Assembly: GCF_003991135.1 (NCBI RefSeq)
Contig: NZ_CP016379.1
Coordinates: 2,914,001 to 2,978,000, forward strand
From: Anoxybacter fermentans
Lineage (GTDB): Bacteria; Bacillota; Halanaerobiia; DY22613
DNA length: 64,000 nucleotides
Reading direction: 5' to 3'
The translations under genes and the position numbers were made by a program. Shown here one piece after another: positions 1 through 64,000 of the stretch (position 1 is the first letter of the stretch; the number at the start of each line of letters is the position of its first letter). The notes below the pieces were generated by a model that ran no database searches, was not told the DNA's origin, and worked only from the letters and a program-made list of their open reading frames with translations.

Positions 1-171
1 AATACCAGATTAAAGGAAAGCTCATTATCATGTTCAAGGGCATTTATGGTGGGATTATTTCGCTTTCACTATCCTATTCCTTTTTTCATTTACCGATCTA
101 AATAAACAAAAAACTCTTCTGACAAAGACCTACACCAGAAAGGTTTTCAGCAGTGTTTATAATTAATTTAA

Positions 172-1413
172 CTAAGAAATATTTTGGGATAAAGTTGCTT
201 CTAATTCAACTTGTTGCATATGTTTTTTACTAATAATATAGGTGACTAATGCACCCAAAGATACCAATACAGTAATTAATCCTAAACATACTACAATGTT
301 GATATCAAAAAGTCTAGAGATAATTATAGTAATAATACCTTCACCCAAAGCTCTAAACATTCTATAGGTTTCAGATTCACTTAATCTATTCTCAACTGTT
401 GTTACGTCTCCAAATAATGCAGACATACTTGTCGTATAAATAAGCGAAGCAGAATAAGTTATTAATATAAAAATGTAATTTAAAATAACATTATCCCCTA
501 TATTAATTAGTCCATAAAATCCAACAACAAAAAGTACTGCTGATAATAAAAAAGCAAAATTACGATTCTTATCAGCCAAATATCCTGAAGGTATCTGAAC
601 CAATACACTTATTGCAGAAATAACAGACCATAAGGTTGCAATATTTAAATAACTAAATCCTTTATACTTAAGCAAATATAAACTTAATAGCAAACTGTAA
701 AAAACACCCAAGCCAGACAACATAATACTCGGAATAGTTAAAGCAACAACAAATTTGTTTTTAAAATATTTTTCTATGTGCACTTTGTAGTATTTACTAA
801 ACATTGATTTATTCTCAGTTTTTTCAACAATTTCATCGACTTGGTCCAACATGATCTTTTTGGATATAACAAAGGTTATACCCATAATAAATAACGCTAT
901 GCCCAGTGGTAATTGAAAAGAATATCCAATCAAGAGCCCTGCAATTATTGGACCTACTATAACACTAATGTTAGAAACTGCGTCCATAAGAGCACGAACT
1001 CTACCACGATTATTAGTATTATCAGTTTCATCATAGATTAACTTTGAAGTAGTTGAGTTAAGTAATCTGTCACCAAATCCTTCAGCGAACTTTCCAACTG
1101 CAACTAATCCAGGTTGTGCAAACATATAGAATCCATAAACTAATAAATTTAAAAACAATCCCAACCGAATACTGAACTTTTCTCCAACTTTTTTAATAAA
1201 AGTAGCCTGAGGTAGGAATATAAGAATACCAATTAAACTTTGTAAACCTATTATACTACCAATAATTGTGACAATACCCTGATGCTTTTCCAAAATAGCA
1301 GGTATAACTACAGTAGAAATTCCATCACTAATTCTAGTTGTGAAAATCATTACTAATATAATAAATAAATTACTACTAATTCTGATTTTTTTCACCTTAG
1401 ACAACTTTATCAC
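172..1413 (-). CDS. MFS transporter
   Basis: A 413-residue integral membrane protein with about twelve hydrophobic segments and a short basic N-terminus, typical of the major facilitator superfamily. Charged loops follow the MFS pattern, for example FIKKVGEKFSIR near residue 75 and YLADKNRN near 275. The start is a GTG at 1413, preceded by GGAGG at 7-nt spacing, and it overlaps the stop of the upstream 66-residue ORF by 4 bases, so the two are translationally coupled. The substrate cannot be read from the sequence; drug or metabolite efflux is a family-level guess. The gene is AT-rich compared with the nearby purine genes, which suggests accessory origin. Confidence 0.85.
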   Translation of the reverse strand: MIKLSKVKKIRISSNLFIILVMIFTTRISDGISTVVIPAILEKHQGIVTIIGSIIGLQSLIGILIFLPQATFIKKVGEKFSIRLGLFLNLLVYGFYMFAQPGLVAVGKFAEGFGDRLLNSTTSKLIYDETDNTNNRGRVRALMDAVSNISVIVGPIIAGLLIGYSFQLPLGIALFIMGITFVISKKIMLDQVDEIVEKTENKSMFSKYYKVHIEKYFKNKFVVALTIPSIMLSGLGVFYSLLLSLYLLKYKGFSYLNIATLWSVISAISVLVQIPSGYLADKNRNFAFLLSAVLFVVGFYGLINIGDNVILNYIFILITYSASLIYTTSMSALFGDVTTVENRLSESETYRMFRALGEGIITIIISRLFDINIVVCLGLITVLVSLGALVTYIISKKHMQQVELEATLSQNIS

Positions 1414-1610
1414 CTTTTTTCCTCCTTGTAACTTTTAAATGTTTCTTCTATAAGATTAAAAAGTTCAAAAATTTTTCTTTGTTTCATCTGCTCTTTAACC
1501 TTAGCAATAATTCTTTCTTTGCAGTCCACATAATCCTGTATATAAATATCACTTATATAGTCATCTAAAGAATAAAGTAACCATTTAGAATCAATTGAGA
1601 AAAAGGGCAT
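1410..1610 (-). CDS. Small hypothetical protein coupled to the MFS gene
   Basis: A 66-residue, Lys/Glu-rich soluble protein with no recognised domain. Its last bases contain the ribosome site of the following transporter, and its TGA overlaps the transporter's GTG, a real operon-style junction. The ATG at 1610 has no good Shine-Dalgarno. An in-frame stop lies ten codons upstream with no other start codon between, so it is either poorly translated or the remnant of a longer gene. Function unknown. Confidence 0.45.
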   Translation of the reverse strand: MPFFSIDSKWLLYSLDDYISDIYIQDYVDCKERIIAKVKEQMKQRKIFELFNLIEETFKSYKEEKR

Positions 1611-1732
1611 TATGTAACCATTAGCAGATATAAAAAGGACTTATTAAACTATCTTTGTTTTGAAATGCACCTAGTAATGGAATTTTCTGGTATTATAATT
1701 TGCAATCTCTTATCAATGCCATGTCAATGTAG

Positions 1733-1782
1733 ACTTAGTGAGATTGAAAAAAATGGTCTTATTACAGGATGTGATGAGCTAC
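1733..1782. repeat. Truncated PIR element
   Basis: About 50 bases match the inner part of the palindromic repeat family, beginning at CTTAGTGAGATTGAAAA and ending with GGATGTGATGAGCTA. The match is closest to the reverse complement of the copy at 54854-55070. Both terminal arms are missing, so this is a dead fragment just downstream of the glycerophosphodiesterase stop. Confidence 0.6.
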
Positions 1783-1784
1783 TT

Positions 1785-2552
1785 CTAAGAGGCAGGATGG
1801 TTTATCAGTTCATCCCTTATACTTCGTGCTAGCGCAGGATAATTTGTAATTATACCATCTACTTGCCATTCAATCATCTGTTTTATCTCAGCTTTGTTAT
1901 TTACCGTCCAGGTAAATACCTGATACCCCATTTGATGACATTGCTCTATCAATTCCCTATCAACAAAAAATCGATTGGGATTTAAAGACCTGGCTTGAAA
2001 CCCACTTATCATCGACCACGGCTCCAACGGACCGCAGCCGCAAAGAACGCCCAATGATATAGATGGTGCTATTTGCGATAAAATTTGCAAAGAACGATGG
2101 TAAAAGGAGGATACCAAAACTTTTTCCTGCAAGCCGTAGATTTGAAGTTGCTCCCAAATTTTTTGTTCAATACCGTCATAAAAAATGGGACTATTCTTAA
2201 TTTCAATGTTTATCAAAAAATCATATTCAGCAAACTGCTCAAAAAATTCACCTAGGGTAAGAATTTTCTCCCCTTCGTATTCAGGGCTAAACCAGGAACC
2301 AAAATCCAGTCGCTTGAGCTCCTCCAGTGTGAGTTGATAAATATAACCCATACCATTACTGGTGCGATCCACCGTTTCATCGTGACAAATAACTATTTCA
2401 CCATCTTTTGTTAAGTGTACATCAAATTCAATACCGTCCGCACCTTCTTGAACAGCTCTACGAAAAGCCGCTAGCGTATTTTCAGGAGCCACACCAGAAG
2501 CTCCACGGTGAGCAATAATCTGTGTAGTAATTGGCTTAACTTCTTTCATCAT
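1785..2552 (-). CDS. ugpQ: Glycerophosphodiester phosphodiesterase
   Basis: A 255-residue GDPD-family TIM-barrel enzyme that hydrolyses glycerophosphodiesters to glycerol 3-phosphate and an alcohol. The signature AHRGASGVAPENT is at residues 14-26, the metal-binding EFDVHLTKDGEIVICHDE at about 42-59, and a C-terminal barrel strand TWTVNN follows. It has no signal peptide and matches the short cytosolic UgpQ-like forms. Two adjacent ATGs (2552 and 2549) follow a ribosome site that is present twice in tandem (2551-2576); the second ATG is better spaced. Substrate preference is not visible. Confidence 0.9.
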   Translation of the reverse strand: MMKEVKPITTQIIAHRGASGVAPENTLAAFRRAVQEGADGIEFDVHLTKDGEIVICHDETVDRTSNGMGYIYQLTLEELKRLDFGSWFSPEYEGEKILTLGEFFEQFAEYDFLINIEIKNSPIFYDGIEQKIWEQLQIYGLQEKVLVSSFYHRSLQILSQIAPSISLGVLCGCGPLEPWSMISGFQARSLNPNRFFVDRELIEQCHQMGYQVFTWTVNNKAEIKQMIEWQVDGIITNYPALARSIRDELINHPAS

Positions 2553-2576
2553 GTTACCTCCTAATGTTACCTCCTA
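2551..2576 (-). repeat. Tandem 13-bp repeat carrying a duplicated ribosome site
   Basis: The 13-bp unit ATGTTACCTCCTA occurs twice head to tail (2551-2563 and 2564-2576). On the minus strand each unit is TAGGAGGTAACAT, a strong Shine-Dalgarno followed by an ATG, directly before the glycerophosphodiesterase start. Confidence 0.85.
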
Positions 2577-2700
2577 ACTAAATAGTAATAACTGTTAATA
2601 AGTTAAACTCTTAGAATACTTTAATTCTGTGTTAAATACAACTAGTATAATTCTCGCAGGTTGCTGATTACCAATTTACAAGCATAACATAACCACAAAC

Positions 2701-3705
2701 TTATCTTTCCACCAATACCTCAACCTCCGGTGATTTAATCACCACATCCAGATGCATCGCTACATCATTGCTTCCTCCATAAAATAAATCATTACCTATA
2801 CCAAAATGGCATGTATTCTGCAAGCTTTCATCAGCTCCAGCCCACCCGATGGATGTTCCTGTTGAAAGACCAAAACCCAGCTCAACTATCATATGGGCAT
2901 TCTTCTCCACCTTATCAAAGCAATCCTTAAGCCGTCGGGCAATATCGCCACCCTCAATCCTAACAATATACCCATCCTCTACGTTAAGGATTACAGGTTG
3001 ATCAACAAGACCAAGAGAATCGATAACCTTACCCTTAACAACAAATTCACCAACTGTAATGTCAACCACAATCTGGCCTCGTGCAGTTCCAGGTACAATG
3101 CCAAAAGTCACTTCAGCCGGAGGTAAATAGGCATGCCTAATAACATCTGTAACCTTATATGGAAGCACCTTATAATTTTTAATCTCAAAGCTTATATCTG
3201 TACCACCTGGTCCGATCACCCGTAGTAATCTGGCTTTATTTAAAACTAAAGCTTTTTCAGCAGTTTTATCTGCACTGGAAAGATCAGTCATAAGACGCTG
3301 AATTAATGCTTTATCGGGACAGCGGGGTCGTATAAAGGCAGAGATTCCTGAAAATCCCCGGGGAGAACTTAATGCTGGAAAAACCTGATAATATGGCAGC
3401 ACTTTTTCAATCCCATTTGAAAAAATAGCTAATACCAGATCTTTATTCCCCATTGATTGAAGTAAATTAGTCACCGGTTTAAGATCATGTTCTGTGTATT
3501 CTTTTTTAGAAAAAACGGTGAGACATGTTTTTAAACCCATCTCCTGGGCCGCCTTAATAAAAGCCTCCGCAAGCCATTGGCGCTGATTATCTGTAAAACA
3601 CCATACTCTCTCACATTGATCAGCCCTAAGATAATTATCCAGGACATGTTTTGCACTCATAAATGCATCCTTATATCCTATTTCTTCTCTTTCGTCTTTA
3701 TTCAC
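2701..3705 (-). CDS. M29-like aminopeptidase family protein
   Basis: About 334 residues. The C-terminal half (GTARGQIVVD, SLGLVDQPVIL, VELGFGLSTG, CHFGIGNDLFYGG) resembles the leucyl aminopeptidase (M29) / NicX dioxygenase-like superfamily, in which metal-binding Glu, His and Asp residues lie in the C-terminal domain. Family placement is by eye and the reaction is not certain. I place the start at the GTG at 3705 because AAGGAGG lies 10 nt upstream; a longer reading to 3762 would put that ribosome site inside the gene. It stands alone, with PIR-1 in its upstream region. Confidence 0.6.
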   Translation of the reverse strand: MNKDEREEIGYKDAFMSAKHVLDNYLRADQCERVWCFTDNQRQWLAEAFIKAAQEMGLKTCLTVFSKKEYTEHDLKPVTNLLQSMGNKDLVLAIFSNGIEKVLPYYQVFPALSSPRGFSGISAFIRPRCPDKALIQRLMTDLSSADKTAEKALVLNKARLLRVIGPGGTDISFEIKNYKVLPYKVTDVIRHAYLPPAEVTFGIVPGTARGQIVVDITVGEFVVKGKVIDSLGLVDQPVILNVEDGYIVRIEGGDIARRLKDCFDKVEKNAHMIVELGFGLSTGTSIGWAGADESLQNTCHFGIGNDLFYGGSNDVAMHLDVVIKSPEVEVLVER

Positions 3706-3806
3706 TCTTACTATTCCTCCTTTTTTGTTAATACAGAAGTTTATTAATCCACAATCAACCATCTATCAAATTCAAAAAATCCTTATATTTTAATTTTTAT
3801 TTCTAT

Positions 3807-4027
3807 GATTATACTACAAAAAGCTAATTTTTCACTCCTTGAGAAATTTTTCGAACCATCTAAAGCTCGATTTCTGCCGAAATAAGGCTTCCTAATCAAA
3901 GGGCCCTCCTGGCCCTTGATTAGCTCATCACCTCCTGTGATGAGGCCTTATTTCGACTGAAATCTCGCTAAGATGGTTTAGCGAAAAATTTTTATGTCGC
4001 TCAAAATTAGCTTTTTGTAGTATAATC
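3807..4027. repeat. PIR-1, palindromic intergenic repeat, full length
   Basis: A 221-bp element whose ends are GATTATACTACAAAAAGC and GCTTTTTGTAGTATAATC. Arms of about 95 nt pair with few mismatches. The cap holds two hairpins, CTAATCAAAGGGCC/GGCCCTTGATTAG and CTCATCAC/GTGATGAG, each with loop CTCCT. It begins 24 bases beyond the patatin stop. Confidence 0.9.
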
Positions 4028-4051
4028 TTCTATTAAAAAAAAATTTCTCCT

Positions 4052-4969
4052 TCAACTCTTCTCCTTTGACTGGTTTCTTAGCAATGATTGCAAGGCTTTT
4101 ACTGCTCTTTTAGCTATTTTATAACCAATCTCATAAATCTCGACAAGCTTTTGATAATCCTTTAACGATACCTCTTTAATCTCCGGTCTGATAATAAAAT
4201 CAGCATAACGTTCCAGCACCAGATCTGTTATCTCTTCTCCCATAACTTCAACGGTCTTAAAAAGTACATCTAATATATCATCCATTTGTTCCTCTCTTTT
4301 ATAAGTTGAAACAAGATCAACAGCCACAACCTTTCTGGCACCGGCAAAGCGCAGCAAATCTGCCGGAACATTATCCTTTACTCCTCCATCCACCAGAACC
4401 ATATTTTTATAACAAAGGGGAGTAAATATACCTGGAATGGCTGTACTGGCCCTGATAGCAGTAGCAAGGTCAACATCTGTATGAAGATCTATGTCGTGTA
4501 TTCCCTTCAACCTTCTAGCTATCTTTTTATCGGTAAAGACCTGTAACCTTCCTGTCCGTAAATCTACCGCTGTCACCATCAAAGGGTAGCGGAGATCTTC
4601 AAATTTTTTTGGTCCAAAAATTTTTTTCAAATAATCCTCCAAATATTGTCCATCGATTAAACCCATTTTTACCTCTCGATGTCCAATCTTTAACCAATTA
4701 AGAATCGACTTAAAAAATATGTAAATAAATAACAATAATTTAACGCCTAAATCCAGGGGTGGATTTTTTGAAAGTTTATAAACTAAATTACACAATTCCT
4801 CTGCAGTATAGCCGGATGCATACAGGGCTCCAACTAAAGCGCCCGCACTGCTCCCGGAAATATATTCAATGGGAAATCCCTCTTCTTCAAAAACTTTAAG
4901 AATGCCTACATGAGCAGCCCCTTTTAAACCTCCCCCACCAAGGGCCAGACTACACGGATAATATCTCAT
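4052..4969 (-). CDS. Patatin-like phospholipase (RssA type)
   Basis: About 305 residues with the complete patatin signature: oxyanion-hole motif GGGGLKGAAHVG at the N-terminus, nucleophile elbow GSSAG about 25 residues later, and DGG of the Ser-Asp dyad in the second half (VDGGVKDNVPADLL). These serine lipid hydrolases cleave fatty acyl esters; bacterial RssA/YlbK-type members are cytosolic and of unknown role. A hydrophobic stretch (LLLFIYIFFKSILNWL) may lie against the membrane. The start chosen is ATG 4969, seven codons inside the longest frame, because a better ribosome site precedes it; ATG 4990 is possible. PIR elements flank the gene on both sides. Confidence 0.85.
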   Translation of the reverse strand: MRYYPCSLALGGGGLKGAAHVGILKVFEEEGFPIEYISGSSAGALVGALYASGYTAEELCNLVYKLSKNPPLDLGVKLLLFIYIFFKSILNWLKIGHREVKMGLIDGQYLEDYLKKIFGPKKFEDLRYPLMVTAVDLRTGRLQVFTDKKIARRLKGIHDIDLHTDVDLATAIRASTAIPGIFTPLCYKNMVLVDGGVKDNVPADLLRFAGARKVVAVDLVSTYKREEQMDDILDVLFKTVEVMGEEITDLVLERYADFIIRPEIKEVSLKDYQKLVEIYEIGYKIAKRAVKALQSLLRNQSKEKS

Positions 4970-5092
4970 CCCGCTCACCCTTTCATCCATATTTTATCTT
5001 TAATCTATTTTATGAACAGATAAAGCAGAACGTACTTAGACAAAAAATACCTTCCCTGAATTATCTCAAGGAAGGTACAATATCCTATAAAT

Positions 5093-5300
5093 GATTAAAC
5101 TACAAAAAGCTAATTTTTCACTTCAAAAGAAATTTTTCGAACCATCTAAAGTTCGATTTCAGTCGAAATAAGGCACACTAATCAATGGACCCTCCTGGCC
5201 CTTGATTAGCTCATCACATCCTGTGATGAGACCTTATTTCGACTGAAATCTCACTAAGATGGTTTTATGGCGTTCAAAATTAGCTTTTTGCAGTTTAATC
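5093..5300. repeat. PIR-2
   Basis: A 208-bp copy, same orientation as PIR-1, with a small deletion in the right arm (AAGATGGTTTTATGGCG). It belongs to the ATCCT-loop subfamily: stem CAGTCGAAATAAGG is matched by CTTATTTCGACTG. It ends 11 bases beyond the purE stop. Confidence 0.9.
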
Positions 5301-5311
5301 ATAAATAAATT

Positions 5312-5833
5312 TTACTTTACTTCCTCTAAATAAGCTTCATAGCCTATCCTTTCTAACTTCCTGGCTTTTTCATTCACCTTAGCCTTCATCTCTTCTTTAT
5401 AACACTCAATAGCCTCTCTTATCTTCAAATTCCCGGTACCGATCATTTGTGCTGCCAGAATTCCAGCATTAAAAGCACCATTCAGCGCTACCACCGCAAC
5501 AGGTACACCCTTCGGCATCTGTACCATAGAATAGAGAGAATCAGCACCACCTAAAGAAGATGTGAGAATTGGAACACCGATGACGGGGAGTGGAGTATAG
5601 GCGGCCAGTACACCCGCCAGATGAGCAGCTTTTCCGGCTCCGGCAATGATCACTTTAATCCCCCGTTCTGCAGCAGTCCGGGCATATTCCTCTGCCCGCT
5701 CTGGAGTACGGTGAGCTGAAATAATAGTCATTTCATAGCTCAAACCCAGTTCTTCTAAAATTACTGCCGCATCTTTCATAATAGGTAAGTCAGAATCACT
5801 ACCCATGACAATTCCTACCAGAGGTTTTTCCAT
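5312..5833 (-). CDS. purE: N5-carboxyaminoimidazole ribonucleotide mutase
   Basis: A 173-residue class I PurE that converts N5-CAIR to CAIR in de novo purine synthesis. MGSDSDLPIM at residues 10-19 is the substrate-phosphate motif and ISAHRTPERAEEYA at 39-52 carries the catalytic His. GAGKAAHLAGV and ILTSSLGGADSLYS are also conserved. The length is normal. It is the second gene of purD-purE, 15 bases after purD. No purK neighbour is seen here, so the enzyme making N5-CAIR must be encoded elsewhere. Confidence 0.97.
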   Translation of the reverse strand: MEKPLVGIVMGSDSDLPIMKDAAVILEELGLSYEMTIISAHRTPERAEEYARTAAERGIKVIIAGAGKAAHLAGVLAAYTPLPVIGVPILTSSLGGADSLYSMVQMPKGVPVAVVALNGAFNAGILAAQMIGTGNLKIREAIECYKEEMKAKVNEKARKLERIGYEAYLEEVK

Positions 5834-5848
5834 AACTTAAAATCCCCC

Positions 5849-7129
5849 TCATAAATTATTTACAGCTTTATCTCCAATATCCCGCCGATAATGTTGACCC
5901 TCAAAAGAAATCCTTTTTACCACATCATATGCTTTTTTCTTAGCATCAGCAAAATCTTTACCCAAAGCAGTCACTCCTAATACCCTTCCTCCATTGGTCA
6001 GCCACTTTCCATCAACATATTTTGTTCCGGCATGAAAAATGATCACATCTTCATCTTGAACCTGGCCTTTCTGATCTAGACCGTAAATTAATTTACCTTT
6101 CTCATAAGCCAGGGGATAACCTCCAGAAGCCAGTATCACTGTCAATGCTTTATTCTCTTTCCAGGTCAATTCTAGATCAGCCAATTTCCCATCAATTACA
6201 GCCTCCATTACTTCAATCAGATCATTTTTAAGCCGTGGTAAAATAACCTGGGTTTCAGGATCACCAAAACGAGCATTAAATTCCAATACCTTCGGTCCTT
6301 CCTCTGTTAACATCAAGCCAGCATATAAAACCCCCCGATATATAATCCCCTCTTTGGCTAGAGCAGAAATAGTGGGCTCTAATATTTCTGATTTAATCCT
6401 GGTAACCAGGTTATCATCTACCAGATGAGAAGGTGAAAATGCTCCCATTCCTCCTGTATTAGGGCCTTTATCCCCATCATAAACTGCTTTATGATCATGG
6501 ACAGGGGTCATAGGTAAAACCGCACTGCCATCGGTTAGAGCTAAAAGAGAAACTTCTACACCTTGAAGGAACTCTTCTATAACAACCTTTTTACCGGCCT
6601 CAGCAAACTTTTCATCTTCCATCAGCTCTTCTACCGCACGTAAAGCTGTCTCTAAATCACGAGCAACTACCACACCTTTACCTGCCGCCAGACCATCTGC
6701 CTTAATCACTATTGGAGTTCCCTTTTTTTTAATATAAGCTTTTGCCTCCCCCGGATCTGTAAAGACCTGATAAGTAGCTGTAGGAATCCCATATTTTTGC
6801 ATTAAATTTTTGGCAAAGGATTTGCTTCCTTCTAACCGAGCTGCCGCCTTAGACGGACCAAAAATTCTCAATCCGGCTTTCTCAAAACAATCTACAATTC
6901 CCAGCGCCAGCGGTACCTCAGGGCCAACAACTGTCAAATCAATTTGCTCCTTTCTGGCCCATTCTACTAAACCATCCAGATCATCAACAGGCAGAGGAAC
7001 CAACTCTGCCATCCTGCCAATCCCTCCATTACCGGGAGCACAGTAAATCCGGGTAGTTTTCGGACTTTGGGCCAGTTTCCAGACCAGAGCGTGTTCGCGA
7101 CCTCCACTACCAATAACCAAAATCTTCAT
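5849..7129 (-). CDS. purD: Phosphoribosylamine-glycine ligase
   Basis: A 426-residue GAR synthetase of the ATP-grasp family, second step of de novo purine synthesis (phosphoribosylamine + glycine + ATP). It has the N-terminal [17 protein letters not shown], an ATP-binding stretch [18 protein letters not shown] near 145-163, and the ATP-grasp metal motif [14 protein letters not shown] near 290. Length is standard. It is the first gene of the operon and is preceded by a sigma-A promoter and a paired PurR-type operator. Confidence 0.97.
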
Positions 7130-7171
7130 TTATAGCCCCCCTGTCACTTTACAAAATACATTACACAAATT

Positions 7172-7200
7172 ATAGTATCAAACCATAGATATAATGTCAA
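7172..7200 (-). promoter_or_regulatory. Promoter of purD-purE
   Basis: On the minus strand TTGACA (7200-7195), a 17-bp spacer and TACTAT (7177-7172) form a good sigma-A promoter about 40 bases upstream of the purD ATG. A TATAAT also begins three bases further on. Confidence 0.75.
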
Positions 7201-7208
7201 TATTTAAC

Positions 7209-7242
7209 CGAATAATATTAGTCTGTTTTATAATAATGTTCG
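7209..7242. promoter_or_regulatory. Paired PurR box upstream of purD
   Basis: Two inverted half-sites span 34 bp: CGAATAAT (7209-7216) and AATGTTCG (7235-7242). They resemble the inverted CGAA-centred PurBoxes that Bacillus-type PurR binds upstream of purine operons. The near half-site lies 8 bp above the -35 box. The purB operator has the same span and offset. Confidence 0.7.
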
Positions 7243-7267
7243 TTTTCCTGTTTCATAACTTATATTA

Positions 7268-7488
7268 GACTTTACTGCAAAAAGCTAATTTTGAGCGACA
7301 TAGAAATTTTTCGCCAAATCATCTTAGCAAGATTTCCGACGAAATAAGACCTCATCACAGGAGGTGATGAGCTAATCAAGGGCCAGGAGGGCTCTTTGAT
7401 TAGAAAGCCTTATTTCGTCGGAAATCGAGTTTTAGATGATTCGAAAAATTTCTCAAGAAGCGAAAAATTAGCTTTTTGCAGTATAATC
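7268..7488. repeat. PIR-3
   Basis: A 221-bp full copy in the orientation opposite to PIR-1, so both cap loops read AGGAG on the plus strand. The inner stem is the CCGACGAAATAAG / CTTATTTCGTCGG version. It lies between the purA terminator and the purD operator. Confidence 0.9.
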
Positions 7489-7496
7489 ATCATATT

Positions 7497-7533
7497 AAAA
7501 AAAAGAACCCACCTATTATAGCAGGTTCTTTTT
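7497..7533 (-). terminator. Rho-independent terminator after purA
   Basis: AAGAACC and GGTTCTT (7503-7530) flank a short loop, with an A-run on one side and a T-run on the other, so the hairpin could stop transcription in either direction. It lies 58 bases beyond the purA stop. Confidence 0.75.
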
Positions 7534-7590
7534 ACCATAGTATATTTTAAAAACTACATACATCTGCAACTTAACCACCTATAAAATCTG

Positions 7591-8874
<1,284 letters not shown>

Positions 8875-8883
8875 CTATCACTC

Positions 8884-10182
8884 TTAAGATAAAAGACCAA
8901 GTCGTCTAAAAATTGTATCAACATGAACAAGATAATCTTCATATTTAAAGATTTCATCCAATTCTTCTGGAGTTAAATAATTCATCACCCGTTCATCTTC
9001 TAACAAAAGTTGTTTAAACTCAACACGCTCTTCCCACGCCTTGAGAGCATTAGATTGTACATAAGAATATGCTTCTTCTCTTAAAAGACCTTTCTCTACT
9101 AAAGCCAACATCACTTTCTGCGAAAAGACCAGACCAAGCGTCCGTCCCAGATTCTCTAACATTCTATCTTTATTAACCTTCAACTCTTTTATTACAGCGG
9201 TAAATTTCTTTACCATATAATGAACCAGAATAGTGCTATCAGGGAGTATAACCCTTTCTGCCGAAGAATGGGTAAGATCCCGTTCATGCCAGAGAGGCAT
9301 ATTCTCAAAACCTACCATAGCATTAGCACGCACCACTCTGGAAAGACCTGAAATCCTTTCACTAACAATGGGATTTTTCTTATGGGGCATGGCGGATGAA
9401 CCTTTCTGTCCTTTTTTGAAAGCCTCTTCCACTTCCAATAAGTCCGTCCTCTGCAAATTCCTAATTTCAGTTGCAAATTTGTCTAATGAAGAAGCAATAT
9501 TGGCCAGAACGCTTAAGAAAAATGCATGGCGATCCCGTTGAATGATCTGGGTACTGATAGGAGCAGGCTTAAGATCAAGCCTTTCACAAACCATCTCTTC
9601 GACTTTGGGATCGATATTAGCATAAGTGCCTACAGCCCCGGATAACTGACCAACAGCAATTTCAGCTACCGCATCTTCCATCCGTTTAATCTGGCGTTTT
9701 ATCTCTTCAAACCAGACTGCTAATTTAAGGCCAAAAGTAATAGGCTCACCATGAACCCCATGAGTACGCCCAACCATTAATGTATCTTTATGCTCCAAAG
9801 CTTTTTCTGCAATAGCATCACGTAACTGCTTCAGTTCTTCAATGATCTGCTCTCCAGCTTCTTTTAATAACAAAGAAGTTGCAGTATCTTTCACATCACT
9901 GGAGGTTAAACCCATATGCAGATATTTAGATTCATCACCTAGATTCTCATTAACCGCTTCTAAAAATGCCAACATATCATGACGCGTCCGCTTTTCTATC
10001 TCATGAATCCGCTCTATAGAAAATTTTGCATTAGCTCTAATTTTCTTTGCTGCCTCTTTTGGAATTTGCCCTAGATCTGCCATCACTTCAGCTGTAACTA
10101 TCTCAATCTCCAGCCATTTCTGAAATACGTTTTCTTCACTCCAGATCCGGGCCATCTCAGGCAAAGTATAACGTTCAATCAT
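8884..10182 (-). CDS. purB: Adenylosuccinate lyase
   Basis: A 432-residue fumarase/aspartase-superfamily lyase acting twice in purine synthesis: SAICAR to AICAR, and adenylosuccinate to AMP. The superfamily signature GSSAMPHKKNP is near residue 262, with MGLTSSDVKDTA near 90 and GRTHGVHGEPITFG near 138. Length is standard. It leads the purB-purA operon, with a promoter, a paired PurR-type operator and a structured 140-nt leader upstream. Confidence 0.97.
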   Translation of the reverse strand: MIERYTLPEMARIWSEENVFQKWLEIEIVTAEVMADLGQIPKEAAKKIRANAKFSIERIHEIEKRTRHDMLAFLEAVNENLGDESKYLHMGLTSSDVKDTATSLLLKEAGEQIIEELKQLRDAIAEKALEHKDTLMVGRTHGVHGEPITFGLKLAVWFEEIKRQIKRMEDAVAEIAVGQLSGAVGTYANIDPKVEEMVCERLDLKPAPISTQIIQRDRHAFFLSVLANIASSLDKFATEIRNLQRTDLLEVEEAFKKGQKGSSAMPHKKNPIVSERISGLSRVVRANAMVGFENMPLWHERDLTHSSAERVILPDSTILVHYMVKKFTAVIKELKVNKDRMLENLGRTLGLVFSQKVMLALVEKGLLREEAYSYVQSNALKAWEERVEFKQLLLEDERVMNYLTPEELDEIFKYEDYLVHVDTIFRRLGLLS

Positions 10183-10209
10183 CTAAAAAATCCCTCCAGT
10201 CACCTTAGA

Positions 10210-10277
10210 CCTCTCTATACTTAAAGATACCCTATAAACATAAAATTAACCCAAATAGAGAGGCTTCTATTTAGGGT
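10210..10277 (-). promoter_or_regulatory. Structured purB leader with mutually exclusive pairings
   Basis: Read on the minus strand, the leader holds ACCCTA, CCTCTCTA, TAGGGT and TAGAGAGG in the order A-B-A'-B'. The A-A' and B-B' pairings cross, so they form a pseudoknot or alternate. A local hairpin (10249-10277, ACCCAAATAGA with TCTATTTAGGGT) uses the first A and B bases and excludes both. This looks like a switching leader, but no known riboswitch core was recognised and no terminator helix is obvious. Confidence 0.45.
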
Positions 10278-10326
10278 ACATATAAACCATATCTAATGCC
10301 GTTTATATTTTTTTTTGACCATATGT

Positions 10327-10355
10327 ATATTATCAAAAATAGCTGGTCTTGTCAA
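10327..10355 (-). promoter_or_regulatory. Promoter of purB-purA
   Basis: TTGACA (10355-10350), a 17-bp spacer and TAATAT (10332-10327) on the minus strand. Predicted transcription starts near 10320, giving a leader of about 140 nt. Confidence 0.8.
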
Positions 10356-10363
10356 GAAAACAT

Positions 10364-10397
10364 CGAATTATCTTTGAAATTTTGTTAAAAATGTTCG
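10364..10397. promoter_or_regulatory. Paired PurR box upstream of purB
   Basis: Inverted half-sites CGAATTAT (10364-10371) and AATGTTCG (10390-10397) span 34 bp and start 8 bp above the -35 box. The arrangement equals that at purD, which supports a shared PurR-type regulator. The regulator gene is not in the window. Confidence 0.7.
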
Positions 10398-10451
10398 TGT
10401 ATTTTCGCTAAAGTAAAAAAACTACTGAAATAATTTTCGACATTTATTTAT

Positions 10452-10585
10452 GATTAAACTGCAAAAAACTAATTTTAAGCAACATAGAAATTTTTCGATA
10501 AACCATCTTAACGAGATTTCTGTTGAACTTTAGATAATTCGAAAAATTTCTTTTGAAGCAAAAATTAGTTTTTTGCAATTTAATC
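10452..10585. repeat. PIR-4, short form
   Basis: A 134-bp copy with both termini and outer arms (GATTAAACTGCAAAAAAC to TTTTGCAATTTAATC), but lacking the two-hairpin cap and the inner AAATAAGG stem. Confidence 0.85.
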
Positions 10586-10611
10586 ATGAGCTTGTTGACA
10601 AACCTTTCTTT

Positions 10612-10772
10612 TTTAGAGACTTGCCCGTGTACTGCCAGAAAAACTAAATATAATTTCTGAAGCATATAAGTCAAGGCTTAAAGTCAGGAGGGCAGAGCGT
10701 CCGGTAGCGGAAGAACTTATATTTAGTTTTTCTATTCCTCTGTGGGAGCAAGTTATGTGCACCTCCCTTTTT
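10612..10772 (+). ncRNA. Structured RNA, possibly 6S-like
   Basis: A non-coding stretch with strong secondary structure. ACTTGC near 10619 pairs with GCAAGT near 10751. Inside is a perfect 17-bp stem, AGAAAAACTAAATATAA with TTATATTTAGTTTTTCT. The two stems are separated by opposed unpaired strands of about 12-14 nt, and the apex carries smaller hairpins such as TCCGGTAGCGGA. GGGAG...CTCCC followed by TTTTTT at the right end looks like a plus-strand terminator. The closing stem, central bubble and long apical arm resemble 6S RNA, which in some bacteria sits beside purine genes. Strand and identity are inferred. TTGACA at 10595-10600 has no well-placed -10. Confidence 0.4.
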
Positions 10773-11855
10773 TCAACAGCCTGATTTATTCTTTTTTATT
10801 AATCCCAATCCCTCCATAAGGGATGCAAACTCCTCCAAATTCAATTGCTGATGTGCATCTGAACGGGCAATGGCCGGATTGTTATGTACCTCTACCATAA
10901 GACCATCTGCACCTGCTGCTAACGCTGCTTTAGAAATAGGCAGAATTATATCTTTTCGTCCAGTAGAGTGACTCACATCCACAATCACCGGCAAATGGGT
11001 CTTTAACTTTAAAATAGGGACTGCCGATAAATCAAGGGTATTACGGGTCCAATGTTCAAAGGTTCTAATCCCCCGTTCACAGAGGATAATTTGAGTATTT
11101 CCCCTGGCATAAATGTATTCAGCAGCCAGCATCAGCTCTTCTAAAGTGGCCATAAAACCCCGTTTTAAAAGAACCGGTTTTTTTGCATTTCCCACTTCTT
11201 TTAATAACTCAAAATTTTGCATATTCCGCGCACCGATCTGGAATATATCTACATATTCTTCTGCTAACTCCAACTGTTCAGCACTCATCACCTCAGAAAC
11301 TACTTTCATTCCATATTCATCTGCCACTTCCCGCATAAGTCGCAAACCTTCCCGGCCCAGGCCCTGGAAACTGTAGGGTGATGTCCGGGGTTTAAAGGCA
11401 CCGCCGCGTAAAAAAGAAACTCCCAAACGATTCAATTCTGAAGCCACTGCTTTCATTTGTTCCCTGCTTTCTACAGCACACGGGCCAGCAATCATGACAG
11501 GTATTTTTCCACCGATTACTAAATCCCCAACTACAATTTTTGTATCCTCTTTTTTCATCTCTCTACTTACTAAAAGCTGCTCTTCTGTCTCTTTTTCCTG
11601 GAGTTTTAGAGATGCTTTGGCAATCTCTTTAAATAGGTGCACAATAGTCTCATCGGAAAATGGCCCGGAATTTTTTTCTGTCAATTTTTCAAACATCTCC
11701 TGCTCCCGTTCTGGATCATAAAAAGGCAAATTATTCTCTTTTTTAATCCGTCCAATTTGCTGTACGATCTCTGCCCTTCGATTCAATAACTCTAATAATT
11801 GATCATTAATTAAATCCAACTCTTTTCGTAATTTTTCAATTTGTTGAAGTGTCAT
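10773..11855 (-). CDS. aroF: Bifunctional chorismate mutase / DAHP synthase
   Basis: A 360-residue fusion at the entry of aromatic amino acid synthesis. Residues 1-85 are an AroQ-type chorismate mutase helix bundle (LRKELDLINDQLLELLNRRAEIVQQIGRIK split over about 30 residues). Residues 105-350 are a class I-beta (KDO8P-synthase-like) DAHP synthase with GPCAVESREQ, LRGGAFKPRTSPYSFQG, EVMSAEQ and IVDVSHSTG. In Bacillus-type enzymes the mutase domain mediates feedback by chorismate or prephenate; that is family knowledge. It stands alone. GGAGGTGAAACTCC before the ATG is a ribosome site inside a small inverted repeat. Confidence 0.95.
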   Translation of the reverse strand: MTLQQIEKLRKELDLINDQLLELLNRRAEIVQQIGRIKKENNLPFYDPEREQEMFEKLTEKNSGPFSDETIVHLFKEIAKASLKLQEKETEEQLLVSREMKKEDTKIVVGDLVIGGKIPVMIAGPCAVESREQMKAVASELNRLGVSFLRGGAFKPRTSPYSFQGLGREGLRLMREVADEYGMKVVSEVMSAEQLELAEEYVDIFQIGARNMQNFELLKEVGNAKKPVLLKRGFMATLEELMLAAEYIYARGNTQIILCERGIRTFEHWTRNTLDLSAVPILKLKTHLPVIVDVSHSTGRKDIILPISKAALAAGADGLMVEVHNNPAIARSDAHQQLNLEEFASLMEGLGLIKKNKSGC

Positions 11856-11904
11856 AAAGGAGTTTCACCTCCAATTATATTTTATAATTCTACTACTACA
11901 TAAG

Positions 11905-12376
11905 CGAATTTCATAAAAATAAAGCTTGATATATCAACGTTTTTCAGAAATAAAAGAAAGACTTCACCCCTATTATGTCGAATATATTGGTAACCAAACC
12001 CAAAAAACAACAAGGGGTGAAGTCACTATTGAAATATATTCGACAAGAACTTTTATTATCCTTTGAAGATTTAATGGAATTACAGCCAGAAACAAAGCTT
12101 GAGTTGATCTTTAAAAATATCAATTTTTCTGAACTAGCAAAAAATATAGCACCAAAATCTAATAGAGATCCAAATGGCTATAATCCTATTCCAATCATTA
12201 GAGTTTTACTGGCTCAACAAATCAAAAAGATTCCTACAAAAGTTAATCTTGTAAGAAACTGAAGAAAGATCTAGTTTTTTTGATACATTTACAGCTTTAA
12301 TGTTTTTGGCAATAACTAGTAAAGCTACATTTAGTAGGTATTATAAGAAACTTAATAAAAATAAGACTCTTTCATA
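11905..12376 (+). pseudogene. 5' remnant of a DDE transposase (plus-strand copy)
   Basis: The frame opening at ATG 11975 gives an intact N-terminal 95 residues (LSFEDLMELQPETKLELIF ... GYNPIPIIRVLLAQQ). After a frameshift it continues to about 12376 as TSKATFSRYYKKLNKNK, then is lost. The 70 bases upstream match, in inverted orientation, the bases upstream of the minus-strand copy near 14045-14125, so both belong to the same insertion-sequence type. An IS4/IS5/IS1182-like DDE family is likely; the exact family was not identified. Confidence 0.7.
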
Positions 12377-12539
12377 ATTCACTTTTTATCAAAAAAAGCG
12401 AAAAGCACTATAGTAAAAATATAGAGATATCTTATCTATAATCAAGCACAACCAACCAATTACCAATAATTATTATCTGGTTTTAGATAAACTACCCCTT
12501 TGGTCTTATAGTTATATTTTTAAATGGATTTATTCATCT

Positions 12540-14125
12540 TTAAACTGATTTATCTAATACCAAATCACTTTTACAAGTGATAAGAATTAGCCATTATTAA
12601 AGCTATGCAACTTAACAGTATATGGACTCTAACTTTTTTTAAACTCATTACCATTATATTTTCTAGGTTAAGATGTTTCTTTAATCTTAAAAAACACCGT
12701 TCTACACTGGTCCGCTTGTTGTAAATCTCTTTTCACTTTTTTGACCAGCGGTATGGAGTGGGAACATACCTGGGATCATCTTTAACTTTTAGCTTTACTA
12801 AAACTCCATAGTTTAATTTTGAACACCAAGTAGTTCCATGTATGCAATCAACTTTACCCAAAACATACGGACATCCGAACCTATTACAACTTTTTTCATG
12901 ACCCTAGTAAACCATTTTATAACCACCACTTCATACAGGAATTCTGTCAAAATCATAGTATCCTTCCGGTAGTTGACTGGCATTTCTTTTATTAATGAGA
13001 ATGAAAACCTGGCCTTTATAAATCTGGTAAATTTCTTGATAAATGTTTAGCCAATCGTATCCGGAGTCCACTACCCAATTCTTAGGGACTTTGTAACCCT
13101 TTTCTTTACACCTTCGATAAATTTCGTATACTAAAGGTATTGTAAATTCACCATCTACTTTACTCGCCTGTGAAAGAATTAAAACAATTGGAAACTCACT
13201 TACGTAATCTACAGCTACATACAATTTCCAACCAAGCTTTTTTGATTGCCATGTGAGTCATTTTTTGAATTCCAATTAGGGGTATTCTGATTACTTTCAT
13301 CGATCTACTGTATCTGGCAAAGTAAAAATGGAGCATTTGGTCAAGTAGTTATACAAAAAATATTCAAATTACAGCTTTACATGGAGAAAAGGGTATGATA
13401 AGCTAATAGCCTGGCAAATTAACTTCTGCCCGCATTTGTCTTAAATCATAACCTTAGAGGCTCTATGTCAAGCTGTAATTTGAATTACATTTGATGAATA
13501 AAAATACGGCCAAATGCGGGATTTTTATATAGCCAAAAACATCTCCTTTTTTGGTTTTGCTTTCTCATAAGAGGTTAAGTCTATTACATTTATAGCGATT
13601 GTTTCTGTATTCATTATGCCTAGTTGAATGGCGTTATTAACTAAATTTAAGTAAAGCTCTTCTAAACATTTATTTTGCTAATTTTACTGTAAATATTTAC
13701 TAAAAGACGCTTCACTCGGTACTCTTCCAATAACACTGAATCTATAAACATATCGAAAAACAGGGTTAGTTCTCAAACGTCTTACTAACGCTGATCGTGT
13801 CAGAATATTTTCAATCTATTGAGCAAATAGTACACGAACAATTGGTGCCAGATCATAACCAGTCAGGCCTCTTGTTATATTTGATTCAATAGTTTTTTCT
13901 ACCAATGAAAGAGCACCATTTCAAAAAATTAGTTCTAACTTTGTTTCAGATTGTAACTTCATTAAGTCATCAAATGAATATTAAAGATTGTTTTCATGTA
14001 ACTTAGCCCCCTTATTGAAATTGATTTGGGTTACCAAATATATTCGACAAAATAAGGATGAGGTCTTTTTTCCTAAAAAACCTTGATATTTCAAGTTTCA
14101 TTTTTATGATATTTACTTAATCATT
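12540..14125 (-). pseudogene. Degenerate DDE transposase, nearly full length
   Basis: A decayed second copy of the same transposase, running leftward from about 14045. In order it shows GYDLAPIVRVLFAQ, VFRYVYRFSVIGRVPSEASF, an intact 97-residue block at 12931-13224 (KLYVAVDYVSEFPIVLIL with SGYDWLNIYQEIY), and a C-terminal TSVERCFLRLKKHLNLENI near 12690. Many stops and frameshifts separate the blocks, so it is inactive. No other gene is visible here. Confidence 0.7.
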
Positions 14126-14385
14126 AATTACAATATCAAAAAAGAAATTTGTATTCAAGTTTTAGCCTGTTAGCAGTACTCAATATTATGTGTAAATAAA
14201 AATACAATTAACAGCTCGAGAATTAAAACAATAGCTGAGAAAATTATTTACTTGAAAGTTACTGATTATAACGCCAAAATAGAGTAACAGAATAATGATT
14301 GGATTTTTAAATGTTAATGAACAATTAAAAGCGTTATTTATCTTGAGAATTTATTTTCACAAAATTCTTATCATCATCAAATATC

Positions 14386-15453
14386 TTATCCATGATTGCC
14401 CTTTAAGATTTCACGAATAATGAGACGGGTAAAATTTAAACTATAAATTATAAAAAACCCTTTAATCAGAAAATTTTGATAACCTTTCACATGGAAACTG
14501 AAAATCTTTATGTAAAATTTACCGAAAACTAATATTCCATATATTATAAAAAATTTATGTAATATAAATGTTAAAAATTTATAAATAGTAATCCATTTAG
14601 GCTTTTTAAATTCTGTTTTTTCTCTTAAAAATCTATATCCATCACCTCTAGCAGCAGGAATTAACATAATTGAAATTACATAAAAAGAATAGTATATATT
14701 TAAAAGTATTACATCAGTATTTAACAGAAAATTAATCCATATTAATATCGATAAATAAATTGATTGAAAATAAAGACCTCCAATTATAATTCGAGATCGT
14801 ATATGATTAGTGTAATTTTCAGTTTTCGGAATTTCAGTAAAAATAAATGGCATATTTTTTTTTATACCCAACTTAATACCATTAGGTTTAATTCCATAAT
14901 ATATAGCTATGGTTACATGTCCTAACTCATGAAATATTATACCTAATAAATATAATATAAGGAAATATCCAAACTGAGTTAAGCTTATATTAAAAATATC
15001 AAGAAATTTAAATTCAAAAAAAGCAAAATATAAAAATGAATTTATTACAATCAATAACATGTAAGTTTGCACCTTAGGATTACCTAACCAAATTAATTTT
15101 TGACATATAAATATAGTAAGTTGTTTTGATAAAATGTTTTTTGTTTTTGTATAATTTTTCTTTCCTACTGTCAAAAGACCATTTTTATAAAACATTTGAA
15201 ATATATAATTACCTACTTCCTCTACTGATAAGTCATAATTAATAATATTATTAAATTTTTGAGTAATCTCTTCAATTGTACTATTCCCATCAATTAAATT
15301 TAATAAAATCATTCCTTCTTCTGATAAACGAAATATAAATTTTTTATTATCTATTATAACTTTAATCGTATATGGTAATTTGTTTTTTTTGGTATTTTTA
15401 TAAATCTCAATATTTTTAACTAATTTAGGAACAAAATCCTTTGTTATCTTCAT
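14386..15453 (-). CDS. M50-family membrane metalloprotease with RRE-like N-terminus
   Basis: A 355-residue membrane protein. Residues 1-95 look like a PqqD-type RiPP recognition element (FIFRLSEEGMILLNLIDG, SVEEVGNYIF). About six membrane segments follow, and the zinc motif FHELGHVTIAIYYG (HExxH) sits near residue 180 in a hydrophobic helix, as in site-2 proteases. It is the last gene of the RiPP operon, 5 bases after the B12 radical SAM gene. It probably processes or helps export the matured peptide, but it lacks the peptidase-ABC architecture usual for leader removal. It may instead act in immunity or on another substrate. Confidence 0.75.
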   Translation of the reverse strand: MKITKDFVPKLVKNIEIYKNTKKNKLPYTIKVIIDNKKFIFRLSEEGMILLNLIDGNSTIEEITQKFNNIINYDLSVEEVGNYIFQMFYKNGLLTVGKKNYTKTKNILSKQLTIFICQKLIWLGNPKVQTYMLLIVINSFLYFAFFEFKFLDIFNISLTQFGYFLILYLLGIIFHELGHVTIAIYYGIKPNGIKLGIKKNMPFIFTEIPKTENYTNHIRSRIIIGGLYFQSIYLSILIWINFLLNTDVILLNIYYSFYVISIMLIPAARGDGYRFLREKTEFKKPKWITIYKFLTFILHKFFIIYGILVFGKFYIKIFSFHVKGYQNFLIKGFFIIYSLNFTRLIIREILKGNHG

Positions 15454-15458
15454 TTATA

Positions 15459-17786
15459 TCACTCCAACACTTTTTCATATTGCTCTATAATATATTTAAT
15501 CACTTTTGAATCATCAATATGAAATTCCTTCTTAATATTTTCTTTTAAAGACATATCATTTTTTTGATCCAAAAGAAAAATTTTAAATAAATCTTTACCG
15601 ATTTTTTTTAATTTTCTATTGTTATATATATAGTAATTATATTCTTTGTTTTTTACTATAAAAGGAAAATAACTATTTTGTAAATTAAATTTTAAGGGAA
15701 AATATACTTGATTATTGGGTTCCTTTTTAATAAATTCAGTAAATATAGGTTTACAGACTTCATAAAAAGTAACTATATTGATATAATCACGTTTATTTTT
15801 TTGCCATTCACAATAACGCTTAAGATCACTAATGTTAAGACATTTTGGGCATTTATTACTTACATAACAATTTTTACAATCTCTATCTAGATACACCTTT
15901 TTTTTAACTTCCTCAATTTCTCGCAGAAGAATTTGTCTATTCCAACCACTCAATACAGGTCCTGAACAATCACAAAAATGTAATTCACCCGATGAATCAA
16001 TCCCAAAAGAATTTAAAGTACTGGCAACACAGTTCCTCTTTATCCACTTACATATATCTGTTACAACCAAATTTTTTTCAAATAACTCTCTATTTATACT
16101 TACAAAAAATTGATTTTCTATTTCAATAATCCTCACATAAGAACAAAAATCTTCAAAAGATATTGCCTCCACATTATTCATTGTTTTTAAGCTTTTGATA
16201 GCATAAATTTCTGGAAACTTTTTAATAACACTTACAACCAAATCTTTAAGAGAAAGAGGCAAATTTAATTTTTTAAATGCAATAATGAAATTTTTTCCGG
16301 GAAAAATCGAACTAAGTTTTTTCTTTAAATAAAGATTTTCCCAATTATCATCGAGCCACACTACAACTATTTTCTCAGTCAGATTTCGCTGTAAAAAATC
16401 CACATTACTAATTAATAATTCACTTTCAGAATTAAAATATACAGACTTTTCCTTAACACCTTCAAATCTGTAACCTAAATGGTTAGCTTTTCGTTTTTTT
16501 CCATGATGATTGTAAAAATCATTAAACGTATTTAGCTCTAATTTTAAATTATAGTTATTTGGATTTATAAACCAAGGTGCTCCAGGTTCTAAATGAATGG
16601 GCATAATATTGCAATGTACATTTTTAGAAGTAATCCTTTTCATCCATTCTATTTTTTCAATATATTTTTCCCATATCATGTCTTCATCACAGGGAAGCAT
16701 CGCAAAATATACATTCACATTAATCCCTAAACGTGTACAAGTCAAAATTTTCTTTTCTAACTCTTCTAAATCATAATTTTGTTCTGTATATTTTTTTCTA
16801 AGTTGGTCTGAATAACATCCAGGAGAAAAAATGATTTCAGATTTTTTTAAATCAAATGTTTGAGAAAAATGAGTTAAAAATTGATTAGAAGGTAAATCAT
16901 AACATTCAAAAGAAAACCCAATATTTAAATTATTCTCTCTGATTAATTTAAAGAGATTTAAATACCACTCATCTGTTAACTCCGGAGGATCAAAACAAAC
17001 ATAGAAACATTGAATATTATATTTTAAAACATTCTTAATAATAGTTAAAACTTGCTCTGGACTACGAAAAACAGGCTTCTTTCGACCAAAAGATTTAATT
17101 TGATTTTCTTTCGAACCAGCACAATAACTACAACTTAAAGAACATCCTCGCCCTATTGGCAAGAAAAATCTTGGCTCACCTTCCTGATTAGCATAAATAT
17201 AACCCTGATAGCTACTATCATTTTCATATAATGACAAATCCCAATCTTCTAATGCATCAAGAAATTCAGAAGAAGCAATAAAAGTTATCATATTTGTTCT
17301 AATCTTTTCCTGATCTCTCCAGACTAAATTAGGAACTGATGATAAATTACCTTTTTTTTGATTTAAGATAGATATTAAACGCGTTAAAGGTTCCTCTCCA
17401 TCACCTCTAATAATAAAATCAACTTCAGGAAATTGGGTAAGAATCTCCTCAGCAAACCAACTGGCAGTATAACCTCCTAGCACAATAACAGGAGGATCGG
17501 GCAATTTTTTTAATGCTTTACAAACCTGCAAAACACTATAAGACTGAAAATGCCAATGAAGATTTAAACCAACTAAATCAAATTTCTTCTCTAGAATAAA
17601 ATCTTCAACTTTTTTGTATTTTCCTCTTGATAAAAGATCACCTAAATGGCATATTTGCAAATAAACTCCTGTATGCTTCTTTACATAGTTTCCTAAACCA
17701 ATCAAACCTAATGGCGCAGCGTAAATAAAAGAATCTTTTTTATTAAGAGTTTGCGGTACATGCATAAGTAATACATTTTTAATCAT
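15459..17786 (-). CDS. B12-binding radical SAM enzyme with C-terminal Cys cluster
   Basis: A 775-residue protein. The N-terminal third looks like a cobalamin-binding Rossmann domain (FDLVGLNLHWHF, VIVLGGYTASW, VDFIIRGDGEEPLTRLI). The radical SAM cluster motif GCSLSCSYCAG (CX3CX2C) is near residue 215. The C-terminal region adds a SPASM-like cysteine set (FCDCSG, CKNCYVSNKCPKCL) around 610-660 and ends with a PqqD-like stretch (SLKENIKKEFHIDDSKVI). Such enzymes often methylate or crosslink unreactive carbons of peptides; the reaction here is inferred only. It follows the U32 gene by 15 bases. Base composition is very AT-rich. Confidence 0.8.
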   Translation of the reverse strand: MIKNVLLMHVPQTLNKKDSFIYAAPLGLIGLGNYVKKHTGVYLQICHLGDLLSRGKYKKVEDFILEKKFDLVGLNLHWHFQSYSVLQVCKALKKLPDPPVIVLGGYTASWFAEEILTQFPEVDFIIRGDGEEPLTRLISILNQKKGNLSSVPNLVWRDQEKIRTNMITFIASSEFLDALEDWDLSLYENDSSYQGYIYANQEGEPRFFLPIGRGCSLSCSYCAGSKENQIKSFGRKKPVFRSPEQVLTIIKNVLKYNIQCFYVCFDPPELTDEWYLNLFKLIRENNLNIGFSFECYDLPSNQFLTHFSQTFDLKKSEIIFSPGCYSDQLRKKYTEQNYDLEELEKKILTCTRLGINVNVYFAMLPCDEDMIWEKYIEKIEWMKRITSKNVHCNIMPIHLEPGAPWFINPNNYNLKLELNTFNDFYNHHGKKRKANHLGYRFEGVKEKSVYFNSESELLISNVDFLQRNLTEKIVVVWLDDNWENLYLKKKLSSIFPGKNFIIAFKKLNLPLSLKDLVVSVIKKFPEIYAIKSLKTMNNVEAISFEDFCSYVRIIEIENQFFVSINRELFEKNLVVTDICKWIKRNCVASTLNSFGIDSSGELHFCDCSGPVLSGWNRQILLREIEEVKKKVYLDRDCKNCYVSNKCPKCLNISDLKRYCEWQKNKRDYINIVTFYEVCKPIFTEFIKKEPNNQVYFPLKFNLQNSYFPFIVKNKEYNYYIYNNRKLKKIGKDLFKIFLLDQKNDMSLKENIKKEFHIDDSKVIKYIIEQYEKVLE

Positions 17787-17801
17787 AAAAAAACCTCACT
17801 T

Positions 17802-18809
17802 TTATAAATGTTCTAATGAATACTGATCAGGATAATAACATAAAAATTTTTGATCACAGATTTCTGCACTTGATTCACCAAAAAACTCTTCTATACAAGC
17901 ATCTCTATATTCATCAAAATCATTAATTTGTTCTGCCATTTGGATTGCTTTTCTAATAATTTGTACCCATTTAATACGATCCTCTAAAAACGCTGTTCTA
18001 CCCACCAATTTTAAGTATTTTACTGAAATATATTTTAATAATTTTATAGAACACAAACCACATTTTGTAATTTTAACATTATTATATTTGATAATAGCAT
18101 CAGCATTATACTTAATAACACCTTCAATTTTTGTTTTTTCAAATAAATAAGGATCTACTTTATTAACATTTTTCTTTAACTTAAATATGCAAGTACGGCA
18201 GAGTGGTGAATAACATACATGATGAATTGAATAACAATACCCCCCATTAAAAAAACAACCTTCATTTAATAAAAATGCTTCATACTCCAAATTTTTATTT
18301 GCAAGTATAATTTGATTCATCTCTTTAATTAACACATGCCGAGGAAAGACTATTCTTTCAACATTTAAATCTTTGTAAAAATGAGTTGCAGCAATACTTG
18401 TACAATTTGCTTCTCCACTTAAAACTATTTTTATTGGATATTTTTTTTCATTTATAGCTAATAAAAGAGGTAAATTTGATACAATTACACCATCGACAGA
18501 TAAATCAACTAATTTTTCTATTAAATTTAAAATATAAGTAACCTGAGATTGAGTATAACTATTCTCATTAAAGGTAACTAAAATTTTTTTTCCAAAATAG
18601 TGCGATCTTTTTACTGCTTCTGCCAATTCTTCTATCGATGCAAAATTTGCCCAAGGGTACATACTACGACAATTAAGTGGAATTTCGAAACCATATTTTT
18701 CTTTCCAATCTATTGGTACAACACCACAGTAAAATTCATTTGCCCCAGCTCGAACTAAAGCTTCTACATCTTCTGCTGAATTTAATGGAGTCTGTATATA
18801 CATAGGCAA
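17802..18809 (-). CDS. U32-family protein in RiPP cluster
   Basis: A 335-residue protein of the peptidase U32 superfamily. The N-terminus VEALVRAGANEFYCGVVPI and VDGVIVSNLPLLL fit the TIM barrel that opens U32 proteins. A cysteine-rich stretch (NEGCFFNGGYCYS, CYSPLCRTC) at about 190-218 and KCGLC near 255 fit the iron-sulfur cysteines of UbiU/TrhP/RlhA-type members. Known U32 proteins act in hydroxylation of RNA or quinones; a peptide substrate would be new as far as I know. The gene lies between an IS110 relic and the B12 radical SAM gene. Confidence 0.7.
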   Translation of the reverse strand: MPMYIQTPLNSAEDVEALVRAGANEFYCGVVPIDWKEKYGFEIPLNCRSMYPWANFASIEELAEAVKRSHYFGKKILVTFNENSYTQSQVTYILNLIEKLVDLSVDGVIVSNLPLLLAINEKKYPIKIVLSGEANCTSIAATHFYKDLNVERIVFPRHVLIKEMNQIILANKNLEYEAFLLNEGCFFNGGYCYSIHHVCYSPLCRTCIFKLKKNVNKVDPYLFEKTKIEGVIKYNADAIIKYNNVKITKCGLCSIKLLKYISVKYLKLVGRTAFLEDRIKWVQIIRKAIQMAEQINDFDEYRDACIEEFFGESSAEICDQKFLCYYPDQYSLEHL

Positions 18810-18829
18810 CTTTCTCCTCCTTCTTTAAA

Positions 18830-19060
18830 ATAATATCAAAAATTACTTTTTCTTCAAAAATTTATTTCGATGGATTGTGTAATATTTATTGTTTTATTTT
18901 AGATTTCCATCTGAGTACTATCAATACTCAAATCCTTATCATACTCAATTCCATGATAATCCTAGACTCTTATAACATATTTTTTCCTTGAAATATCAAT
19001 TCCAACTACTAAAGTTGTTTTTTTACTTACATAATTTTTCTTTTTTTATATAATTTACTT
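18830..19060 (-). pseudogene. IS110-type transposase N-terminal relic
   Basis: The minus-strand translation near 18990-19050 reads LVVGIDISRKKYVIRV, then a stop, then DYHGIEYDKDLSIDSTQ. This is the RuvC-like N-terminus typical of IS110 transposases (VGIDISK...). The rest is missing. It occupies the 372-base gap between the two U32-like genes; nothing else is seen in the gap. Confidence 0.65.
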
Positions 19061-19181
19061 TGAAGTATCTTCTTAGTTTTTAATTTAGAGGTCAATGCTT
19101 CGCCAATACCCTGTATTATATACCTAAGGAAACTTTTTTATGTCTATTTCAATTATTTTTTATTACAGAAATGTTCTTTCT

Positions 19182-20489
19182 TTAATATGGCATTTCATGA
19201 TAAAATATCAACCGGTTAATATTTTTATTATGTGCCAAAGCAAAATCAAAATTACTCTTCCAATTATGAAATTGACTAAAAAAACCTCTACCTTTAATCA
19301 AACTTTTACTACGCACAGCACCCAAATCTTCTTTAACTCTAACCTTATCCAAAAAATCAACCTCATAACTATAATCACGGCAATTATAATTACAAGGTTG
19401 TTGAAATGAGTGTAATGTTTTAAAATCTCTATCTAATACCCCAAGCAAACACATTCTAGAGAAAGCTATAGTATAAAAGGGAAAATGAAGATGCAGTTTT
19501 ATTGAGTTTCCTTTTGATAAATCTAAAGGAAAACCTTGGGGTAAACAATCTATTTCAACTTGTTCAATCCCTTGCGTATATAAAAATTTTTGGTAAACAT
19601 GTACACTTAAATCTCCATATCGAAAATTATCCTTACACCTTTTAAATATTTCATTTTTTTCATATGAGTATCTTGGATCTCTCTTCATTTTGACTAATAA
19701 TCTACCTAAAACAGGTTTAATAAACTTTTTTCCTTTCAATAATTGAAAAGTTCCCCAATTATTGAAAACAACTTCGATTACCTTTCCATGTCTTTGGCCC
19801 CAATGATCTATAAAGTCAAATAATATTTCAAATTGTCTTTCATATTTTTGATATAAGGTAGGTGTAACAAATGTCAACTCCAGTTTTTCATCCTTAACTT
19901 TTCTCAAAATATACTCTAATTTTTCAGTCGAAGGTAACAATCTAGGGCAAAACTCATGACCATAATAAACTCTATTTAATTTCAATTTTCCAATTAACGT
20001 ATTTTCTAAGGCCATTTTTTCCTTTATGAATTCAAAAATATCTCTCACAGCATAAATATTAAGTAAATCCTCAAGTTTTGGGTTTACTAAATTAAAAGCT
20101 AGCTCAAAAGATAAATCTAATTGATTAGAAATATGTATTTTTTTTATAGAATCTTTTGTATAAAAAGTAAAATTATTTAGAAAATTTCTTTGTTCTTCTG
20201 TTAGTTGTTTTATTTTCAATTTATATATTTCTGGCCCAATTAATTCAGGAGAATCAAGTATTAAGTTCTTGAAACATTGAGTAACAATCTCATTGGAATA
20301 ATTAAAATAATATAAAATAAAGGATGTGTATAAGGGAGTATATTTAACTCTTGAAATCCCCCTAATGATTAGATAATCCGGAGATACTCCCTCAAGATAC
20401 CCAAAAAATTCTTTTCCCTTGTTATCCTTGATAGTAATTGATAATCTATGAAAATATGCTAATTTATTTATATCGTTCACTAATTTCAC
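19182..20489 (-). CDS. Second U32-like protein in RiPP cluster
   Basis: A 435-residue protein without an obvious membrane segment. The centre (LTFVTPTLYQKYERQFEILF, VIEVVFNNWGTFQLL, KPVLGRLLVKMKRDPR) resembles U32-superfamily proteins in which 'NxWG...GRLL...KRDPR' follows the barrel start. Cysteines appear late (GHEFCPR, DCLPQGF, QQPCNYNC), compatible with an iron-sulfur site. The first 170 residues are not recognised. It starts 5 bases after the SPASM radical SAM gene, so the two are co-translated neighbours and likely work on the same peptide. The function is inferred from context. Confidence 0.6.
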   Translation of the reverse strand: MKLVNDINKLAYFHRLSITIKDNKGKEFFGYLEGVSPDYLIIRGISRVKYTPLYTSFILYYFNYSNEIVTQCFKNLILDSPELIGPEIYKLKIKQLTEEQRNFLNNFTFYTKDSIKKIHISNQLDLSFELAFNLVNPKLEDLLNIYAVRDIFEFIKEKMALENTLIGKLKLNRVYYGHEFCPRLLPSTEKLEYILRKVKDEKLELTFVTPTLYQKYERQFEILFDFIDHWGQRHGKVIEVVFNNWGTFQLLKGKKFIKPVLGRLLVKMKRDPRYSYEKNEIFKRCKDNFRYGDLSVHVYQKFLYTQGIEQVEIDCLPQGFPLDLSKGNSIKLHLHFPFYTIAFSRMCLLGVLDRDFKTLHSFQQPCNYNCRDYSYEVDFLDKVRVKEDLGAVRSKSLIKGRGFFSQFHNWKSNFDFALAHNKNINRLIFYHEMPY

Positions 20490-20494
20490 ACTCC

Positions 20495-21892
20495 TTAAAA
20501 TAAACTTTTTATTTTAGCAAGCCCCTCTCGCGCAAATTCAATAGACTGATTTAATGGTATTTTAAATTTTTTATTTAAAAAAGCAATAGCATATTCAATG
20601 CCATTATTTCCACCTATTTCAAGTAAAGATGCAAGCTTTTCATCTATTTTGTACAATTTGTTCCGACCATATATATATAAAGTATAATAACCAGGTCGAA
20701 TTAAATAAATATTAAAACTATCTCTCGAAGGTAAATTTGACTTCAATTCCTTTTGTAATTCATTGCTTAATTTTATATCTTTTAAGTCCAGATCCCCAAG
20801 ATTATCAAAATATCTTTTATAATATCCTCTCCATAGTCGCCTGGACTTTAAAAAGTTTAAATTATTTTTTGATCCTCTTTTCACTACGTTTAAATATATT
20901 TGTTTCCCAATATCGAAATAACTTTTCCTAGAATGACAAGTATTTAAACCATTTGTATGAAAATTTCCGGTTTCTAAATAATGACTATATCCACATCCTC
21001 CGCGACACACCTGGAAATAATCACACTTTAAGCAACTGCTATATCTTTGTTTTTTTAGTAAAAACCATTCCCTTCTTTTTTGATAATCAATTCCCGAATC
21101 AATATGCCCGATTATAAATTTCCTTAATTTATAAAATTGATAACATGCATAAAGAGAACCATCTGGAGCAATAGTTATTTCCTTTGTACAACTTCTACAA
21201 TAGAAACATCCACCAATTTTCTCTGCATCTTCATAATTTATTCTTATATATCCATCTATTCCACAATAAGGAGGACGATACCCTTTTAAAAGCCAATCTT
21301 CAATTTCTTTGCATAATTCTGGCCAAACCTTTAAGCCCTGTGGCTCTTTTTTCTTGCCATAAAAACAACTATTTACTAAATCAAATTCTAAATCATAAAG
21401 TAAATAATCATAAAACTTTTCTTTATATAAATCAAAATAATCATATTTTATCACAGAATTTACTTCTACAACCCCACCTTGTGCATGTATTTTCCGAATA
21501 AACTTTCTAGTATTTTCTATAATAATATCACTATATTGCTTTGTTCTAGCACTCATGTCCGGGTCAAGACTTATCTGAACCTTTACCTCAGGATTTTTTG
21601 CCAAGAACTCAGCTATTTCTCCTTTCAAAGCTATAGCGTTAGTTGTAAATCCTAAAGCAACATTAGGACATAATTGTTCAACAAAATATTTGAGCACTGG
21701 AAAATTTAATAATGGTTCTCCTCCAAAAAATATTATTTCTTTAATATTATTTTTATTGATTTTCTTAATAATTTTTTTTGCTATTTCTAGAGTCATATGA
21801 TCATTATCTTTTTTATGATTACAATATTCACAAGATAGTTGACACTTGTTTGTCAAATAAATTTTTAAACTATCTAAACCTACAAGAGGCAT
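20495..21892 (-). CDS. SPASM radical SAM peptide maturase
   Basis: A 465-residue radical SAM enzyme. The cluster motif CQLSCEYC is at residues 17-24 and the SAM-binding FFGGEPLLNFPVL near 55-67. A SPASM domain with CFYCRSC, ACYQF and CLKCDYFQVCRGGCGYS spans about 230-305. The last 80 residues look like a PqqD-type recognition domain (LYKIDEKLASLLEIGGNNG). This is the usual layout for enzymes that form thioether, carbon-carbon or other crosslinks on a ribosomal peptide. It lies directly downstream of the precursor peptide gene, its presumed substrate. Confidence 0.85.
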   Translation of the reverse strand: MPLVGLDSLKIYLTNKCQLSCEYCNHKKDNDHMTLEIAKKIIKKINKNNIKEIIFFGGEPLLNFPVLKYFVEQLCPNVALGFTTNAIALKGEIAEFLAKNPEVKVQISLDPDMSARTKQYSDIIIENTRKFIRKIHAQGGVVEVNSVIKYDYFDLYKEKFYDYLLYDLEFDLVNSCFYGKKKEPQGLKVWPELCKEIEDWLLKGYRPPYCGIDGYIRINYEDAEKIGGCFYCRSCTKEITIAPDGSLYACYQFYKLRKFIIGHIDSGIDYQKRREWFLLKKQRYSSCLKCDYFQVCRGGCGYSHYLETGNFHTNGLNTCHSRKSYFDIGKQIYLNVVKRGSKNNLNFLKSRRLWRGYYKRYFDNLGDLDLKDIKLSNELQKELKSNLPSRDSFNIYLIRPGYYTLYIYGRNKLYKIDEKLASLLEIGGNNGIEYAIAFLNKKFKIPLNQSIEFAREGLAKIKSLF

Positions 21893-21964
21893 AAATTCCT
21901 CTCTCCTTTCTTTGTTTTTTATTGTTAAGTTTTATTGTTAAGTAGTCTTAAACAGTAAGAAAAT

Positions 21965-22087
21965 TTATTCAGGTTCAGTCCATGCCCAATAATGTTGAGC
22001 AGTTACACCACCAGAACCACCATAAAGAGCAAAGTTTTCTTCAACTTCTTCAATCACTAAATCCAATTTCAACTTCTTTTTGGACAT
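21965..22087 (-). CDS. RiPP precursor peptide (40 aa)
   Basis: A short gene with a strong ribosome site (AGGGGGTGAAATA then ATG). The first half is a charged, probably helical leader (KKKLKLDLVIEEVEENFALY). The second half is a Gly/Trp-rich core, GGSGGVTAQHYWAWTEPE. There is no cysteine, so sactipeptide or lanthipeptide rings are ruled out; Trp, Tyr and His are the likely modification sites. A Gly-Gly lies at the leader-core junction (residues 23-24), a possible cleavage site. It sits between exporter and radical SAM maturase in the same operon, which is the main reason to call it the substrate. Confidence 0.8.
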   Translation of the reverse strand: MSKKKLKLDLVIEEVEENFALYGGSGGVTAQHYWAWTEPE

Positions 22088-22152
22088 TATTTCACCCCCT
22101 ACTCTAATAATTTTATCTTGAAAGGAATTTAGCCTCTTGCAGATTAACTAAA

Positions 22153-23406
22153 TTAACTATTTATTGATTCAAGAGTATTAAGCCGTTCTTTTGACAATTG
22201 AAATATTTCTCTAAATTCAGTATGAAAAATACATAAATAAAGTATAATTGCAATATTAATAAGACCTGCAACTATGTAAATATAAGGAACATTAACATAC
22301 TGACCAATTACTCCCATTACAAACATGGATAAAGGAGAAAAAGCCAGTGCCATTGTACCAAACAATCCAAAAAATCTTCCCCGTTCTTCCCTTGAAACAT
22401 ATAACTGCAAATTTGTGTTTAATGTCATGTGAGAAAAAACATTCAATACACCCATTAAAATATAGGCAATAATTACAAAATATCCATTAATAATAACACC
22501 ACATAAAGCTGTTAAAATCCATACACCTAAAGATGAATATAAAAATAAATTCCACTGGCTCTTACGATCAGGAGCTACCAGTGAAGTAAAGAATAATGCA
22601 AGAAAAGACCCTAGAGGTTTTGCCGAAAAAATAAAAGCAGCCAATATTGGTGTAGCTTTCAAATTATACTGCAAGTATTTAGGCAAAACAACCAACAATG
22701 GAGCACCAAATATATTCAACATGGCTGTATAAACGATAACAGCCAGCAAACTTTTGTTTTTTAAAATTAAATTAATTCCATTTTCGAAGTCTATAATAAA
22801 AGAATTTTTTTTTCTTTCAACTTTTCTGGAGGCAGGAATATCTATAAATATTTCTAAAAATCCGGAAATTAAAAAAGTCAAACTATCAATTAAAAACAAA
22901 AACCCAATAGAAAATAACTGATATATTACACCGGCAATCCCCGGACCAATTATTTGAAAAATTCTACTGGAAATGCTATTTATCGAATTGGCTCTTAGCA
23001 AATCCTTCTCATTGACAATATCAGGATACACTGATTGAATTGCCGGAAGCAAGAAAGCTGAGCAAGAGGCTAAAAAAGGCGCAAAAAAAATCAAATGCCA
23101 TCCTCTCAACTGATCAAAAAAAGCTAGAATAGCAATAATGAACACAAGAAAACCACTCAATAAATCTGATATAATAATAATCCATTTTCGTGAATACCGA
23201 TCAACTATAACCCCCGCTAAAGAACTAACTAAGGCCATTGTTAAAGTAGTTATGCTCATTACAGTCCCCAGCAAAAATGTTGAATTATATTTAAATTGTA
23301 ACCAGAAAATTACAGCCATATGATGAATTCGATTTCCTAAAATTGAAGTGCTTTGTCCAATCCATAATAGTAAAAAATTTTTATTAAAAAGTTTTCTTTC
23401 TTCCAT
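22153..23406 (-). CDS. MFS exporter of RiPP cluster
   Basis: A 417-residue, twelve-helix transporter of the MFS_3 / enterobactin-exporter-like type (LLWIGQSTSILGNRIHHMAV at the N-terminus; VDRYSRKWIIIISD near 68; YVSREERGRFFGLFG near 330). It is the first gene of the presumed RiPP operon, 65 bases before the precursor, and is the best candidate for secretion of the mature product. TATAAT lies about 45 bases upstream, without a convincing -35. Confidence 0.8.
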   Translation of the reverse strand: MEERKLFNKNFLLLWIGQSTSILGNRIHHMAVIFWLQFKYNSTFLLGTVMSITTLTMALVSSLAGVIVDRYSRKWIIIISDLLSGFLVFIIAILAFFDQLRGWHLIFFAPFLASCSAFLLPAIQSVYPDIVNEKDLLRANSINSISSRIFQIIGPGIAGVIYQLFSIGFLFLIDSLTFLISGFLEIFIDIPASRKVERKKNSFIIDFENGINLILKNKSLLAVIVYTAMLNIFGAPLLVVLPKYLQYNLKATPILAAFIFSAKPLGSFLALFFTSLVAPDRKSQWNLFLYSSLGVWILTALCGVIINGYFVIIAYILMGVLNVFSHMTLNTNLQLYVSREERGRFFGLFGTMALAFSPLSMFVMGVIGQYVNVPYIYIVAGLINIAIILYLCIFHTEFREIFQLSKERLNTLESINS

Positions 23407-23645
23407 AATTAATTATCACCTCTTTTAATTTTCTATATTTTGTTATTCTATATTATATCTTATTTTCCTCCTTGTGTTATTTATTTTTTCTAAATTTTTC
23501 TTTAAAATTTACCAAAAACCTGTAACAACATAATCCTTAAAACTTTCTCCCCAGATTGACATTTTTTGAAGGAAGGATTCTTTTAAGAAAAAAAGAAATA
23601 ATTATTATAATGTACAAGACCGTAAATAAAAGTGAGTGATGGACC

Positions 23646-24746
23646 ATGAAATTATCAGGACAATTAAAGATCAATCACACACAGGAATTGATTTTGAATC
23701 AAGATGGCAGCCATTCAATTCGAATCAATCAATCTGTTGAGCTAACCCGAAAAGCAGTAGATGCTGGTTTTTTAAAAAATTTACCCGGAAGTATGCTTTC
23801 AGTCTATATTTATCTTCTGACCCATATAGGTCAGGACTTTTCTTTAACAACTACCCCAACTAAAATGGCCAACTACTTACCTCATTCACCTATAGAGATA
23901 GAGCTAACATTAAAAATGCTGGAAACTCAGGGGTATATCAAACTAAAAGAAAATATAGATACAGAAAAAAGCTATACTATTACTCTAGCTAAATCTCCAG
24001 CTGTTATTTCAAATGAAAGTTTCTCCGATGATTTAGATTTAAATTTCAATCAAAAATCCAATTCCGAAGATGATGTAATCAAATATATTTTAAAACAAAA
24101 AGCTTTTTCAGAAAAAGATCTGGTCAGAGCTATTTCCGCAATGATACCTATCCAGAATCTGGATGCAGAATTTAGAAATGAAATAGACTACTGGTTTAAT
24201 ACTTTTGATAAAGAAGTTATTAAAGAATTAATTCGTAGAACCGATGAAGCAAAAAAAAGAGATCCTGAGTTAAACTGTAAGGCATATATGCAAAAAATAG
24301 CCAACGAATGGATTGCTGATCAGATATTTACCCTTCCTGATCTTGTAGAATCAGATAAAATCTATCGCGAAACCAGGTCTTTAATTGAAGAATTCGGTAT
24401 TGAAAAATTTAATGAAATTACCCGAACTCATTTAAAGACTATTCATAGCTGGATTAATGCTGAATCCGAAGATGATTTTGCCTTGAGTGTAGAAGTTGCT
24501 AGATTTGCCATTCAAGAAGCTATCCGGCGCAAAAGTGATGGACGACCTTCTCTAAATTATATTGAAGATAACTTTATTAAACCTTTCAAAGAACATAAGA
24601 TTAAAACTGTAGAAGAAGCAAGAGAGTTTTTACTTCAACGTTCAACCAAACCCATCACTTCCTATAAAGAAAAACTCCCAACCCGGGATACTAAAGAAAG
24701 TAAATGGCATCTGGGAAAAGATTATACACGTTTCCGTAAGAATTAA
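23646..24746 (+). CDS. DnaD-domain replication initiation protein
   Basis: A 366-residue protein. The first ~115 residues form a winged-helix-like region (LPGSMLSVYIYLLTHIG, NYLPHSPIEIELTLKMLETQGYI in part), as in DnaD and Bacillus DnaB. DnaD/DnaB_2-type segments follow: FRNEIDYWFNTFDKEVIKEL with AKKRDPELNCKAYMQKIANEW, and FALSVEVARFAIQEAI. These proteins remodel origin or restart DNA and help load the replicative helicase. It heads a plus-strand operon with the loader and helicase genes. The order initiator-loader-helicase supports the call. Confidence 0.75.
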   Translation: MKLSGQLKINHTQELILNQDGSHSIRINQSVELTRKAVDAGFLKNLPGSMLSVYIYLLTHIGQDFSLTTTPTKMANYLPHSPIEIELTLKMLETQGYIKLKENIDTEKSYTITLAKSPAVISNESFSDDLDLNFNQKSNSEDDVIKYILKQKAFSEKDLVRAISAMIPIQNLDAEFRNEIDYWFNTFDKEVIKELIRRTDEAKKRDPELNCKAYMQKIANEWIADQIFTLPDLVESDKIYRETRSLIEEFGIEKFNEITRTHLKTIHSWINAESEDDFALSVEVARFAIQEAIRRKSDGRPSLNYIEDNFIKPFKEHKIKTVEEAREFLLQRSTKPITSYKEKLPTRDTKESKWHLGKDYTRFRKN

Positions 24747-24777
24747 TCTGTCCTTAAAATGATTGGGGGTAAATTTT

Positions 24778-25809
24778 ATGGGTTTTCAATTTAACATAGA
24801 TTTATATGATGACAAAGTGAGAAAAAAATATCTGGAAGCTGAAAGAAATCGAAATCTTATATATCAAAAATATCCAGAAATTAAAGAAGTAGATGAATAC
24901 CTCCAGAGATTAAAAAAAGAATACCGTCTTTTACAGATCCAACATCTGCTGAAAAAAAATCTAGATCCATCAAAATCCCTCTCTTCTTTAAAAGAAGAAA
25001 TTAAAGCATTAGAAGAGAAATATCAGGAACTGTTGAAAAAATATAATGTTCCCGCTGATTTTAAAGAACCTAAATGGGATTGTCCTCACTGTATGGATAC
25101 CGGTCGAGTTTTAAAAAAAGGGGTTACTATGCCCTGTCGCTGCTCTTTTAAACACCGTCGTCAGGTTCTTTTAAGCCGTTCTGGCCTACCTAAGCGGTTA
25201 GAACGAGCCAATTTTCAAGATCTGAATTTAAACCTTTATTCAACTGAACCAATGCAGGACAATCCCGAACGTTCTATCAGAGAAAATGCTAAACTGGTCT
25301 TCGATGCAGCTAAAAATTTTGCCTACAATTTTGAAGAAGGCAAAAATATGAGGGGACTTCTCATTGAAGGTAATACAGGAAGTGGAAAATCTTATCTTTT
25401 AGGATGTATAGCTAACTATCTCATCGACCGGGATATAGAGATTCGCTATATTGTCTATAGTGATCTAATTCAAACCATCAAAACTAGTTTTCATCCTGAA
25501 AGTCAGGTCACCGCTGATAAAATATTACGACAATTACAGGAAGTTCCTGTTCTTTTAATAGATGATCTGGGAACAGAATATATTACTGAATTCACCAGTT
25601 CCACCCTGTATCAAATTATTGACAAACGTTATCGGGAAGAGCGACCATTCATCGTCACATCTAATTTTTCTCCCAATGAACTCTCTAAAAGGATGGGACT
25701 TATGGGCGAGCGAATCTTTGACCGGATTGTAGAAACCTGTGATTATTATCAGCTGATCGGAGATGTACGGGGCCAAATTGCTCTATCAAAACAAGGAGCT
25801 GATCAATAA
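24778..25809 (+). CDS. dnaI: Helicase loader DnaI/DnaC-like AAA+ ATPase
   Basis: About 343 residues. An N-terminal coiled segment (residues 20-85) leads to a zinc-type motif CPHCMDTG ... CRC near 97-117. The AAA+ domain has Walker A GNTGSGKS near 195, Walker B VLLIDDLGTE near 257 and sensor-1 FIVTSNFSP. It loads the replicative helicase onto DNA in Bacillota. The start is ATG 24778 after GGGGGT; a TTG further upstream would place that ribosome site inside the gene. Its stop overlaps the helicase start codon region (ATAATGG), so the two are coupled. Confidence 0.9.
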   Translation: MGFQFNIDLYDDKVRKKYLEAERNRNLIYQKYPEIKEVDEYLQRLKKEYRLLQIQHLLKKNLDPSKSLSSLKEEIKALEEKYQELLKKYNVPADFKEPKWDCPHCMDTGRVLKKGVTMPCRCSFKHRRQVLLSRSGLPKRLERANFQDLNLNLYSTEPMQDNPERSIRENAKLVFDAAKNFAYNFEEGKNMRGLLIEGNTGSGKSYLLGCIANYLIDRDIEIRYIVYSDLIQTIKTSFHPESQVTADKILRQLQEVPVLLIDDLGTEYITEFTSSTLYQIIDKRYREERPFIVTSNFSPNELSKRMGLMGERIFDRIVETCDYYQLIGDVRGQIALSKQGADQ

Positions 25810-27206
25810 TGGCTATTGAAAAATCAGAACTTCCTCAAAAATCTATGGAACTGGATATTCACCGCCAGGAGTTTCAAATTCTAGGGATTATTTTACAGCA
25901 TCCAGAAAAAATTGATGAAATCGCTGATACTTTACGCCCCCATCATTTCTCCAACCCACGGGCCCAGATGATCTATGAAATGCTGTTAGAGCAGTATCAT
26001 ACCGACAGCCGTCTTTCCAGAACAAAACTATACATTCAACTGAAAAAACAGGGAATTGTCAAAGATCCTGATGAATTAATCAGGGATTTGACCAGCGGCT
26101 ATGTAGCTCTTTCAGAGCTAGAACCTGCCGTTGAACTGGTTAAGACCCATTATCATAAAAATTTACTGCTTAAAGCAGCAAAAAAAATTGAAAAAATCAT
26201 TGAAAAAGAAGATCTGTCGATAGATGAATACCAGGCCCGGGCCCAGGATTTAATCTTCCAGGCTACCACTGAAACCGTAAATACCAATAAACACATTTAT
26301 ACCATGGATGAAGCCCTATTAGAGGCCTTTGAAGCTTATATTAACCGGAAACACAATCAGGTGGATAGAGGTCTACAGACAGGCTTTATGTCCTTAGATA
26401 AACTAATCGGCGGCTTTAAACCAGGACATTTAATCGTTCTTGCAGCCTCTACCTCTATGGGTAAGACCACCTTTGCCCTCAATATAGCACAGAATGTGCT
26501 CAAGCGTAACGAACCTGTAGCGATAATCAGTCTGGAGATGGATGCAATAGAAATTATAGACAGGATGATCCTGGCTGAAGCCAGTGTCCATGGTTGGAAA
26601 TATTCCCAGGGTGAGACCAATGAAGAAGAAGATCAGCGAATTTCTAAAGCCCTGGATCGGCTCCACGGTTTACCACTATTAATCTCAGATGAAAGAGGTT
26701 TAAACGTTTCCCAGATCCGTGCCCGTCTGCGCAAATTTAAAGCTCAATTAGGAAAACTATCCCTGGTTATAATAGATTATTTGCAGCTGATCTCCCTTAC
26801 TGACGTTAACCCCAACGAATCTACAGCTCGACAGATCGGTAAGGTGGTTGTCCAATTACGTAACTTGGCTTCTGAATTAGGATGTCCCATTATCCTCTTA
26901 TCCCAGCTCAGCCGGAGTTTCAGTTCCCGTCAGGATAAGCGTCCTATTCTCTCTGATCTACGGGATTCTGGTAACATTGAAGAGGTTGCAGATAGTGTAA
27001 TCTTTATTTACCGTCATGCCCATACCAGTATAGCAGCCCGGGAAAAGGCTCGGGAAGAGGGAACAGAAAATCATGCAGAGATTATCGTCGCTAAAGCCCG
27101 AACCGGCTCAACCGGTAGTGTCACCCTCCTCTTTGAGGATATTTATACCCGCTTCGTGGATCCAGAGAACCTATCTTATGAAGGAATGATACCGAATGAA
27201 GAATAA
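25809..27206 (+). CDS. dnaB: Replicative DNA helicase
   Basis: A 465-residue hexameric 5'-3' helicase. The N-terminal DnaB domain (FQILGIILQHPEKIDEIADT, HFSNPRAQMIYEML) is followed by a RecA-like domain with Walker A ASTSMGKTTFALNIA near 215, ISLEMDA, Walker B LVIIDYLQLI near 318 and SQLSRSF. All key residues are present, so it should be active. This may be the main chromosomal helicase, because its loader and DnaD partner share the operon. It is unusual in lying on the opposite strand to rplI and lonC, with which dnaB commonly clusters. Confidence 0.95.
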   Translation: MAIEKSELPQKSMELDIHRQEFQILGIILQHPEKIDEIADTLRPHHFSNPRAQMIYEMLLEQYHTDSRLSRTKLYIQLKKQGIVKDPDELIRDLTSGYVALSELEPAVELVKTHYHKNLLLKAAKKIEKIIEKEDLSIDEYQARAQDLIFQATTETVNTNKHIYTMDEALLEAFEAYINRKHNQVDRGLQTGFMSLDKLIGGFKPGHLIVLAASTSMGKTTFALNIAQNVLKRNEPVAIISLEMDAIEIIDRMILAEASVHGWKYSQGETNEEEDQRISKALDRLHGLPLLISDERGLNVSQIRARLRKFKAQLGKLSLVIIDYLQLISLTDVNPNESTARQIGKVVVQLRNLASELGCPIILLSQLSRSFSSRQDKRPILSDLRDSGNIEEVADSVIFIYRHAHTSIAAREKAREEGTENHAEIIVAKARTGSTGSVTLLFEDIYTRFVDPENLSYEGMIPNEE

Positions 27207-27381
27207 CCCAAAATATTCGGTAAGGGATTTTTGCTTTTACTTTACCGAAGCCTATCTGGCTTTGCATGAGCGGGGTCTAATTACTGAAGAACAACTGGAA
27301 AAAGTAATAAACCTTCTTGATAGACTTGAAGACTATCCGCCAGATCTTTTTGAAGAAAGACTTAAGAAAATTTTTGATTGA
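27196..27381 (+). CDS. Small protein coupled to dnaB
   Basis: A 61-residue acidic, helical protein whose ATG lies 11 bases inside the end of dnaB, so translation is coupled. It has no recognised motif; the C-terminal half (LEKVINLLDRLEDYPPDLFE) could form a short helical hairpin. A strong terminator follows, marking it as the last gene of the helicase operon. A role with the helicase is suggested only by position. Confidence 0.6.
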   Translation: MKNNPKYSVRDFCFYFTEAYLALHERGLITEEQLEKVINLLDRLEDYPPDLFEERLKKIFD

Positions 27382-27435
27382 ACATGTTAGAAATAACAAT
27401 TAACATCTAAATTGATGATAAAGTGTTTTTTGATG

Positions 27436-27487
27436 AAAACAGCGTCTGAAAGCTCCATAAATATCAGACTTTCAGACGCTGTTTTTT
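27436..27487 (+). terminator. Terminator of the helicase operon
   Basis: A perfect 17-bp stem, AAAACAGCGTCTGAAAG with CTTTCAGACGCTGTTTT, ends in a T-run. The remaining ~220 bases to the next gene hold nothing I can identify. Confidence 0.9.
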
Positions 27488-27710
27488 ATGAAAATACGGT
27501 TTATTTATATCATTATCAAAACTAAATAAACAGGTTTCAAACAACCTTTTCTATAGCTTTATAGTATTATTATAATTACTTTTTAATACTGCCCGACATT
27601 CTCCTTTAAACAATTAAACACTCATTATCTAAAATGTTATAAAATAACTCTATATGAGCGTTCATGTTCGGTGTATTATTAGGGGCTCAAGAAATTTTAA
27701 ATGAATTAAA

Positions 27711-28571
27711 TTATTTAAATCTACGTATAGTAATTTGATTTTCTTTAATGAAAAATATTTTACCTGCCTCAGCAGCCAATCTTTCTGCCCTAAACATAAT
27801 CATTTTTTTATGCCAACTATAATCTGTTAAAGAGAAAATATGAATAATAGGTCCTCCAGTAGTAAAATACAAGCTTTTTGAAGGTTCATGATATGTGAAA
27901 TCTTTTACATTTTTAGGTAATTGAATAGGTATTTTTTTAATCAGATCTAACTGAGTGGAAAACTTATATATAGCTGTTTTAGAAAGGTAATAAATATTAC
28001 CAATAGAATCCATGACAAAAGCTCGATTTAATCTACTTAAATCTGGTAAATTTATACTTTTAATCATATCACCATTCATGTCATATATTTGTAGCTGGTT
28101 TTTGGAAGGATTTGCAACCACAATTTTTTCTTCATTTAGACCAATAGCCCACCCATCTAAACTACTTCCTGATGCTACATTATCCAGGTCAATAAAAATT
28201 TTTGGCATTTCTTCTGTATCTTGTTTGATTTCAATTACCCTAGCTGCTGTATCTAAAAAGTAAATATTATTTTTATTTTTATCAACTGCCAAATAAATAA
28301 AACCATTTTCGATCCCGTTAACATTGTACTTATTATTAAAGTAATCTCTTACTTTAAAATATACTATATTTTGATTTTCATGAATTACTCCTTTGATTTC
28401 CTGGCCTCTTATTCCTTGACTTACCCCTACAAGATATATTTTATTTCCACAACTAACCAAATCACTAATCGTATCTAAATTATAAGTATAATTTCTTTCA
28501 TTATTTATGAAAATGAAAATTAAAACAACACATAAAAAGATAAATAGTAATAAACCGATACTTTTACTCAC
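27711..28571 (-). CDS. Membrane-anchored propeller-like protein, unknown role
   Basis: About 286 residues. One N-terminal membrane segment (IGLLLFIFLCVVLIFIFI) is followed by a domain outside the membrane with repeated short strands (NKNNIYFLDTAARVIEI, KNQLQIYDMNGDMIKSI, IGNIYYLSKTAIYKFS). These resemble the blades of an NHL/SMP-30-type beta-propeller. No catalytic motif is seen. The start is GTG 28571 because AAAGGAGG lies 7 nt upstream. It has its own promoter (28776-28804) and a leader of about 200 nt. Low GC suggests an accessory gene. Confidence 0.6.
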   Translation of the reverse strand: MSKSIGLLLFIFLCVVLIFIFINNERNYTYNLDTISDLVSCGNKIYLVGVSQGIRGQEIKGVIHENQNIVYFKVRDYFNNKYNVNGIENGFIYLAVDKNKNNIYFLDTAARVIEIKQDTEEMPKIFIDLDNVASGSSLDGWAIGLNEEKIVVANPSKNQLQIYDMNGDMIKSINLPDLSRLNRAFVMDSIGNIYYLSKTAIYKFSTQLDLIKKIPIQLPKNVKDFTYHEPSKSLYFTTGGPIIHIFSLTDYSWHKKMIMFRAERLAAEAGKIFFIKENQITIRRFK

Positions 28572-28775
28572 AAAAAGCCCTCCTTTTAATTTTATTTTAT
28601 GTATATCCACAGTTCTTGAGAGCTGATTGGGTGTCTCTTCGAAAATTACCCGTATCAGGCAAGGCGATTTGACTTCCCAAATCTTTTAAAATTTTTAATC
28701 AGAATATATAGAATTCTTTTTTATAAAATGCTGTATTTAGTAAAAACATCAAAAATAAAACGCATTATAAATTTT

Positions 28776-28804
28776 ATTTTATATATTGCAAACTTAGATG
28801 TCAA
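28776..28804 (-). promoter_or_regulatory. Promoter of the propeller-like gene
   Basis: Minus-strand TTGACA (28804-28799), 17-bp spacer, TAAAAT (28781-28776). Confidence 0.7.
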
Positions 28805-28879
28805 GCATTAATTCCACTACTATGTGGTCATTTGACTTTTTGCATCAATTCGGGGTATATTTTGATTTCCTTCACACTG

Positions 28880-29160
28880 ATTAATTCAAAGATAATCCAA
28901 GACCTTCCTGCATCATCCATATAGTTTCCATCTAAACAACCATCCTGACATTGACCAGCTTATCAACTATTGGACTTCGCTACATTTTGTCTGCTCACCT
29001 ACTGACACCTGCCGGTTCGCTTTAGTTTTGTTCAGATCTTTGACTTAAGACCCTTCAGACTCCACCTCACGCTAACACCTTATCTCTCAGCTAGTGCTTC
29101 CGGTTGATTCAATACACAAGTGACTTAAACCCTCTAACTATATAAACTGCCGGGCATATA
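28880..29160 (-). mobile_element. 5' relic of a group II intron (ribozyme only)
   Basis: Read on the minus strand, the sequence begins TATATGCCCGGCAG and continues with AGAGGGTTTAAGTC, GCGTGAGGTGGAGTCTGAAG, GATCTGAACAAAAC and CGAAGTCCAATA. These are the conserved 5' end and domain I blocks of bacterial group II introns (GUGYGcCCGGCA..., CGTGAGGTGGAATCTGAAGG-like, AAGTCCAATA). No reverse transcriptase reading frame and no domains V/VI are seen, so the element is 3'-truncated and dead. The left limit is approximate. Confidence 0.65.
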
Positions 29161-29265
29161 AAAAAAGACCTCCTTAAAATAACTTGCTGGTAGCAACCAG
29201 GTTGAAACAGTAATGAGAATTAATAAGAGGAGTAAAAAAAGTAGATTCTTTTTAGCAAACATCAT
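29134..29265 (-). pseudogene. Short membrane ORF cut by the group II intron
   Basis: A GGAAGGAGTT site precedes ATG 29265 and a 43-codon frame with a hydrophobic N-terminus (LLFLLLLLILITVSTWLLP), like a signal or anchor segment. The frame runs into the intron 5' end near 29160 and stops within it. Just before the boundary is AAGGAGGTC, so the intron may instead have replaced the start of a next gene. No continuation is seen on the other side. Confidence 0.4.
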
Positions 29266-29330
29266 AACTCCTTCCCTTTTATACTTAAATATTTATACCA
29301 TTTTATAAATTTTCATAAAATTATATTCGT

Positions 29331-29355
29331 GATTAACTGCAAAAAGTATAATTTT
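29331..29355. repeat. Solo PIR end
   Basis: GATTAACTGCAAAAAG followed by TATAATTTT matches only the terminal arm of the PIR family. The rest of the element is absent. Confidence 0.5.
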
Positions 29356-29360
29356 CTGGA

Positions 29361-29388
29361 CATTAAAAAACCAGCACTTTCGTGCTGG
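29361..29388 (-). terminator. Terminator after lonC
   Basis: On the minus strand CCAGCAC-GAAA-GTGCTGG is followed by TTTTTTAATG, a compact GNRA-type tetraloop hairpin just beyond the lonC stop. Confidence 0.9.
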
Positions 29389-29393
29389 CCAAT

Positions 29394-31343
29394 TTAACTT
29401 ACCTTTGCTTTTTTCTTCAACGGTGGCATAACCAGATCAATGATCTCTTCCACTCTATCTACTACAGTAATCTCTATACCTTTACAATCTTTCGGTATAT
29501 CATTAGCATTGTCCTTTGGCACAAAGACCTGTCGGATTCCAGCCCGTTGAGCGCCGTAAATCTTTTCAAACACTCCACCTACTGGCTTAACCCGGCCCTG
29601 TATAGAAATTTCACCTGTTACTGCAATATCCTGACGTATGGGCCTATTTTCAATAGCACTAATAATAGCTAAAACAATTGCAACACCTGCAGATGGACCG
29701 TCAATTCGACCTCCACCAACCACATTCACATGAATATCATAATCAGCAATATCCTTTCCTGTCAATTTCCGAACCACAGAGGCCGCATTAAAGACAGAGT
29801 CTTTTGCCATACTGCCAGCTGTCTCATTAAATCTCAACCGGCCTTTACCTTTTTCTGAAGCTTTAAAAGCAATAGCTTCTATCTCGATCACCGAGCCCAG
29901 ATAGCCACTCACTCCCAAACCAAAAATCTTACCAACTTCCAGAGTATCAGAACCTTTAATACTTACATAAGGCGTTAAGCGACTAATCTGAGCCACTTCA
30001 TAGATATGGTCTTTTGTAATAGTAATCTCAGTCTCTTCTTCTCCCTTGCCAGCTTGATTCAGTTCATATAATGCCAGGCCATAAGCATCTGCCAGAATAT
30101 TGATCGCTTTCCGACCCTCAACAGTATAGGTGCTAATTACTTCATCCACACCCACTTCAAGTTTTACCTTTAATTTAGCCGCTGCATTATTTACGATCTT
30201 TTTAATATGCTCAGGTGTCAGCGGTTCAAAGAAAACCTCTGCTGCACGGGACCGGAAAGCAGGATTAATTTCTGATGGATCCCGTGTCGTTGCACCAATC
30301 AGAAGAAAATCTGCAGGTGCCCCATCTTCAAATAATTTCTTAATGTATTGAGGAACACTTTCATCAGTAGGATCATAATAAGAAGACTCAAAATAAACAC
30401 GCTTGTCCTCCATAACTTTCAGCAGTTTATTCTGAAGCATCGGATCCATCTCGCCCAACTCATCAATAAAAAGAACACCGCCATGAGCTTCAGTTACCAG
30501 CCCCAGCTTAGGTTCTGGAATACCTATATCAGCCAGATTCTTTCGTGCTCCCTGATATATAGGGTCATGGACAGAACCCAGCAGTGGGTTAGTTACTTCC
30601 CTTGGATCCCACCGGAGGGTAGAACCATCTACCTCCACAAATTTTGCCTCTTCATCAAAGGGTGTCCGGGGCATCTTTTTAGCTGCCTCTAAAACCAAAC
30701 GGGCAGCAGTAGTTTTGCCCACTCCCGGAGGGCCATATAAGATAACATGCTGTGGATACGGAGATGCCACTTTAGACATCAGGGCCTTAATTGCCCTCTC
30801 CTGGCCAACAATCTCTTCTAAACTAGTTGGACGAAGTAATTCCATTGCAGAGCGCGAAAGACCCCTCTGTTCCAATTTCTCCAATTCGGCATATTTTTTT
30901 AAAGTCTGAGGGTTATCAGCTCCTTCAGACTCCCGAACAATCTGTTTTTTAATCTCCTGAATATACTCATTATGCTTCTCCTGCATCTTTTCCGTAACCT
31001 GACGCTCAATTTTTTCTTCCACTGTCTTACGGGCAATAATATCGGCAATTCCATCTTCTATCTCTTCTAAAATTGCGGGAATCTCTTTTTCAGATGGAAT
31101 CTCATCAATAGTAGGGTCTTCAAATACAATTCTCTGCAATGCTACTACCCGCTCTGCTAGATCAGTAGAACGCATCAGGTTTAAAGCTTCCAATTTTCCT
31201 GCCTTTAAAACAAGTTTATCTGCTCCATATAAATTCGAGAGCAAACTAAAAAGAACCGTAACCTGACGACGCAATTGATTTAACTCAAAATCCTTTTCAG
31301 TCATGCCGCTTTTTTTAAATATCCTCTGAATCAAATCTTTCAT
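29394..31343 (-). CDS. lonC: LonC-type ATP-dependent protease
   Basis: About 649 residues. An N-terminal helical region is followed by an AAA+ module with Walker A YGPPGVGKTTAARL near 206, Walker B GGVLFIDELGEMD near 300 and an arginine-bearing sensor region (RSRAAEVFFEPL). The C-terminal Lon protease domain has catalytic Ser in GPSAGVAI and Lys in GGVFEKIYGAQRAG. It lacks the usual N-terminal LON substrate domain, which places it in the LonB/LonC group. The start is ATG 31343 after GGAAAGGGGC. It follows rplI directly, as in the yybS-rplI-lonC order of related anaerobes. Confidence 0.88.
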   Translation of the reverse strand: MKDLIQRIFKKSGMTEKDFELNQLRRQVTVLFSLLSNLYGADKLVLKAGKLEALNLMRSTDLAERVVALQRIVFEDPTIDEIPSEKEIPAILEEIEDGIADIIARKTVEEKIERQVTEKMQEKHNEYIQEIKKQIVRESEGADNPQTLKKYAELEKLEQRGLSRSAMELLRPTSLEEIVGQERAIKALMSKVASPYPQHVILYGPPGVGKTTAARLVLEAAKKMPRTPFDEEAKFVEVDGSTLRWDPREVTNPLLGSVHDPIYQGARKNLADIGIPEPKLGLVTEAHGGVLFIDELGEMDPMLQNKLLKVMEDKRVYFESSYYDPTDESVPQYIKKLFEDGAPADFLLIGATTRDPSEINPAFRSRAAEVFFEPLTPEHIKKIVNNAAAKLKVKLEVGVDEVISTYTVEGRKAINILADAYGLALYELNQAGKGEEETEITITKDHIYEVAQISRLTPYVSIKGSDTLEVGKIFGLGVSGYLGSVIEIEAIAFKASEKGKGRLRFNETAGSMAKDSVFNAASVVRKLTGKDIADYDIHVNVVGGGRIDGPSAGVAIVLAIISAIENRPIRQDIAVTGEISIQGRVKPVGGVFEKIYGAQRAGIRQVFVPKDNANDIPKDCKGIEITVVDRVEEIIDLVMPPLKKKAKVS

Positions 31344-31365
31344 TTTTTGCCCCTTTCCTTCTAAA

Positions 31366-31809
31366 CTAGGCTTCCACAACCTTCACCTTAAGTGTAGCAG
31401 TAACTTCCCGATGTAATTTGACATCAACTTTATGCATACCTAATTCCTTAATATTTTCTTTAAGTTCAATTTTCCGTTTATCTACATTAAAACCTTCCTT
31501 TTTTAAAGCTTTTGCAATATCTGAACTGGTTACAGAACCGAATAGACGGCCATTTTCACCAGCTTTAACCTTTATCTCAAATACATTTTTCTCCATCCTG
31601 GCCTTCAAATCTTGAGCCTCTTTTAATTCTTTCTCCTGTTTCTTTTTCTCAACTTTTTTCTTATGTTTCAAATCGGCCAGATTACCCTCAGTTGCTTCTT
31701 TTGCTAATCCTCGGGGAATCAAAAAATTACGACCGTAACCATCAGCAACTTCAACTACTTCTCCTTCTTTACCAACACCTTTAACATTTTTTAACAATAT
31801 TACCTTCAT
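31366..31809 (-). CDS. rplI: Ribosomal protein bL9
   Basis: A 147-residue bL9. The N-terminal domain [20 protein letters not shown] and [14 protein letters not shown] are textbook. A long charged linker helix ([18 protein letters not shown]) leads to the C-terminal domain with [13 protein letters not shown]. It sits at the large-subunit surface near the L1 stalk and supports reading-frame maintenance. It lies between the DUF2232 gene and lonC. Confidence 0.98.
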
Positions 31810-31893
31810 ACCTCCATCCCTCCATATAAAGATTATATATCAAATTTTGAGTACTGACAATCTTTATTTACCTAACAATTGATACCAACATTC

Positions 31894-32793
31894 CTATTCT
31901 TCCTGTTTTTTAAACCCCCTCAATTGAAAGAGGTTGTCTACAAGTCCTAATATAAAAAAGCTGATACTAAATAACATAATGCCTATAACGATTATCGTAT
32001 TTCGAATCCATGAGTAAATTCCCCACTTATCACCATAATAAACTACAACTGCAATCCCTTCACTCATCAAAATAAAAGTCAAAATAAATATAACATTTAC
32101 GGATACCGGGTCTTTTGGCATAATCTCGAAGAGAAAATATAGAAAAGCAATCCACCGAGGAAACATCCATTTTTTGATCGGTTTGAGCTTAGGAATATCA
32201 AAACCCCGATAGCGTAGTAAAGCGGCAGACAGATAATAGGTAATCAAACCGAAAAAAATAAATATAATAATAGTCATTCCCGGTATTATTGTCATTATAT
32301 CATCCACAATCTTTCTTTTCAAATTAATCGGTATTTCAGTCCTTAAAATTTCTTCCCATATATTTACACTTTCTATAAACCATCCTTTCATAGATTGAAT
32401 TATTCCATATCTATAAGCTAGATAATAAAATAATAAACCTGAAATACCTGAGGCAATTACTGAAATTAAAGCAGTTCGGGATGGTTTAATCTTTTCATAA
32501 AATGCTCCACCAATTGTTACTCCTAATAAACCAAAACTGATCAGAGCAATAACCAGACCCATAAAACCAAAAAATAAACTATTGAACATTCCTGTCCAAA
32601 TAATAGCTAAAGTTCCCGAACGGTGTCCATATTTATTTAATAAATAAATATAAGGTAATGGCATTATAACAATCAAAAATATTAATTGAATTATCAATTC
32701 TGGAATCCGGACCACACCCAGGCTAAAAATCCCACCTAAAATTCCAACCAGAAATATGTCACGCCTTTCTTTAGCTTTTATTTCTTCACCCAT
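31894..32793 (-). CDS. DUF2232 (YybS-like) membrane protein
   Basis: About 299 residues with eight or so hydrophobic segments, matching the YybS/DUF2232 family that sits beside rplI in many Bacillota. A KKWMFPRWIAFLYFL segment lies near residue 210. The molecular role is not established; the fold resembles small-molecule or S-component transporters. ATG 32793 is chosen because a GGTGGGTG ribosome site precedes it and a longer start would overlap the upstream MazG-like gene. Confidence 0.8.
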   Translation of the reverse strand: MGEEIKAKERRDIFLVGILGGIFSLGVVRIPELIIQLIFLIVIMPLPYIYLLNKYGHRSGTLAIIWTGMFNSLFFGFMGLVIALISFGLLGVTIGGAFYEKIKPSRTALISVIASGISGLLFYYLAYRYGIIQSMKGWFIESVNIWEEILRTEIPINLKRKIVDDIMTIIPGMTIIIFIFFGLITYYLSAALLRYRGFDIPKLKPIKKWMFPRWIAFLYFLFEIMPKDPVSVNVIFILTFILMSEGIAVVVYYGDKWGIYSWIRNTIIVIGIMLFSISFFILGLVDNLFQLRGFKKQEE

Positions 32794-32812
32794 TAGCCCA
32801 ACACCCACCTTT

Positions 32813-33142
32813 TTAAAAATTCTTTCTATTCTGCAAATGGTCCTGTAAGGCACTTAAATCTCCAAACCATTTTTCAATTTCATGATGATCATCAATAAGT
32901 TTTTGGATTTGTTCATCTAATTCCTCTTCCAACCGTTCATAAGAAATTCCTAATCTTCGACTCAATGTATATGCAGCTATAATCAATCTAACCAATGCAT
33001 TAATTATTTTTTTCTCTTGATTGGGGATCATGGCTTTAAAAAGAGATGAAACTCCATCTATCAATTCAGCCTTTAACCATTCAATAGTTTTTAAATTTTT
33101 TGTTATATTTAGTTTAAGATTTCCGTTTTGAATAGGCTTCAT
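32813..33142 (-). CDS. MazG-like protein
   Basis: A 109-residue all-alpha protein (TIEWLKAELIDGVSSLFKAM, KIINALVRLIIAAYTLSRRLG, YERLEEELDEQIQKL) resembling the MazG-like family found between rpsR and yybS in clostridia. Canonical MazG nucleotide pyrophosphohydrolases use ExxE metal motifs; here the clear acidic cluster is EELDEQ. Activity is unproven. Confidence 0.65.
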   Translation of the reverse strand: MKPIQNGNLKLNITKNLKTIEWLKAELIDGVSSLFKAMIPNQEKKIINALVRLIIAAYTLSRRLGISYERLEEELDEQIQKLIDDHHEIEKWFGDLSALQDHLQNRKNF

Positions 33143-33234
33143 TCTTTTTCCCCTTTCGATTTCTAATTAACCACAGATACATTTCGTTAAAATATGGAGA
33201 AAGTCCTGCAATGTAAAGCAAAAACCTGAATTAT

Positions 33235-33269
33235 AAAAATGGAGGTTAATAAATTAACCTCCATTTTTA
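33235..33269 (-). terminator. Terminator after rpsR
   Basis: AAAAATGGAGGTTAAT pairs with ATTAACCTCCATTTTT around a two-base loop, with T-runs at both ends. It closes the rpsF-ssb-rpsR operon 10 bases after the rpsR stop. Confidence 0.9.
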
Positions 33270-33278
33270 TAATTCTCA

Positions 33279-33509
33279 TTATTCCACTGTAAAAGGTAGC
33301 AAAGCAATATTCCGGGCTCTTTTAATCGCTCTGGTCAATTGACGCTGGTGTCGGGCACAGTTACCGGAAATCCGACGAGGCAAAATTTTACCACGCTCAG
33401 TTATATATCTTCTAAGACGGTTAACGTCTTTATAATCAATAGCCTCTATCTTATCAAGACAGAAAGAACAAGACTTTCTGCGTCTTTTTCTTCCACGGGC
33501 CATTACCAT
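33279..33509 (-). CDS. rpsR: Ribosomal protein bS18
   Basis: A 76-residue bS18. KSCSFC near the N-terminus gives a CxxC, as in zinc-binding (C+) S18 forms. [35 protein letters not shown] (split over about 35 residues) is the conserved rRNA-binding core. It partners S6 on the small-subunit platform. Two in-frame ATGs (33509 and 33503) both fit the AAAGGAGG site. Third gene of the rpsF operon. Confidence 0.97.
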
Positions 33510-33524
33510 TTTCCCTCCTTTAGA

Positions 33525-33926
33525 TTAGAATGGAACATCGATATCATCATCAAAACCATTAAATTCCTGATCATCATAGTCATTTGAAGAAGATGTATTC
33601 TTAGGCCAATCTAAAAAACGTACACTATCAGCAACAACCTCTACCGCTTTACGCCGAATACCGTTGCTGTCGTCATAGGAGCGAGTTTGCAAACGTCCTT
33701 CTACTGCAACTAAGCGTCCTTTACCTAAATGGTTGGCACATGTTTCAGCCAACTTACGCCAAATAACAATATCAATAAAATCAACATCACGTTCACCACT
33801 TTGATTAGTAAAAGGACGCTCCACTGCAAGGGCAAAAGTAGCTACTGCAATACCGCTGGTAGTATAGCGGAGTTCAGGATCCCTTGTCAGACGCCCAATT
33901 AAAATAACCCGATTTAACATTTGCAA
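33525..33926 (-). CDS. ssb: Single-stranded DNA-binding protein
   Basis: A 133-residue SSB with one OB fold (MLNRVILIGRLTRDPELRYT, ERDVDFIDIVIWRKLAE, GRLVAVEGRLQTRSY). It has a short acidic linker and the DDDIDVPF C-terminal tip that recruits partner proteins. It is shorter than the usual ~160-170 residues because the linker is brief. It lies between rpsF and rpsR, the standard order. Confidence 0.97.
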   Translation of the reverse strand: MQMLNRVILIGRLTRDPELRYTTSGIAVATFALAVERPFTNQSGERDVDFIDIVIWRKLAETCANHLGKGRLVAVEGRLQTRSYDDSNGIRRKAVEVVADSVRFLDWPKNTSSSNDYDDQEFNGFDDDIDVPF

Positions 33927-33956
33927 ACCCCTCCTTAAAAATGCAATTCTTTAAAA

Positions 33957-34244
33957 CTAGTCATCCAGACGAACAATAATATGTCTCAAAACATTATCCA
34001 TAATCCGGAAGTTTCTTTGCAACTCAGCAACGGTTTCAGAAGTACCATTAAACTGGATTACGGAGTAGTAACCGGAATTATGTTTTTTAATCTCATAAGC
34101 CAGTTTCCTAACTCCCCAGTTATCAACATTAACTACTTCACCGTTGTTGTTGGTAATAATACCTTTGATCTTTTCGATCAATTCCCCAATTGCTGATTCT
34201 TCCAGTTCCGGATTAAGGATAAAGGTAGTTTCGTACTTTCTCAT
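33957..34244 (-). CDS. rpsF: Ribosomal protein bS6
   Basis: A 95-residue bS6 beginning MRKYETTFILNPEL, with VNVDNWGVRKLAYEIKKHNSG and FRIMDNVLRHIIVR. ATG 34244 is set by GGAGGAGGTGAAAGG just upstream and by the family's normal N-terminus. First gene of the rpsF-ssb-rpsR operon. Confidence 0.97.
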   Translation of the reverse strand: MRKYETTFILNPELEESAIGELIEKIKGIITNNNGEVVNVDNWGVRKLAYEIKKHNSGYYSVIQFNGTSETVAELQRNFRIMDNVLRHIIVRLDD

Positions 34245-34255
34245 TCCTTTCACCT

Positions 34256-34310
34256 CCTCCATTTGGCCGTATGGCTCCATATCCATAGTACGGAGCATGG
34301 ATAGTTTATA
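34256..34310 (-). promoter_or_regulatory. Possible S6:S18 autoregulatory leader
   Basis: The rpsF leader folds as CCGTA-C-TATGG pairing with CCATA-C-GG, and carries a nearby GGAG/CTCC helix and CCG triplets. This resembles the S6:S18-binding motif in rpsF leaders, through which the S6-S18 pair represses its own mRNA. The match was made by eye. Confidence 0.35.
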
Positions 34311-34318
34311 ACATTGGC

Positions 34319-34348
34319 ATTATACCATTATTTGTCCTCATTTGTCAA
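34319..34348 (-). promoter_or_regulatory. Promoter of rpsF operon
   Basis: Minus-strand TTGACA (34348-34343), 18-bp spacer, TATAAT (34324-34319). Confidence 0.85.
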
Positions 34349-34415
34349 GTATTAATTATCTAATTGGAAAAATCAGTTATGCGGAATATGAGTTATAATT
34401 TCACATGTTTTAAAT

Positions 34416-34636
34416 GATTTTACTGCAAAAAGCTAATTTTTCACTTCAAAAGAAATTTTTCGAACCATCTAAAATTCGATTTCAATCGAAATAAGACACA
34501 CTAATCAATGGGTCCTCCTGGCCCTTGATTAACTCATCACATCCTGTGATGAGGCCTTATTTCGACTGAAATCTCACTAAGATGGTTTAACGAAAAATTT
34601 CTATGGCACTCAAAATTAGCTTTTTGCAGTTTAATC
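34416..34636. repeat. PIR-5
   Basis: A full 221-bp copy, PIR-1 orientation, with ATCCT in the second loop and CCTCCT in the first. It ends 7 bases from the ABC permease stop. Confidence 0.9.
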
Positions 34637-34643
34637 ATTAATT

Positions 34644-35414
34644 TTAATATTCATTATATATTCCTTCAGTTTTACTTTTTTTATTAATATATTTAAAAAG
34701 CAATATACCGACTACTAAATATAATAAACTATTTAAGCATAATGAAAATATTTGACTAATAGATACACTTTCATTATTTATTAATCTTTGAGAAATTAAT
34801 ATCCCATTTGTTAATGGCAAAGTTTTGCTAATAAATCTGACTAATTTTGGCATATTGTCGATATTAACTATTGCCCCTGTAAAAAATAATAGGATATAGG
34901 ACAAAATAGATTCAAAAGAAGCTGTTTTAGTAAATCTGAGGGTTAAACCTGCTAATAACAAGCTAAAACCTAATAACCCAGTTAATGTAATTATTAATAT
35001 TGGAACTACTTTTATATCAAATACTATATTTATAGGTAATGTCAATTTAATGATTAATAATAAGATAATAGCTTTAATTGATGTAATCATTAACCATACT
35101 AAAGTTTTTACCAAACATATAACTTCTAATGATACTGGTTTTAAAATCAATTGTTCTAATGTACCTATTTGTTTTTCAAAGGATATCGAAACAGACGCTT
35201 CACTTATCACATTACTTACAAAAAACCAATATAAAAATCCAATATAATAACTGTCATCAATCATACTATTATTTCTAAATCCAAGGAAAAAACCTGTGAA
35301 AAAAATATAAGTTACAATTATATTTACTATATGATCGGGATAATAGGTTTTTATTTCAATCCAATATTTATTTAACTCAGCTTTGAAAATATTAAATAGA
35401 TTCAACCTTATCAC
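34644..35414 (-). CDS. ABC-2 type exporter permease
   Basis: A 256-residue membrane protein with six hydrophobic segments in the ABC-2 pattern (IIVTYIFFTGFFLGF, LVYKTL-like loop before IISSIKAIILLLI, and a late LPLTNGILISQRLI loop). It overlaps the ATPase gene by 23 bases and forms a two-gene exporter. The substrate is unknown. Low GC suggests an accessory system. Confidence 0.8.
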   Translation of the reverse strand: MIRLNLFNIFKAELNKYWIEIKTYYPDHIVNIIVTYIFFTGFFLGFRNNSMIDDSYYIGFLYWFFVSNVISEASVSISFEKQIGTLEQLILKPVSLEVICLVKTLVWLMITSIKAIILLLIIKLTLPINIVFDIKVVPILIITLTGLLGFSLLLAGLTLRFTKTASFESILSYILLFFTGAIVNIDNMPKLVRFISKTLPLTNGILISQRLINNESVSISQIFSLCLNSLLYLVVGILLFKYINKKSKTEGIYNEY

Positions 35415-36348
35415 TCCCAGGTTTTAAAAAAGTATACATAATATCTTCTAAACTATTACTATCTTTAGAAACATTATTAATACAAATGTCATTTTTAATC
35501 ATACACTCTAAAAATTTATTTATGAAATTATAATCATCAACATAAGCTTCTATTTGTGTAGTATTTCCACTATAAGTAATGTTAAATTTATTAAAATAAT
35601 TTTTAATATAACTCTCGTCCAAAATTTTTTCTACCTTAATTATGTATTTATTATTTGAATATATTTTTTTTAAACTAAAAACTGTATCTAAAAATTCTAT
35701 TTTGCCTTTTTTTAGTATTAATACTCTATCTGCTACTTTCTCAATAACATCCAATTGATGTGAAGTAATGATAACTGTTACATTATCATTCCTTGAAAGA
35801 TATCGTATCTTTTTAATCATATCTCTTTTAGACAACACATCTAACCCTAAAGTTGGTTCATCTAAAAACAATATTTTAGGTTCATGTAACAATGAAATTA
35901 TAATTGCTAATTTTTGCTGCATACCTCTAGAAAAATTTCCTACTTTTTTATCTTTTTCATTATATAATCCAAAAAAACCCAACAATTCATTAGCCCTGTT
36001 TTCAATTGTATTTTTATTCAACCCCAACAGTCTACCAAAATAATATATATTTTCATACGCTGATAAATACCAATAAAGATTTCTATTTCCTTCAAGAACT
36101 ACTCCTATTTTTTTATAATAATCTTTACCCATCATTGTAATGTTTTTGCCCTGATATAAAATTTCTCCTTTCGATGGGGTTAGTAAATTTGTCATCAATT
36201 TTATTAAAGTAGTCTTTCCTGCACCGTTCTCCCCTAAAATACTAAAAATTTCTCCTTCATTTACGTGAAAATTAATTGAATCTAGTGCTAGTTCTTCCTT
36301 TCTATTATTCCTGTAAACCTTGGTTAAATCATTTACTTTTAATATCAT
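35392..36348 (-). CDS. ABC exporter ATP-binding protein
   Basis: A 318-residue ATPase with Walker A GENGAGKTTLIKL near 39, signature FSRGMQQKLAI near 138, Walker B ILFLDEPTLGLD near 158 and the switch His in ITSHQ. The C-terminal 90 residues are a variable domain typical of ABC-2 exporters. It is the first gene of the pair. Transposase relics occupy the upstream region, so part of the original operon may be lost. Confidence 0.9.
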   Translation of the reverse strand: MILKVNDLTKVYRNNRKEELALDSINFHVNEGEIFSILGENGAGKTTLIKLMTNLLTPSKGEILYQGKNITMMGKDYYKKIGVVLEGNRNLYWYLSAYENIYYFGRLLGLNKNTIENRANELLGFFGLYNEKDKKVGNFSRGMQQKLAIIISLLHEPKILFLDEPTLGLDVLSKRDMIKKIRYLSRNDNVTVIITSHQLDVIEKVADRVLILKKGKIEFLDTVFSLKKIYSNNKYIIKVEKILDESYIKNYFNKFNITYSGNTTQIEAYVDDYNFINKFLECMIKNDICINNVSKDSNSLEDIMYTFLKPGSDKVESI

Positions 36349-36523
36349 TCTTAATAACTCCTTTTCTCTTTCTGTTTCTTGTTAGTTACCAACCCAAGTT
36401 TGATTGGCTCAAGATTCGATACCGTTCCCTTTATTGAATTAGAAAAAATAAAAAACACTGCCAGCATCCTCAAAAAATATTATCCTTTAGTTATGCCAAT
36501 AGCTAAAGGAGGTAATAGAAAGA

Positions 36524-36658
36524 ATGCTAACAATGGAACAAGTATATTCTATCAAAAAACTTATTGAAAAGGTATTTTTGAGAAAAATTGCCAAAATTAC
36601 TGGACATGATTTTAAAACTATCAAAAAGTATATTGAAAAAGAAGTTTCTAACTCATAA
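36524..36658 (+). pseudogene. IS21 istA N-terminal relic
   Basis: A 44-codon frame, preceded by AAAGGAGG, reads MLTMEQVYSIKKLIEK, then LRKIAKITGHDFKTIKKYIEKE. This is the helix-turn-helix N-terminus of IS21-type IstA transposases. The remaining ~470 residues are absent. Confidence 0.7.
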
Positions 36659-36677
36659 CCTCTAAATTCTCCTTTCG

Positions 36678-36944
36678 TTAATCGACAAAGTTCATATACA
36701 TTACAGCCCAATGTGTTTCGCCTAACGTATTGCGATTGACAAACCGCATACCCACTACTATCGGAAGTACCTCTATACATTTTTCTCCATCTTTAAAATA
36801 GAAAATTTTATCCTTATACCATTCACTTATTAAATTAAAACCTATTTCTTTTGCTAATTCCTTGAAATACTCGCTATTCTGCTGTTTATCCCATTTTACT
36901 CCATATCTAGTTTCTATTTCTTCATCTGGAAGGAATAATTTCAA
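36678..36944 (-). CDS. Hypothetical fragment between transposase relics
   Basis: Up to 88 residues (TRYGVKWDKQQNSEYFKEL, KIFYFKDGEKCIEVLPIVVG, ETHWAVMYMNFVD). There is no good start codon or ribosome site, and the frame seems to begin inside flanking mobile sequence, so it is probably the C-terminal part of a broken gene. Family unknown. Confidence 0.35.
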   Translation of the reverse strand: MKLFLPDEEIETRYGVKWDKQQNSEYFKELAKEIGFNLISEWYKDKIFYFKDGEKCIEVLPIVVGMRFVNRNTLGETHWAVMYMNFVD

Positions 36945-36984
36945 AAAACTAAAAAAAACAAACTAATAACTCAAGAACTTCAGG

Positions 36985-37287
36985 AAGACCTATATCTGGT
37001 TATTCTTTAACAAATAAAGAAGTAAAAAGTTCCTGATGAACAGATTGAAGAGTGGTTATGTGAATTTATTGTAGGTGATGAATTCCCTTATGGATACCGC
37101 AAATTAACAGCATGTCTTCAACAGGATTATGACTTTCAAATCAATCATAAAAAAGTTTATAGATTTTGCAAGGAACTAAATATCCTTAAGACCACAGCGT
37201 AAAGTTAAAAAGAAACACCCTCGAAGATTAGCAAAAAGGAATAAGATAGATTCATCAAATCAACTCTGGGAAATGGATATAAAATAG
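36985..37287 (+). pseudogene. IS3-family transposase OrfB relic
   Basis: The plus strand encodes, with frameshifts, GYSLTNKEVK, then DEQIEEWLCEFIVGDEFPYG, YRKLTACLQQDYDFQINHKK, VYRFCKELNIL and QLWEMDIK before a stop. This is the N-terminal HTH_21 region of IS150-like OrfB. The integrase core is missing. It ends 12 bases from the ychF stop. Confidence 0.7.
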
Positions 37288-37299
37288 GGAGTCAGTCCG

Positions 37300-38391
37300 T
37301 CAGCGATGCCTGAAATAGCATATATCCCCATCTTTAACAAGATAATCTTTCCCCTCTATGCGCAACTTCCCTTCTTCCCTGGCTTTTGCTAATGAACCCA
37401 ATTGATCAAGATCAGCAAAATTAATTACTTCAGCACAAATAAAACCTTTCTGCATATCGGTGTGTACTTTTCCAGCAGCTTCCGGTGCTGTAGCTCCATC
37501 TTCTAATGTCCAGGCATGTACTTCATTATCATTTCCTGTAAAGAAAGTAATCAGGTCCAAAAGTTGATAACTGGCCTGGATTAATTGATCAAGACCTGTC
37601 TTTTCAATTCCCAGTTCTTTTTTAAATAAACTGGCCTCTTCAGGTGTTAATTCAGCCAGATCAGCTTCAATTTTGGCACTGATAGCAACAGCTTTTGTCC
37701 CTTCCCTTTCTGCCAGGCTTTTAATCTGTTTAAAATATTGATTTTCTTCTGGAACTTCTCCTTCTGAAACATTTGCTATATATAAAATTTTTTTTGCTGT
37801 CAAAAGGTGAAGTTCACGAACCAACCGTTCCTCTATCTCATCTAAATCAATCTCATTAATCTGCCTTCCCTGATTTAACTCATTCTTAAAACGCTCTAAC
37901 CGCTTTAACTCTTCTTTGTAAATTGGATCACCTGTCTTCAACATCCTTTCGGTTTTATCATAGCGTTTTTCCACTGTAGCCAGGTCAGCCAGGCATAATT
38001 CTGTTTTAATTATCTCAATATCCCTAATCGGATTCAATTCTTTCTCTACATGGGTTACGTTTAAACCTTCAAAACATCTTACAACATGGGCAATGGCATC
38101 CACTTCCCGAATATGAGCAAGAAACTGGTTGCCCAATCCTTCTCCTTTGCTAGCTCCTTTCACCAATCCTGCAATATCGACAAATTCAATGGTGGTCGGC
38201 ACAGTTTTTTTTGGTTGATAAATTTCAGTCAACCTCTCTAAACGGTAGTCAGGAACTGGAACAACACCCACGTTGGGATCAATGGTACAGAAAGGATAAT
38301 TTTCTGCACTGACACTGGCTCCCGTTAATGCATTAAAAAGGGTTGACTTGCCTACATTAGGCAATCCAACTAGCCCAATACGAACTGCCAT
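37300..38391 (-). CDS. ychF: Redox-regulated ATPase YchF (Obg-like)
   Basis: About 363 residues. P-loop GLPNVGKSTLFNALTG at the N-terminus, FVDIAGLVKGASKGEGLGN switch region, and NVSE in place of the GTP-specifying NKxD, which explains its ATP preference. A coiled-coil and a C-terminal TGS domain (FICAEVINFADL, VKDGDICYFRHR) complete it. The start is ATG 38391, placed by AGGAGGTGAAAGGG. It binds ribosomes and modulates translation and stress responses. It lies 13 bases after DUF951. Confidence 0.95.
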   Translation of the reverse strand: MAVRIGLVGLPNVGKSTLFNALTGASVSAENYPFCTIDPNVGVVPVPDYRLERLTEIYQPKKTVPTTIEFVDIAGLVKGASKGEGLGNQFLAHIREVDAIAHVVRCFEGLNVTHVEKELNPIRDIEIIKTELCLADLATVEKRYDKTERMLKTGDPIYKEELKRLERFKNELNQGRQINEIDLDEIEERLVRELHLLTAKKILYIANVSEGEVPEENQYFKQIKSLAEREGTKAVAISAKIEADLAELTPEEASLFKKELGIEKTGLDQLIQASYQLLDLITFFTGNDNEVHAWTLEDGATAPEAAGKVHTDMQKGFICAEVINFADLDQLGSLAKAREEGKLRIEGKDYLVKDGDICYFRHR

Positions 38392-38404
38392 CCCTTTCAC
38401 CTCC

Positions 38405-38599
38405 TTAACTATCTTCCTCTATTCTTCCTATTATCTTTTTTACTGATTTTTCAAATTTCCGGCGCGGAATCAATACCACCCGGTCGCAACCCAGGCAGCG
38501 AATCCGAATATCCATACCCACTCTAATAATCTCCCATTGATCACTACCGCAGGGATGTTTCTTTTTGAGTTGAGCAATATCACCCAGATGCAGTTCCAA
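38405..38599 (-). CDS. DUF951 small zinc-ribbon-like protein
   Basis: A 64-residue protein beginning at TTG 38599 after GGGAGGTG (LELHLGDIAQLKKKHPCG). It continues EIIRVGMDIRIRCLGCDRVVLIPR, with three cysteines that could bind metal. DUF951 proteins commonly lie beside ychF in Bacillota. A longer frame runs back into PIR-6 and is not believable. Function unknown. Confidence 0.85.
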   Translation of the reverse strand: MELHLGDIAQLKKKHPCGSDQWEIIRVGMDIRIRCLGCDRVVLIPRRKFEKSVKKIIGRIEEDS

Positions 38600-38644
38600 C
38601 CGACGACACCTCCCGTAAAAATTAATTTTTAAAAGAATATTCAT

Positions 38645-38865
38645 GGCTATACTGCAAAAAGCTAATTTTGAGAGATATAGAAATTTTTCGATAAACCATC
38701 TTAGCGAGATTGAATTCAAAATAAGGTCTCATTCCAAGAGGTGATGAGCTAATCAAGGGCCAGAAGGGCCCTTTGCTTAGGAAGTCTTATTTCGATTGAA
38801 ATCAAGCTTTAGATGGTTCGAAAAATTTCTCCTTAAGCGAAAAATTAGCTTTTTGTAATATAATC
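38645..38865. repeat. PIR-6
   Basis: A full-length copy in PIR-3 orientation, partly decayed (loops AGAG and AGAAG). Its right terminus provides the last five sense codons and the stop codon of mscS. Confidence 0.9.
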
Positions 38866-39765
38866 AGAGTATTCATTCATCCCATCAGAATTTTTCTCTC
38901 CCAAATCCTCCTTAATATAAATAACACGTTTTGGATAAGGAATTTCAATACCCTCTACATCAAAGGTTTTTTTAATCAACCGTTTAAGCTCTCTTTCTAC
39001 ACTCCACTGTTCCATCGGCACAGTCCGGGCCAGAATGCGAATTAAAACTGCAAAATCACCCAATTCCTGAACTCCCAAAACTTTCGGCCCTTCTACAATC
39101 CTCTCTTTATTTTCACTGGCATACTTTTCACAAAGTTTCTCTAAAACAGCAATAACCCGATCTACATCTTCTTCATAAGAAACTCCTACATCAAACATAA
39201 CTCTGATACTGTCAGCTGCAAGAAAGTTGGTAACTATTTGAATCTCTCCATTAGGAATAATATGAACCTGTCCTTGAAAATTCTTAATCCGGGTGGTTCT
39301 TAAGCCGATCTCTTCTACAATTCCCTCAATATCGCCAATCCGTACATGATCTCCCACACTGAATTGGTTTTCAAAAAGAATAAAAAATCCGGAAATAACA
39401 TCACGCACAAGATTTTGCGCACCAAAACCTACTGCTAAACCCAAAATCCCGGCCCCGGTCACAATAGAAGAAATAGGAACACCAAGAATCATAGCTCCAG
39501 CGATAAAGTATATCAAATAACGTAGAACGCTGATAGTCAAAAACTTCAATGTCTGAGCCCGCCGGGGATTATAAGCAAATCCCTTAATATGGTGGTCTTG
39601 AAAAATTTTCTCAATAAAAAACTTAATAAATCGCATAGTAATTTGGCTGACTACAATAATAGCCAATATTTTGATAATTACCAATAAATAATCCAACAGA
39701 TTTTCAGGTGAAAAATATTTTATTAAAATACTTTCTTTTAATTGATTCCAGAGTTCTTCAACCAC
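38845..39765 (-). CDS. mscS: Small-conductance mechanosensitive channel
   Basis: A 306-residue MscS-family channel: three N-terminal membrane segments, the pore helix region GAGILGLAVGFGAQNLVRDVISG near 108-130, and the beta domain HVRIGDIEGIVEEIGLRTTRIKNFQG. It releases solutes on hypo-osmotic shock. The gene's last codons (YITKS then stop) come from the terminal arm of PIR-6, so the natural C-terminus has been replaced by the repeat. It is followed upstream by the TPR gene, 17 bases away. Confidence 0.92.
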   Translation of the reverse strand: MVEELWNQLKESILIKYFSPENLLDYLLVIIKILAIIVVSQITMRFIKFFIEKIFQDHHIKGFAYNPRRAQTLKFLTISVLRYLIYFIAGAMILGVPISSIVTGAGILGLAVGFGAQNLVRDVISGFFILFENQFSVGDHVRIGDIEGIVEEIGLRTTRIKNFQGQVHIIPNGEIQIVTNFLAADSIRVMFDVGVSYEEDVDRVIAVLEKLCEKYASENKERIVEGPKVLGVQELGDFAVLIRILARTVPMEQWSVERELKRLIKKTFDVEGIEIPYPKRVIYIKEDLGEKNSDGMNEYSDYITKS

Positions 39766-39781
39766 CCGGATTTCAACCTCC

Positions 39782-40306
39782 TTATTTAGTTAAATACCAC
39801 AATATAGCTACAATAATACTTAAAATTATTATTGTTAAGCAGCCTTTATTAACCTTTTGAGTGCTGCTGGAATTATAATCAATAGAGAAAGTCCCTGCTT
39901 TCTGAGCCTTTTTCATATGACTAACAGCTTCTGAAACTCGCCCTGTCTTTTTTAATATATGGGCCAGATTATTGTGGGCTGGGCCATACTGAGGGTCAAA
40001 CCGCAATGCCTGACGATATAACATCTCTGCCCTGTTCATGTTCCCAGCTTCTAACTCTAGATTTCCCATATTACTAAGAGCCGGTACATATTCAGGATCC
40101 AGTTCCAGACAGCGTTCAAAATATTCTCTGGCTTTTTCCTTATCTTTTCGATAAATATAAATAACCCCCATTTTGTTCAGTGCAGCAACATCATCAGGTT
40201 CCTCTTCAAGGATCTGAGTAAAATATTCCTCTGCCTCATCTAGCCTTCCAAATTCCAATGCTGACTTTCCTTTTTCAAACAGCTCCTCTTTTTTTTCAAA
40301 ATCCAT
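39782..40306 (-). CDS. TPR protein with C-terminal membrane anchor
   Basis: About 174 residues. Roughly four tetratricopeptide repeats (RLDEAEEYFTQILEEEPDD, KEKAREYFERCLELDPEY, MNRAEMLYRQALRFDPQY, RVSEAVSHMKKAQ) are followed by one C-terminal hydrophobic helix (GCLTIIILSIIVAILWYLTK). It is tail-anchored with repeats in the cytosol, a protein-binding scaffold of unknown partner. Start ATG 40306 after GAGGGGTGG; longer starts lack a ribosome site. Confidence 0.8.
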   Translation of the reverse strand: MDFEKKEELFEKGKSALEFGRLDEAEEYFTQILEEEPDDVAALNKMGVIYIYRKDKEKAREYFERCLELDPEYVPALSNMGNLELEAGNMNRAEMLYRQALRFDPQYGPAHNNLAHILKKTGRVSEAVSHMKKAQKAGTFSIDYNSSSTQKVNKGCLTIIILSIIVAILWYLTK

Positions 40307-40473
40307 TTTTGCCACCCCTCTCATTCTTTTACATTTTATTAGTATATCCTGTATCCCCCAATTCAAAGCCAGTTAACATATTATTCTTCTTGACAGCTTT
40401 ATCTTTTTCCTGCCCACCTGCGCAGGATTTACTTAAGAAGTGAAGAAATCGCTAATATGAGGAGGTGTTTTTA

Positions 40474-41124
40474 TTGAAACCGGAAATTACGACTTTCGAA
40501 TATGTTCATAAAACCTGTTCAGGTAATCAATATCCTATCCAGATTGGCTATCATAGGGTAGATCCTTTAAATATCCCTATAGATCGTAAAACAACCCTTA
40601 AAGCCTGCCGTAAAGGATGTAAACTTTATAGTCGAAACGGTGGTTGTCCACCATACGCCCCTGATTTTGCTGAACTTCGACAAAAATACTCAGATGGAGT
40701 TATAATTTTTGCCAGACTTTTCACCCGCTACTACCCTGAAAAAGTACTCAAAGGAAACTATTATGTACGGTGGGTTTTAGTAGAAACCCTTCTCTCACGT
40801 TTGATGACACAAATAGGTCATAAAGCCCGTGAGCGTATCGGTGGTTTCTTCTTAAATACTGGCCACTGTATCGGCTGTAAAAAGTGTGCTTTTAAAGAAG
40901 GAAAAAAAGTGTGTGTTAATCCTGAAAAGCGTACTTTTTCTATGGAGTCAACAGGAATCCTGGTGACTGATCTAGTAAAACAGGAGTTGGGGTTTGAATT
41001 ACAGTGGTGGAAATCAGATAAACCAGAATACATACCTGAATATATGACCAAAGTAATTCTACTATTGGGAAAAGAGCCTATAGATTTAAGGGAAATAGAA
41101 GCTATATTACCTAAAAGGGAATAA
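40474..41124 (+). CDS. DUF2284 metal-binding protein
   Basis: About 216 residues with Cys-rich motifs: CRKGCKLYSRNGGCPPYAPD near 48-67 and CIGCKKCAFKEGKKVC near 133-148. These are typical of DUF2284 proteins, which are thought to bind metal or iron-sulfur clusters and often occur in anaerobes. The start is TTG 40474, 8 nt after GGAGG; the GTG at 40465 would overlap the ribosome site. Single plus-strand gene; function unknown. Confidence 0.8.
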   Translation: MKPEITTFEYVHKTCSGNQYPIQIGYHRVDPLNIPIDRKTTLKACRKGCKLYSRNGGCPPYAPDFAELRQKYSDGVIIFARLFTRYYPEKVLKGNYYVRWVLVETLLSRLMTQIGHKARERIGGFFLNTGHCIGCKKCAFKEGKKVCVNPEKRTFSMESTGILVTDLVKQELGFELQWWKSDKPEYIPEYMTKVILLLGKEPIDLREIEAILPKRE

Positions 41125-41143
41125 TACTTTCCTGAAAATAATA

Positions 41144-42929
41144 AAGGGGCTGTCTCAAAAGTAATTAATTACTTTTGGGCATGGCCCCTTTTTTCATTGT
41201 TCATTTTAAATTCATTGAAAATTTTTCTGTTAAGAAAATAAAAACCCATACCTGACATTCTATACTGTTGCAGTTTAGCCAGGTTATGGGCTATACACAG
41301 TAAACCCCATTCAATTTTTACTTTCTCAAGGCCACGAAGCAGAAATCTCCGGAATGACCAATTACCTTTGATCCTTCCAAAGACAGATTCCGCTTCAATT
41401 GCTCTTTGAGAACGGAGTTTCATACCTTTATCGGAACAAAGGTTTTCCTTTACCTTTTGCTTATATTCACGTAATTTAAAATTTATTCTTATTACTCGAT
41501 CACCTTTGGCCTTGGTACAATTTTCTTTTAACTCACACCCATCACAATTTTCGCATTTGTAATATCTAATTTGTTTAGTATATCCATTTTCAGTCTTAAT
41601 TTCTTTTGTCTTACAGTAAATGAGTCTTCTTTGAACAGGACAAATAAACTCGTCGTTTTCTTTATCATACGGCCAGTTTTCTACTTTAAATATATCATTT
41701 TTAAACTTCTTCTTTTGTTCTTTATGAAAAGTATTATACTTAACATAAATATTAGTATTGGCTTTCTCTAAGTAATCATAATTTTCCTCACTACCATAAC
41801 CTGAATCAGCTATCACATTTTCCGGAATCTTACCTGTAACTTCTTTTACTTTTTCTAAATGAGGTATTAAGCATCTTGAATCTGCCGGCCTTTGATGAAT
41901 ACTATAACCAACTACAAACTGATTCTCTGTACCTATCTGAACATTATATGCGGGCTTCAATTGCCCATTTTTCATGTGGTCTTCTTTCATTCTCATAAAA
42001 GTTGCATCAGTATCTGTTTTAGAATAACTGTTTCGTCCATTTAAAATCTCTTCCTGCTGCTCATATTTTTTCATTCGAGGAAGACATTTATCTTTGAGCT
42101 CTTTAACTGTTTTTTTTAACTTCTTATCTTTGGAGTTCTTTTCTAGACGTTCTTCAAGTTCCTTAATTTTTTCTTCGAGTTTCTTTGAATCTATTTCTTT
42201 TCCTTCACCCATCTCCTCCAGGTCATTATCCCCATACAATCTATTCTCTTCTTCGTTGGTTTTCTCAATCTCTTTTAAAAGTTCATTAATTTTTGCCCTA
42301 AGCCTTGCTTTGTACTTCTTTGTCGCTTTTCTCCAGACAAAGCTATATTTGTTTGCATTAGCTTCTATTTTTGTACCATCTAAAAAGTAATTCTCTAACT
42401 TTACATATCCTTCTTCTATAAGAAGTTCCAATACTGATGCAAATACCTCATCAATAACATCTTTCATGATCTCTGATCTGAATCGGTTTATCGTCCGAAA
42501 ATCAGGTTTATTGTTACCACTAAGCCACATAAAATAAATATTTTCCCGAAGTGCCTTGGCAATTCGTCTTGATGAATATATTCTCTGAGTATAGGCATAT
42601 ACTATAACCTTAAGCATCATTTTCGGATGGTAGCTGCTTCTACCCCCACCTTTATATTTTTCAAGCAGGGGTTCAATATTCATCCTTTCTATAGCTGAAT
42701 TTACCACCCTTACTAAATGATTCTCAGGAATAAACACATCAAAACTCAAAGGCAACATTGTCTGATTCATATTATATTCAATAAATGTCTTTTTATTATG
42801 GTTTTTCCTCTTCATATTTATATTTTACCATAAAAAAAAGGTGTTATCTTTATAAAAATTTCTGACAACACCTTTCTTTTAATATTTACTTTTGGGGGTT
42901 ATAAAGGGACTTTTGGGACAGCCCCTTTT
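41144..42929 (-). mobile_element. Intact IS1182-type insertion sequence
   Basis: About 1.79 kb bounded by imperfect inverted repeats: AAGGGGCTGTCTCAAAAGT on the left and the complement of AAGGGGCTGTCCCAAAAGT on the right. It contains a single full-length transposase. I could not identify a clear target duplication. Confidence 0.85.
41169..42815 (-). CDS. IS1182-family transposase
   Basis: A 548-residue DDE transposase. The N-terminal YNMNQTMLPLSFDVFIPENH and HPKMMLKVIVYAY are characteristic. YFLDGTKIEANANKYSFVW carries the first Asp, VIADSGYGSEENYDYL the second, and AIEAESVFGRIKGNWSFRRF the Glu. A Cys-rich insertion (CENCDGCELKENC) and a Lys/Glu-rich coiled region at 170-250 are present. It looks intact and may still move. 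It separates DUF2284 from the radical SAM/dCTP-deaminase-fold operon. Confidence 0.95.
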   Translation of the reverse strand: MKRKNHNKKTFIEYNMNQTMLPLSFDVFIPENHLVRVVNSAIERMNIEPLLEKYKGGGRSSYHPKMMLKVIVYAYTQRIYSSRRIAKALRENIYFMWLSGNNKPDFRTINRFRSEIMKDVIDEVFASVLELLIEEGYVKLENYFLDGTKIEANANKYSFVWRKATKKYKARLRAKINELLKEIEKTNEEENRLYGDNDLEEMGEGKEIDSKKLEEKIKELEERLEKNSKDKKLKKTVKELKDKCLPRMKKYEQQEEILNGRNSYSKTDTDATFMRMKEDHMKNGQLKPAYNVQIGTENQFVVGYSIHQRPADSRCLIPHLEKVKEVTGKIPENVIADSGYGSEENYDYLEKANTNIYVKYNTFHKEQKKKFKNDIFKVENWPYDKENDEFICPVQRRLIYCKTKEIKTENGYTKQIRYYKCENCDGCELKENCTKAKGDRVIRINFKLREYKQKVKENLCSDKGMKLRSQRAIEAESVFGRIKGNWSFRRFLLRGLEKVKIEWGLLCIAHNLAKLQQYRMSGMGFYFLNRKIFNEFKMNNEKRGHAQK

Positions 42930-42938
42930 GTTGTAATA

Positions 42939-43562
42939 TTAACCTGAACCATTTGCAAATATATAACTTAATAATGCACCTATTATAGCAATTGCAATAC
43001 CACCATATATTTTTAAAGTATTTTCAAGACGTTCAATTTTACTCGCGTTTTCTGATAGGGAAGCACTCGCTCCCCTTATATCTGTCATCATTTCTACTGG
43101 GATATTTTTATAACAACTTTCTTCCCCTCTATAATAACTTTCTCCCAAATTATTCTTCAGTTCTTGAAAAAAGATCATAAAAACTGGTTGTCCTTTTTTT
43201 AATACAATATCATTGGGTCCAGCATTATATACAGAAAAGATAATCTTACCCTTATATGTCGGATCAACGTGAAAACCAGAAATATTGATAAGGCCTCTCT
43301 TTTTATATGTAAATTTTACTGAAATAAATGCCATATGATTTTCGTCTAACTTTATCTCTTCCTCTGTTATTAATAATGCAAAATCTCCAGGTTTAATAAC
43401 TACAAAAGGATTTTCATCAGTAAGAATAAATGGTTCTTTTTCAGAAGTAATAAAAACCTCATTCCCCAAACGTAAGTCATACGACCAACCACAAAAACAT
43501 TTATCGTTAAAACCTTTTTCAAAAAAATTTTCTATTTTCTTTTTAGAGGTAATTATAGACAC
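42939..43562 (-). CDS. dCTP-deaminase/dUTPase-fold protein with C-terminal membrane anchor
   Basis: A 207-residue protein. Residues 1-150 match the Dcd/dUTPase beta-fold (CGWSYDLRLGNEVFI; VIKPGDFALLITEEEI; GLINISGFHVDPTYKGKIIFSVYNAGPNDIVLKKGQPVFMI split over about 40 residues). In active dCTP deaminases the last motif reads LEFYN and its Glu is catalytic; here it is FSVYN, so deamination is unlikely. A linker and one hydrophobic helix (IAIAIIGALLSYIF) end the protein. It may sense or bind nucleotides at the membrane. GTG start after AAGGAGG. Last gene of a three-gene operon beside IS1182. Confidence 0.65.
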   Translation of the reverse strand: MSIITSKKKIENFFEKGFNDKCFCGWSYDLRLGNEVFITSEKEPFILTDENPFVVIKPGDFALLITEEEIKLDENHMAFISVKFTYKKRGLINISGFHVDPTYKGKIIFSVYNAGPNDIVLKKGQPVFMIFFQELKNNLGESYYRGEESCYKNIPVEMMTDIRGASASLSENASKIERLENTLKIYGGIAIAIIGALLSYIFANGSG

Positions 43563-43580
43563 CTTTAAATCCTCCTTACT

Positions 43581-43964
43581 TTATTTCTCATACCAAAGAA
43601 CATAAATAGCTAATACCAGTACCATTAAAACAGCTCCTATCGTTAATATATATATAATTCCATTATATAACCGAAATAATAACATATCCTCACGAAATCC
43701 ATTTTCATTACTATGTTTTTCCCTTGCCATCATTGTCAATAAAATTATCATACATAACATTAAATAAATAATATTAATTATTAACCAATTTTTAGCATAA
43801 ATTATTAAAACAGTTATCGGAATTTTAATATGTAAAATTGGTTCCAATATGTTTGGCAAAAAAGATGATACTAAAAGCAATGTACTAAAAGAAATAATTA
43901 TCGTAATAAAGTACTTAAATAAATTAACTTTTTTCTCAGATCTTTTTGTTCCAGGAAAGTTCAT
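43581..43964 (-). CDS. Three-helix membrane protein, unknown
   Basis: A 127-residue protein with three hydrophobic segments (YFITIIISFSTLLLVSSF, LIINIIYLMLCMIILLTMM, IIYILTIGAVLMVLVLAIYV) and a charged loop (REKHSNENGFREDM). No family was recognised. It lies 18 bases before the dCTP-deaminase-fold gene, which itself ends in a membrane helix, so the two may form one membrane complex. Confidence 0.6.
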   Translation of the reverse strand: MNFPGTKRSEKKVNLFKYFITIIISFSTLLLVSSFLPNILEPILHIKIPITVLIIYAKNWLIINIIYLMLCMIILLTMMAREKHSNENGFREDMLLFRLYNGIIYILTIGAVLMVLVLAIYVLWYEK

Positions 43965-44040
43965 CGACTAATTTCACCTCTTTTTGTTTTTATTATATTT
44001 TTTTGTAAATATATCATAAAAAATAAAAATATTTAATAAA

Positions 44041-45120
44041 CTATACTACTTTTTCTACTCCATTTACTTTCCAATAACATAAAGGATCTTTTTTTGTAAA
44101 ATTTTTATCTATTAAATACCTCTGCCCAGGACATCCACCGCGACATTTTTCAAGACTCTCACAATCCTTACAGGCTTTTGTTATTTTCTGACGATCTTCT
44201 CTTAATTTCCAAAGTAATGGATCTTTGCTCCAATATTCAAATAAACTCATCTTATAAATATTAGGAGCTGGTCGTGCTGAAGTTTTAAAAGCTTCGCACG
44301 GAAATAGTGAACCATCTGCAGATATTAAAATTTTGCATAATGCAGCAGTACATTTGGTATATCTATCCAAAAATAAACAATTAAAAGGAGCGCCCAAACG
44401 TAACCGGGTCTTATAATTACCGTTTTTCAATTTATTTATTATTTCTCTAAAAACATTTAATTGCCTTTTAGACATCACTAAATCCGGATTATCCATGCAT
44501 CTTCCTTGTTTTACCAGACGCAATAAACTTAACTGTTCTACTCCAAGTTTTTCACATAACCTCAATAGAGAAGGAATAGTTTTAAAATTATAGGACATAG
44601 GAACACAATGAACCTCAACTTTCATTTTTTTCGTCACAGCATACTGAATAGCCTTAATCGCAAATTCATAACTACCTTTTATTCCAGTAATTTGGTCATG
44701 AATCATTGGATCTGAACTATGCAAACTAAATATAATCCTGTCTAATTTAGAACTAGCTAACCTTTCTAACAAAGTTTTGTTCTTTTGTAGATTTCCTGTA
44801 ATATAACCACAACTATAAAGAGTAACCTTTTTCATCCCTCTTTTTTTTGCATACTCAATCATTTCAAATACATCTGGATGAAGCAATGGTTCTCCTCCCG
44901 AAATACAAAAATAACGAACACCCAAATTATAGGCTTCATCAATTATTTCTACTATTTTTTTAAAATTTAACTGCTGTTCTCCTGTAGGACCAGCTTCAGT
45001 AGAGCAATGTTTACACAATAAATTACATTTGTCAGTTATCTCAACAAACAACTCTTTCAATGGATACTTGTTAAGTATTAATCTTTTATCGGGAGTTACC
45101 ATTAACCTCACCCTTTTCAC
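44041..45120 (-). CDS. SPASM radical SAM enzyme
   Basis: A 359-residue radical SAM protein: CNLLCKHC at about 32-39, SAM-binding ISGGEPLLHPDVFEM near 74-88, and a C-terminal SPASM set (CTAALCKILISADGSLFPCE, CKDCESLEKCRGGCPGQRY). It lacks an RRE-like extension and no precursor-like ORF was seen in the 76-base gap downstream or the upstream region, so it may not act on a RiPP. It is first in an operon with the three-helix protein and the membrane-tethered dCTP-deaminase-fold protein. Confidence 0.8.
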   Translation of the reverse strand: MKRVRLMVTPDKRLILNKYPLKELFVEITDKCNLLCKHCSTEAGPTGEQQLNFKKIVEIIDEAYNLGVRYFCISGGEPLLHPDVFEMIEYAKKRGMKKVTLYSCGYITGNLQKNKTLLERLASSKLDRIIFSLHSSDPMIHDQITGIKGSYEFAIKAIQYAVTKKMKVEVHCVPMSYNFKTIPSLLRLCEKLGVEQLSLLRLVKQGRCMDNPDLVMSKRQLNVFREIINKLKNGNYKTRLRLGAPFNCLFLDRYTKCTAALCKILISADGSLFPCEAFKTSARPAPNIYKMSLFEYWSKDPLLWKLREDRQKITKACKDCESLEKCRGGCPGQRYLIDKNFTKKDPLCYWKVNGVEKVV

Positions 45121-45228
45121 TTTTTTCTAATATATTATATGACTTAAATTTTAATATTGCCTTTACTTTTATTTTACTATACTTTTTTCCATACTTCAAC
45201 CATAGTCAATACTAAACTTTATAGATAT

Positions 45229-45433
45229 GATTAAACTGCAAAAAGCTAATTTTGAATGCTATTGAAATTTTTCGTTAACCATCTTAGTAAAATTGAAGGA
45301 GAAATACGGTTTTTATCATAATATGATAAACCAATCCATGGGTCGAAAACTCATGGATTACACAGAAATCGAACTTTAGATGGTTCGAAAAATTTCTTTA
45401 TAAAGCGAAAAATTAGCTTTTTGTAGTAAAATC
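45229..45433. repeat. PIR-7, divergent centre
   Basis: A 205-bp copy with normal outer arms, but a cap of unrelated sequence: hairpin TTTATCA/TGATAAA, then AATCCATG/CATGGATT. The two-hairpin architecture survives although the primary sequence does not. Confidence 0.85.
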
Positions 45434-45470
45434 AATAATAAGTCTTCACAAAATCTTTTAAAAAAAACCT

Positions 45471-46517
45471 TCACTTAATTTTAACCCCTACTTTTAGCGC
45501 CATCACCCCCAAAACCCCAAGGGCCACTACTCCATAAACCGGGTAAAGATATTTAACCAGATTGGCAAACCCAAGTCTTGTCAATGGCAGTACTACCACA
45601 ATAGTCAGCATGGCACTGTTATAGTAATTTAACTTAAACAAAGGCATTACCCGATGAATAAATCCATAAACATTTGCCACCGCTGTTGTAATTATGGCAA
45701 ACCAAAGTCCAATCATATAAATCAAGTATAACACTGGCCCTGTCTGATCTGCCAATAATAACATAGGCATCTCTACATAACCTATATCATTTAAAGAATA
45801 ATACATCGCAAATCCCATCAATAATAAAATTAACATTATAAGTCCACCACCTACAATTCCACCTGAAAAAAGAACACCAGGATTTCGTACCTTAGAACCT
45901 ATATCGATCATAATAGCCATAGAGAGAAAAAGATTAAAAGAGACATAAACTATTCCACTTATATACCAGGGCAAAATACTTACATTAGCAACACAACTGT
46001 TAATTTCCACTGGTCCTACATTTAAATGAATATAACTCGTATAAATAATTACCAGGATCAAAAAGGGGATCAAAAAAGTATTCAACATAAATATTCCCCG
46101 CACTCCAGAATAAACAATAACCAATACTATGAATAAGGTGATTAAAACACCTAAACTATATCTAACCCCTAAGGCTTCATGGAATATTACACCGCTTCCC
46201 GCTAACATAACTGAAATACTCCCCAGAATAAATATAATATAAATCAAATCAACCATAAACCCCGAACCTTTCCCCAAAAGACGATAGAATAATTTATAAT
46301 AATCTACCTTAAAACGCTGAGCAAGCTGGAGTATAAACACTCCCCCTATAATAAAAAGCAGACCTGCTAGAATTAATCCTATAAGGCCCTCCCTACCATA
46401 TTGAATAAAAAAATGAAAAATCTCCTGCCCTGAAGCAAATCCCGCCCCAATAATAGCTCCGATATAAGTAAAAGCAATTTTTAATATCATCAATAAAGAC
46501 ATTTTATTTTTCTTCAT
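45471..46517 (-). CDS. YkvI-type membrane transporter
   Basis: A 348-residue protein with ten hydrophobic segments. TYIGAIIGAGFASGQEIFHFF at residues 17-37 is the unwound first-helix motif of LeuT-fold transporters, and GIVYVSFNLFLSMAIMIDIG near 189 is conserved in YkvI-like proteins. The substrate is unknown; amino acids are a superfamily guess. A perfect 15-bp inverted repeat lies just upstream of the ribosome site. Confidence 0.8.
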   Translation of the reverse strand: MKKNKMSLLMILKIAFTYIGAIIGAGFASGQEIFHFFIQYGREGLIGLILAGLLFIIGGVFILQLAQRFKVDYYKLFYRLLGKGSGFMVDLIYIIFILGSISVMLAGSGVIFHEALGVRYSLGVLITLFIVLVIVYSGVRGIFMLNTFLIPFLILVIIYTSYIHLNVGPVEINSCVANVSILPWYISGIVYVSFNLFLSMAIMIDIGSKVRNPGVLFSGGIVGGGLIMLILLLMGFAMYYSLNDIGYVEMPMLLLADQTGPVLYLIYMIGLWFAIITTAVANVYGFIHRVMPLFKLNYYNSAMLTIVVVLPLTRLGFANLVKYLYPVYGVVALGVLGVMALKVGVKIK

Positions 46518-46533
46518 TGCAATCCAACCCCTT

Positions 46534-46569
46534 TTCTTATCATATATTATTAAAAATATATGATAAGAA
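46534..46569. promoter_or_regulatory. Perfect inverted repeat upstream of ykvI-like gene
   Basis: TTCTTATCATATATT and AATATATGATAAGAA, 15-bp arms with a 6-base spacer, 17 bases above the ykvI-like start and 80 bases above yyaC. It could be an operator for one or both divergent genes, or an mRNA hairpin. Confidence 0.6.
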
Positions 46570-46648
46570 TTTCAGGAATATATTAACATTATAAATTCAT
46601 TTAATCTTACATATACTTAATTATAAATATGGAATTGGAGGGCAGCCT

Positions 46649-47236
46649 ATGAAACTTAAACCTGGAGCAAAAACTGAAACCCGTATCCACATGGACACTC
46701 CTTTAGCACAAATGAAACTAAAAGACACCATTCTCAGCTTTCTATACAAATATAAATCTAAAATCACCGACCCTACAATTATCCTCTGTATCGGGACTGA
46801 CCGTTCTACAGGAGATGCTTTGGGACCACTGGTAGGAACTAAATTAACTCAATACAAATTACCTTACATTCGTGTTTACGGTAATTTAGATAATCCGGTT
46901 CATGCCGCCAATTTGGATGAAACTATTGCAAAAATCCATACTACATACCATTATCCTTTTATTATTGCTATTGATGCTGGGCTTGGGCGACATAGTAGTG
47001 TTGGAATGATAGATGTCAAAGATGGTCCCTTAAAACCAGGAACCGGGGTAAATAAAGAATTAACTCCTGTCGGAAATATGCACTTAACTGGGCTAGTTAA
47101 TATCGGTGGATATATGGAATACTTTGTTCTTCAAAGTACCAGACTCAGTCTGGTAATGAAAATGGCAGATATTATCGCCTACGGCATTCAGGCTGGAATT
47201 CGAGAATTTTTTCAGAAACAGGCTCAAGCTGAATAA
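46649..47236 (+). CDS. yyaC: Spore protease YyaC
   Basis: A 195-residue YyaC-family protein related to germination protease. The conserved core runs IILCIGTDRSTGDALGPLVG near 45-64, NLDNPVHAANLDETI near 80 and IIAIDAGLGRHSSVG near 107. Its presence supports an endospore-forming host. Single plus-strand gene with a ribosome site TTGGAGGGC and a clear terminator. Its exact substrate is unsettled. Confidence 0.92.
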   Translation: MKLKPGAKTETRIHMDTPLAQMKLKDTILSFLYKYKSKITDPTIILCIGTDRSTGDALGPLVGTKLTQYKLPYIRVYGNLDNPVHAANLDETIAKIHTTYHYPFIIAIDAGLGRHSSVGMIDVKDGPLKPGTGVNKELTPVGNMHLTGLVNIGGYMEYFVLQSTRLSLVMKMADIIAYGIQAGIREFFQKQAQAE

Positions 47237-47287
47237 CAATATCAACAGCCATTAAAAATAAACATTACAAAGTATAACAAAAATATG

Positions 47288-47338
47288 CCGCTTTAAGGAA
47301 TTTTCAATCAATTGAAAATCCCAAAGCGGTCCTTTTTT
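47288..47338 (+). terminator. Terminator after yyaC
   Basis: CCGCTTT...ATTTTCAA pairs with TTGAAAAT...AAAGCGG, followed by TTTTTT. Confidence 0.9.
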
Positions 47339-47353
47339 ATTGTATCTAAAAAT

Positions 47354-47490
47354 GATTAAACTGCAAAAAGCTAATTTTGAGCACCATAGAAATTTTTCGT
47401 TAAACCATCTTAGTAAGATTTCAGCCGAACTTTAGGATGGTTCGAAAAATTTCTTTATGAAGCGAAAAATTAGCTTTTTGCAGTAAAATT
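47354..47490. repeat. PIR-8, short form
   Basis: A 137-bp copy lacking the cap, like PIR-4. It lies between the convergent yyaC and UPF0180 genes, 6 bases from the latter's stop. Confidence 0.85.
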
Positions 47491-47496
47491 ATTAAT

Positions 47497-47748
47497 TTAT
47501 TTTGTTTTCATTATCTTCTTATTCAATTCATTAATTACTTGATTAGCATTCATTCCGCTAGCCGAAATCACAGGAGCCTTAACCTGTATACCTTGCATAC
47601 CCATTAAATTATCATCAATTCCGCTAACGATTACCGCATCGGGATTTTGGCCCAGTGCATCCATACCGAGAACTTCATATCCCTGCTCCTCTAGAGCAGA
47701 TTTAATATTTCTCAGTTCGTCATCAACAACAACTCTTCCTTTACTCAT
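47497..47748 (-). CDS. UPF0180 (YkuS-like) protein
   Basis: An 83-residue protein: VVVDDELRNIKSALEEQGYE, DAVIVSGIDDNLMGMQ and VISASGMNANQVINELNKK match the YkuS/UPF0180 family, short Rossmann-like proteins of unknown function. ATG follows AAGGAGGGAAAGTT. PIR copies lie on both sides. Confidence 0.85.
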   Translation of the reverse strand: MSKGRVVVDDELRNIKSALEEQGYEVLGMDALGQNPDAVIVSGIDDNLMGMQGIQVKAPVISASGMNANQVINELNKKIMKTK

Positions 47749-47900
47749 AACTTTCCCTCCTTAAAGTTTCTTTCTTTATTTTTTCACTATTTAATTAAAG
47801 TATTCACACATAGAAATTTAATATCTAACACTTCATATACTTTGGGCACTTTAATAGATCTTTCTTAATTTATTGCAAAGAGTATAAAAAAAAGCAGGTA

Positions 47901-48122
47901 TAATTAAACTGCAAAAAGCTAATTTTGAGCGACATAGAAATTTTTCGCCAAATCATCTTAGCAAGATTTCCGACGAAATAAGGCCTCATCACAGGAGGTG
48001 ATGAGCTAATCAAGGGCCAGGAGGGCCCTTTGATTAGGAAGCCTTATTTCGTCGGAAATCGAGCTTTAGATGGTTCGAAAAACTTCTCAAGGAGCGAAAA
48101 ATTAGCTTTTTGCAATAAAATC
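47901..48122. repeat. PIR-9
   Basis: A full 222-bp copy in PIR-3 orientation, nearly identical to PIR-3, with AGGAG in both loops and the CCGACG/CGTCGG inner stem. It lies 22 bases beyond the diacylglycerol kinase stop. Confidence 0.9.
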
Positions 48123-48144
48123 AGGTATTAAAAATACCTACTTC

Positions 48145-49029
48145 TTAAGGCACCAGAACCGGAAAAGTTTTAGCTTCAATCTCAAAGCTCATCGGTACAG
48201 TACCCTTTAATTCCCCATCAGCCTGTACCAAAACCCTTTTTTTAGATTTTACGAACACTTTCCTACCCCGGTATACTTTAACTGCTGGATGTTTTACATG
48301 ATTTCCCTTAAAGAGGGCAGGTAATACCTTAAGTACCTCCATCTGACTTACATCTTTTATAACACAAATATCAAATAGACCATCTGCTGGATCTGCATCA
48401 GGTGCAATCATCATTCCCCCACCATAATATTTGGCATTAGCAATAGCTACCAAAAAAAATCGCCCTTCTAATTCCCGATCATCGATCTTAATTACCATCT
48501 CCGGACTTTTATATTGAAATATCATTTTAAATATCCCATATAAATAAGCTGCTGTTCCTTTTAGCCAACGGATATTATTATTAATTTCCTCTGCTACAGC
48601 CGCATCAAAGCCAATCCCTACTACATTTAAAAAGTAATCGCCATTCACTTTACCCAGATCTATATTTTTTACATGTCCATTTTTTAATACATGGACCGCT
48701 TCTTTAATATTAAAGGGGATATCTAAAGTGCGGACCAGATCATTTCCGGTACCTGCCGGAACAATACCCAGTTTGACATCACCTTTAGCCCCCGCTTCAA
48801 TAATTCCTCTTACAACTTCATTAACCGTTCCATCTCCACCAACTGCAACTAATACATCAAACCCTTTTGCCACACCCTCTTCTGCTAAAAACACACTCTC
48901 ACCCGGTTCTCCAGTAAAAACCACTTCATAATCCAGTTTTAACTCTTCAACTACAACTTTTATCTGTTCCCATTTCTTTTTTCCTTCTCCCCGTCCAGCT
49001 ATGGGATTTACTATAAACAAAAATCTCAT
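48145..49029 (-). CDS. Diacylglycerol/lipid kinase (YegS/DgkB family)
   Basis: A 294-residue kinase: FIVNPIAGRGEGKKKW at the N-terminus, nucleotide motif VAVGGDGTVNEVVRGI near 60-75, GIVPAGTGNDLVRTL near 87-101, and DADPADGLFDICVIKD in the C-terminal beta domain. It phosphorylates diacylglycerol or a related lipid at the membrane. Full length with all glycine-rich motifs intact. Confidence 0.93.
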   Translation of the reverse strand: MRFLFIVNPIAGRGEGKKKWEQIKVVVEELKLDYEVVFTGEPGESVFLAEEGVAKGFDVLVAVGGDGTVNEVVRGIIEAGAKGDVKLGIVPAGTGNDLVRTLDIPFNIKEAVHVLKNGHVKNIDLGKVNGDYFLNVVGIGFDAAVAEEINNNIRWLKGTAAYLYGIFKMIFQYKSPEMVIKIDDRELEGRFFLVAIANAKYYGGGMMIAPDADPADGLFDICVIKDVSQMEVLKVLPALFKGNHVKHPAVKVYRGRKVFVKSKKRVLVQADGELKGTVPMSFEIEAKTFPVLVP

Positions 49030-49060
49030 TCATTAAAACCCTCCTCATAGTGTAAAAGAA

Positions 49061-49080
49061 GCCCAGCCCTAAGGCTGAGC
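49061..49080 (-). terminator. Terminator after bactofilin
   Basis: Minus-strand GCTCAGCC-TTAG-GGCTGGGC followed by TTCTTTTA. Confidence 0.75.
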
Positions 49081-49098
49081 AGCACTGAACTAAGGAAT

Positions 49099-49533
49099 TT
49101 ATTTGTTTTTATTACCCTTTTCCTCTTCTTTCGTAGCTGCAGCTGATTCCTTCGCAATTAGACTGGATTGGGTCTCTGTACCTTTCCGTGATTCACTTTT
49201 ACCTTTAAATGTTGCACCATCTTCTATAACCAGAGTCGACATTACAATATCACCTATAAGAACACCAGTTGGAACAATCTCCAGCTTCTCTTTGGCATCT
49301 ACATCACCGCGAACATCACCAGCAATAATTACATTCCTTCCTTTTATGTTAGCTACAATCCGTCCACCCTGACCTACAAACACATCACCAGCGGCAACAA
49401 CTTCTCCTCCTTCTATCTTTCCCTCTACCCGAAGGGATCCTTTACAGTATAAGTCACCATTTATACTTGTACCTTTACCAATAACCGTTTCAACACGTGT
49501 CGGGTTTTCTTTACTCTTTTTTTTACCGAACAT
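49099..49533 (-). CDS. Bactofilin
   Basis: A 144-residue polymer-forming cytoskeletal protein. Residues 18-105 form the right-handed beta-helix (VIGKGTSINGDLYCKGSLRV, EGGEVVAAGDVFVGQGGRIV, GRNVIIAGDVRGDV, GVLIGDIVMSTLVIEDGA), with glycine/valine turns. The C-terminal tail is charged and disordered. It is paired with an M23 peptidase gene 15 bases upstream, the usual partnership in which bactofilin positions a cell-wall hydrolase. Confidence 0.93.
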   Translation of the reverse strand: MFGKKKSKENPTRVETVIGKGTSINGDLYCKGSLRVEGKIEGGEVVAAGDVFVGQGGRIVANIKGRNVIIAGDVRGDVDAKEKLEIVPTGVLIGDIVMSTLVIEDGATFKGKSESRKGTETQSSLIAKESAAATKEEEKGNKNK

Positions 49534-49548
49534 TTAACTTTCCCCCTA

Positions 49549-50556
49549 TCATCTAAATTTAATAAATTCTATAGGATTTTTTGGAACACCGTTAACTCTA
49601 ACTTCATAGTGAAGATGGGGACCTGTACTTTTTCCGGAATTTCCTGAATATGCGATAATATCTCCTCTCTTAACCCTCTGGCCCTTTCTTACCACCAGTT
49701 TACTATTGTGACCATAGACTGTCTGATATCCATAGCCATGATCAATAATCACAACCTTACCATAACCACTTTTCCAGCCAGCATATATAACTTTTCCATC
49801 TGCCGTTGCCAATACCGGTGTACCATACCAGACCGCGATATCTATACCTTCATGAAAAGCCTGTTCGTTAGTTACTGGATCTTTTCTAAAACCAAACTCT
49901 GAAGAAATATACCCCTTCCCATCATCATCTAAAGGCCATCCTCTGGGGGTAGCGGCCATTAAAGCATTATATTCTTCTACATCCATTTGCAATTCTTCCA
50001 GAATACTTTTTTGAAGTGGAATTTCTACTCTGAGCATTCTTAACTCTTCACGGATCTGACTCAATAGTTCAAATCCATTACTCTTTAAAAGCCCTTCTCC
50101 TTCTCCACCACCCAGAGGTTGCATACCTTCATCATCTAATAACTTATAATTAAAAAGGATTAAATCTTTTACTACATTTGTCTCTGTTGCTACTGAAGTA
50201 TCTGATATTAGTGATTCAATATGTTCACCCTTTTTCTCTAACTCTAAAAGAATCTTTCGCATCTTTTCTGTTTCTTTTGCTACCTGAGCTAATCCTGTTT
50301 TCAAAGTCATATTTTCCGTTTTTAATTTTTGAAGTGAAACTATAGTATCCAATGCTTGCTTATATCTGTTAAAATAATTTTGATAAAGATATGTAACAGA
50401 GACAAAATATGCTACTAAACTTAAGATTATAAAAATAAAAACTATTCGCGGAAGCCGAATACTCCGCATAGAACCTCTGGAATGTGGGATCAAAGTGAGA
50501 GTTAAACGCTCAAAAAGATATTTTTTTAACCTTTTTCTAGTTCTTCTCCATCTCAC
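49549..50556 (-). CDS. M23 peptidoglycan endopeptidase, membrane anchored
   Basis: A 335-residue protein: a basic N-terminus, one membrane helix (IVFIFIILSLVAYFVSVTYLY) near 40-60, a coiled coil at about 70-115, and a C-terminal LytM domain with EFGFRKDPVTNEQAFHEGIDIAV, KVVIIDHGYGYQTVYGHNS and GPHLHYEVRVNG, which supply the zinc His/Asp and HxH residues. It likely cleaves peptidoglycan crosslinks outside the membrane under guidance of bactofilin. GTG start after GGGGTG. Confidence 0.93.
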   Translation of the reverse strand: MRWRRTRKRLKKYLFERLTLTLIPHSRGSMRSIRLPRIVFIFIILSLVAYFVSVTYLYQNYFNRYKQALDTIVSLQKLKTENMTLKTGLAQVAKETEKMRKILLELEKKGEHIESLISDTSVATETNVVKDLILFNYKLLDDEGMQPLGGGEGEGLLKSNGFELLSQIREELRMLRVEIPLQKSILEELQMDVEEYNALMAATPRGWPLDDDGKGYISSEFGFRKDPVTNEQAFHEGIDIAVWYGTPVLATADGKVIYAGWKSGYGKVVIIDHGYGYQTVYGHNSKLVVRKGQRVKRGDIIAYSGNSGKSTGPHLHYEVRVNGVPKNPIEFIKFR

Positions 50557-50675
50557 TATTTACACCCCACTAAATTTCCTAGTAATTCTCATAATAAATA
50601 ACTATTCGATACACCAAAAAGGAATTCCTGCAAAACTTAACTATATACCACATAGAATTGGGTTAAAAGTCCCGG

Positions 50676-51179
50676 TTATTGGTCAATTTTTCCTGCTATA
50701 GCACGACGAATTGCCTCTTTTTCCTCTTCAGAAAGAGTATAGGAAGATTGACCTTTTATAATAGGTTTACCATAAAAACGGGAATTAGTTCGGCCATATA
50801 AACTGCTTATTACAATTCCATTATTTTCTCTATCTAAAAGAGCAATGGCAAAACTCTGGTCTCCCCCCATATCTTTAAAAGGATTAAACCTGACCATTCC
50901 CACTTTTGTAATACACCGCTGAAGAATTGCTGCAATTTCCTGTTGTTTTGTTAAAATTTTAGCCTGAGTCTCTTTAACCTTATCAATATCTCCATAGTAA
51001 TCTTTAATTATTGTTTCTATGTTCTTTCCATCCTGATTGTGAGTAATCTGTTTTAATTTCTTTTTTAACCTGGAAATACGAATTGAATTAATAATGACCA
51101 ATATAAAGAGCACTACTAGCATCCCTATTTGAATGAAAAATAACAGATCAGTCTGAAGTTTATTCATAAATTCCTGCAT
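50676..51179 (-). CDS. DUF4446 membrane protein
   Basis: About 167 residues: one N-terminal membrane helix (LFFIQIGMLVVLFILVII), a coiled segment, then the DUF4446 core VGMVRFNPFKDMGGDQSFAIALLD and NGIVISSLYGRTNSRFYGKPI. The family often neighbours parB/noc or bactofilin genes in Bacillota; function unknown. ATG 51179 follows GGAGGAAGG. Confidence 0.85.
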   Translation of the reverse strand: MQEFMNKLQTDLLFFIQIGMLVVLFILVIINSIRISRLKKKLKQITHNQDGKNIETIIKDYYGDIDKVKETQAKILTKQQEIAAILQRCITKVGMVRFNPFKDMGGDQSFAIALLDRENNGIVISSLYGRTNSRFYGKPIIKGQSSYTLSEEEKEAIRRAIAGKIDQ

Positions 51180-51316
51180 TCTGGCCTTCCTCCTTGAATA
51201 AAATTTTGTAAAAAAATGGTGCAGTCTAAAAAACGACTGCATCTTTTTTTGGTAATATTTTATTATCTGTGAATTAGTCCATACTATCCATAATTTGGTG
51301 TTAATAAGTATAATAT

Positions 51317-51537
51317 GATTTTACTACAAAAAACCAATTTTCAGCTTCAAAAGAAATTTTTCGAACCATCTAAAGTTCGATTTCAATCGAAATAAGGCAC
51401 ACTAATCAATGGGCCCTTCTGGCCCTTGATTAGCTCATCAATCCTCATATGAGGCCTTATTTCGACTGAAATCTCACTAAGATGATTTAGCAAAAAAATT
51501 TCAATAGTGAACAAAATTAGCTTTTTACAGTTTAATC
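51317..51537. repeat. PIR-10
   Basis: A full 221-bp copy in PIR-1 orientation; the second hairpin is damaged (CATCAATCCTCATATGAG). Confidence 0.88.
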
Positions 51538-51575
51538 ATAATATACGTTTCCACAATTTTTCCACAACATGTTGA

Positions 51576-51905
51576 TTAATTGTGGATTACTTTGAGGATA
51601 TCTCCATTTTCATCTTTAAATATAACCTTCTGTGGCTCTTTTTCTAATTTTAAAATATATTTACGGGTCGGATATGTAATCACCATCGCAGTAAAACCTG
51701 CTGGATCAGGGTCTTTATAACTTACTATTGCTGTTAATACTCCTTCGTCTATAGTTACCTCTTTTAAAAATATATCATAACCGGCAGTCCGACATTCTCC
51801 CCGTGCCAGTATCAACATCCATTGACCATCTTCTTTCATACATTTATAATCCTCTACCTTTAACTGCTCAACTTCTTTGACTTCGCTAAATTCAATCTTT
51901 TCCAC
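51576..51905 (-). CDS. PrcB-like C-terminal domain protein
   Basis: A 109-residue protein with the pattern ILARGECRTAGYDIFLKEVT ... LTAIVSYKDPDP ... YPTRKYILKLEKEP, matching the PrcB_C domain that follows or partners proteases. It has no signal peptide, so it is a stand-alone cytosolic domain. Role unknown. It starts 29 bases beyond the PLP-enzyme stop. Confidence 0.7.
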   Translation of the reverse strand: MEKIEFSEVKEVEQLKVEDYKCMKEDGQWMLILARGECRTAGYDIFLKEVTIDEGVLTAIVSYKDPDPAGFTAMVITYPTRKYILKLEKEPQKVIFKDENGDILKVIHN

Positions 51906-51933
51906 AACTACCTTCTCCTCCCCTCTATATAAT

Positions 51934-53040
51934 TTATCTTACCTGACCTCTACCTTTAATCTTCCAGATTTCTATCAACTCTTCATTACGTATCAAATGA
52001 ATTTCATCAAAAAGATTAATTACTGTACAGGCATGATTAGGAATAATCTCAATCTTATCTCCAATCTGGAGAGGACATTCTGGAGTAACTTTTAAGATTC
52101 CATGTTCCTCTGAAAGCCGTTCAATAATCACATTATTATATCCTTTTACCAGACCAAAACCACGAACTGTGCTTTTTCCGTGGGCCCCCTGATCTAATGC
52201 AAGGGTTTTACTTCCCGCATCAATAATAATTCGCTCCGGACACGGTCTACTAATCACCGTAGCCAGAACACTAAGTGAACAATCCTCTTCTTTTGCTACA
52301 CCCAAACCAATTTGAATGGCATCATAAAAAACATAATTTCCTGGACGAATCTCAGTTACACCTTTTACCTTTCCAGATATTTTTGCCGTTGGGGTAGAAC
52401 CAACACTGACAACCTGAACTTCAATTCCATTATCTTTTAGAAGTTCGGCTGTTTTTACCATTTCTTCTCCTTCTGCTTCTCCAACTCTCAAAACCTCTTC
52501 TTTACTGGCTGAACCATAAACATGACCAGCATGTGTCATTATCCCTAACAATTTTAAATTAGGTAATTTTACAACTTCTCTGGCCAATTTTAATGTATCT
52601 TCCCCAGGCAGCACACCACAGCGATTCAATCCTGTATTTACTTCCAGAAGAACTTTAACTTCTTTACCGTAATCAACACATGCCTGACTTAACTCTTTCG
52701 CGCCTGCAACACTATCTATGGCTACTTTTATATCAGCTTTTTTTAAAAGCTTCATCAACCGCTCCATTTTTGTTTTACCGATTAACTGATATGCTATCAG
52801 AATATCAGTGATTCCAGCTTCAACCATAACTTCTGCTTCACCAAGTTTGGATACTGTAATTCCTACTGCACCCATTTTCAGCTGGAGTTTTGCCACCTGT
52901 GGCAATTTATGAGCTTTAGTATGGGGGCGCAGACTTACCCCTATTTTTTTTGCAAAATCAGCCATATCCTTAATATTTTTAAGTAATCTCTCTTCTCTAA
53001 GTAATAATGCAGGGGTATCCAAATCACAAACTCTGATCAC
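51934..53040 (-). CDS. D-threonine aldolase / D-serine dehydratase-like PLP enzyme
   Basis: A 368-residue fold-III (alanine racemase-like) enzyme. LRPHTKAHKLPQVAKLQ near 38-54 holds the PLP lysine, with THAGHVYG and VSVGSTPTA following. The C-terminal IIPNHACTVINLFDEI supplies the His and Cys metal ligands of the DSD1/D-threonine-aldolase type. It cleaves or dehydrates a D-hydroxyamino acid; which one is not visible. GTG start after GGGAG. Confidence 0.85.
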   Translation of the reverse strand: MIRVCDLDTPALLLREERLLKNIKDMADFAKKIGVSLRPHTKAHKLPQVAKLQLKMGAVGITVSKLGEAEVMVEAGITDILIAYQLIGKTKMERLMKLLKKADIKVAIDSVAGAKELSQACVDYGKEVKVLLEVNTGLNRCGVLPGEDTLKLAREVVKLPNLKLLGIMTHAGHVYGSASKEEVLRVGEAEGEEMVKTAELLKDNGIEVQVVSVGSTPTAKISGKVKGVTEIRPGNYVFYDAIQIGLGVAKEEDCSLSVLATVISRPCPERIIIDAGSKTLALDQGAHGKSTVRGFGLVKGYNNVIIERLSEEHGILKVTPECPLQIGDKIEIIPNHACTVINLFDEIHLIRNEELIEIWKIKGRGQVR

Positions 53041-53052
53041 ATTACTTCACTC

Positions 53053-53092
53053 CCATTTTCGATTATGTAAAGCCATTTTCGATTATGTAAAG
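53053..53092. repeat. 20-bp tandem duplication at the 3' end of DUF554 gene
   Basis: CCATTTTCGATTATGTAAAG occurs twice in perfect tandem (53053-53072, 53073-53092). The second unit holds the DUF554 stop codon. Confidence 0.9.
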
Positions 53093-53760
53093 AAATAAGC
53101 TAATGGAACAACAATAAAAATAGCTGGTAATAAGTTACCTACTTTTATTTTAGTAATCTCTAAAATATTCAAACCAATACCTATAACTATGAGTCCTCCA
53201 GTAGCAGTCATTTCAGTAATTGTTGTTGAAGTTACTAATACTTCAATCCAACTGGCCATTATAGTTATTGCTCCTTGATAAATAAAAACTGGGATTGCAG
53301 ACAGGATTACTCCAAACCCCATAGTTGCAGCAAAAGCAATAGCTGTAAAACCATCAATCATTGCCTTGGCAAAAAGAGTAGATGGATCATTATTCAAACC
53401 ATCCTGAATGGCTCCCATTATTGCCATTGCACCAACACAATAAATCAAACTGGTCCGTACAAACGCATTCGCAATATTCCCTTTATTATTTTGAAATTTG
53501 CTTTCTATCCAACTGCCAAATCTATGAAGGTATTTTTCAATATCAATCCACTCACCAATAATACCTCCAATTACTATATTGAAAATGACCAGTAATATAT
53601 TCTTTGATCTAAGAGCCATTTGGCTTCCAACCAAAAGTATTGTTAATCCCAATCCCTGCATTACAGTATTTTTAATCTTATCTGGAAAACGGTGTCCCAA
53701 AATGGTTCCTATTAGACCTCCTATTATGATAGCAACAGCATTAACTATGGTTCCAATCAT
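53083..53760 (-). CDS. DUF554 membrane protein
   Basis: A 225-residue, seven-helix protein starting MIGTIVNAVAIIIGGLIGTI and containing KNTVMQGLGLTILLVGSQMAL and FVRTSLIYCVGAMAIMGAIQDG, all DUF554 (YdfK/YqgA) hallmarks. A small-molecule transporter role is suspected in the family but not shown. It lies 42 bases before the PLP-enzyme gene. Confidence 0.9.
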   Translation of the reverse strand: MIGTIVNAVAIIIGGLIGTILGHRFPDKIKNTVMQGLGLTILLVGSQMALRSKNILLVIFNIVIGGIIGEWIDIEKYLHRFGSWIESKFQNNKGNIANAFVRTSLIYCVGAMAIMGAIQDGLNNDPSTLFAKAMIDGFTAIAFAATMGFGVILSAIPVFIYQGAITIMASWIEVLVTSTTITEMTATGGLIVIGIGLNILEITKIKVGNLLPAIFIVVPLAYFFT

Positions 53761-53873
53761 TTATATCTCCCCTGGTTGGTAATTTTGTTCTTTTATTAAT
53801 TCTATATTTTATATGTAAATACCTCTATTTTATCAATCAAAATTCGTTAAATTTTGTCCTTTGAAAATTAAAA

Positions 53874-53893
53874 AAGAGGCCTACTAGCCTCTT
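53874..53893 (-). terminator. Terminator after trkA
   Basis: AAGAGGC-CTACTA-GCCTCTT with A/T-runs on both sides. Confidence 0.8.
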
Positions 53894-53998
53894 AAAAAGC
53901 ATTTTTAATACCGGATTTTTTAAGTCTGAATATAGCTGAAGTTCATGACTCTCGGTCTTGCTACCACGATTAAATTGGACTTTATTTATCCGATTATA

Positions 53999-54676
53999 TT
54001 AATCTTTCGTGTCTTGTAAATCTCCATTCAAACATTTTCTTAATTCCTTTTCTTCACGAAGATGAGTTAGTGCAAGAATCTTATCATTCTCAAAAATTTT
54101 TGTTTTACCTCTTGGAACCAAAGCAGTATTACCTCTCAAAATTGTAACCAGTACTGTCTCATCGGGAAGGTCAATGTCTTTAATCATTTTCCCTGCTACT
54201 GGAGAACCAGGCTTTATAGTAATCTCCACCATTGATAGATCATGTTTTTGTAATTTAAACATTGTTGTTATATCTTTCATTGTAACTTCCTGGTCTACCA
54301 GAGCTGAAAGAATTGCTGTGCTACTGACAGCAACATTTACTCCCAACCACTCAAATAATGTCTCATTACCGGGAGTATTTACAGTAGCAAAAGTACGGGG
54401 GACTTGAAATTGCCGCTCTGCTAACTGACAAATTACCAGGTTATCCTGATCATCTTCTGTCACAGCCAATACTACATCCATATCTTTAATTCCGGCTTTT
54501 TCTAAAACTTTAGCCTCAGAGCCATCACCATTAACTACACGAATACCAAATTTTTCCTCAATCATCAAACATTTATCTACATCCTGTTCAATCAGTGTGA
54601 CATCATAACCCTTTTTAAGAAACTCTTTTATTAAAAAGCGGCCTGCTTTACCTCCCCCAACTATTAAAATTCGCAT
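53999..54676 (-). CDS. trkA: Potassium uptake regulator TrkA/KtrA
   Basis: A 225-residue RCK protein. The Rossmann N-domain starts MRILIVGGGKAGRFLIKEF and includes VVNGDGSEAKVLEKAGI and AVTEDDQDNLVICQLA. The C-terminal TrkA_C domain spans about 140-215 (VEITIKPGSPVAGKMIKDI). It binds nucleotides and gates a Trk/Ktr K+ channel whose gene is not in this window. Confidence 0.92.
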   Translation of the reverse strand: MRILIVGGGKAGRFLIKEFLKKGYDVTLIEQDVDKCLMIEEKFGIRVVNGDGSEAKVLEKAGIKDMDVVLAVTEDDQDNLVICQLAERQFQVPRTFATVNTPGNETLFEWLGVNVAVSSTAILSALVDQEVTMKDITTMFKLQKHDLSMVEITIKPGSPVAGKMIKDIDLPDETVLVTILRGNTALVPRGKTKIFENDKILALTHLREEKELRKCLNGDLQDTKD

Positions 54677-54853
54677 AACGATCTTCCTCTCTATTATGTT
54701 TCATAATGTATCAAAGAAAAAAAACCGATAAACGGTTTCTCGTTAAAATATCCTCTCTTAGTTTATAATTTTTTTCTCTCCATGTCAAGGATCCTACTAT
54801 AACTAAATCTCCTTCTTTAAATCATGATTGTCCACTTGCAAATTCTTTTTTAT

Positions 54854-55070
54854 AATTTTACTGCAAAAAGCTAATTTTTCGCTTCAAAAGAAATTTTTCG
54901 AATCATCTAAAGTTCAATTTCAGTCGAAATAAGACATACTAACCAATGGGTCATTCTGACCCTTGATTAGCCTATCACATCCTCATTATGAGGCCATTCT
55001 TTTCAATCTCACTAAGATGGTTTAACGAAAAATTTCTATGTCGCTCAAAATTAGCTTTTTGCAGTTTATC
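54854..55070. repeat. PIR-11, decayed
   Basis: A full-length but eroded copy in PIR-1 orientation (AATGGGTCATTCTGACCC; second hairpin broken by CATTATGAG). It ends 2 bases from the aminotransferase stop. Confidence 0.88.
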
Positions 55071-55072
55071 TA

Positions 55073-56218
55073 TTAGACTTCTTTTGCAATCTCTTCTATT
55101 GCTTTTAATGTTTCTTCTACATCTTTTATATTGTTAAAATATCCAAAACTGACTCTTACTGTTCCCTGCTCAAAAGTCCCTATAGTTTGATGTGCCAGCG
55201 GTGAACAATGAAGACCACTTCTCACAGCAATATCAAAAACCTGATCCAAAATATATCCCACTTCTGAAGAACTCTCCTCCCCAATATTGAAAGAGACAAC
55301 AGGAGTCCGGATTTTTCCCAACTCAGGGCCATAGACCTTCACTTTGTCTATTGAAAGCAGGCCCTCCATAAATTTTTGAGTCAAATAATATTCATGCTCC
55401 CAAATCTGTTCTAAACCTTCCTTTTTAATAAAATCTAATCCTGCACCCAATCCAACAATCCCGACACTATTTAAAGTTCCACTTTCAAATTTATCCGGCC
55501 ATACTTCCGGTTGATATAATTCTTCAGATTTACTTCCTGTTCCACCTGCGAAAATTGGGTTAATTTTTATCCCCTTCCGAATATATAATCCCCCTGTTCC
55601 AGGAGGACCGTATAAAGATTTATGACCTGGAAATGCCATCATATCAATGGGCAGTTCCTGTAAATTAATTGGTAAAATTCCTGCTGTTTGAGCAGCATCT
55701 ATCATCACAAGAACTCCCTTTTCTTTTGCCAACTTTGCTATTTTTCCTATATCAAATATATGACCTGTAACATTAGAACCATGGGTCATTACTATTAATT
55801 TTGTATTTTCCTTAATTGCTTTTTTTAAAGAATCAAAATCCAGATCTCCTGACTCTGTGAGTCCAATAATGCTAAGTTCAATAATCCCATTTCTTTCTAA
55901 TTCTTTTAAAGGCCGTATTACTGAATTATGTTCCAGACAGGAAGTAATTACATGATCACCTTTTTCTACTACTCCTCTTATTCCCAAATTCAAAGAATGG
56001 GTAGCATTAGAAGTAAAAATAATTTCAGAGGAATCTTTTGCACCAAAAAATTCAGCTAGTTTTTCCCGTACCTCAAATATTTCTCTTCCAGCATATGCAG
56101 CCATTTTATGTCCTGCTCTTCCCGGATTTGCTCCATACTTGCGGAAAAATTGATCCATTTTTTGATAAACTTTTTCCGGCTTTGGCCATGATGTTGCAGC
56201 ATTATCTAAATAAATCAT
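55073..56218 (-). CDS. Cysteine desulfurase family protein
   Basis: About 381 residues, class V aminotransferase fold: MIYLDNAATSWPKPEKVY at the N-terminus, HNSVIRPLKEL, VMIDAAQTAGILP, the PLP lysine in MMAFPGHKSLYGPPGTGGLY near 205-224, and a catalytic-type Cys in VRSGLHCSPLAH. The SufS/CsdB-like family close to spo0J in Bacillota fits. It mobilises sulfur from cysteine; the acceptor is unknown. ATG 56218 after GAGGTG. Confidence 0.88.
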   Translation of the reverse strand: MIYLDNAATSWPKPEKVYQKMDQFFRKYGANPGRAGHKMAAYAGREIFEVREKLAEFFGAKDSSEIIFTSNATHSLNLGIRGVVEKGDHVITSCLEHNSVIRPLKELERNGIIELSIIGLTESGDLDFDSLKKAIKENTKLIVMTHGSNVTGHIFDIGKIAKLAKEKGVLVMIDAAQTAGILPINLQELPIDMMAFPGHKSLYGPPGTGGLYIRKGIKINPIFAGGTGSKSEELYQPEVWPDKFESGTLNSVGIVGLGAGLDFIKKEGLEQIWEHEYYLTQKFMEGLLSIDKVKVYGPELGKIRTPVVSFNIGEESSSEVGYILDQVFDIAVRSGLHCSPLAHQTIGTFEQGTVRVSFGYFNNIKDVEETLKAIEEIAKEV

Positions 56219-56246
56219 CTTTAACACCTCTGTTTAAATACTTTAT

Positions 56247-56262
56247 TGTTTCACATGAAACA
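56247..56262. promoter_or_regulatory. parS-like site (one mismatch)
   Basis: TGTTTCACATGAAACA, a palindrome differing from the parS consensus TGTTTCACGTGAAACA at one base, between parB and the desulfurase gene. Confidence 0.75.
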
Positions 56263-56268
56263 TTTTTA

Positions 56269-57135
56269 TTAACTTCTCTCAAGAATTTCAATCACCCGTC
56301 GTAATTCCTCTTCTGTCTTACATTCAATAGTTATAGCTTTACGATTCTTTGTCTCATCAATCCTAACATGAACTCCAAATTTATCTTTCAATCTATTCTC
56401 AATAGCTATTACTTCCGGATCTTTCTTTTTATCCTTTCTTTTTTCTCTTTCTTTATCCTTTTTATTTTTCAATGTTTTTATATATTCTTCAAGTTGCCGT
56501 ACAGTAAATCCTTGTTTAAGACAAATTTCACAGACTTTTAGCATCTCCTCTTCATTTGAAAGTCCAAGTAATGCTCTAGCATGTCCCATAGATAATGTTT
56601 CACGTGAAACATAATCTTGAATCTTCTTTGGAAGATTTAGAAGCCGTATGGTATTTGCAATGGCAGAACGACTTTTGCTTACTTTTTGTGAAACTTCTTC
56701 TTGTGTTAGTCCAAACTGTTCTATAAGTTGTTTATAAGCCATCGCTTCTTCAATTGGAGATAAATCTTCCCTCTGTAAATTTTCTATCAAAGCAATCTCC
56801 ATCATCTGCTTATCATCAATATCTTTTTCAATAGCAGGGATAGTTTTTAAATTGGCCATTTTAGTAGCTCGAAGACGTCTCTCGCCGGCAACTAATTGGT
56901 ATTTATTTCCAACCCTTCTAACACTAATTGGTTGAATAACACCGTGTTCTTTGATTGAATCACTTAGTTCTTTTAATAATTCCGGATCAAATTCTTTTCT
57001 GGGCTGATATGGATTTGGTTCAATATCAGCAACATTTATTTCAATCACATTTTGTTTAGATTCACTTGCATCTTTTTTCAGTTCATCATTGGGGAGTAAG
57101 GCGCCCAAACCTTTCCCCAATCTTTTTTTACTCAT
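56269..57135 (-). CDS. parB: Chromosome partitioning protein ParB (Spo0J)
   Basis: About 288 residues. The N-terminal ParA-stimulating tip KKRLGKGLGALLPN is followed by the CTP-binding core IEPNPYQPRKEFDPELL, GVIQPISVR and LVAGERRLRATKMA. The helix-turn-helix (LTQEEVSQKVSKSRSAIANTI) lies near 150-170, then a basic linker and dimerisation domain. It loads at parS and slides as a CTP clamp to organise the origin. The start overlaps the parA stop by 8 bases. Confidence 0.97.
   Translation of the reverse strand: MSKKRLGKGLGALLPNDELKKDASESKQNVIEINVADIEPNPYQPRKEFDPELLKELSDSIKEHGVIQPISVRRVGNKYQLVAGERRLRATKMANLKTIPAIEKDIDDKQMMEIALIENLQREDLSPIEEAMAYKQLIEQFGLTQEEVSQKVSKSRSAIANTIRLLNLPKKIQDYVSRETLSMGHARALLGLSNEEEMLKVCEICLKQGFTVRQLEEYIKTLKNKKDKEREKRKDKKKDPEVIAIENRLKDKFGVHVRIDETKNRKAITIECKTEEELRRVIEILERS
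56596..56611. promoter_or_regulatory. parS site inside parB
   Basis: TGTTTCACGTGAAACA, a perfect match to the consensus parS palindrome, within the parB coding sequence, as in Bacillus subtilis spo0J. Confidence 0.95.
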
Positions 57136-57889
57136 TAGCAATCACTTCCCTGGCTAAACTCATATAAGCCTTAGCACCTCTTGAAGTTGGATCATATACA
57201 CAGATTGGTTTACCAAAACTTGGAGCTTCACTCAATCTTACATTACGTGGGATAATAGTTTTATAAACGCGGTCCTGAAAATGGTTTTTTACTTCGTCAA
57301 TTACCTGTTGTGCCAAATTGGTCCGGGCATCATACATTGTCAAAACAATACCGTCAATCTCTAAAGTTGGGTTGAGATGTTTCTGAACAAGTTGTATTGT
57401 ACGCATTAATTGTCCCAATCCCTCTAGAGCATAATACTCACATTGAATAGGTACAAGAACAACATCAGCAGCGGTTAAAGCATTTAAAGTCAAAAGACCC
57501 AAAGACGGAGGACAGTCAATCAAAATATAATCATACTTATCTTTAATCAATCCCAAACAATTTTTTAATCTAGATTCACGGGAGAAAACAGAAACTAACT
57601 CAATTTCAGCTCCAGCCAAATCTATAGTAGCAGGTATCAAATTTAAATTCTCTATTTCAGTTTTGATAATTACATTTTCAATATCCTCATCTTCTACTAA
57701 TAAATTATATATACAACGATCTAAAGAGGATTTATTAACTCCTACACCGCTAGTGGCATTACCCTGAGGATCAATATCAATTAAGAGAACTTTATGGTTT
57801 AGTTGAGCAAGACATGCCCCTAAATTAACGGCAGTAGTACTTTTCCCTACTCCCCCCTTCTGATTAACAATCGCAATGGTCTTTCCCAA
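57128..57889 (-). CDS. parA: Chromosome partitioning ATPase ParA (Soj)
   Basis: A 253-residue deviant Walker ATPase: KGGVGKSTTAVNLGACLA at residues 11-28, DIDPQGNATSGVG near 38-50, and YILIDCPPSLGLLTLNAL near 116-133. It cycles on DNA with ATP and works with ParB in origin segregation and DnaA control. TTG start with a GGGGTGA site. It lies 13 bases after noc and overlaps parB. Confidence 0.97.
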   Translation of the reverse strand: MGKTIAIVNQKGGVGKSTTAVNLGACLAQLNHKVLLIDIDPQGNATSGVGVNKSSLDRCIYNLLVEDEDIENVIIKTEIENLNLIPATIDLAGAEIELVSVFSRESRLKNCLGLIKDKYDYILIDCPPSLGLLTLNALTAADVVLVPIQCEYYALEGLGQLMRTIQLVQKHLNPTLEIDGIVLTMYDARTNLAQQVIDEVKNHFQDRVYKTIIPRNVRLSEAPSFGKPICVYDPTSRGAKAYMSLAREVIANE

Positions 57890-57902
57890 ATTAAATCACC
57901 CC

Positions 57903-58703
57903 TTATTCCTGGTTTTTTGGTAACCTAATTTTAAATTCGATATATTCATCATTCTCAATTTCCTCGACCTGTACATTCAATCCTCCCTGTCTCAACTGCT
58001 TAACCGTTGCCCATAAAGTATTAGTATAAAGACGTAAATCTTTAAAAACTCTGATAACTGTCTTTTTTTTGTCATCTTTCTCTTTCTTACTTATTTTTTC
58101 GACAAGAAGATCAGTATCACGAACATTTAATTCCTTTTCTATTATCTCTTTTAAAACCATTCTCTGATCTTCTTCACTTTCCAATTTTAGCAATGATCGG
58201 GCATGTCGCTCAGTTAAATTATGTTCAATTAATAATTTTTGAATATCCTCAGGTAATTTTAGTAATCTTAGTTTATTTGCAATTGTAGATTGACTTTTAC
58301 CGACTTTTTTTGCTAATTCCTGTTGAGTCATTCCAAATTTTTTTATTAACTGAGCATATCCCTTAGCTTCTTCTATAAAATCCAGATCTTTTCTCTGTAG
58401 GTTTTCAACCAGAGCAATAGCTGCTGTTTCCTCTTCAGAAAAATCTTTTATAATTACAGGAACCTGCTCTAAACCTATCTTTTTACAGGCACGTAATCTT
58501 CGCTCACCAACAATTAACTCATATCCATCGTTCACCTTACGTACCGTTAAAGGCTGAATAACCCCATGTTCTTTAATGGATTGAGCAAGTTCTTCTAGAT
58601 CACTCTCATTAAATACGGTTCTAGGCTGATATGGGTTAGGATAAATCTTAGAAATATCTACATATTTAATACGCTCTTCCTTCTTCAAAAATGGAGATAA
58701 CAT
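57903..58703 (-). CDS. noc: Nucleoid occlusion protein Noc
   Basis: A 266-residue ParB paralogue directly upstream of soj, the Noc position. It has IYPNPYQPRTVFNESDLEEL, GVIQPLTVR, IVGERRLRACKKIGLEQVP and an HTH (MTQQELAKKVGKSQSTIANKL). The N-terminal MLSPFLKKEERIKYV resembles the amphipathic membrane-binding helix of Noc. It blocks division over the nucleoid by binding NBS sites; two NBS-like palindromes lie 1.2-3.5 kb away. Confidence 0.9.
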   Translation of the reverse strand: MLSPFLKKEERIKYVDISKIYPNPYQPRTVFNESDLEELAQSIKEHGVIQPLTVRKVNDGYELIVGERRLRACKKIGLEQVPVIIKDFSEEETAAIALVENLQRKDLDFIEEAKGYAQLIKKFGMTQQELAKKVGKSQSTIANKLRLLKLPEDIQKLLIEHNLTERHARSLLKLESEEDQRMVLKEIIEKELNVRDTDLLVEKISKKEKDDKKKTVIRVFKDLRLYTNTLWATVKQLRQGGLNVQVEEIENDEYIEFKIRLPKNQE

Positions 58704-58811
58704 CTGACAGGTTAACCCCCTTCTTTTTCTTCAACTAAATAATTTCGTCAAAGTTTATCCAGTTCCTTCTTACATTAAAATGGAATTTTTAAAACCAAAA
58801 AATTAATTGTT

Positions 58812-59031
58812 GATTTTACTGTAAAAAGCTAATTTTTCGCTCCTTGAGAATTTTTTCAAACCATCTAAAGCTCGATTTCCGACGAAATAAGGCTACCTAA
58901 TCAAAGGGCCCTCCTGATCCTTGATTAGCTCATCACCTCCTGTGATGAGACCTTATTTCGTCGGAAATCTCCTAAAATGGTTTAGCGAAAAATTTTTATG
59001 TTACTCAAAATTAACTTTTTGCAGTATAATC
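58812..59031. repeat. PIR-12
   Basis: A full 220-bp copy in PIR-1 orientation with CTCCT in both loops and the CCGACGAAATAAGG / CCTTATTTCGTCGG stem. Confidence 0.9.
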
Positions 59032-59113
59032 ATTTAATCATTTCTTTATAACACAAAAATAACTTATGTAAGTAATGCATCTTAAATTTTAAGAGATATA
59101 AATAAAATTTAAA

Positions 59114-59156
59114 GGGCATATATGGCTCTATCAATTATTACTTGCCATATATACCC
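59114..59156 (-). terminator. Terminator-like hairpin after rsmG
   Basis: GGGCATATATGGC pairs with GCCATATATACCC (one mismatch); on the minus strand TTTAAATTTT follows. It closes the mnmE-mnmG-rsmG operon. Confidence 0.65.
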
Positions 59157-59200
59157 TCATTAATAATGATCATCTACAATTAACATTCTCTATAATTTTT

Positions 59201-59926
59201 TTAAAGAGGGTTTTTTTTCGGTTTTCCTGGACGCCTGGGGTATTTACCAGGAGTAGGATTTACTTTTTTAATAAAAACAAGAGTTCTCGAATCATTTATC
59301 AAAGGTAAATCAAAACACTCAACACCAACAATCTCTCCACCTAATAGTTTTATAGCTCTTTTTGCCTGGTTTAACTCATCTTCGAGATCTGGCCCTTTTA
59401 AAGCAACAAACATTCCTCCTACTTTTACTAATGGTAAACAATATTCTACCAATATATTCATTTCTGCTACAGCTCTTGAAAAAACATTTGTAAATTTCTC
59501 CCTAAATTTTGGATCTTGCCCCATTTCTTCAGCACGCCCATGATAAACAGAAATATCTTTTAGTCCCAATTCTTTTATCACTAGTTCAAGATATTTGATT
59601 CGTTTTTTTAATGAATCTGCTAAAAGAACAGATATTTTTGGTCGTATAATTTTTAAAGGTACCCCAGGAAACCCTCCACCGGTACCCAGATCCAGTACAG
59701 AACTTAAATCAAGTTCATATTTTTCTGCATAAGCTAAAGGAGTAACAGAATCGATAAAATGTTTAGTAATAACTTCATAAGGCTCTGTAATTGCAGTTAA
59801 ATTAATTTTTTCATTCCAATCTAACATTAAATCCATAAACTTCTCAAAAAGATCTATTTGTTCTGGTTTAATTATCAACCCCAACTCTTCAAGCCCTGAA
59901 GTTAAAATATCTCTAGTACTGATCAT
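59201..59926 (-). CDS. rsmG: 16S rRNA (guanine-527-N7) methyltransferase
   Basis: A 241-residue SAM methyltransferase modifying G527 of 16S rRNA. Features: WNEKINLTAITEPYEVITKHFIDS near 37-60, SAM loop DLGTGGGFPGVPLKI near 79, SRAVAEMNILVEYCLPLVKVGG near 150. Normal length, with a basic proline-rich tail (RRPGKPKKN). It is the third gene of mnmE-mnmG-rsmG, 26 bases after mnmG. Confidence 0.96.
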   Translation of the reverse strand: MISTRDILTSGLEELGLIIKPEQIDLFEKFMDLMLDWNEKINLTAITEPYEVITKHFIDSVTPLAYAEKYELDLSSVLDLGTGGGFPGVPLKIIRPKISVLLADSLKKRIKYLELVIKELGLKDISVYHGRAEEMGQDPKFREKFTNVFSRAVAEMNILVEYCLPLVKVGGMFVALKGPDLEDELNQAKRAIKLLGGEIVGVECFDLPLINDSRTLVFIKKVNPTPGKYPRRPGKPKKNPL

Positions 59927-59939
59927 CTAATATCACCTT

Positions 59940-59953
59940 ATTTCCCAGGAAAT
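59940..59953. promoter_or_regulatory. Noc-binding-site-like palindrome
   Basis: ATTTCCCAGGAAAT differs from the NBS consensus ATTTCCCGGGAAAT at one base. It lies at the mnmG stop, near noc. Confidence 0.6.
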
Positions 59954-61845
59954 TATTTTTTATTTTCTTTTTCCATCTTCTCTAGATAAATCATTAAAAC
60001 AGAAATATCTGCAGGTGAAACCCCAGAAATTCGGGAAGCCTGTCCCAAAGAACGTGGTCTAATCCGATCAAGTTTTTCCCTTGCTTCTTTTCTAAGATGC
60101 TTCATATTTAAATAATCCAGGTCCTCAGGCAAAATTTTTTCTTCCATCTTTTTGAAAGCTTTAATCTGTTTCATCTGTCGATCAATATATCCTTGATATT
60201 TAATCTCAATCTCTAGTTGTTCTTTAACTTCTTCCGGTAATTCGGGTAAATCCGGGTCTAACCTTTTCAAATCATCAAATTTTAGCTCAGGGCGGCGAAA
60301 AATTTCAGCCAAAGTAACCGGCTTCTGTAGTTCCCCACTTCCCATTTCTTTTAGGATTTCTCTAACTTCATTTGTTGGATTGATCCTGGTACAATTTAAA
60401 TAATTCCACCCTTCCTCAATCTTACTTTTTTTGCTTTGAAACTTTTTAAAATCTTCATCCTTTAATAAACCAATTTTATGACCAATTTCTGATAGTCTTA
60501 AATCAGCATTATCCTGTCTTAAAATCAATCTATATTCTGCACGTGAAGTTAACATACGATATGGCTCATTGGTTCCCCTGGTTACAAGATCATCTATCAA
60601 TACTCCTATATATGCTTGTGAACGTTGTAAAATTAGAGGATCCTCTCCACGAATAGCCAAAGCAGCATTTATTCCTGCTATTAACCCCTGCCCGGCAGCC
60701 TCTTCATATCCAGAAGTACCGTTTATCTGACCAGCTGTATAAAGTCCTTTGATTGCTTTAGTTTCCAGACTTAATTTCAACTGAGTAGGATCAATACAAT
60801 CATATTCTATAGCATAACCAGGACGCATTATTTCAACATTCTCCATACCAGGAATAGTCCTAAGATAAGCTAGCTGAACATCATATGGTAAACTGGTTGA
60901 TAAACCAGCAACATAATATTCATTAGTACTTAAACCTTCCGGTTCTAAAAAGACCTGATGTCTTTCTTTATCGGGAAAACGCATTACTTTATCCTCAATA
61001 GATGGACAATATCTTGGTCCAACCCCTTCTATTTCACCACTAAAAAGTGGAGCCCTGTGAATATTTGAATAAATCACCTCATGTGTCTTAGAATTTGTAT
61101 AAGTCAGCCAACATGGTACTTGTTTATAATTTCGTTTAGGTGAATAAAAAGAGAACTTTAAATTTGGATCACCTTCCTGGATCTCCATTTTGTCAAAATC
61201 TAGAGTTGAACCATCCACTCTTGGAGGAGTCCCTGTTTTAAATCTTCTTAATGTAATACCGTGCTCCATTAAAGAACGTGATAGCTCATTTGCAGGATAT
61301 TGGAGATTTGGCCCAGATGAAAAAGTAGCCTCTCCAATAATAATTTTCCCTTTTAAAAATGTACCAGCGGTCAAAATTACCTTATTTCCTGGGAAATAAA
61401 CTCCAGTCTTTGTTATAACTCCTCTTACTTCTCCATTTTCAATAACCAGATCTTCAACTATCGCCTGTTTTAAATCCAAATTTGGAGTTCTTTCCAAAAC
61501 CTGTTTCATACGGATATGATATTGTCTTTTATCAGCCTGGGCCCTGAGTGCATGGACAGCTGGACCTTTTCTTGTATTTAACATCCTTATCTGAATTGCA
61601 GTAGCATCAATATTTCTACCCATCTCACCTCCCAAAGCATCTATCTCACGAACAATATGAGCTTTGGCAGGCCCTCCAATCGATGGGTTACATGGCATAA
61701 ATGCAACATGGTCAAGACTGATGGTTAAAACAAGAGTCTTCATCCCCATTCGAGCAGCAGCCAGACCTGCTTCACATCCGGCATGTCCGGCTCCAATGAC
61801 AATTACATCATATCTAGTTGGATATGTATAGACATCTTTCTTCAA
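59953..61845 (-). CDS. mnmG: tRNA uridine 5-carboxymethylaminomethyl modification enzyme MnmG
   Basis: About 630 residues. FAD-binding [23 protein letters not shown] at the N-terminus (split over 23 residues), [30 protein letters not shown] near 215 and [16 protein letters not shown] near 370 are all present. With MnmE it modifies wobble U34 of tRNAs. The start is uncertain: I favour TTG 61845 after GGAAAGG; the frame stays open to 61884 but without a good ribosome site. It contains one NBS-like palindrome. Confidence 0.95.
61384..61397. promoter_or_regulatory. Second Noc-binding-site-like palindrome
   Basis: ATTTCCTGGGAAAT within mnmG, the reverse complement of the site at 59940-59953, again one base from the NBS consensus. 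Confidence 0.6.
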
Positions 61846-61905
61846 TTTCGGACATCCTTTCCCCAATAAATTCATTAAAATCAAGATATTAAGACAAAAT
61901 ATACT

Positions 61906-63285
61906 CTATTTACCCAGGCAAAATTCAGCAAAGATTTGATCAATTATATCTTCAGTAAGAGTTTCACCGGTAATTTTACCTAAATGTTCTACTCCAGCTT
62001 TTAAATCTATAGTCACAAAATCATGTGGCATATTAGCTTTAAAACTTTCTTTTGCTTTATTTAAACTCTGTAAAGCATCTTCTAAAGCCCGTTGGTGTCT
62101 AAGATTTGTAACAATCGTTTCATCTGTAGAAACCACTTCACCTTGAAAAACTAATTCCAAAATTGCATCCCTTAACTCATCCAGACCTTCTTCTTCAACC
62201 ATAGAAGTTCGGACAATCTTCTGGTCAGGAAATATCTTTTGTAATTGAAATTGATCAATTTTAGCATCCAGATCTGTCTTATTAACTACTACAATTGTCT
62301 TTTTATTACGGATCATTTCGATAATTTTAAAATCTTCATCAGTTAATTCCTGGCTTACATCCAGAACCAGTAATACCAGATCTGCTTTATTTAAAAGCTC
62401 TTTACTCCGTTCTACTCCAAGACGTTCAACTAAATCCTCTGTATCCCTGATTCCAGCAGTATCTATCAGTTTTAACGGAACTCCTTGAAGATTTATCATC
62501 TCTTCAATTACATCCCGGGTTGTACCTGGAATATCAGTTACGATGGCCCTTTGTTCCCTTAATAATGCATTTAAAAGACTTGATTTACCCACATTTGGTC
62601 GTCCGACTATAATTGTCCGTACTCCCTCTCTGTAAATTTTTCCAGTCTGACTTGTCTTTAAAAGTTTTTCTACTTCTGATATAACTTCAGAAATTATTTT
62701 TCCTATCTCTCCTTCTGAAAAACCCTCAATTTCATCTTCAGGGAAATCCAATGCAGCTTCCAGATGAGCCAGAACTCGAATCAATTTTTGCCTAAGATTG
62801 CTGATTTTTCTTGAAAGTCCACCCTCCAACTGCTGCACAGCAATTTCCATTCCTTTTTCCGTTCTTGAAGTTATAATTTGAATAATAGCTTCTGCCTGGG
62901 CCAGATCAATTCGGCCATTTAAAAAAGCTCTTTTGGTAAATTCCCCAGGTTCAGCAAGTCTAGCACCAGCATCCAAAATCGAATTCAAAATCCTTCTTAA
63001 AGGTACAATTCCACCATGACAACCGACTTCCACCACATCTTCTGTTGTAAAAGAATGTGGGGAACGCATTAAAAGACATATTACTTCATCAATTTTTTTT
63101 CCACTCTTAAAATCTATAATATATCCATATCTGGCCTGATAAGTATCTGTATCTTTTAGCCTCTTTTTACCACGAAAAATCCGATCTACAATATCAACTG
63201 CCTGATCTCCACTAACCCTTATTATACCAAGTCCTGCTTCACCAATAGGGGTGGAAATAGCAGCTATAGTATCATGCACATACAA
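61906..63285 (-). CDS. mnmE: tRNA modification GTPase MnmE
   Basis: A 459-residue GTPase. N-terminal folate-binding domain (TIAAISTPIGEAGLGIIRVSG), helical domain, G domain with GRPNVGKSSLLNALL, DIPGTTRDV, DTAGIRDTED and NKTD, and the C-terminal FCLGK whose Cys is conserved. It forms the MnmEG complex. TTG start at 63285 with GGAGGAGAAG upstream. Confidence 0.97.
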   Translation of the reverse strand: MYVHDTIAAISTPIGEAGLGIIRVSGDQAVDIVDRIFRGKKRLKDTDTYQARYGYIIDFKSGKKIDEVICLLMRSPHSFTTEDVVEVGCHGGIVPLRRILNSILDAGARLAEPGEFTKRAFLNGRIDLAQAEAIIQIITSRTEKGMEIAVQQLEGGLSRKISNLRQKLIRVLAHLEAALDFPEDEIEGFSEGEIGKIISEVISEVEKLLKTSQTGKIYREGVRTIIVGRPNVGKSSLLNALLREQRAIVTDIPGTTRDVIEEMINLQGVPLKLIDTAGIRDTEDLVERLGVERSKELLNKADLVLLVLDVSQELTDEDFKIIEMIRNKKTIVVVNKTDLDAKIDQFQLQKIFPDQKIVRTSMVEEEGLDELRDAILELVFQGEVVSTDETIVTNLRHQRALEDALQSLNKAKESFKANMPHDFVTIDLKAGVEHLGKITGETLTEDIIDQIFAEFCLGK

Positions 63286-63335
63286 TTTTCTTCTCCTCCT
63301 CTAAAGATAAGATAACCATAGAAAAAACGATTTAT

Positions 63336-63559
63336 GATTTTACTGCAAAAAGCTAATTTTTCACTTCAAAAAAAAATTTTTCGAACCATACTAAATTTCG
63401 ATTTCAGTCGAAATAAGGCACACTAATCAATGGGTTATCCTGACCCTTGATTAGCTCATCACATCCTGTGATGAGGACTTATTTCGACTGAAATCTCATT
63501 AAGATGGTTTAACGAAAAATTTCTATGGCACTCAAAATTAGCTTTTTGCAGTTTAATCA
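63336..63559. repeat. PIR-13
   Basis: A 224-bp full copy in PIR-1 orientation, ATCCT subfamily, with small insertions in the left arm. Confidence 0.9.
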
Positions 63560-63597
63560 TTTATAAACTATATAAAGTCTCAATTTTAATGTATTGA

Positions 63598-63625
63598 AAC
63601 CCAGTAGAAATAATCCTACTGGGTT
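63598..63625 (-). terminator. Hairpin after jag
   Basis: AACCCAGTAG pairs with CTACTGGGTT. The minus-strand tail TTTCAATAC is only weakly T-rich. Confidence 0.65.
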
Positions 63626-63641
63626 CTCATCGTTGAATTAT

Positions 63642-64000
63642 TTAATTGGCCACAATAATTACTTTACGATAAGGCTCACGTCCTTCACTATATGTCTTGA
63701 TACCTTCTTCATCCTGTAGAGCGAGATGAATTATTCTACGTTCATGTGGTGGCATTGGTTCTAAAACAACTTTTCTGCCAGTTGTTTTAGCTTTTTGTGC
63801 CAATCTTTTAGCTAATTGGCATAATGTCTTCTTTCTTCTTTCTCTATAACCTTCAGCATCAAGAATTACTCTTACATAGTTATCACCAATCCCACGATTA
63901 GCAACAAGTGTAGTCAAATATTGAAGAGAATCAAGTGTATTACCCCGGTGTCCAATCAAAAGTCCTAAATTTTCTCCAACCAGATTTAAAGTAATTTGTT
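63642..64000 (-). CDS. jag: Jag (SpoIIIJ-associated) RNA-binding protein, partial
   Basis: The last ~118 codons of Jag; the frame is open to the window edge (ITLNLVGENLGLLIGHRG). The KH motif GLLIGHRGNTLDSLQYL and the R3H-type LEPMPPHERRIIHLALQ are clear. It is the normal neighbour of mnmE, with yidC/spoIIIJ, rnpA and rpmH expected beyond the edge. The missing part includes the Jag-N domain. Confidence 0.93.
   Translation of the reverse strand, partial: QITLNLVGENLGLLIGHRGNTLDSLQYLTTLVANRGIGDNYVRVILDAEGYRERRKKTLCQLAKRLAQKAKTTGRKVVLEPMPPHERRIIHLALQDEEGIKTYSEGREPYRKVIIVAN

Follow-up and report, generated by a model that had tools for sequence, protein, structure and literature searches.

A low-GC operon, very probably for the synthesis of a small modified peptide, with a UbiU/UbiV-like U32 pair predicted to hydroxylate it without O2

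What is made by an operon in which two radical SAM enzymes, a protease and an exporter accompany a 40-aa open reading frame, and what could two U32-type proteins be doing among them? The window, i.e., the whole stretch of 64,000 nucleotides that was analysed, covers positions 2914001-2978000 of a single-contig genome of 3.56 Mb. This genome belongs to the Halanaerobiia, a class of known anaerobes. All seven genes were located where the earlier note had placed them and in the order that it gave; their ORFs are intact and follow one another on the minus strand, from 23406 down to 14386:

22153..23406, minus strand: MFS exporter, 417 aa (PF07690, E 1e-36; TIGR00900, E 4e-61)
22085..22096, minus strand: ribosome-binding site and start codon of the precursor, GGTGAAATAATG with GGG before it (read from the sequence)
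21965..22087, minus strand: precursor peptide, 40 aa, MSKKKLKLDLVIEEVEENFALYGGSGGVTAQHYWAWTEPE (ORF list and shuffle test)
20495..21892, minus strand: radical SAM/SPASM maturase, 465 aa (PF04055 and TIGR04085 above cut-off)
19182..20489, minus strand: UbiV-like U32 protein (protein 4), 435 aa (hhalign to UbiV, E 3.5e-6; AF2 model compared with 5d88)
18810..19181, minus strand: gap that includes a decayed IS110-like stretch of 40 aa, which may be an insertion scar (weak resemblance)
17802..18809, minus strand: UbiU-like U32 protein (protein 3), 335 aa (PF01136, E 9e-26; hhalign to UbiU, E 5e-31)
15459..17786, minus strand: B12-binding radical SAM enzyme, 775 aa, with a probable RRE (PF02310, PF04055; TIGR04190, E 2e-54, below cut-off)
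14386..15453, minus strand: M50-like membrane protease, 355 aa, with an N-terminal PqqD-like RRE (PF02163, E 0.0026; daptide protease NF041824, E 0.0013)

Family models identify every protein of the operon except the UbiV-like protein and the precursor peptide, and no Rfam or tRNA feature was found. The GC content of the block is 27.2% against 35% in the remainder of the window, so the operon was probably acquired. Decayed transposase fragments at window positions 11975-14006 flank the operon and are consistent with such a low-GC acquired block. Beyond them, 2.5 kb from the operon, lies a fused chorismate mutase/DAHP synthase gene (window 10773-11855); such genes are common, and the product of chorismate mutase is prephenate. 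The same genome carries other PqqD-domain genes (G000:C1:2302196-2303759, 3199877, 3306438 and 913746), which are further RiPP loci; one of these genes is a frame of 610 aa in which the PqqD domain occurs twice.

The operon very probably makes a small modified peptide (RiPP): a short precursor gene lies beside modifying enzymes, a protease and an exporter, and a PqqD-like RRE is present at the N-terminus of the protease. The precursor ORF is preceded by a GGGGTG ribosome-binding site, and its core carries H, Y, W and W but no Cys. When the 260-bp gap that holds it was shuffled, an ORF of at least 40 aa with a Shine-Dalgarno signal and an ATG arose in 27 of 3000 shuffles, and one that also had two Trp in its last 15 residues arose once in 3000. 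A search for relatives of the precursor in 199 and 398 genomes of the phylum and in plasmids returned no convincing homolog; one match stood at E 0.036. The identity of the precursor therefore rests on place, signal and composition. The earlier note had described a cysteine-free core in a RiPP cluster outside the characterised classes, and both statements hold: the precursor is devoid of Cys, which supports the absence of Cys-based chemistry, and no known RiPP class fits. Sactipeptides and ranthipeptides are ruled out since the precursor offers no Cys for thioether bonds.

The SPASM maturase has a CX3CX2C motif at residue 17 and SPASM cysteines at 229-319. Its best full models are PapB, then QhpD, both far below cut-off, as is the cyclophane-family AmcB model (E 5e-11). 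Maturases of the PapB/QhpD type make Cys thioethers, whereas the precursor of the window has no Cys. No convincing homolog of this maturase was found in the 199 and 398 phylum genomes, the plasmids and the viral contigs. The B12 enzyme has generic relatives alone in the phylum; three better ones occur in a Margulisbacterial group, all without a U32 pair. Near one B12-enzyme relative lacking U32, a Margulisbacterial 45-aa ORF ending in KVGGSW (L162:6255-6392) could belong to a simpler relative pathway. The extra Cys cluster noticed before in the B12 enzyme is indeed present as a C-terminal SPASM-type motif (C586-x13-G-x4-C605; C637-x2-C-x5-C-x2-C649; C659). As for the protease, its M50 assignment is weak (E 0.0026) and a HELGH motif is present at residue 175.

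A PqqD-like region had been attributed to these three enzymes. Compared with a PqqD profile of 18 sequences from related genomes and loci, the protease N-terminus carries it clearly (none of 962 shuffles scored as high; hhalign E 2e-6), and the B12 enzyme C-terminus does so marginally, tying with the best of 991 shuffles (1/991, E 0.005). By sequence, the SPASM maturase C-terminus does not exceed its shuffles; its AF2 model, of very low confidence, has the order beta-beta-beta-helix-helix-helix, which is that of PqqD-like elements.

UbiU and UbiV, each of which binds a 4Fe-4S cluster, assemble into a heterodimer that carries out O2-independent hydroxylation of ubiquinone (PMC6747719), and the oxygen source of this reaction is prephenate (PMC11574389). 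From their sequences, the two U32 proteins of the window are a UbiV-like/UbiU-like pair. The UbiU-like protein, which has a TTG start with an ATG two codons downstream, aligns to UbiU over its length. Its E177-C185-C192 corresponds to E161-C169-C176 of UbiU and to E162-C170-C177 of TrhP, which is essential in the latter (PMC6599085). It thus keeps the E-x7-C-x6-C motif, as do 75 of the 80 scored U32 partners (see below), and C199, C250 and C253 are candidates for the third and fourth ligands.

The UbiV-like protein bears an N-terminal extension of about 125-160 aa with a beta-rich domain and has no match in the family-model libraries. Comparison with a single UbiV sequence is too weak and the match needed six UbiV sequences and a 68-row alignment, whose profile reaches E 3.5e-6 against UbiV and 0.0023 against UbiU in hhalign. 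Its C181, C347, C366 and C370 align with the four cluster ligands of UbiV; like the CXnCX12CX3C motif of the latter, the arrangement C181-Xn-C347-X18-C366-X3-C370 has its first Cys far upstream, and its middle spacing is longer. In the AF2 model, the core folds as a barrel, for which the U32 protein MK0906 is the closest structure in the PDB (5d88; Z 11.6, the next being 10.9). Among solved structures, 5d88 alone is also found by sequence, weakly, and Foldseek alone returned generic barrels, none with E < 0.001.

The pair of the window thus shares with UbiU-UbiV (PMC6747719) the adjacency of a UbiU-type and a UbiV-type gene, the cluster cysteines and the E/C/C motif. It differs by its N-terminal extension, by its place in a RiPP operon of a Halanaerobiia-type genome and by its distance from the NCBIfam equivalog models: UbiU scores 57.5 bits against a cut-off of 440 and the UbiV model gives no match. 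The two genes are separated by 372 bp, in which an IS110 relic had been reported; the 40-aa IS110-like stretch makes such a relic possible, but it has no Pfam match and no second copy in the genome. The earlier note had correctly assigned both proteins to the U32 type but missed that they form a UbiU/UbiV-like hydroxylase pair. Because of this identity, hydroxylation of the aromatic core is the most likely signature step, a step absent from the earlier picture, of which crosslinks or methylation at Trp/Tyr/His remain a part.

When 85,000 species were scanned with the profile of the UbiV-like protein, 125 loci came up, of which 80 were kept. The relative of the UbiV-like protein (U32v) and its U32 partner are neighbours in 74 of the 80 (automatic call), and gene calls, contig ends or intervening genes account for most of the others. 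In many loci, the pair has no recognisable peptide context, and in 23 of the 80 it lies within a quinohemoprotein amine dehydrogenase (QHNDH) operon. In the biogenesis of cysteine tryptophylquinone (CTQ), the flavoprotein QhpG dihydroxylates Trp43 of QhpC with O2 (PMC7876137). QhpG is absent within ~10 kb in 11 QHNDH loci that show all six other qhp-type genes, ten being from Bacillota or unassigned and one from Desulforhabdus; four proteobacterial operons have both:

L058, L067, L071, L072, L086, L093, L104, L121, L123, L128, L129: QHNDH operons with the U32 pair and no QhpG in view
L091, L098, L107, L126: proteobacterial QHNDH operons with both QhpG and the U32 pair

The residues of QhpC that form CTQ are invariant in all, QhpG-less operons included (precursor Cys65/Trp71, i.e., Cys37/Trp43), so that hydroxylation of this Trp must still take place by some means where QhpG is lacking. 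The U32 pair of these operons is a candidate O2-independent Trp dihydroxylase for CTQ. No U32v relative occurs in 26 QHNDH plasmid records, and QhpG was found in both of the two proteobacterial QHNDH plasmid operons inspected. The distribution of QhpG and U32 repeats the known pattern of TrhO and TrhP, in which an O2-dependent and an O2-independent hydroxylase are paired. In a Nitrospinota genome, a 511-aa protein with a QHNDH gamma-like stretch (L103:4731-6263; E 3e-7) lies near a QhpD-like enzyme and a U32 pair and could be a new quinoprotein. The operon of the window itself was rejected as a QHNDH operon, the gamma subunit model PF08992 having no match in its genome.

Other U32 pairs are found in RiPP and natural-product loci. 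For example, a locus of Candidatus Saganbacteria (L109) encodes a 62-aa aromatic-tailed precursor (ASWGYGYHSSSGG), U32, U32v, SPASM and two B12 radical SAM enzymes, one of which matches that of the window at E 6e-57. The two loci have in common U32, U32v, a B12 radical SAM enzyme, a SPASM enzyme and an aromatic precursor; the Saganbacteria locus, also uncharacterised, differs by its second B12 enzyme and by showing no MFS or M50 protein on its contig. Three loci of Omnitrophota (L081, L089 and L099) are RiPP-like clusters with several radical SAM enzymes and up to two U32 pairs. L081, which also carries PqqD, and L099 have precursor-like genes of the form KF.P.ITRIKLN.EQAVL.C.C, a family without a name. 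In Cellulosilyticum ruminicola, an N-extended U32 pair lies amid NRPS/PKS genes (L116:370-16313) and may also tailor nonribosomal products. In a tree of 83 rows, the window clusters with L109 and one Margulisbacterial row (95/92). This group belongs to a clade of 37 rows to which all the RiPP rows and all those with an N-terminal extension are confined, whereas the QHNDH-linked pairs are without exception on other branches. The window row has a branch length of 2.19, and because of this long branch its placement is not firm.

The best reading of the operon, which we hold to be probable but with reserve, is that of a RiPP whose aromatic core would be hydroxylated anaerobically by the U32 pair, after which the radical SAM enzymes would introduce crosslinks or methyl groups and the peptide would be cleaved and exported. 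Hydroxylation of the peptide by the pair, predicted from its homology and because such pairs are repeatedly located together with peptide substrates, appears rather probable; that Trp is the target is a more tentative suggestion, falling somewhat short of even chances. The RRE of the protease, and probably also that of the B12 enzyme, would bind the leader. The UbiV-like/UbiU-like heterodimer, whose two subunits would each have a single 4Fe-4S cluster, would then hydroxylate an aromatic residue of the core without O2, with prephenate as the putative oxygen donor; the two Trp of HYWAW, or one of them, are the most likely site. The SPASM enzyme may subsequently crosslink this Cys-free aromatic core and the B12 enzyme may methylate it or make another crosslink of the C-C type. 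The M50-like protease would cut off the leader, with GG(SGG) as a possible site, and export of the product would fall to the MFS protein.

Three other explanations can be weighed against this reading. The U32 pair could be a bystander, co-located with the RiPP genes, e.g., by insertion, whose substrate is RNA or a small molecule such as a quinone. The characterised U32 hydroxylases are indeed known to act on ubiquinone and RNA alone (PMC11574389, PMC6599085, PMC6747719), a possible IS scar separates the two U32 genes and many relatives have no clear peptide context. However, the pair sits within the operon, flanked by two maturases, and its nearest relative in the tree belongs to another RiPP cluster with the same B12 enzyme, and we regard a bystander as unlikely. 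Alternatively, the pathway could yield a redox cofactor derived from the peptide, similar to PQQ or a tryptophylquinone, and not an antibiotic or signal for export. The combination of a SPASM enzyme with an RRE and with a hydroxylase of an aromatic pair does recall the logic of PQQ and CTQ, and QhpD ranks second among the matches of the SPASM enzyme. Such a cofactor is nevertheless improbable: an MFS exporter heads the operon, no dehydrogenase adjoins it, the SPASM enzyme scores far below the cut-off for QhpD and a QHNDH gamma subunit is missing from the genome. Finally, it is quite improbable that the two radical SAM enzymes do all the core chemistry while the U32 proteins are leader-removing peptidases, as the annotation of U32 as a peptidase family and the fold match of the UbiV-like protein to MK0906 could suggest, since both proteins carry the Fe-S cysteines and the catalytic motif of hydroxylases, the operon already has a protease and the pair also occurs in QHNDH operons that have their own subtilisin-like protease.

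Peptide hydroxylation by the U32 pair, the preferred reading, can be compared with known systems. The QhpG step of CTQ biogenesis (PMC7876137) is also a peptidyl Trp hydroxylation alongside a SPASM radical SAM enzyme, and U32 pairs related to that of the window replace or accompany QhpG in qhp operons. However, QhpG is an O2-dependent flavoprotein, and the window has no dehydrogenase, its Cys-free peptide of 40 aa being a free one. Of the pathways already worked out, that of biphenomycin-like RiPPs is the closest in logic. There, the aromatic core is hydroxylated first and then crosslinked: an O2-dependent MNIO hydroxylates Phe and a B12 radical SAM enzyme makes the crosslink (PMC12257519). 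The window has a U32 pair instead of the MNIO, plus a SPASM radical SAM enzyme, and none of its seven operon proteins matches the MNIO/DUF692 model in a Pfam scan.

In the open-licence literature, subscription journals being outside this scope, no report was found that links U32 proteins to a RiPP, QHNDH, a tryptophylquinone or a peptide substrate. A role of U32 pairs on peptides, if shown, would thus constitute a new enzyme class for peptides. As a broader and still tentative proposal, less likely than the reading of the operon itself, UbiU/UbiV-like pairs could be general O2-independent peptide hydroxylases, serving as an anaerobic counterpart of QhpG and in the tailoring of RiPPs and nonribosomal products, and the operon of the window could use one of them in an anaerobe to produce a peptide that derives from Trp and possibly bears a quinone. 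A qhpG-less strain of Paracoccus denitrificans has already been made (PMC7876137), and the question of which substrates other U32 subfamilies hydroxylate becomes directly testable in an existing system. If the substrate is a peptide, these pairs would add an O2-free route for bringing oxygen onto Trp, provide peptide chemists with an anaerobic hydroxylase and explain the maturation of QHNDH in Bacillota operons that lack QhpG.
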